Of a stretch of DNA of 20,952 nt, positions 1 to 20,952 are shown one piece after another. The position numbers and the translations under genes were made by a program. Source of the stretch: a virus; IMG/VR virus record IMGVR_UViG_3300012985_000031, positions 1 to 20,952 of that record; one strand, given 5' to 3'. The notes beneath the pieces were generated by a model. The model was not told the origin of the DNA. It worked only from the letters and a program-made list of their open reading frames with translations, and did not search any database. Numbering within the stretch: position 1 is the stretch's first letter; each line of letters opens with the position of its first letter.

Positions 1-1
1 G

Positions 2-154
2 AAGTGGAGCCGGAACATGCGCCAGCAGAGGAGAGAAATTGCAATGCTGGCTGAGGCCCGTGCGCCGCTCGTCGCCCTAGAGCAGCCCGCCCCTTCCCTT
101 CGTGCCGTCGAGGACGACGAAGACGAGGCGGACGACGAAGCCTCAAACGCCTGA
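2..154 (+). CDS. Probable portal protein, C-terminal end (partial)
   Basis: An open frame enters from the left edge and stops at TGA 152-154, giving 50 visible residues. It begins basic (KWSRNMRQQRR) and ends in a strongly acidic, Asp/Glu-rich tail (EDDEDEADDEASN). No domain can be recognised in this fragment alone. The portal assignment is an inference from position: in lambda-type head operons the portal gene (gpB, the dodecameric ring through which DNA enters) lies directly before the S49 protease gene, and portals of this family often end in a disordered charged tail. It could instead be a small accessory protein. Confidence 0.55.
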   Translation, partial: KWSRNMRQQRREIAMLAEARAPLVALEQPAPSLRAVEDDEDEADDEASNA

Positions 155-229
155 GACCGGTGATCCGGACCCATCCGGAGCCACCAACTCCCTTTCTGTG
201 AGGGGTCTCGCAGAGACGGCCCAGTACTC
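155..229 (+). other. Intergenic gap with small hairpin before the protease gene
   Basis: A 75-base gap. It holds a perfect 5-bp hairpin, GTCTC-gca-GAGAC, at 205-217, just upstream of the protease start. A GAGG at 200-203 would be about 26 bases from the ATG, too far for a normal Shine-Dalgarno unless the hairpin brings it closer. No promoter is convincing. Confidence 0.35.
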
Positions 230-1399
230 ATGACCCTTTGGCTCATTGAAAAAGAAGCTGGGCTCCAGCTCGACGCCTTGCTGACTGCGGGTTTTCGCCC
301 GACAGCCCTTCAAGAGGCAGAGCTGGAAGCTCGGACCCAGGCGCTGGCCACCGGGGGTCCGTCCCGCTTTCTGGCGACTTCGGGCGGGACCTCCAAGGTC
401 TCCGTCGAAGGCGTTCTCACGAAGCGGCCCTCGTTCCTCGCGATGCTCTTTGGGCTCCGAGGAGGTGCCTCGTACGAGGAGATCTCGGCAGCGCTCCGTG
501 AGGCCGACCGGGACCCTGAGACTTCGGCAATCGAACTCTACCTGGACTCCCCGGGTGGCGAGGTCTCCGGCCTTTTCGAGTGCCTTGAGGTCATCCAGGC
601 CACCAAGAAGCCAATCACGGTTCTAGCTTCGCAGGCCTGCTCAGCGGCCTACGCCCTGGCATCGGTAGCCGGACCCATCACGGCAGCCAGCCCAGCCGCA
701 CTCTTCGGGTCCATCGGTGTCATGGGCACGTTCCGATCCTCAGGTTCGGACATCGTCCTTCGTTCGACCGAAGCGCCGAAGAAGAACCCGGACCCCAGCA
801 CCGACGAGGGCAAGGCTGAGATTCAGGCCTACCTCGACGACATGCATCAGCTCTTCGTCGAGGCCATCGGAGCCGGACGAGGAGTGAGCGCAGCCCATGT
901 CTCAGCTCAGTACGGCCAAGGCGCCGCGCTCCTCGCAGCCGAGGCAAAGGCCAAGGGCCTCATCGACGCCATCAACAAGCCGACGCTCCGGGCAGTCGGC
1001 GGCTCGCACATCACTACCGCGGTTTCGGCCGCAGCAACCCAGGAACACAACAGTATGGACCTCAAGACATTGAAGGCGCAGCACCCCGAAATCTTCGAGG
1101 CTGTGCTGGCAGTGGGCGTGACCCAGGAACGTGAGCGCGTGCAAGCGCACCTCACGATGGGCGCTCAATGCGGCGACATGAAGATCGCCATCGACGCGAT
1201 CAACCAAGGAACTGTTTTCGGCCACGCGCCCACCCAGGCGCTCTACATGGCGAAGGCAATGAACAACAGGGACCTCACGGCTCACGTCGAGGACTCCACG
1301 GTCGTGGCTCAGGTCACGGCTCAAGCCGAATCTCCCACCGCCCGAGACCTAGGCGATCAGCTTGCTGACTCCTTGCTCGGCCCCTCGGAGGCCAAGTAA
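230..1399 (+). CDS. S49-family head maturation protease (lambda gpC-like) with C-terminal scaffold region
   Basis: 389 residues. It is predicted to cleave head proteins inside the procapsid, as lambda gpC does. The S49/ClpP-like core spans about residues 55-255: an oxyanion-type LDSPGGEVSG stretch near 105-114, the probable nucleophile Ser138 in ACSAAYALAS, then LFGSIGVMG at 158-166. The general-base lysine is probably Lys184 or Lys185 (EAPKKNPDP), 46-47 residues after the serine, as expected for the Ser-Lys dyad of short S49 enzymes. Residues 276-389 form a separate helical region beginning MDLKTLKAQHPEIFEAV, which resembles the scaffold part of gpC/Nu3-type genes. The start at 230 has no good Shine-Dalgarno, so the exact N-terminus is less certain than the product. 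The end carries GGAGG (1387-1391), which serves the next gene. Confidence 0.9.
   Translation: MTLWLIEKEAGLQLDALLTAGFRPTALQEAELEARTQALATGGPSRFLATSGGTSKVSVEGVLTKRPSFLAMLFGLRGGASYEEISAALREADRDPETSAIELYLDSPGGEVSGLFECLEVIQATKKPITVLASQACSAAYALASVAGPITAASPAALFGSIGVMGTFRSSGSDIVLRSTEAPKKNPDPSTDEGKAEIQAYLDDMHQLFVEAIGAGRGVSAAHVSAQYGQGAALLAAEAKAKGLIDAINKPTLRAVGGSHITTAVSAAATQEHNSMDLKTLKAQHPEIFEAVLAVGVTQERERVQAHLTMGAQCGDMKIAIDAINQGTVFGHAPTQALYMAKAMNNRDLTAHVEDSTVVAQVTAQAESPTARDLGDQLADSLLGPSEAK
1055..1399 (+). CDS. Possible nested scaffold protein (Nu3-like internal start)
   Basis: ATG at 1055 is in frame with the protease gene (residue 276) and would give a 114-residue product starting MDLKTLKAQHPEI. In lambda, the scaffold Nu3 is made from an internal start within gene C and shares its C-terminus. 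Here the internal methionine falls exactly where the protease core and its linker (SAAATQEHNS) end and a helical region begins. The upstream CAGGA at about 1040-1044 is only a weak Shine-Dalgarno, and this is the main doubt. Without a separate scaffold gene in the head module, either this nested product or cleavage of the full-length protein must supply scaffold. Confidence 0.35.
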   Translation: MDLKTLKAQHPEIFEAVLAVGVTQERERVQAHLTMGAQCGDMKIAIDAINQGTVFGHAPTQALYMAKAMNNRDLTAHVEDSTVVAQVTAQAESPTARDLGDQLADSLLGPSEAK

Positions 1400-1402
1400 T
1401 CC

Positions 1403-2089
1403 ATGTCCAACATCACCATCACTCCCGTCGATCTTGGCTCCGTCATCTACGGCGATTCACTCCACGAGGACGACACCCTCACCTTCTCGGGCGCTGACTC
1501 CTACGTGGAAGGCACCCTGCTTGCTCGCCGGAAGACATCCGCCGACTCGTACGCTGGTGTCATTGTCGGCACGGGCGCCAAGACCATCGCTTTGACGGCC
1601 CTGTCCGGGAAGTCGATGAAAGTCGGTGCCTACGTCCTGACCGTCGGCAACGTCACCGCAGGCGTCGGCCCGGCCACCATGGTGGACCCGGACGGCATCT
1701 CGGCATCTGTGACGCTGGCGACATCTGGCGCCCACAACATCCCGAGCCTCGGAGTCACCTTCGCCATCACGGCAGGCGGCACCGAACTCGACGACAACGC
1801 TACGGTGACCTTCACGGTGGCCGCTGGCGGCAAGCTCGTTGCCTTCGACCCCGCGGGCGAGAACGGCGTCAACGTACCCACCTCAGTGCTGACCTACCCG
1901 GTCACGGCTTCGGGTTCTGGCGACGTTCCGATCCGCGCCCTCGTCTCGGGCAAGGTCCGCAAGCAGCGCCTGATCATCGACGCCGATGGCGACGGCGACA
2001 ACATCACCGCAGCCCACATCGAGGCCCTCCGTGAGGTCGGCATCTACGCTCTGTCGGTGAAGGACCTTTCGGTTCTCGACAACCAGTAA
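1403..2089 (+). CDS. Capsid decoration protein (lambda gpD-like) with inserted beta module
   Basis: 228 residues. It is predicted to bind the outer capsid surface and stabilise the expanded head. ATG 1403 follows GGAGG at 1387-1391. Both flanks look like the HDPD/gpD family: an N-terminal arm (GDSLHEDDTLTFSGADSYVEGTLLARR would be the first strand region; about residues 18-43) and a C-terminal part from GKLVAFDP (143-150) to the end, comparable with lambda gpD KLVAWDG. Between them lies an extra domain of about 66 residues (74-139), with AYVLTVGN, MVDPDGIS and FAITAGGTELDD. This makes the protein about twice the length of lambda gpD (110 residues). The same module occurs in the tail sheath gene downstream. 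The next gene encodes the major capsid protein, as in lambda. Confidence 0.85.
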   Translation: MSNITITPVDLGSVIYGDSLHEDDTLTFSGADSYVEGTLLARRKTSADSYAGVIVGTGAKTIALTALSGKSMKVGAYVLTVGNVTAGVGPATMVDPDGISASVTLATSGAHNIPSLGVTFAITAGGTELDDNATVTFTVAAGGKLVAFDPAGENGVNVPTSVLTYPVTASGSGDVPIRALVSGKVRKQRLIIDADGDGDNITAAHIEALREVGIYALSVKDLSVLDNQ

Positions 2090-2095
2090 CACTCC

Positions 2096-2140
2096 GGGGC
2101 GGCCTTCCTCCTTAGGTGACTCTCTCGGGAGGGCCGCCCC
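2096..2140 (+). terminator. Strong hairpin between decoration and capsid genes
   Basis: GGGGCGGCC (2096-2104) pairs perfectly with GGCCGCCCC (2132-2140). The stem can extend inward by five more pairs, two of them G-U, to 2109/2127. It starts 6 bases after the decoration stop. No run of T follows (CTTCAATC), so it is not a classic intrinsic terminator. It may be a weak terminator, an RNA-processing or stability element, or may set the decoration:capsid ratio. Confidence 0.55.
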
Positions 2141-2206
2141 CTTCAATCACATAGCGCTCTCCTTGTGAGCGCAGGCCAAAACTACCGAAGGCCACGCCAC
2201 CCCTGG

Positions 2207-2256
2207 GCACCTCGTTGTGCGGACCGGGGATGGGGACGTGCGTCTTCATTTCGGAG
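2207..2256 (+). promoter_or_regulatory. Leader of the major capsid gene, with Shine-Dalgarno
   Basis: Within the 177-base gap before the capsid gene, GGGCAC-ctcgtt-GTGC forms a small hairpin (2207-2210/2217-2220) containing TTGTGCGG, the same core seen before the tube gene. GGAG at 2253-2256 lies 10 bases before ATG 2267 and fixes that start. I see no AT-rich -10 box. The match to the other leaders is weaker than theirs to each other. Confidence 0.4.
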
Positions 2257-2266
2257 AAATCCAACA

Positions 2267-3352
2267 ATGTCTGACACGTCCACCAAGCGCATGCTTAACG
2301 CTTACCTGGAGCAAAGCGCCCAGAAGCCAGGCTTCTTCACCCAGTTCTTCCAGAGCCCGGAGCGGAACTTCTTCACCCAGGAGACGGTGGAGATCGACAT
2401 CCGTCGATCCGGCAATCAGATCGCGCCGGTCTTGACGACTCTCGGCGCAGACCTGCACCGTACCGAGAACCGCAAGTTCGTGAACAAGGAGTTCAAGCCG
2501 GCAGTCTACGGCGAGGAGTTCGGACTCGGTGTCAAAGACGCGATGAAGCGTCAGCTCGGCCAGGACCCCTTCCAGGACCTCGGCTACCTACGCGCCCTTC
2601 AAACGGCATTCACGGCCGAGATGACGGAGCGCGAGACCATGATTCGCGGTGGCATCGAGCTTCAAGCGAGCCAAGTCCTCAGGACCGGCACGCTCTCTCT
2701 TCCCGGCGTCACGGGCGCGACCGCGTTCACGCTGGATTACCAGCCGAAAAGCACGCATTTTCCCGGCGCAGAGACCGACTGGGACGAGTCCAACGTCACG
2801 ACTCGCGTGAAGGACGTGCGCTCGCTCTGCAACGTCATCTGGGAGGACGGAAACTACCGTCCGAAGTACCTGGTGTTCGGCGAGAAGGCCCTGATCTCCT
2901 GGCTGGCAGACACCGAGGTGAAGGAACAGATCCGTAAGGACGGCACGGGCGTGGGTGAGCAGGTGCCCCCGCAGCTCCGTGAAGGCGGCGTCTTCCACGG
3001 TCGCGTCTCCGTCGGCCAGTTTCAGCTGGAGATGTGGAGCGCACCCGGTATCTACAGCGCAATCTCCAACGGCGCATCCACCAAGTACCTTGGTGATTGG
3101 GAGGTCATGGTCGTCTCTGAGGGAGCCCGTCTCGACTTGGTGTTCGGCGACATCCCGATCCTCGCCGCTGATCCCCGTGTTTCCGCGCTCTCCTTGGGCC
3201 GGGTCAGCTCCTCGGGTGGTCGCATTGACTTGATCACCAACGCTTGGGTCACCCCCAACGGTCGCAACATCTTCGGCTCCGTCGAAGCTCGCCCGCTCTG
3301 CATCCCAACGGCCATCGACACATTCGGCACGCTGAACGCCAAGGTCTCGTGA
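2267..3352 (+). CDS. Major capsid protein (lambda gpE family)
   Basis: 361 residues, close to the 341 of lambda gpE. Family features in order: an N-terminal region ending SPERNFFTQETVEIDIR (about 25-41), corresponding to the FTTEKVYLSQI region of gpE; a glycine/arginine patch with NKEFKPAVYG (about 64-73); a long helical region with MTERETMIRGGIELQASQVL; and a C-terminal domain with strand-rich VGQFQLEMWSAPGIY and a closing ADPRVSALSLGRVS. It would form the icosahedral shell. The ATG at 2267 is chosen because it has GGAG at the right distance; an upstream in-frame GTG (2165) would add 34 residues of non-family sequence. Its place after the decoration gene and before short connector genes matches the lambda order D-E-FI-FII. 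Confidence 0.92.
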   Translation: MSDTSTKRMLNAYLEQSAQKPGFFTQFFQSPERNFFTQETVEIDIRRSGNQIAPVLTTLGADLHRTENRKFVNKEFKPAVYGEEFGLGVKDAMKRQLGQDPFQDLGYLRALQTAFTAEMTERETMIRGGIELQASQVLRTGTLSLPGVTGATAFTLDYQPKSTHFPGAETDWDESNVTTRVKDVRSLCNVIWEDGNYRPKYLVFGEKALISWLADTEVKEQIRKDGTGVGEQVPPQLREGGVFHGRVSVGQFQLEMWSAPGIYSAISNGASTKYLGDWEVMVVSEGARLDLVFGDIPILAADPRVSALSLGRVSSSGGRIDLITNAWVTPNGRNIFGSVEARPLCIPTAIDTFGTLNAKVS

Positions 3353-3354
3353 GC

Positions 3355-3648
3355 ATGAGCCGCAAGCGCAAGCAGCCCCAGCCGGAGTCACCGGACACCG
3401 ACATCGAGGGCCTATTGGCCCCTGATGCTCCCTCCGACGACTCCGAGCCCGAGCAGCCGAAGGCTCCTGAGTCCGCAAAGGCCGAGGCCCCAAAGCCCGA
3501 GACCTTCGTCGTCGCCAAGGGCCGGTCGGTCACCACGCGGGCACGGGGCATCGTCTCCTCTGGCCAGGCGGTCACGGCCCAGGACTTCGCCGGGGGCGAG
3601 GCCCGTCTCCAGGAGCTGGCTACGGCTGGCTACCTGACGGGCTCCTGA
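3355..3648 (+). CDS. Small capsid-proximal protein of unknown function (gpFI position)
   Basis: 97 residues, starting two bases after the capsid stop; an in-frame GTG at 3349 overlapping that stop is an alternative start. The N-terminal half is low-complexity and charged (KRKQPQPESPDTD, then many Pro/Glu/Ala), probably disordered. The last 45 residues look like a small folded domain: FVVAKGRSVTTRARGIVSSG followed by EARLQELATAGYL. Short genes of this layout are common after capsid genes and are usually annotated as hypothetical or head-tail connector accessory. Position equals that of lambda FI (DNA packaging aid), but I see no sequence evidence for that function. Confidence 0.7.
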   Translation: MSRKRKQPQPESPDTDIEGLLAPDAPSDDSEPEQPKAPESAKAEAPKPETFVVAKGRSVTTRARGIVSSGQAVTAQDFAGGEARLQELATAGYLTGS

Positions 3649-4038
3649 GTGGCTTCTCTCCTGGAGCAGGCCAAGGCCCTATCCCGCAGTGTCCTCAATG
3701 ACACGAGCGGCTTCGGTGTCCCTGTGACGGTCACGTCCCCGGACGGGATCTCCGCAGTGGTCCACGGCCTCTCCACGGACATCGGGCTCAGCATCGATCC
3801 CGATACTGGCCTGACGGTCTCTGGCCGCAAGGCTTCGGTTTCAGTGTCCATCGAGGACCTGACCGATGCCGGGCTCGAAGTCCCAGAGGCTGTTCCTGAC
3901 GAATCCGAGAAGCCCTGGCTTGTTCGGATTGCCAACGCTCAAGGGTCGCAGCTCATGAAGGTCGTGGACACGGTGCCTGACCTGACGTTGGGCGTCGTCA
4001 TCCTCCACCTAGGAAAGTACCGGACGGATCTCCCCTAG
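3649..4038 (+). CDS. Putative head-tail joining protein (gpFII-like position)
   Basis: 129 residues from a GTG that directly abuts the previous TGA in the same reading frame, so initiation probably depends on ribosomes finishing the gene before it; no good Shine-Dalgarno is seen. Content is mostly beta: VPVTVTSPDGISAVVHGL, DTGLTVSGRKASVSVSIEDL, then KPWLVRIANAQG and a closing PDLTLGVVILHLGKY. This pattern (random helix start, then strands, then a final short strand) fits small head-tail stopper proteins such as lambda gpFII and similar proteins in Mu-like prophages. The role in joining the filled head to the tail is inferred from fold pattern and gene order. Confidence 0.6.
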   Translation: MASLLEQAKALSRSVLNDTSGFGVPVTVTSPDGISAVVHGLSTDIGLSIDPDTGLTVSGRKASVSVSIEDLTDAGLEVPEAVPDESEKPWLVRIANAQGSQLMKVVDTVPDLTLGVVILHLGKYRTDLP

Positions 4039-4042
4039 TCTC

Positions 4043-4738
4043 ATGGCAGCTCGCATTCAGACCCTCATCGACAAGAGGGACAATCGAGAGCTGATTCGGG
4101 ACCAGATCGCGGCAATCCTGAAGGTCGAGTCCGACGAGCAGCAGAAGCTAGCTCGCTCCCAAGACAAGGACGCACGCCTCTGGGCGCTTCGGGTCTTCAC
4201 CGAGCGTGCCGATCCCTGGGCGGCCTTCGCAGACACAGAGCAGAAGAGAGTCCCGATCATCAGCGTACGAGCGGATACCTCAACGTTCGACAAGTCGGGC
4301 TCGGATCCAGTCCGACATCAGAAGGTCGAAACGACCTATCAGATCGTTTGCTTCGGCTTCGGAGTCGCCGAAGACACCGACGCAGGGCACACAGCGGCCG
4401 ACAAGATGGCCATCGTCGAAGCGGAACGAGCCGTCCGCTTCGTCCGAAACATCCTGATGGCAGGGCCCTACACCTACCTCGGGTTTCCGCAGGGAAAGTA
4501 CCTTCCCTCGGGTCAGGAGCAGGTCGTCTGGGGACGTTGGGTCTCCGGGATCGTCAGCTCCGAGCCCGACTCACCCAGCCGCCCCGTCGAGCGCGTCGCC
4601 GGCATCAGGCTCGACCTAGAGGTCACGCACTCTGAGTTCTCGCCTCAGTACGTCCCCACGACGCTCGACATTCTAGCGCTCACCCTGACGCGCACACCCG
4701 AAGGCGAGTGGCTCTCCGCTGAGTACGCCGCTCCCTAA
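4043..4738 (+). CDS. Tail completion / neck protein
   Basis: 231 residues, four bases after the previous stop; no strong Shine-Dalgarno, so coupling is likely. Features typical of a conserved neck/tail-terminator family found next to contractile sheath genes: an N-terminal helix (RIQTLIDKRDNRELIRDQI), a strand-rich part with VPIISVRADTSTFD, the motif QKVETTYQIVCFGFGVAED, a helix with AERAVRFVRNILMAGPYTYLG, and a late strand pair with VAGIRLDLEVTHSEFSPQY. Such proteins cap the tail tube and bridge to the connector. The next gene encodes the sheath, which supports this. Confidence 0.65.
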   Translation: MAARIQTLIDKRDNRELIRDQIAAILKVESDEQQKLARSQDKDARLWALRVFTERADPWAAFADTEQKRVPIISVRADTSTFDKSGSDPVRHQKVETTYQIVCFGFGVAEDTDAGHTAADKMAIVEAERAVRFVRNILMAGPYTYLGFPQGKYLPSGQEQVVWGRWVSGIVSSEPDSPSRPVERVAGIRLDLEVTHSEFSPQYVPTTLDILALTLTRTPEGEWLSAEYAAP

Positions 4739-4781
4739 CCACAACTAGCTCACGTCTCGGACCCCGCTGCCCTCGTTGGCT

Positions 4782-4815
4782 CTCGGGGCGGCCGAGCTTT
4801 GTCCGCATTCCGGAG
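4782..4815 (+). promoter_or_regulatory. Structured leader of the tail sheath gene
   Basis: CTCGG-GGCGG-CCGAG (4782-4796) is a perfect 5-bp hairpin, followed by GCTTTGTCCGC and then GGAG (4812-4815), 7 bases before ATG 4823. GGGGCGGCCGAGCTTTGTCC (4785-4804) aligns without gaps to the leader of the tube gene and closely to that of the gene at 17660. An alternative longer pairing, CGGAC (4758-4762) with GTCCG (4801-4805), would enclose it. A promoter cannot be made out. Confidence 0.5.
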
Positions 4816-4822
4816 ATTCCCC

Positions 4823-6595
4823 ATGGTTCTCGACGCATCCCTAGAAGCCCGCCAGATCGGCGTAGAAGCCACCTACAAGGACGCCCGCACTGGTGCGTTT
4901 CGACGCCTCCCCCAGCGGGTCTACCTAATTGCCTCGGGAGAAAACGGCGCCAGCTTCACGACGACCAAGTTCGTGGCGCAGTCCGCTGGGCACGTGGGCC
5001 AGATCGCTGGCTACCACAGCCAGGCCTACCAGATGGCCCGTCAGCTGTTGCCGAAGAACGGGGACGGCCTCGGCACGGTGCCTCTCACGGTCTGCCTTCT
5101 GGAGGACGCTGATGGTGCTGCCGCTGCCGCAGGCGACATCACTCCCTCAGGCACCGCAACCCGTGCGGCCCAGTACAGGGTCAACGTTTCCGAGGTCCTC
5201 TCCTCGGCCTTCGTGGTTCCGGCTGGTGCCGTCAACGTCACCAACGTTTGCCGCTCGATGCACGACGCAGTGAATGGCACCCTCGGGATGCCCGTCGTCG
5301 CAACGTACACCTACACGACGGTCACGGCTTCGTGGACCCGTGCTGCTGGTACGCCTTCGAACGGCACCATCGGCACCTTCGTCACGACCGGCCAGCCCAA
5401 GCCAGGCGTTTGGACCCTGGAATGCACGGCCGAAGCTAGCAACGCTGGCACGTTCAAGCTCGTCGATCCCGACGGCATCGAAGTAGCCGACGACATCACG
5501 ACGGGCGCTCAGACCGTGGCCGGCCTCGGCTTCACCTTGAGCGATGGTTCAGAAGACTTCAACACCGGAGACGTTGCTCAGATCACAGTCCCTACCACCA
5601 AGGTCAACCTGACCGCTGGTTGGAAGGGCACCACGGGCAACGACCTGACGGTTCGCATTGACGGCCCCGAGCTGAGTGCCGGCGTCGAGTTTGCCTATAC
5701 CCAGTTCACCGGCGGCTTGGTGGACCCGGATCCCTCGCCTGCTTTGGAGCAGATCGGCCAGACCTGGCAGACGATGCTGCTCAACGGCTTGAACATCGAG
5801 AACACCACGGCGCTCGACGCCTACCAAGAGTGGGGCGAAGGACGCTGGGCCTCGACCGTGAAGAAGCCCGCTCTGGTCTTCACCGGAGCAGCCGTCACGA
5901 CCCCGTCCTCGGCCATCGTCATCCCCGACGCTCGCAGGGCGGACAGAATCAACGTTCAGCTCGTGGCTCCAGGGAGCCGAAACCTCCCTTGCGTCATCGC
6001 TGCCCGCCAGCTCGCCAGGATCGCTCGCCTCGCATCGAACGTTCCGTCCCACGACTACTGCCTCCAGTCGGCCGATGGGATCGTACCCGGCGCGGATTCT
6101 CTTCAGTGGGATCTTCTAGGCCGCGACACCGCCCTCAAGGGCGGCTCGTCCACCGTCGAGGTCATCGATTCGGTCATCAAGATCTCGAACGTCGTCACGA
6201 TGTACCACCCGACGGGCGAAGAGCCCCCGGCCTACCGATACGTCGTCGATGTCGTGAAGCTCCAGAACGTCGTCTGGAACGTGGACCTCATCTTCAGCCA
6301 GCCTGGCTGGGCTGGTGCTTCGCTGGTCCCTGACGAGCAGCCGATCACCGAGGCCACGGCCAAGAAGCCCAAGATGGCTGTCAGCGAAATGGCCGCCTTG
6401 CTCGATAACCTCGGGCTCGCCGCGATCATCTCGGACCCTGCCACGAGCAAGGCCGGGATCACGGCGACTATCGATTCTCAGAACCCGAAGCGCCTCAACG
6501 TGAGGGCTCCAATCAAGCTCTCGGGCAACACGAACATCGTGGATGCAGTCGTCGAGTGGAGCTTCTTCTTCGGCAGCGCACCGCTCGTCGCGTAA
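4823..6595 (+). CDS. Contractile tail sheath protein (Mu gpL-like) with inserted beta module
   Basis: 590 residues. It forms the outer contractile tube that drives the inner tube into the host. The N-terminal part (1-100) has a typical sheath opening with GVEATYKDARTGAFRRLP and RVYLIASG. The C-terminal core (about 310-590) carries ALDAYQEWGEGRW, VVTMYHPTGEEPP, a VDVVKLQNVVWN helix, SQPGWAGASLVPDE and a last strand region VVEWSFFFGSAPLVA, all usual for Phage_sheath proteins. Residues 191-257 (GVWTLECTA, KLVDPDGIE, FTLSDGSEDF) form an extra module like the one in the decoration protein, which explains the length above the roughly 500 residues of Mu gpL. ATG 4823 is preferred over an upstream TTG (4799), because GGAG lies 7 bases before the ATG. 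Confidence 0.93.
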   Translation: MVLDASLEARQIGVEATYKDARTGAFRRLPQRVYLIASGENGASFTTTKFVAQSAGHVGQIAGYHSQAYQMARQLLPKNGDGLGTVPLTVCLLEDADGAAAAAGDITPSGTATRAAQYRVNVSEVLSSAFVVPAGAVNVTNVCRSMHDAVNGTLGMPVVATYTYTTVTASWTRAAGTPSNGTIGTFVTTGQPKPGVWTLECTAEASNAGTFKLVDPDGIEVADDITTGAQTVAGLGFTLSDGSEDFNTGDVAQITVPTTKVNLTAGWKGTTGNDLTVRIDGPELSAGVEFAYTQFTGGLVDPDPSPALEQIGQTWQTMLLNGLNIENTTALDAYQEWGEGRWASTVKKPALVFTGAAVTTPSSAIVIPDARRADRINVQLVAPGSRNLPCVIAARQLARIARLASNVPSHDYCLQSADGIVPGADSLQWDLLGRDTALKGGSSTVEVIDSVIKISNVVTMYHPTGEEPPAYRYVVDVVKLQNVVWNVDLIFSQPGWAGASLVPDEQPITEATAKKPKMAVSEMAALLDNLGLAAIISDPATSKAGITATIDSQNPKRLNVRAPIKLSGNTNIVDAVVEWSFFFGSAPLVA

Positions 6596-6602
6596 CGCCT
6601 TT

Positions 6603-6650
6603 GGGTGGGGTCCTCGGGTGCTCTAACTCCGTGTGCTGGGGACCCCGCCC
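6603..6650 (+). terminator. Hairpin after the tail sheath gene
   Basis: GGGTGGGGTCC (6603-6613) pairs with GGACCCCGCCC (6640-6650): 11 pairs, one of them G-U, with a 26-base loop, beginning 8 bases after the sheath stop. No T-run follows. The 9-mer CTCTAACTC occurs in the loop (6621-6629) and again just after the stem (6652-6660). It could lower transcription into the tube gene or protect the sheath mRNA end. Confidence 0.55.
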
Positions 6651-6662
6651 ACTCTAACTCTC

Positions 6663-6680
6663 TGAGGACCTAGGTCCTCA
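6663..6680. repeat. Perfect 18-bp palindrome
   Basis: TGAGGACCTAGGTCCTCA is identical to its own reverse complement. It sits 13 bases after the post-sheath hairpin and 78 bases before the tube start. With no loop it is a poor RNA hairpin, so a dimeric DNA-binding protein site is possible; no protein can be named. Confidence 0.6.
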
Positions 6681-6723
6681 CAACTCAATCCCAACGAAGA
6701 CCCTGCCTCCCTCGATGGAGCGC

Positions 6724-6752
6724 GGGGCAGCCGCGTTTTGTGCGGCGAGGAG
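6724..6752 (+). promoter_or_regulatory. Structured leader of the tail tube gene
   Basis: GGGGCAGCCGCGTTTTGTGC (6724-6743) matches the sheath leader position for position at most bases. Inside it, GCCGC (6730-6734) and GCGGC (6742-6746) form a perfect hairpin with loop GTTTTGT. GAGGAG (6747-6752) follows, 5 bases before ATG 6758 and sets that start. Confidence 0.5.
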
Positions 6753-6757
6753 CCGAC

Positions 6758-7135
6758 ATGGCCGGTGGATCAATCCAGGAAGTTACCCTCAAGAACCGGC
6801 GCTTTGCCGTGGCGGCTGATGCCGAGGTGAACCGTAAGCTCGGCGGTTTCGAGAATGAGGTTCAGGCAAACGGCGACGGCTCTGTCCGAATCGTGAAGAC
6901 CCGGGTTCCGTTCAAGCTCGATGGCCTCCAGCTGAGCATCGACGACAACGCCGGGGACCAGGAGTTCCTTCAGGAGCTGGCGGACGGAAACGATTCGTTC
7001 CCCATCACCATCACCCTCGTGTCGGGCAACGCCTACCAGGGCACCGCCACCATCACGGGCGAGATCCAGACCTCGACGATGAACCAGACGTGCACCGTCA
7101 CCCTCGAAGGGTCGGCGAAGCTCACGATCCAGTAA
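6758..7135 (+). CDS. Tail tube protein
   Basis: 125 residues, the inner tube subunit of the contractile tail. The sequence is nearly all beta, as expected for tube proteins: VTLKNRRFAVAADAEVNRKLG near the start (about 9-29), GFENEVQANGDGSVRIVKTR, VPFKLDGLQLSIDD, then FPITITLVSGNAYQGTATITG and a final TCTVTLEGSAKLTIQ. The short length and the strand pattern fit Mu gpM-like tubes. It follows the sheath gene directly, with the chaperone gene next, the usual order. The ATG at 6758 is chosen for its GAGGAG; an upstream in-frame TTG (6738-6740 region) lies inside the leader hairpin. Confidence 0.88.
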   Translation: MAGGSIQEVTLKNRRFAVAADAEVNRKLGGFENEVQANGDGSVRIVKTRVPFKLDGLQLSIDDNAGDQEFLQELADGNDSFPITITLVSGNAYQGTATITGEIQTSTMNQTCTVTLEGSAKLTIQ

Positions 7136-7166
7136 CGGGCCCTAGCCCAAAGCACACGGAGTAGTC

Positions 7167-7571
7167 ATGGCTGACGTAGCCCCCGAAGTCGCGGAAGACG
7201 AGTTCTCCCGCATGTGTGAGGCCCTAGACTTGGACCTCGACGACCTGGACAAGGAAGACGACGAGCGCTTCCAGCTCCTGAGGAAGACGGTCCTCAAGGC
7301 CATCGTTCAGGGTCGAATCACCGTCGATCAGGACGGACTGGCAACGGTCCACCTGAAGTACCCGGTCGGTGATGTCGATTCGCTTCGGTTCAAGATCCCG
7401 ACCGGCGAAACGCTGATCGCGCTCGGGGACCAGAAGGCAAAGAACCAGACGACGCAGAGCTGGAAGGTCCTCGGAGACCTCACCGAAAAGCCATCGACGC
7501 TCTTCGGCAAGATGCGCCAGTCGCCTGACCTCAAGACCTGCCAGGCCTTGGGTGCTCTTTTTTTGGGGTAA
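7167..7571 (+). CDS. Tail assembly chaperone, short (unshifted) product
   Basis: 134 residues, the gpG-type product made when no frameshift occurs. GGAG (7158-7161) lies 5 bases before the ATG. The protein is acidic at the start (DLDLDDLDKEDDERF) with a middle like other chaperones of this class: RRKTV-like helix (LLRKTVLKAIVQGRI), HLKYPVGDVDSLRFKIPTGE, and KMRQSPDLKTCQALGAL near the end. The gene ends LFLG-stop straight after the slippery T-run. Such proteins coat the tape measure while the tube polymerises and are absent from the finished particle. It sits between the tube and the tape measure, the invariant place for this gene pair. Confidence 0.88.
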   Translation: MADVAPEVAEDEFSRMCEALDLDLDDLDKEDDERFQLLRKTVLKAIVQGRITVDQDGLATVHLKYPVGDVDSLRFKIPTGETLIALGDQKAKNQTTQSWKVLGDLTEKPSTLFGKMRQSPDLKTCQALGALFLG

Positions 7572-7813
7572 TCCCGGTCGCCACAAGGCTGGTCCTTCGC
7601 GACGGGAGCGAAGGAAAACTGCCACGATTCAGAGATCCCGAGACCGGCGAGACCGAAAACGGACACACGCTTCGAACGGTCTACCGGACGATGTTGCTCA
7701 ACATCACTCGTCACTACGGCAGCCTTCCTGATCCCAGGACGCTGACGATGGCTGAGATCCGATTCTATTACGACGGCCTCAGGCCCGAGTTCAAACAATT
7801 AGCCAAGAAGTAG
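7167..7813 (+). CDS. Tail assembly chaperone, -1 frameshift fusion (gpGT-like)
   Basis: A -1 slip at 7559-7565 avoids the stop at 7569-7571 and continues in the new frame from 7565 to TAG 7811-7813, giving 215 residues (133 plus 82). The extension contains VATRLVLRDGSEGKLPRF near its start and ends MAEIRFYYDGLRPEFKQ-LAKK, a pattern typical of the T half of tail chaperones (IxFFYDALRPEL). This second frame is open only from 7529, after a TGA at 7526-7528, and has no usable ATG/GTG/TTG before the conserved part, so it can be reached only by frameshifting. The fusion protein is expected at a few percent of the short form and links it to the tape measure. Confidence 0.85.
7559..7615 (+). promoter_or_regulatory. 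-1 ribosomal frameshift signal
   Basis: The slippery heptamer T TTT TTG (7559-7565) lies in the correct phase (ctT TTT TTG) within a run of seven T followed by four G. The unshifted stop TAA is 4 bases after the heptamer. Downstream, TCCTTCGC (7593-7600) and GCGAAGGA (7608-7615) form a perfect 8-bp stem with a 7-base loop. At 27 bases from the slip it is further than usual stimulators, so its role is uncertain; the closer GGGG-taat-CCC (7565-7575) could also pair. Confidence 0.8.
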
Positions 7814-7842
7814 CTCAGAGGGGAACTGGGCCACGTCTCTCC

Positions 7843-7898
7843 ATGCCGAGGCCAGCCGTCAACGTAACCGACGAGCAGCCTCGGCATTTCGTGTTTTT
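7843..7898 (+). terminator. Terminator-like hairpin between chaperone and tape measure genes
   Basis: ATGCCGAGGC (7843-7852) and GCCTCGGCAT (7878-7887) are a perfect 10-bp inverted repeat with a 25-base loop, followed by the T-rich TTCGTGTTTTT (7888-7898). This is the most intrinsic-terminator-like site in the window. It could attenuate transcription so that the tape measure is made in smaller amounts than the tube. A 21-codon ORF (7843-7908, MPRPAVNV...) begins exactly at the left arm and could be a leader peptide or chance. Confidence 0.55.
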
Positions 7899-7981
7899 GA
7901 GGACCTAAGGAAATCGCCGGGCGTTTCGCGATCAGTACCGTCTTCACGGCAACTGACCACCTCAGCTCGGCCATAGCTCGA
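7899..7981 (+). other. Likely unrecognised N-terminal codons of the tape measure, with Shine-Dalgarno
   Basis: In frame with the tape measure, the 23 codons from ATC 7913 read IAGRFAISTVFTATDHLSS then AIAR before the ATG at 7982. This matches the usual start of tape measures of Mu-like phages (xRFxISxVFKAxDxxSxxIxRM). GAGGA at 7899-7903 is 9 bases before ATC. The frame is closed by TGA at 7898-7900 and contains no ATG, GTG or TTG before 7982. The reading is that initiation uses the rare codon ATC, or that a frameshift or sequence error hides the true start. Confidence 0.55.
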
Positions 7982-10018
7982 ATGCAGAGGAAGGCCCTCG
8001 GGTTCACCGCGGGCTTCTCGAAAAACCTCTCCGTCATGGAGGGCCACGTCGGCAAGGTGGCGACCTCCATCACGGGAGTCGCCACCAAGCTCGGGACCCT
8101 AGGCCTCGCTGCTGGAGCTGGCCTTCTCTACCTCGGCAAGACCGGTGCGGACTTCGAGCACACGCTGGCGTCACTCGCTGCCGTAGCGAAGCCGACTCAA
8201 GAAGAGCTGGCACAGATCTCCAAGACTGCTCTCCAGGTTGGAGCGGACTTCGGCTTCTCCTCCATCGAAGTCGCCAAGGGGATGGAGGCGATGAGCAAGC
8301 AGGGTCTTTCGACCCAGCAGGTCATCGCAGGTATCGGCGGCGTTGCAGCTGCCGCAGCCGCAGACGGCTCAACGCTGGAAGAAACCATGGGCGGCCTCCT
8401 CGCCACCATGGCGGGAATGGGCGCTGGAGCGGACCAGCTTCAGCATATCGCGGATGTCATGGCCAAGGCCGGCGACCAAACGGCCGCTGGCATCGGGTCC
8501 CTCACGCAGTCGATGGCGATCTTCGGCCCGACGGCGAAGGCGATGAACATCCCCATCGAAGCTGCCGTTGGGCAGCTGGCCTTGCTTCAAGACGCAGGCC
8601 TCGACGCCTCGACCTCGGGCACGTCGCTGGCCGCTGTCTACAGCAAGCTCTCAGCTCCGTTCGGTCGCACGGGCAAGGCTCTGAAGAAGCTCGGCCTAGA
8701 CGTGAAGGACAGCTTCGGAAACATGAAGCCGCCCGATCAGCTCATGAACGAGATCTTCGCCGCAACCGGGAAGATCGAAGGCAACGTCGGCAAGGCCGCA
8801 GCCATCACGGAACTAGTCGGACTTGAGAGCCAAAAAGCCCTCTTGAACATCACGGCCGCAGTCGGCTCCGGCAAGTTCTCGAAGCTCATGGGGGACCTGA
8901 ACTCCAACGTGGACGGCTACGCCACCACGGTTGCGAAGCTCAAGCAGGACTCGACGGTCGGCGACATCAACAAGATGACGGCGGCATTCCAAGCATTGCA
9001 AATCCAGATCTTCGGCCTGGTCTCCAAGGACCTCCGTCCTCTCATCCAGGGCTTCTCGGAATGGGTCACCGCCAACCAAGGCGTCATCTCCTCCGGAATC
9101 CTCGGCTTCATCGAGGGCTTCAAGGCCGCGCTTCCGACCATCGTCCTCTGGCTTGAGAGGATTGGGAAGGTCCTCGCTGTCTTCTACACGTTCGCAGCGG
9201 CCATCAAGATCGCGTCCACCGCGATGGCCGTCTTCAACGCCATCATGGCCGTGAATCCGTTCGTCCTCCTGACGTACGCCATCGTTGGGGCCATTGCCCT
9301 GATCTGGGCGTTTTGGCCTGAGATCTCGAAGTTCTTCACGGACCTCTGGGACGGGGTCGTCTCCCTGGCGAAGTCGGTGGCTACGGCCATCGGGTCCTTC
9401 TTCCTCGGCATCTTCAACACCGTGAAGCCCTACATCATGGGCTTCGTCGAGTTCGTTGTCGGGCTCGTTGCCATCATCTCGACGCCGTATCGCCTCATGT
9501 TCCAGGCCCTGGCTGCCCTAGCCATGTGGGCCTTCGGGTACGTGAAGCAGATCTGGGCCCCTATCTCGGAGTTCTTTGCCGGACTCTGGGCGGGCATCGT
9601 CTCCGTGGCCTCGGGTGTATGGGGCCAGATCACTCAGATTGCGGGTGCCGTCTATCAGACGCTCGTCGCGATCTGGAATCCCATCTCGGCCTTCTTCCAG
9701 GGCCTCTGGGACGGCATCGCTTCCGGCTTCCAAGCGGCCCTCGGCTGGGTCCTAGAGAAGGTCCAGTGGCTCATCGAGAAGGGCGGAGCCTTGGTGGACC
9801 TCGTTCGAGGAACCGGGCGCGAAGCCATGGGCCAAGGTGGGGACAACGGCGCCTTTGCAGAGGGCGTCGTCTCTCCCGCTGAGACCCTCGCCAAGTCCTT
9901 CTCCGAGCAGCGGTCCTCAGCCGAGGTGAACATCAACGGCCCACCGGGCACCACGATGACCAAGAAGGGCGACGCCCCAGGCATCAAGCTCGACATCCGA
10001 CCCTCGGGAGCCTGGTGA
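7982..10018 (+). CDS. Tail tape measure protein (TP901-type)
   Basis: 678 residues from the first ATG, or 701 if the upstream family-like codons (see 7899-7981) are included; ATG 7982 has no Shine-Dalgarno. It sets tail length and exits toward the host membrane. The PhageMin_Tail core is clear: KTGADFEHTLASLAAVAK, then ALQVGADFGFSSIEVAKGMEAM, GLSTQQVIAGIGGVAAAAAA, LALLQDAGLDASTSGTSLAAVY and SAPFGRTGKALKKLGL. The middle is helical. The C-terminal half (from about residue 385) has several hydrophobic segments (YTFAAAIKIASTAMAVFNAI, LLTYAIVGAIALIWAF, SFFLGIFNTV) and four roughly 40-residue repeats with WxPIxxFFxGLWDGI. At about 0.15 nm per residue, 701 residues suggest a tail near 100 nm. Confidence 0.92.
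   Translation: MQRKALGFTAGFSKNLSVMEGHVGKVATSITGVATKLGTLGLAAGAGLLYLGKTGADFEHTLASLAAVAKPTQEELAQISKTALQVGADFGFSSIEVAKGMEAMSKQGLSTQQVIAGIGGVAAAAAADGSTLEETMGGLLATMAGMGAGADQLQHIADVMAKAGDQTAAGIGSLTQSMAIFGPTAKAMNIPIEAAVGQLALLQDAGLDASTSGTSLAAVYSKLSAPFGRTGKALKKLGLDVKDSFGNMKPPDQLMNEIFAATGKIEGNVGKAAAITELVGLESQKALLNITAAVGSGKFSKLMGDLNSNVDGYATTVAKLKQDSTVGDINKMTAAFQALQIQIFGLVSKDLRPLIQGFSEWVTANQGVISSGILGFIEGFKAALPTIVLWLERIGKVLAVFYTFAAAIKIASTAMAVFNAIMAVNPFVLLTYAIVGAIALIWAFWPEISKFFTDLWDGVVSLAKSVATAIGSFFLGIFNTVKPYIMGFVEFVVGLVAIISTPYRLMFQALAALAMWAFGYVKQIWAPISEFFAGLWAGIVSVASGVWGQITQIAGAVYQTLVAIWNPISAFFQGLWDGIASGFQAALGWVLEKVQWLIEKGGALVDLVRGTGREAMGQGGDNGAFAEGVVSPAETLAKSFSEQRSSAEVNINGPPGTTMTKKGDAPGIKLDIRPSGAW
9314..9793 (+). 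repeat. Four 40-residue repeats in the tape measure
   Basis: Units begin at 9314 (WPEISKFFTDLWDGV), 9434 (degenerate, IMGFVEFVVGLVAI), 9554 (WAPISEFFAGLWAGI) and 9674 (WNPISAFFQGLWDGI). The spacing is exactly 120 bases each time. The Trp at unit start, the FF pair and the LW pair recur. Tandem repeats of this sort are common in tape measures and would add helical length; the amphipathic Trp/Phe pattern may also interact with membrane. Confidence 0.7.
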
Positions 10019-11313
10019 TGGCCCTCCAACAAGCACTCGGTCAGCCGGCACCTGGCTGGCAAGGCCGCGTGAAAGAGGCCGCGTACTCATCGCCGACCGG
10101 TGTCCGGGTCCCATTCCTGTTTGAGGACGTTTCCCGTGAGACAACGCTCAGGACCGCAGAGTTCCAGTTCAGCGGACTCGACGAAAGTTACATCCAGCAG
10201 AACGGCTTTGGGGCGAGGAAGTACCCCCTTCGCTGCATCTTCTCGGGATCCAGCCACGACAAGGACGCAACCCAGTTCGAATACGCCCTTCTGACCAAGG
10301 GCATCGGTGAGCTGGAGCATCCGTTCTACGGGACCTTTGCGGTAGTCCCGGTTGGCTCGTTCACTCGGCGGGACGACCTCGTCTCAGGTGCGAACCAGAC
10401 CATCATCGAGGTCACGTTCTCCACGACCTTGGCGAGCGTCTACCCGGCTGGCCAGGGATACCCCGTCTCGGAAATCGAGGCCTCGCTAGGCAGCTTCACT
10501 GACGCAGCGAACGAGACCTTCGCAGCCACGGCGGAGCTGGACACAATCTCGAAGCAGGCGGACTTCAAGGCAACGGTTCGTGGGGTCCTCAAAGACATCC
10601 GAGGGGCCTTCGCCACAGTCGGCGGCATCACGGCCACGGCGAGGCGAGCCTTCGAGGACCAGGTACGGCTCGTCAACGAGGGCCTGGATACCCTCGTTGG
10701 CTCCCCTCTCGTCCTCGCTCAGCAAATATCGAACCTAGTCCTCGCCCCTGCCCGTGCGCTTGAGGGCCTGGTCGGAAGGATCGACGGCTACGGCCGGATG
10801 CTCCAAGGCATCGTCGGGAACCATTCTTCGACCCAGGGGGACAGCGCCACGCTGCCAGACGCCATCGCGTCGAAGAGGAACGAGTTCCGTCTCTCGGACC
10901 TCGTAGCAACCACGGCTGTAGCCGGCTCCGTGCACTCGACGACGGACACCAAGTTCACGACGAGGCCCCAGGCCCTCAGAGCTGCCGAGGGCGTCATGTC
11001 TCAGCTCGCTCAAGCCATCGTTTGGCGTGACGAACGGCTAGCAGCCCTAGAGCAGATTGACACCGGAGAGGCCTACCAGACGCTTCAAGAGGCCGTCTCT
11101 CAAGCAGCTGGGTTCCTGGTTGTGTCCAGCTTCAGCCTCGTTCCCGAGCGGCGAATCGTCATCGACAGGGACCGCACGATCTTGGACCTCTGTGCCGAGA
11201 TCTACGGCACCACGAGCAACGAGCGCCTCGATTTTCTCATCACCTCGAATGACCTCAGTGGCTCCGAAATCCTCGAACTCAAGCGAGGAACCGCGGTCCT
11301 CTACTACAGCTAG
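10018..11313 (+). CDS. Baseplate hub / DNA circularisation family protein (Mu gpN-like)
   Basis: 431 residues. The ATG shares its A with the tape measure stop (TGATG), and an in-frame GTG sits just before it. The first 140 residues match the DNA_circ_N pattern: WQGRVKEAAYSSPTGVRVPF, FEDVSRETTLRTAEFQFSG, then QNGFGARKYPLRCIFSG and HPFYGTFAVVPVGSF. Despite the family name, in Mu this protein is a baseplate hub component at the end of the tube. The middle is long and helical. The last 55 residues (RRIVIDRDRTILDLCAEIYG, then ELKRGTAVLYYS) look LysM/gpX-like, a small domain that binds the tail tip or peptidoglycan. Its order before gpP- and gp45-like genes is as in Mu. Confidence 0.82.
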   Translation: MALQQALGQPAPGWQGRVKEAAYSSPTGVRVPFLFEDVSRETTLRTAEFQFSGLDESYIQQNGFGARKYPLRCIFSGSSHDKDATQFEYALLTKGIGELEHPFYGTFAVVPVGSFTRRDDLVSGANQTIIEVTFSTTLASVYPAGQGYPVSEIEASLGSFTDAANETFAATAELDTISKQADFKATVRGVLKDIRGAFATVGGITATARRAFEDQVRLVNEGLDTLVGSPLVLAQQISNLVLAPARALEGLVGRIDGYGRMLQGIVGNHSSTQGDSATLPDAIASKRNEFRLSDLVATTAVAGSVHSTTDTKFTTRPQALRAAEGVMSQLAQAIVWRDERLAALEQIDTGEAYQTLQEAVSQAAGFLVVSSFSLVPERRIVIDRDRTILDLCAEIYGTTSNERLDFLITSNDLSGSEILELKRGTAVLYYS

Positions 11314-12368
11314 TGCTGCCTCCCGAAGAGCACGAACTCAGCCTTGAGATCGATGGCACCAACTTCCGCTTCTGGGGCGAGTACGAGCTGAACCTGGGCA
11401 TCGACTCCCAGTCTTGCGTCTCGTTCACGGCGCCCTTCGACCCCGAGAACGCAGAACACAGACAGCTCTTCCGGCCGTTCACATACCAGAGCTGCCGAAT
11501 CCTCCTGGCAGGCAAGCCCCTCTTCACCGGGTATCTGCTGGACAAGGTCCCTAGGAGGGAGGCGGACAAGACTGTGGTCGCCGTCACGGCCTACGCAAGG
11601 ACCAAGGTCCTCGACGATTGCCCGCTCCCGCCCGACAGCCCGCACGAGTTCAGCGGCCTCACTCTCCTCCAGATAGCTCAGAAGCTCTGCGAGCCCTTCG
11701 GCCTCACGCCGAAGCTCGGGCCTGGGGTTACCGAGGGCTCGAAGTTCGGCAAGGTCGTCCTCAAGCCAGACGAAAAGGTCCTCAAGTCGCTAGAGGAACT
11801 GGCACTGCAACGAGGCCTCATCATCGGTTCCGACGAGGACGGAGACCCGATCTTCAGGACCTCGGCTCCTGGTGTTGGGGTCACCGTCGCATCGCTGACG
11901 GAGGCCCAGCCCGTCATCTCTGTCACCGGGCAATTCACGCCACAAGACTTCTACTCGTCGGTCACTCTCGTTGGCACGACGAAGCACGGACGCAAGGGCT
12001 CCAAGTACACGGAGCCGAATCCGTTCCTCACCCAAGTCGTGAGGCCCTTCGTCGCCTTGCTCGACGACACCGACGCTGGGGACCTCCACCTAGCGACCCA
12101 AGCCCGCATCGCTCGGATGCTCGGCAACTCAGCGAGCTGGGACGTCGAGCTAGCCACGTGGTTCACGCCCGACGGGGACCTCTGGATGCCCGACATGAGG
12201 CTTCTTCTCGAAGCCCCGGGAGCCTTCGTCTTCCGGACGACGGAGCTTCTCGTGAGGTCGGTCCGCCTCAAGAAGGACACCGAAGGCACTCGCACGGCGA
12301 CCCTCAATCTCATCCTCCCTGGAGCTTTCTCCTCGGAGCTTCCTTCCGAACTCCCCTGGTCTGAGTAA
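11313..12368 (+). CDS. Baseplate hub protein (Mu gpP / gpD-like)
   Basis: 351 residues from GTG 11313, overlapping the previous TAG by one base (TAGTG). The sequence fits the phage late control D/gp44 type of hub protein, which forms the trimer holding the central spike: EHELSLEIDGTNFRFWGEYEL at the start, FTAPFDPENAEHR and RILLAGKPLFTGYLLDKVPR (about 60-85), VAVTAYARTKVLDDCPLP, LLQIAQKLCEPFGL, then DEKVLKSLEELALQRGLIIG with the usual EDGDPIF after it, and a C-terminal strand domain with DGDLWMPDMRLLLEAPGAF. The neighbour downstream encodes the spike, its expected partner. Confidence 0.85.
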   Translation: MLPPEEHELSLEIDGTNFRFWGEYELNLGIDSQSCVSFTAPFDPENAEHRQLFRPFTYQSCRILLAGKPLFTGYLLDKVPRREADKTVVAVTAYARTKVLDDCPLPPDSPHEFSGLTLLQIAQKLCEPFGLTPKLGPGVTEGSKFGKVVLKPDEKVLKSLEELALQRGLIIGSDEDGDPIFRTSAPGVGVTVASLTEAQPVISVTGQFTPQDFYSSVTLVGTTKHGRKGSKYTEPNPFLTQVVRPFVALLDDTDAGDLHLATQARIARMLGNSASWDVELATWFTPDGDLWMPDMRLLLEAPGAFVFRTTELLVRSVRLKKDTEGTRTATLNLILPGAFSSELPSELPWSE

Positions 12369-12868
12369 TGCCCGAAGCCATTGTCCTCGAATACGTCCAG
12401 ACGACGACCGAGGACGGCGCTCACGTGGGCGAAGCCAAGTGTGACCTCGGCGGGGAGCAGCTCGTCACGGCTCGGTACTACTCCCCTCCCGGGTACGACA
12501 CACATCCGCTCCCGGGAGACACGGCTCTCTTGGTTCCAGCGGGCGGCAAAGGGAACTGGGCGGCAGTCGGCTTCCTGGATCCGGGGATCGCACCCGAGAC
12601 CGAACCGGGCGAGGTCCTCTTCTACAGCCGCTCAGCGCCAGGGACCATTGCCGCGAAGCTCCTCCTCAAGGCGGACGGGTCCATCGTCCTCAATGACGGA
12701 GCAGCGGTCCTCGGTGCGGACGGGGTTCTCACGGTCCCCGAGGACGTTGTCGGAGGCGGAAAGAGCCTCAAGACGCACACGCACCCCGGGTCCTCGCTCA
12801 CGACCACAGCCACCGCCGGCCTCAGCACGCCGGGCACAATCAGCGGCAACACAGGGACGCCCAACTGA
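12368..12868 (+). CDS. Baseplate spike / assembly protein (Mu gp45, gpV-like)
   Basis: 166 residues, starting in TAATG. An OB-fold like N-terminal half (VTARYYSPPGYDTHPLPGDT, then ALLVPAGGKGNWAAVGFLDP) is followed by a short beta region (AAKLLLKADGSIVLNDGAAV) of the triple-stranded helix type. KTHTHPG (His137 and His139) is the H-x-H motif that coordinates iron inside the trimeric spike tip in P2 gpV and Mu gp45. The small domain then ends in a Gly/Thr-rich stretch. The protein would form the membrane-piercing needle below the hub. Confidence 0.88.
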   Translation: MPEAIVLEYVQTTTEDGAHVGEAKCDLGGEQLVTARYYSPPGYDTHPLPGDTALLVPAGGKGNWAAVGFLDPGIAPETEPGEVLFYSRSAPGTIAAKLLLKADGSIVLNDGAAVLGADGVLTVPEDVVGGGKSLKTHTHPGSSLTTTATAGLSTPGTISGNTGTPN

Positions 12869-13314
12869 TGACCGACGTGATGCTCTTTCAGTCCCTCGAT
12901 GGTGGGGACCTCGAACTCGTCAACGGAGTCATCACCCTCGACGAGAGCCCGTTCTCGGCGATCTACCTCAGCCTCTTCGGCGGCAATACCGACGACCTTG
13001 GGACCTCGGCCACCAAGGCCAAGCAATGGTGGGGCAATACCGATGAGCCGGAACCCACGAGGCACATGAGGTCCAAGACTCAGGCGCTCCTGGTTTCGCT
13101 CCCCGCTGTGACCTCAAACCTCATTCGGATCCAAGAGGCCGCCGAGTCCGACTTGGCCTGGCTCACCGACGAGATCGCCGAGGGCTTCGAGGTCATCGCA
13201 TCCCTTCCAGCCAGAAACACGGTCCGGATCCTGATTCAGGTTACTGGCCGTGACGGCACTCCCTACCAATTTCGATTCGACCGCCCTTGGGGACTTTCCC
13301 AGCCCGCTAGTTGA
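12868..13314 (+). CDS. Baseplate wedge protein (Mu gp46-like)
   Basis: 148 residues, starting in TGATG. Typical Mu gp46 features: an opening with GDLELVNGVITLDESPFSAI (about 13-32), YLSLFGGNTDD, the WWGN motif (QWWGNTDEPEP), then a helix and strand pair ending IASLPARNTVRILIQVTG. The family is comparable to the T4 gp25-like wedge component at the sheath-baseplate junction. Its position between the gp45- and gp47-like genes is as in Mu. Confidence 0.87.
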   Translation: MTDVMLFQSLDGGDLELVNGVITLDESPFSAIYLSLFGGNTDDLGTSATKAKQWWGNTDEPEPTRHMRSKTQALLVSLPAVTSNLIRIQEAAESDLAWLTDEIAEGFEVIASLPARNTVRILIQVTGRDGTPYQFRFDRPWGLSQPAS

Positions 13315-14507
13315 TCACAGTCCCGAGCACCCAGGACCTCAAAGAGCAGATTCAGAACCAACTCAGCACGGCCCTAGGTGGCGCCGTCTTCCTTCCGAAG
13401 TCGTTCCTTCGGGTTCTCTCCACGGTCCTCGCTGGCTTCCTCGTCCTCCTCTTCAAATACGGGTCCTGGCTCCTCCTCCAGATCCTCGTCCCGTACGCCT
13501 CGACCAAAGAGGTCACGGTCCAAGGTCGGAACATTGTGCCCCTCGTCGAGTGGGGCCGGCTCTTCGGGCTCGGGGACCCTCTCGCTGCCAGCTCCGCCGA
13601 GGTCGAGGTCACAGTCACCGTTACCCAGCAAACTGGGTCCATTCCCGCTGCTTCACAGCTGATTCACGCCCCGAGCGGCGTCGTCTACCTCTCCACAAGC
13701 TCGGTCGTCCTCAACGCTCCGACGGTCACCGTCAGGGTCCGAGCAGCCAGCGATCAGAACGGAGGCCTCGGGGTTGGCGTCATCGGCAATCGCCAGCCCG
13801 GAGACATCCTCACCTTCGCGAGCCCGCTGCCCAACGTCGGCAGGGATACGACGGTCACGACGCAGGTCGTCACTGCGGCTGATGCCGAGTCCTGGGATGC
13901 GTACCGCACAAGGATCCTAGAGTTTGCTCAGGCAAGGCCGCAGGGAGGAGCCCACGCGGACTACCGGCTCTGGGCTCGTGAGGTCCCCGGGATCATCGGG
14001 GCCTGGCCGTATGCCGGGGACCCCGGGCAGGTCGATGTCTACGTCGAGGCCACCGAGGAATCATCGGAGGACCCCGACGGCATTCCAACGGCGCCCCAGC
14101 TTGAAGCCGTCGAGCAAGCGATCCTCTACGACCCCGTCACTGGCGAGCCTTCCAGGAAGCCGGTCACCGCAGGCGTCAACGTTCTCCCGATCACTCGGCA
14201 GGCCGTGGACGTGGACATCACCCAGCTCACGGTGGAGTCCGAGCCCGAGGTTCAAGCACAGATCCAAACGGCGCTCGATGACCATCTTCGGTCTCTTGAG
14301 CCGTACATCGTCGGGCTCTCGATTCTGCCGCGTCGAGACCGAGTCCTCGTGGCTGACCTCGCCGGCATTGTCTCCGGTGTCGTGAGAGCGGCCGGCGGGA
14401 CCTTCGGCGTCCTCACGATGGAAGTGAGCGGCGACACGATCACTGCCTACACGCTGGAGCCCGGCGAGAAGGCCAAACTCGGAGCACTGACCTACGATGG
14501 CGCTTGA
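13311..14507 (+). CDS. Baseplate wedge protein J-like (Mu gp47)
   Basis: 398 residues from TTG 13311, which overlaps the previous TGA by three bases (TTGA). The TTG is chosen because the conserved N-terminus (TVPSTQDLKEQIQNQL) starts right after it and no ATG or GTG is available before. The order of elements is that of Baseplate_J: a hydrophobic helix (LAGFLVLLFKYGSWLLLQIL), a strand region with GSIPAASQLIHAPSGVVYLS, GNRQPGDILTFASPLPNV, then ESWDAYRTRILEFAQARPQG-GAHADYRLWAREVPGI (the most typical part) and a C-terminal domain with PITRQAVDVDITQLTV. It forms the wedge around the hub. Confidence 0.88.
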   Translation: MITVPSTQDLKEQIQNQLSTALGGAVFLPKSFLRVLSTVLAGFLVLLFKYGSWLLLQILVPYASTKEVTVQGRNIVPLVEWGRLFGLGDPLAASSAEVEVTVTVTQQTGSIPAASQLIHAPSGVVYLSTSSVVLNAPTVTVRVRAASDQNGGLGVGVIGNRQPGDILTFASPLPNVGRDTTVTTQVVTAADAESWDAYRTRILEFAQARPQGGAHADYRLWAREVPGIIGAWPYAGDPGQVDVYVEATEESSEDPDGIPTAPQLEAVEQAILYDPVTGEPSRKPVTAGVNVLPITRQAVDVDITQLTVESEPEVQAQIQTALDDHLRSLEPYIVGLSILPRRDRVLVADLAGIVSGVVRAAGGTFGVLTMEVSGDTITAYTLEPGEKAKLGALTYDGA

Positions 14508-15168
14508 TCCCTCTGATACTTACGGAGCGCAGGTCGACACCAGCGATCCCACCGGCTACCCGCTCGGCAAAGCACGAAACATCACTGTCCCGGGCGACGG
14601 AACCGGTACGCCTCTAGAAAAGGCCTGGGTCAACGACATCTGGGGCCTCCAGCAAGCGCTACTCGATGAGGCCGGGATCACGCCCAGCGGTACCCCCGAC
14701 AAGGTTGGCGCGTCCCAGTACGTCGAGGCCCTGAACTACCTCTACCAGCGGGAGGCCGTTTGGGGGTTCTTCACGCTGGAGCCGACGCTCAAGACCTCCG
14801 GCACACCATTCGTCCTCACGAAGGTCGGAGGCTCGACGGGCGTTACCCTGGTGGGAACGACCGGCATTCAGCTCCCGAGGACGGGGACCTATCTCGTGTC
14901 AGGCGTCTTCAACGTCGAGCCCGCATCCGGCAGCGACGGCGACCGGATCAATGCGTACTGGAGCGGCTCTGAAGGCTCGACCTACTACTTCTCTGGCTAC
15001 AAGACCGGCACCTACGCACGACTGAGCGGGACGTGGCCCTTCTTCGTCACCAACACTGCCAGCGTCTGGAACATTCGGCCGCTTTCGATCACGCAGACGC
15101 CTGAGTCGGCCTCACCCAGCAACCAAATGGTGATCAACCAGATCGTCGTTCAGCGCATCGGGGACTGA
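14497..15168 (+). CDS. Short tail fibre with C1q-like C-terminal domain
   Basis: 223 residues, overlapping the gp47-like gene by 11 bases; GGAG at about 14481-14484 is 12 bases before the ATG. The first 85 residues look like a fibre attachment region seen in other phages: GYPLGKARNITVPGDGTGTP, LEKAWVNDIWGLQQALLDEA, then GITPSGTPDKVGASQYVEAL. There is no long shaft. Residues 88-223 are strand-rich (TGIQLPRTGTYLVSGVFNVE, INAYWSGSEGSTYYFSG, MVINQIVVQRIG), a pattern like C1q/TNF jelly-roll tips of fibres. It is probably a receptor-binding or baseplate-bound fibre. In Mu, fibre genes come after gp48, so its place here is unusual. Confidence 0.7.
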   Translation: MALDPSDTYGAQVDTSDPTGYPLGKARNITVPGDGTGTPLEKAWVNDIWGLQQALLDEAGITPSGTPDKVGASQYVEALNYLYQREAVWGFFTLEPTLKTSGTPFVLTKVGGSTGVTLVGTTGIQLPRTGTYLVSGVFNVEPASGSDGDRINAYWSGSEGSTYYFSGYKTGTYARLSGTWPFFVTNTASVWNIRPLSITQTPESASPSNQMVINQIVVQRIGD

Positions 15169-15923
15169 TGTTCCTCCGGCTCTTCCAGCACCTACTCCCG
15201 ACGGGCGAGGCCTGGAGAACCACCACCGACAAGTACCTCCGGAAGCTATTCGAGGGCCTTTCCGGCATCGGATCCGACGCCAAGGCATTTCTTGATCTGG
15301 TCTATCTGGACCTCTTCCCCTCGACGACGAGGCAGCTCACAGAGTGGGAACGGTTCTACGGACTGGCGCCGACCATTCCCACCACCGAGACGGCACGACG
15401 CAAGGCCCTCGCCGCTGAGTGGCAAGCCACGGGCGGGCAGTCGGCCTGGTACATCCAAAGCGTCCTCCAGACCGCTGGGTTCGATGTCTACGCTCATTCA
15501 GCGTGGGAATCCGAGACGCCACCTTTCGTCGCTCGTGACCCTCGGGACTGGCTCGAAGCGTCAGTCCTCGGCCAAACCCAGTGCGGAGAGCCCCTCGCTC
15601 AGTGTGGCGAGCCCGAAGCCGTCTGCGGGGCCACGCTGATCGGTGCACCGACCTACCTCGTGAATCTCGACCTCACGAGCCGAGTGGCACCTCCCCTGCC
15701 ATCGAATCCCGTCTTTTGGCCTCACTTCCTCTACATCGGAGGCGAGACCTTCGGCGACTTCGTCACCCTCCCCACTGAACGGCGACACGAGTTCGAACGC
15801 CTCGTCCTGAAGCTGCGACCTACCCACAACTGGGTCGGCCTCTTCATCGATTTCGCCGAGGCCATCCTCGGAGAAGACGGCGATCCGCTCATGACCGAGG
15901 GCGGCGATCCGCTCCTCCTCTGA
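15168..15923 (+). CDS. Mu gp48 / YmfQ-like (DUF2313) tail protein
   Basis: 251 residues, starting in TGATG. The start is typical of the family: LFQHLLPTGEAWRTTTDKYL, a helix, FLDLVYLDLFPSTTRQLTEW and ERFYGLAPTIPTTETARRKA. The centre is a small domain with GGQSAWYIQSVLQTAGFDVY. At 139-153 three cysteines are spaced exactly seven apart (QCGEPLAQCGEPEAVCGA), a possible metal or disulfide site. The C-terminal part ends EDGDPLMTEGGDPLLL, a short duplicated tail (GGCGATCCGCTC at 15879-15890 and 15903-15914). The protein is a baseplate component that precedes the tail fibre genes in Mu. Confidence 0.82.
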   Translation: MFLRLFQHLLPTGEAWRTTTDKYLRKLFEGLSGIGSDAKAFLDLVYLDLFPSTTRQLTEWERFYGLAPTIPTTETARRKALAAEWQATGGQSAWYIQSVLQTAGFDVYAHSAWESETPPFVARDPRDWLEASVLGQTQCGEPLAQCGEPEAVCGATLIGAPTYLVNLDLTSRVAPPLPSNPVFWPHFLYIGGETFGDFVTLPTERRHEFERLVLKLRPTHNWVGLFIDFAEAILGEDGDPLMTEGGDPLLL

Positions 15924-15930
15924 AACAGCT

Positions 15931-17541
15931 ATGCCCAGAATATCTGAACTCGACGATGCCTCCCCACTGACGGGTAGCGAGCTTGTCCCTGTTTCGCAGG
16001 GCGCCGAAACGGTGAAGATCACCGTGGACGACCTTCGCAGCGGAAGCGGCGGGGACAGCGGCACAGCACCGGCCGTGATCTTCGTGAACTCGGTCGCAGG
16101 GCACGATGCAAATTCAGGCGTTGACGCCCCCAACGCCCTGGCCACGATGATCGAAGCCCGGAAGCGCATCGGTGACAAGAACGGTGACACGTTGATCAAC
16201 ATCGTTCACGCGGACATCTACGCGCTGGACGGTTGGGAGAGCCAGCGCAAAGGAACCGGAAAGGTCACGATCCAAGCTCCCACGTCCTTGCGCCAGGTCG
16301 TGCTTTCCGAGCTGGAGGTCACCGCCTACTCGAACCACGTCGTCACTGAGTTCGGGGACGACTACGAGATTCAGACCGTCACTGTCGATGCGGAACTCAC
16401 GCCCGGGGCCTACCGGGGAATGGTTCTCTACGGCGCTGCCGCCAACGCCGACCCCAATGCTCTGCACGGCATGGACGACTTCTACGACGGGAAGCGGACC
16501 GTCATCATCGACAACGACGAGGACACCCTGACGATCATCGCCGATCCGACGATGCTCATCGCCGTCGAGGACCTAGTCACGATTGGCTACCCGACGACTC
16601 AGCTGACGAGCAACTACTATCGGCCTTTCGTGGGCGGAAAGTCCCAGTCGCCTCAAGACCAGTTCCTGCTTCGCCACATCGAGATCTTCGCGGACGGCAT
16701 TGCTTCGACCTCCAGCATCAGCACGTTCAGCGGGACCTGGGTCCTCCAGAATGTGACCCTGCAACCGAGCCGCACCCACAACTTCATCGAGGCCGACGTT
16801 TGGGGCATGGGTGTCGGCACTCGTTTCCCGTTCAATTTCGAGGAACCAGAGACCCCGCCCGCGTACACGCAAACGAACGTCCAGCTCCAGTTCTGTCGTG
16901 GCAAGCTCTACGGGTACCTCGGCAGCCTTGGGTTCGACCTCTGCGGACCAGGTGGTCTCTACGCGACTGGCGACGGCAACTTCTACCTGGCCGGTGCAGT
17001 CCACACCTTCGGCTGCCTAGACCACACGAACATCAACGCTGCCTGGGGGTTCCAGAATCACTCGGACTACTGGGGCTTCCCCATGCGCTACTCGACCTTC
17101 AGTCGGTCGGGAGCGTTGGAACGTCCAGCTTCCCTGCTGGTTCACGCCAACATGAGCGTGACTTGGGCAGCTTTCCCGGAGTCAGGGTTTGCGGACCCAG
17201 ACGTAGCAGATGGGCGCGTTGCGGCCTCCACCCTCCAAACGGGATTCGCCGTGCCGAACGGTGGATGGTTCACGGCCGCTCATTGCTTCGCCGATAGCAA
17301 CGACGGCTCTTGGTCCTCAAGTGGAGCGGGCGACTTCATGATCGGGCTCTACGCGACTCGTGACGAGAGCGAGGTATTGCTCCACTCGTTCAACCTAGCG
17401 GGTAGCGGAACCTTTCAGGCCACCGAAGTAACCAGGGCAGAGCTTCTGCCCAACGACTTCGTTCACGTACGGTGCTTGGGCGGGACCGCAATCGACGAAG
17501 ACCTAATCGCGAACCTGACCGCCAGCTTCGAGCTTCGCTAA
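15931..17541 (+). CDS. Tailspike / receptor-binding protein
   Basis: 536 residues. The first 35 (RISELDDASPLTGSELVPVS, then KITVDDL) are the common anchor of phage tail fibres. From about residue 50, VIFVNSVAGHDANSGVDAPN and ALATMIEARKRIGDKNGD resemble the opening of right-handed beta-helix spikes, and most of the rest alternates short strands (VTIQAPTSLRQVVLSELEV; WVLQNVTLQPSRTHNFIEA; FQNHSDYWGFPMRYSTFS), consistent with a beta helix followed by a terminal beta domain (about 430-536). No catalytic residues for polysaccharide cleavage can be assigned. The ATG lies 7 bases after the previous stop, with no strong Shine-Dalgarno. It would bind or degrade the host surface glycan. Confidence 0.75.
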   Translation: MPRISELDDASPLTGSELVPVSQGAETVKITVDDLRSGSGGDSGTAPAVIFVNSVAGHDANSGVDAPNALATMIEARKRIGDKNGDTLINIVHADIYALDGWESQRKGTGKVTIQAPTSLRQVVLSELEVTAYSNHVVTEFGDDYEIQTVTVDAELTPGAYRGMVLYGAAANADPNALHGMDDFYDGKRTVIIDNDEDTLTIIADPTMLIAVEDLVTIGYPTTQLTSNYYRPFVGGKSQSPQDQFLLRHIEIFADGIASTSSISTFSGTWVLQNVTLQPSRTHNFIEADVWGMGVGTRFPFNFEEPETPPAYTQTNVQLQFCRGKLYGYLGSLGFDLCGPGGLYATGDGNFYLAGAVHTFGCLDHTNINAAWGFQNHSDYWGFPMRYSTFSRSGALERPASLLVHANMSVTWAAFPESGFADPDVADGRVAASTLQTGFAVPNGGWFTAAHCFADSNDGSWSSSGAGDFMIGLYATRDESEVLLHSFNLAGSGTFQATEVTRAELLPNDFVHVRCLGGTAIDEDLIANLTASFELR

Positions 17542-17591
17542 CCAATACCTCAGTGTCGCTGATCACGGCGACGCGCTGATCTGACTCTCCG

Positions 17592-17652
17592 GGCTGCCCC
17601 ATTCGGCGGGGCGGCCAGGCGGAGCTTTGTCCAATTTCTTCGATTCGGAAGG
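17592..17652 (+). promoter_or_regulatory. Structured leader of the Gp80-like gene
   Basis: GGCTGCCCC (17592-17600) pairs with GGGGCGGCC (17608-17616; one G-U pair) across a 7-base loop. GGAGCTTTGTCC (17621-17632) follows, the same core as in the sheath leader, and GGAAGG (17647-17652) lies 7 bases before ATG 17660. The full gap (17542-17659) also holds a direct repeat GCTGATC. As a hairpin it could also end the tailspike transcript, though only a short T-stretch follows. Confidence 0.5.
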
Positions 17653-17659
17653 CAAAACC

Positions 17660-18049
17660 ATGGGAAAAAGCAACTACCAGGAAAACGTAACCCTCGACGC
17701 TCGCTACGGCTCAGGCAGCCCGGCGACCGTCTACGTCGCTCTCGTCACCAGTGCATCGAGTGATGCCGGTATGGGGACAGAAGTCTCCGGCGGCAACTAC
17801 TCGCGAGCCGCAGTCACCAATAACTCGACGAACTTCCCCGCCGCATCAGGCGGAAGCAAGTCCAACGGAACCCCGATCAACTTCCCCACTCCTTCAGCGA
17901 GCTGGGGCACGGTCGTTGGTTTCGTCACGTACGACGCTTCGTCCGGCGGCAACGCGATGGACTACGCGGCGTTGACCACGAACAAGACCATCGACTCAGG
18001 AGACACGGTCAGCTTTCCGATTGGCTCGCTCGTCATCACCGAGGACTGA
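17660..18049 (+). CDS. Gp80-like small fibre or decoration protein
   Basis: 129 residues. The pattern is that of the phage Gp80/tail fibre-like small beta family: ATVYVALVTSASSDAGMG at about 19-36, then GGNYSRAAVTNNSTNFPAA (about 46-64), a Gly/Ser stretch, INFPTPSASWGTVVGFVTYD, ALTTNKTIDSGDTVSF and GSLVITED. Members are found as minor virion proteins or fibre parts; the exact site is not fixed by sequence. ATG 17660 is chosen for GGAAGG; an upstream in-frame TTG (17627) falls in the leader motif. Its strong leader is like those of the sheath and tube genes, suggesting a well-expressed, probably high-copy virion protein. Confidence 0.75.
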   Translation: MGKSNYQENVTLDARYGSGSPATVYVALVTSASSDAGMGTEVSGGNYSRAAVTNNSTNFPAASGGSKSNGTPINFPTPSASWGTVVGFVTYDASSGGNAMDYAALTTNKTIDSGDTVSFPIGSLVITED

Positions 18050-18100
18050 GCTTTCCCGCCGTTTGGAGCCTCCAGAACGCGAGAAAGCGAGCGCTGATCC

Positions 18101-20041
18101 GTGACTCTACCGCAATACAGCTCGCTCGATCACTGGTACGGATCGAGGGCAGACCGGCAGGTCAGTGCGCTCTCGACTCGGATCGATGACTGCTCAGGCA
18201 AGGGGAAGCATGGCTCTCGTATCGGTACGACGATCAGCGTCGTCGCCGGGTGGTACAATCTCGGGGAACAGGCCGGCGGCAATAGCCACGGCATTCAGCC
18301 ACCCACGCTCTCGCTCGCGGGTGGGGGCAGCTACTCATGGTGTGCGCGCGTGCGCCGGTCCACGTCGTCGAACTGGGGCGACCACTACCACGTGGTCCAG
18401 GGCGCCACGGGCACAAGCGCAGCCCTCAACTGCCTCACCTTTTGGAACCTCGACCATCCGGGCAGCGTCTTCACGACCGCCCACAACGGAGGGGCGTCGG
18501 GCAGTGACTGGACGATATTTACCGGTGGAGCGTGGCAATACTCACCGAGTGCTTGGGTGGTCGATGCCTCGCACACGATGGTGTGCACCTACAACGCATC
18601 ATCGACGACGATGCGCACCTACGTCGATGGTGTGCTCGCGTGGACTCAGACCGGCGTCCCCGCAAACACGGGCGCGGGGAACCTGGCTTGGTTCGCCTGG
18701 GACGGTTTTGGTGGTCAAAGCTGGGGTCACGAGAGCGACAGCGTCCTTTTCTGGCCCGGCGTTGTCCTCACCGACGGCAGCGTATCCAACGGCGCTACAG
18801 CAGGCGGCGAGGTCGCCCAGGCCCTGGCCTATCTGGACGTCGCGGTCTCCTCTGTCACGCCCAGCGACAACGCTACCGGCATTTCGACGACGGACGACCT
18901 CGTCCTCACCTGCAACGTTGCTCCGACGCTCGGGTCGGGCAACCTCTACGTCAAACGAACGTCGGACAACTCGACGTTTCAGACGATTGCGACAGCAGCT
19001 TGCTCGGTCTCAGGGTCCACGGTCGTGGTCCCACATTCCACGTTCGCCGGAAGCACCGGCTATTACGTCACGTGGGACGCCTACTTCATCGCAGGCGTTG
19101 GGGCGCAGGCCAGCACGACGGCCTGGAACTTCACCACGGTCAGCAGTGGCACGACCCAGGACCTTGGTGGTACCGCGGCCGGGACTGCCGCCGGCTCCGG
19201 CAACCTATCTGATGCGGTCCCCCTCGCAGGAAGCGCATCTGGCTCGGCATCTGGGTCTGGCGCCCTTGCGGACGCAGTCACGCTTGGAGGCACAGCCGCT
19301 GGCCTTGCTGGTGGCTCCGGCGACCTAGCCGACAGCGTCCCTCTCGGTGGCACCAGCGTCGGCCTAAGTGGCGGTTCCGGTGTCCTCTCCGATGCGGCTC
19401 CGCTTGGAGGCACGTCGGCCGGTAGCGCGGGAGGCTCTGGAGCCCTCGACGATGCGGTTCAGCTTGGTGGCACGGCCACTGGCTCCGCTGGTGGTGCTGG
19501 CACCCTTGCCGACGCCGCGGGCCTTGGTGGCACCTCTGCTGGTTCTAGTGACGGCTCCGGCTCCCTTGCTGACTCCGCACATCTCGCCGGAACGGCCGCA
19601 GGTAGCGGCGGCGGCTCCGGCGTCCTCTCCGATGTTGTCCCCCTCGGCGGCCAAGCGGATGGTTCGGCCGGAGGCTCCGGCTCGCTCTCGACGAGCGGCG
19701 ACATCGAACTCGGAGGCCTTGCCGCCGGCACTGGTGGTGGCTCTGGGACGCTCAGCGACGCGGCCGCACTCGATGGCACGGCTGCCGGTGTCGGTGGAGC
19801 AGCAGGCTCCCTAGGCCTCGGGAAGGGCCTCGGGGGCACGGCCCAGGGGCAAGCCGGAGGCGAAGCTGATCTCTCGGATGCCGTCTCGCTTGGGGGCGTG
19901 GCCGCAGGTCTGGCCGACGGAACCGCACACCTCTTCGAGGAAGGGACCGCGATTGTCCACCTCACGGTAGCTCACATCCCTGGCCGTCGCCTCTCCACCT
20001 CTCACACCCCGGGTTTCCACTTAACGACTCGCCATGGCTGA
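18101..20041 (+). CDS. LamG/Ig-like adhesin with 13 Gly-rich repeats
   Basis: 646 residues from GTG 18101, the first start after an in-frame TGA (18095-18097). Residues 1-235 look like a LamG/concanavalin-type jelly roll: YSWCARVRRSTSSNWGDHYH, SHTMVCTYNASSTTMRTYVD and GVLAWTQTG (the usual TxxVYVDGxLxxS pattern of such domains). About 248-348 form an Ig-like (SbsA-type) domain, opening SSVTPSDNATGISTTDDLVL and closing YYVTWDAYFI / TTAWNFTTV. Residues 355-616 are 13 units of 20 residues (L-GGTAAG-SAGGSG-LSDAVP type). A basic, His/Thr-rich end (LTVAHIPGRRLSTSHTPGFH) follows. It probably binds cell-surface sugars as an appendage. Close position after the tailspike and Gp80-like genes supports this. 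Function beyond adhesion is unknown. Confidence 0.75.
   Translation: MTLPQYSSLDHWYGSRADRQVSALSTRIDDCSGKGKHGSRIGTTISVVAGWYNLGEQAGGNSHGIQPPTLSLAGGGSYSWCARVRRSTSSNWGDHYHVVQGATGTSAALNCLTFWNLDHPGSVFTTAHNGGASGSDWTIFTGGAWQYSPSAWVVDASHTMVCTYNASSTTMRTYVDGVLAWTQTGVPANTGAGNLAWFAWDGFGGQSWGHESDSVLFWPGVVLTDGSVSNGATAGGEVAQALAYLDVAVSSVTPSDNATGISTTDDLVLTCNVAPTLGSGNLYVKRTSDNSTFQTIATAACSVSGSTVVVPHSTFAGSTGYYVTWDAYFIAGVGAQASTTAWNFTTVSSGTTQDLGGTAAGTAAGSGNLSDAVPLAGSASGSASGSGALADAVTLGGTAAGLAGGSGDLADSVPLGGTSVGLSGGSGVLSDAAPLGGTSAGSAGGSGALDDAVQLGGTATGSAGGAGTLADAAGLGGTSAGSSDGSGSLADSAHLAGTAAGSGGGSGVLSDVVPLGGQADGSAGGSGSLSTSGDIELGGLAAGTGGGSGTLSDAAALDGTAAGVGGAAGSLGLGKGLGGTAQGQAGGEADLSDAVSLGGVAAGLADGTAHLFEEGTAIVHLTVAHIPGRRLSTSHTPGFHLTTRHG
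19163..19948 (+). repeat. Thirteen tandem 60-base (20-residue) repeats
   Basis: Units start with CTT or CTC (Leu) at 19163, 19223, 19283, 19343, 19403, 19463, 19523, 19583, 19643, 19709, 19769, 19829 and 19889. All are 60 bases except the ninth, which is 66. Consensus: L-G-G-T-x-A/S-x-G-x-x-G-G-S-G-x-L-x-D-x-x. DNA copies differ at many third positions, so the repeat is old or under protein-level selection rather than a recent expansion. The last three units are more divergent. Confidence 0.9.
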
Positions 20042-20414
20042 TTTCCTCGCCAAGCTTCATCACGCTCTCGACCTCGGCACCATCGTGGTCACGCCTTCCG
20101 AGGGTTCCTTGGATGGGACTCGGGCGGTCATGCGGATCGGCCGCGTCGGCAAGATCGGCAGTCCTGAGGCCCTCCGGTATTTGCTCGACTCCGAGGATCC
20201 GCCCGACGAGCCCGCCGTCTTCACTTGGACCCAAGTCGAGGACAGCGAGGCCTGGAACCTTCGATGCGCTCTCTCTGGTGCGATCATCACTGCCATCGGA
20301 GTGGGCGGGTGGACCTGGGAGCTGAGCATCGTCACCACCAACGACGAGCAACTCTGGGGCGAGTCGGGGACCCTCAGGATCGCGCCGTCCCTGCCCGAGG
20401 ACTTCGACCTATGA
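20034..20414 (+). CDS. Uncharacterised small beta protein
   Basis: 126 residues; the ATG overlaps the end of the repeat protein by 8 bases. I do not recognise the family. Visible: a short helical start (MADFLAKLHHALDLGTIVV), a central region with DSEDPPDEPAVFTWTQVEDS, a strand-like LRCALSGAIITAIGVGGWTW, and an acidic tail (PSLPEDFDL). No signal peptide and no clear TM segment. The sense of direction and overlap places it in the same transcript as the adhesin gene, so a virion-associated or late role is possible. Confidence 0.65.
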   Translation: MADFLAKLHHALDLGTIVVTPSEGSLDGTRAVMRIGRVGKIGSPEALRYLLDSEDPPDEPAVFTWTQVEDSEAWNLRCALSGAIITAIGVGGWTWELSIVTTNDEQLWGESGTLRIAPSLPEDFDL

Positions 20415-20602
20415 CTGACTTTGATCAGATCCTTTCCGCACTCAACGAACTCAACCTCAAGGTGGACCGCGTCGAAACGAAGCTCGATGCCGTCGAAACG
20501 ATCCTTTCGAACTACGTGAAGGCAACCGGCGAAGACCTAGACCGGGTGCGGACCCGGCTCGACAAAATCGAACGCCCAACGAACGGGCTCCACGTCGTTT
20601 GA
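20411..20602 (+). CDS. Small coiled-coil protein
   Basis: 63 residues, ATG overlapping the previous TGA by four bases (ATGA). Nearly the whole protein is a heptad-type helix: ILSALNELNLKVDRVETKLD then AVETILSNYVKATGED and LDRVRTRLDKIERP. No TM segment. Small coiled-coil genes of this sort sit before membrane or lysis genes in many phages, but nothing assigns a function here. Confidence 0.7.
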   Translation: MTDFDQILSALNELNLKVDRVETKLDAVETILSNYVKATGEDLDRVRTRLDKIERPTNGLHVV

Positions 20603-20640
20603 CCAACCAAGGCCCCGTCGAGATTCGCGAGAAGGAGCCG

Positions 20641-20949
20641 ATGTCCACCAGAAGCCCGTGGAGCCTATTCCCAGCCGCTGAAGCCGCGAAGGCAAAGACC
20701 TCGGTCTCGGTGCTTTTGCTCGCTGGGCTCACGTACGGTGGGTACTTCCTTGGGAGCCAGAGGCACGCGGATCAGATCGCTGGCTTGAAGGCGGAAGTCG
20801 TAGAGCTGAAGCGATCCGTCGAGTCCTGCTCGAAAGCCTCAAGAGTCGAGGAGCTGATCTCGAACGTCGCTCGTGACCAAGCAGCGATGCACGGCAGAAT
20901 CATGCAAATCAACGGCGACGTTCAGATCCTTCTGTCGAAGACGAAGTAG
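20641..20949 (+). CDS. One-TM coiled-coil membrane protein (holin- or spanin-like layout)
   Basis: 102 residues from ATG 20641, which follows AAGGAG (20632-20637) at a short spacing of 3. An in-frame TTG at 20599, overlapping the previous stop as TTGA, would give 116 residues and cannot be excluded. A cytoplasmic-looking start (STRSPWSLFPAAEAAKAK) is followed by one hydrophobic segment, TSVSVLLLAGLTYGGYFLG (about 21-39), then a long charged helix (DQIAGLKAEVVELKRSVESC ... IMQINGDVQILLSKTK). One N-terminal TM plus an external coiled coil fits inner-membrane spanins (Rz) and some holin-accessory proteins. No partner lipoprotein or endolysin is visible before the window ends, so lysis is only a guess. 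Confidence 0.65.
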   Translation: MSTRSPWSLFPAAEAAKAKTSVSVLLLAGLTYGGYFLGSQRHADQIAGLKAEVVELKRSVESCSKASRVEELISNVARDQAAMHGRIMQINGDVQILLSKTK

Positions 20950-20952
20950 CGC

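Follow-up and report, generated by a model that had tools for sequence, protein, structure and literature searches.

An all-beta module carried by the head decoration protein and the tail sheath of one myophage is very probably a portable insert of tailed phage virion proteins

The sequence analysed here, called the window throughout, is a 20,952-base viral contig holding a myophage late operon. Its genes are arranged in the order protease, decoration protein, major head protein, head closure, probable tail terminator, sheath, tube, tape measure and baseplate. The relevant genes and features of the window are as follows.

230-1399: maturation protease (phrog_53)
1403..2089, + strand: head decoration protein of the lambda gpD family, 228 aa (PF02924, phrog_49)
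1532..1828, + strand: decoration insert of ~99 aa, residues 44-142, missing from relatives of ~130 aa
1622-1819, + strand: decoration module core, residues 74-139, inside the 1532-1828 insert
2165-3352: major head protein (phrog_29)
3649-4038: head closure protein (phrog_4598)
4043..4738, + strand: probable tail terminator (phrog_4671), without the module in the window
4823..6595, + strand: Mu-type contractile tail sheath protein, 590 aa from the ATG (phrog_165)
5303..5593, + strand: sheath insert of ~97 aa, residues 169-265 counted from the TTG, missing from Mu and most relatives
5393-5593, + strand: most conserved part of the sheath module, residues 199-265 from the TTG and 191-257 from the ATG

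The decoration protein scored 33.9 bits against PF02924 (cut-off 29.1), with its best stretch at residues 23-214, insert included, and the window also has the gene order of this family, namely protease, decoration protein and major head protein. Decoration proteins of the gpD type are cement proteins. The sheath matched phrog_165 at E=1.3e-75, and by profile it matched the phage Mu sheath over nearly the full length (E=2.3e-29); the top Foldseek match of its model was also the Mu sheath (9ki1, E=3e-27). Two in-frame starts are present in the sheath gene, a TTG at 4799 and an ATG at 4823, and comparison with relatives suggests that the ATG is the true start. Further downstream, positions 18101-20041 encode a 646-aa protein in which a Big_5 Ig-like domain precedes ~270 residues of imperfect LGGTAAGSAGGSGxLxDA repeats, and 17627-18049 matches Pfam Gp80, a podophage fibre protein, though the region is a myophage tail.

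Comparison with relatives delimited the two segments, both of which we judge to be true insertions in their host proteins. In decoration proteins of ~130 aa, GTLLAR runs nearly straight into KLV, and the window protein has ~99 extra residues at this place. Related sheaths are ~500 aa long (495 in phage Mu), and in the great majority of them, as in Mu, only a short hairpin stands where the window sheath has its 97 extra residues. The insert is not an ordinary sheath domain, because phage Mu and most close relatives lack it; the objection foreseen when the segments were first noticed, that it might belong to all Mu-like sheaths, thus fails. The sequence-only reading had placed the segments at 1622-1819 and 5393-5593, and both were located exactly there; the cores were given correctly, and it is the extents that need revision, the real inserts being larger at ~99 and 97 aa. 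The insertion hairpin is identical in position among the other module-bearing Mu-type sheaths. The start of the L130 sheath module differs and is decoration-like, and this copy may be a separate insertion. A 649-aa Mu-type sheath ORF (L140:7542-9488, on a contig shared with L207) exceeds the module-bearing sheaths in length and gave no match to the module; its additional residues may come from another kind of insert or from an unrelated extension.

We assessed the relationship between the two modules by direct alignment and by profiles. The direct alignment is modest, with 30% identity over 67 residues. Smith-Waterman alignment of decoration residues 74-139 with a 67-residue sheath slice (residues 191-257 counted from the TTG) scored 63, and none of 2000 shuffles reached this value (mean 28, SD 5.4). 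Inside the window, the best match of either module beyond its own protein was the other host protein. The window decoration module as a lone query retrieved the sheath at E=2.7e-4; used alone against phage records, it returned no match. A held-out profile built without any sheath and without any window row matched the window sheath at E=3.1e-20, and a held-out profile lacking the window decoration module matched that module at E=2.9e-8. The proposal that the modules align with each other was borne out by these results, and both segments match one common family, as a profile search had been expected to reveal.

The profiles also separated two subtypes, which are bridged by intermediate sequences. 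Against a profile built from sheaths alone, the window decoration module scored weakly (E=0.039), because it represents a divergent subtype. Another profile started from the decoration modules of Pseudomonas phage Lodos, cyanophage Cy-LDV1 and a plasmid-borne element of Mesorhizobium, with no sheath among its seeds, and was iterated without the window, L014 and L015. Its matches included the sheaths of the window (E=2.6e-17) and of L014 (1.2e-21); the window decoration copy was not detected by it alone (E=0.2), and its orthologues were found in L015 (4e-5) and L014 (4e-4). Motif positions of the family, such as PDG, SDG and a GD close to the module end, are all present in the window sheath copy; the window decoration copy keeps PDG and is missing the GD near the end. 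For contig scans, an eight-row alignment covering both subtypes was too divergent, and a four-row set worked. On this evidence we consider the decoration and sheath segments homologous. The protein at 3649-4038 was also tried as a module carrier and rejected: its resemblance to the decoration module (score 58) was put down to chance, since the profiles miss it and it is the head closure protein.

We then examined the predicted structures. AlphaFold2 gave a mean pLDDT of 91.7 and a pTM of 0.82 for the decoration protein, and 89.0 and 0.86 for the sheath. Modelled strands of the decoration insert lie at residues 62-66, 75-81, 88-94, 100-105, 109-113, 118-122 and 134-139, and those of the sheath insert at 190-196, 203-213, 216-222, 228-233, 236-240, 243-248 and 259-264. 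Both cores, by the secondary structure of these models, have seven strands in identical order, in agreement with the earlier expectation that the two would be predicted as the same all-beta unit. Foldseek with the decoration model found no match at E<=0.001 in the PDB; in BFVD it found two matches at E<=0.001 without an informative name, followed by short head decoration proteins. A PDB profile search with the module gave nothing significant, the best hit being the decoration protein 5lxk (E=0.46). In the sheath of Agrobacterium phage 7-7-1, the counterpart of the insertion hairpin by alignment is at about residues 145-157. The sheath of the related phage Milano has an external extension domain spanning residues 91-203 (PMC10811340), and domain III of the phage Mu sheath extends outward (PMC11915804). 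Because homologous solved sheaths place this region externally, we infer with good support that the module would be displayed outward on the virion surface.

The module was also found in other virion proteins, of which three are listed here.

L183, 8748-9797: probable tail terminator (phrog_4671) with the module near its N-terminus
L185, 3975-5087: probable tail terminator (phrog_4671) with the module near its N-terminus
L198, 4053-5369: decoration protein of 439 aa with apparently nested modules

The L183 and L185 phages carry three modules each, in the decoration protein, the terminator and the sheath, and in both the terminator gene adjoins the sheath on the upstream side. A phrog_4671 homologue is annotated as tail terminator in phage AeroV_348. 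The phrog_687 structural protein of Ab19-like phages carries the module as well. In a Hyphomicrobium prophage, two proteins bear the module, namely a gpD-type decoration protein and a sheath from a different family (phrog_23, PF04984); this P2-type sheath lies 13 kb downstream of the decoration protein in apparently one collinear gene run, and the prophage is a second, unrelated instance of the module on head and tail. In the same sheath (L065:5311-7137), the module seems to sit inside another, repeat-like insert, whose sequence matches portions of several large virion protein families. The decoration proteins of L055 and L069 each have two modules in tandem. L198, a single metagenomic contig, shows three module first halves at 141-nt spacing, the last of them part of a complete module, and after it two additional second halves; this pattern reads as a module nested in a module nested in a module.

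To describe how the copies are related, we compared identities and built a module tree based on ~70 columns. For the window sheath module, identity was 72% to the L014 sheath copy, 57% to the L094 decoration copy and 30% to the decoration copy of the same phage. By this measure its nearer kin are decoration modules from sibling phages, the one in its own phage being more distant, and the two window copies are classed as different subtypes. Likewise, in the Hyphomicrobium prophage the P2-type sheath module shares 67% identity with a Devosia decoration module, with which it groups in the tree (support 99/90), and 47% with the decoration module of the prophage itself. Terminator modules group with decoration modules (support 100/93). 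In the best tree the two window copies fall in different supported groups, and forcing them together as sisters was not rejected with these ~70 columns (AU p=0.46).

The distribution of the module was assessed by pooling two IMG/VR scans with earlier loci, the decoration state being judged by length. Among contigs with both genes, the module was in both proteins in 8, in the sheath only in 1, in the decoration protein only in 18 and in neither in 69; in 3 further contigs the sheath had the module and a decoration gene was not visible. A module-bearing sheath was thus paired with a module-bearing decoration protein in 8 of the 9 contigs having both genes (Fisher p=9e-5, kinship ignored). Parsimony on the sheath tree requires at least 4 changes of the sheath state and at least 11 of the decoration state, with too few independent pairs for a test of correlation, and the co-occurrence on head and tail is confounded by kinship. 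In proteobacterial genomes the module is uncommon (8/385 and 4/369 sampled, counts that include the starting genomes of the search), and most copies found belong to the gpD decoration family (PF02924, phrog_49).

Taken together, the two segments are very probably copies of one portable all-beta module of ~75-95 aa that is inserted in loops of virion proteins across tailed phages and borne by head and tail. The comparisons above demonstrated the basis for this: homology, presence and absence, insertion sites, several host families, and tandem and nested copies. The original suggestion of one movable module in two unrelated virion coat proteins is upheld by the common family, the same strand order and the absence of the insert from most relatives. 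In the window, the decoration copy lies in the loop where gpD-type proteins usually receive the insert, and the sheath copy lies in a hairpin belonging to the outer extension domain of its Mu-type host; many copies of the module would thus be present on each virion, on head and tail alike. The module would have spread by recombination, both between phages and within phages.

Two alternatives concern the origin of the resemblance. Unrelated beta segments might look alike through their beta-rich composition, as the direct identity of just 30% would allow; the held-out profiles (E=3e-20 and 3e-8), the shuffle control, the intermediates that bridge both subtypes and the identical strand order make such convergence extremely improbable. 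The sheath module might also have been duplicated straight from the decoration gene of this one phage. The two genes are less than 4 kb apart, the sheath module is nearly always accompanied by a decoration module, and the joint clade is not rejected. This direct route is nevertheless quite unlikely, given an identity of 30% to the phage's own decoration module against 57% to that of L094, and the placement of the two copies in different supported groups of the best tree.

Other alternatives concern what the portable module does. It is a virion accessory outside the assembly core, because most relatives lack it, it lies in loops and its copy number changes. Most likely it would serve as a non-essential surface domain through which the virion makes weak contact with polymers of the cell surface or with its surroundings. 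Adhesion as such is the leading, though tentative, candidate; PMC9230969, citing Fraser et al. 2006, gives weak adhesion as the customary explanation of such beta domains. Host or mucus binding and surface masking, the functions suggested in the sequence-only reading, are speculative candidates. It is possible, though somewhat doubtful, that this unnamed mobile domain is a self-spreading insert, which enters loops of many virion surface proteins (the decoration protein, two sheath families, the tail terminator and the phrog_687 protein) and of itself, so that a single virion would bear one module on head, neck and tail. That it would be a near-neutral passenger, a self-folding domain that loops tolerate and that recombination spreads for little gain, the protein counterpart of a selfish insert, agrees with the nested and tandem copies, the several unrelated hosts and a patchy presence with at least 11 changes of decoration state. 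We regard it as unlikely, since open frames and a conserved motif set persist over great divergence, which suggests selection on the fold, and the insertion site is constant across diverged sheaths. A structural brace, stabilising the head lattice and the sheath through neighbouring subunits and binding nothing outside the virion, would suit the cement function of gpD-type decoration proteins. Extra sheath domains have likewise been proposed as stabilisers of the sheath disk (PMC9230969). However, one domain would then have to brace unrelated lattices, namely the capsid, Mu-type and P2-type sheaths and the terminator ring, and assembly proceeds without it in most close relatives; bracing is therefore also improbable.

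Promiscuous beta domains on phage surfaces, exchanged among phage proteins, are already known. Ig-like domains in phage structural proteins were described by Fraser et al. 2006 (as cited in PMC9230969), and the Big_2, I-set and fn3 types by Fraser et al. 2007 (as cited in PMC4332376). Like these, going by such citations, the present module is a small all-beta accessory domain swapped among unrelated virion proteins, and phage Ig-like domains are thought, in the same cited work, to bind cell-surface carbohydrate weakly. Unlike them, it falls below the Ig cut-offs of Pfam, its decoration model has no significant fold match in the PDB, and it is inserted in internal loops, even within itself (L198). 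None of the Ig-like families Big, FlgD_ig, I-set and fn3 reached its Pfam curated cut-off with the module; the best scores were FlgD_ig (E=0.0038, in 2/20 members) and Big_8 (0.043), with none for the window copies. The module resembles the extra domains of phage tail sheaths (PMC9230969) in being beta-rich and attached to the sheath core at a distance from the tube; the survey in question considers sheath domains by themselves, whereas the present family occurs also in a head decoration protein and a probable tail terminator. Within the lambda gpD family (PF02924, phrog_49), to which the window protein belongs, the module is an extra that members of ~130 aa lack. The phage Mu sheath gp39 (PMC11915804; 9khy, 9ki1) shares its core with the window sheath over nearly the full length, with a short hairpin at the position of the module. 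No family in Pfam, PHROG or NCBIfam covers the module, and a literature search taking in few subscription journals returned no paper on exactly this module. What is new is that head, sheath and terminator share one definable, uncatalogued domain, together with its nesting.

These findings point to a contractile-sheath loop in which an additional domain is tolerated. The pairing of head and sheath copies recurs in an unrelated lineage, which suggests that a property of the virion surface as a whole is under selection, and phages differing in the number and place of their modules form a concrete set in which such a property may be tested.
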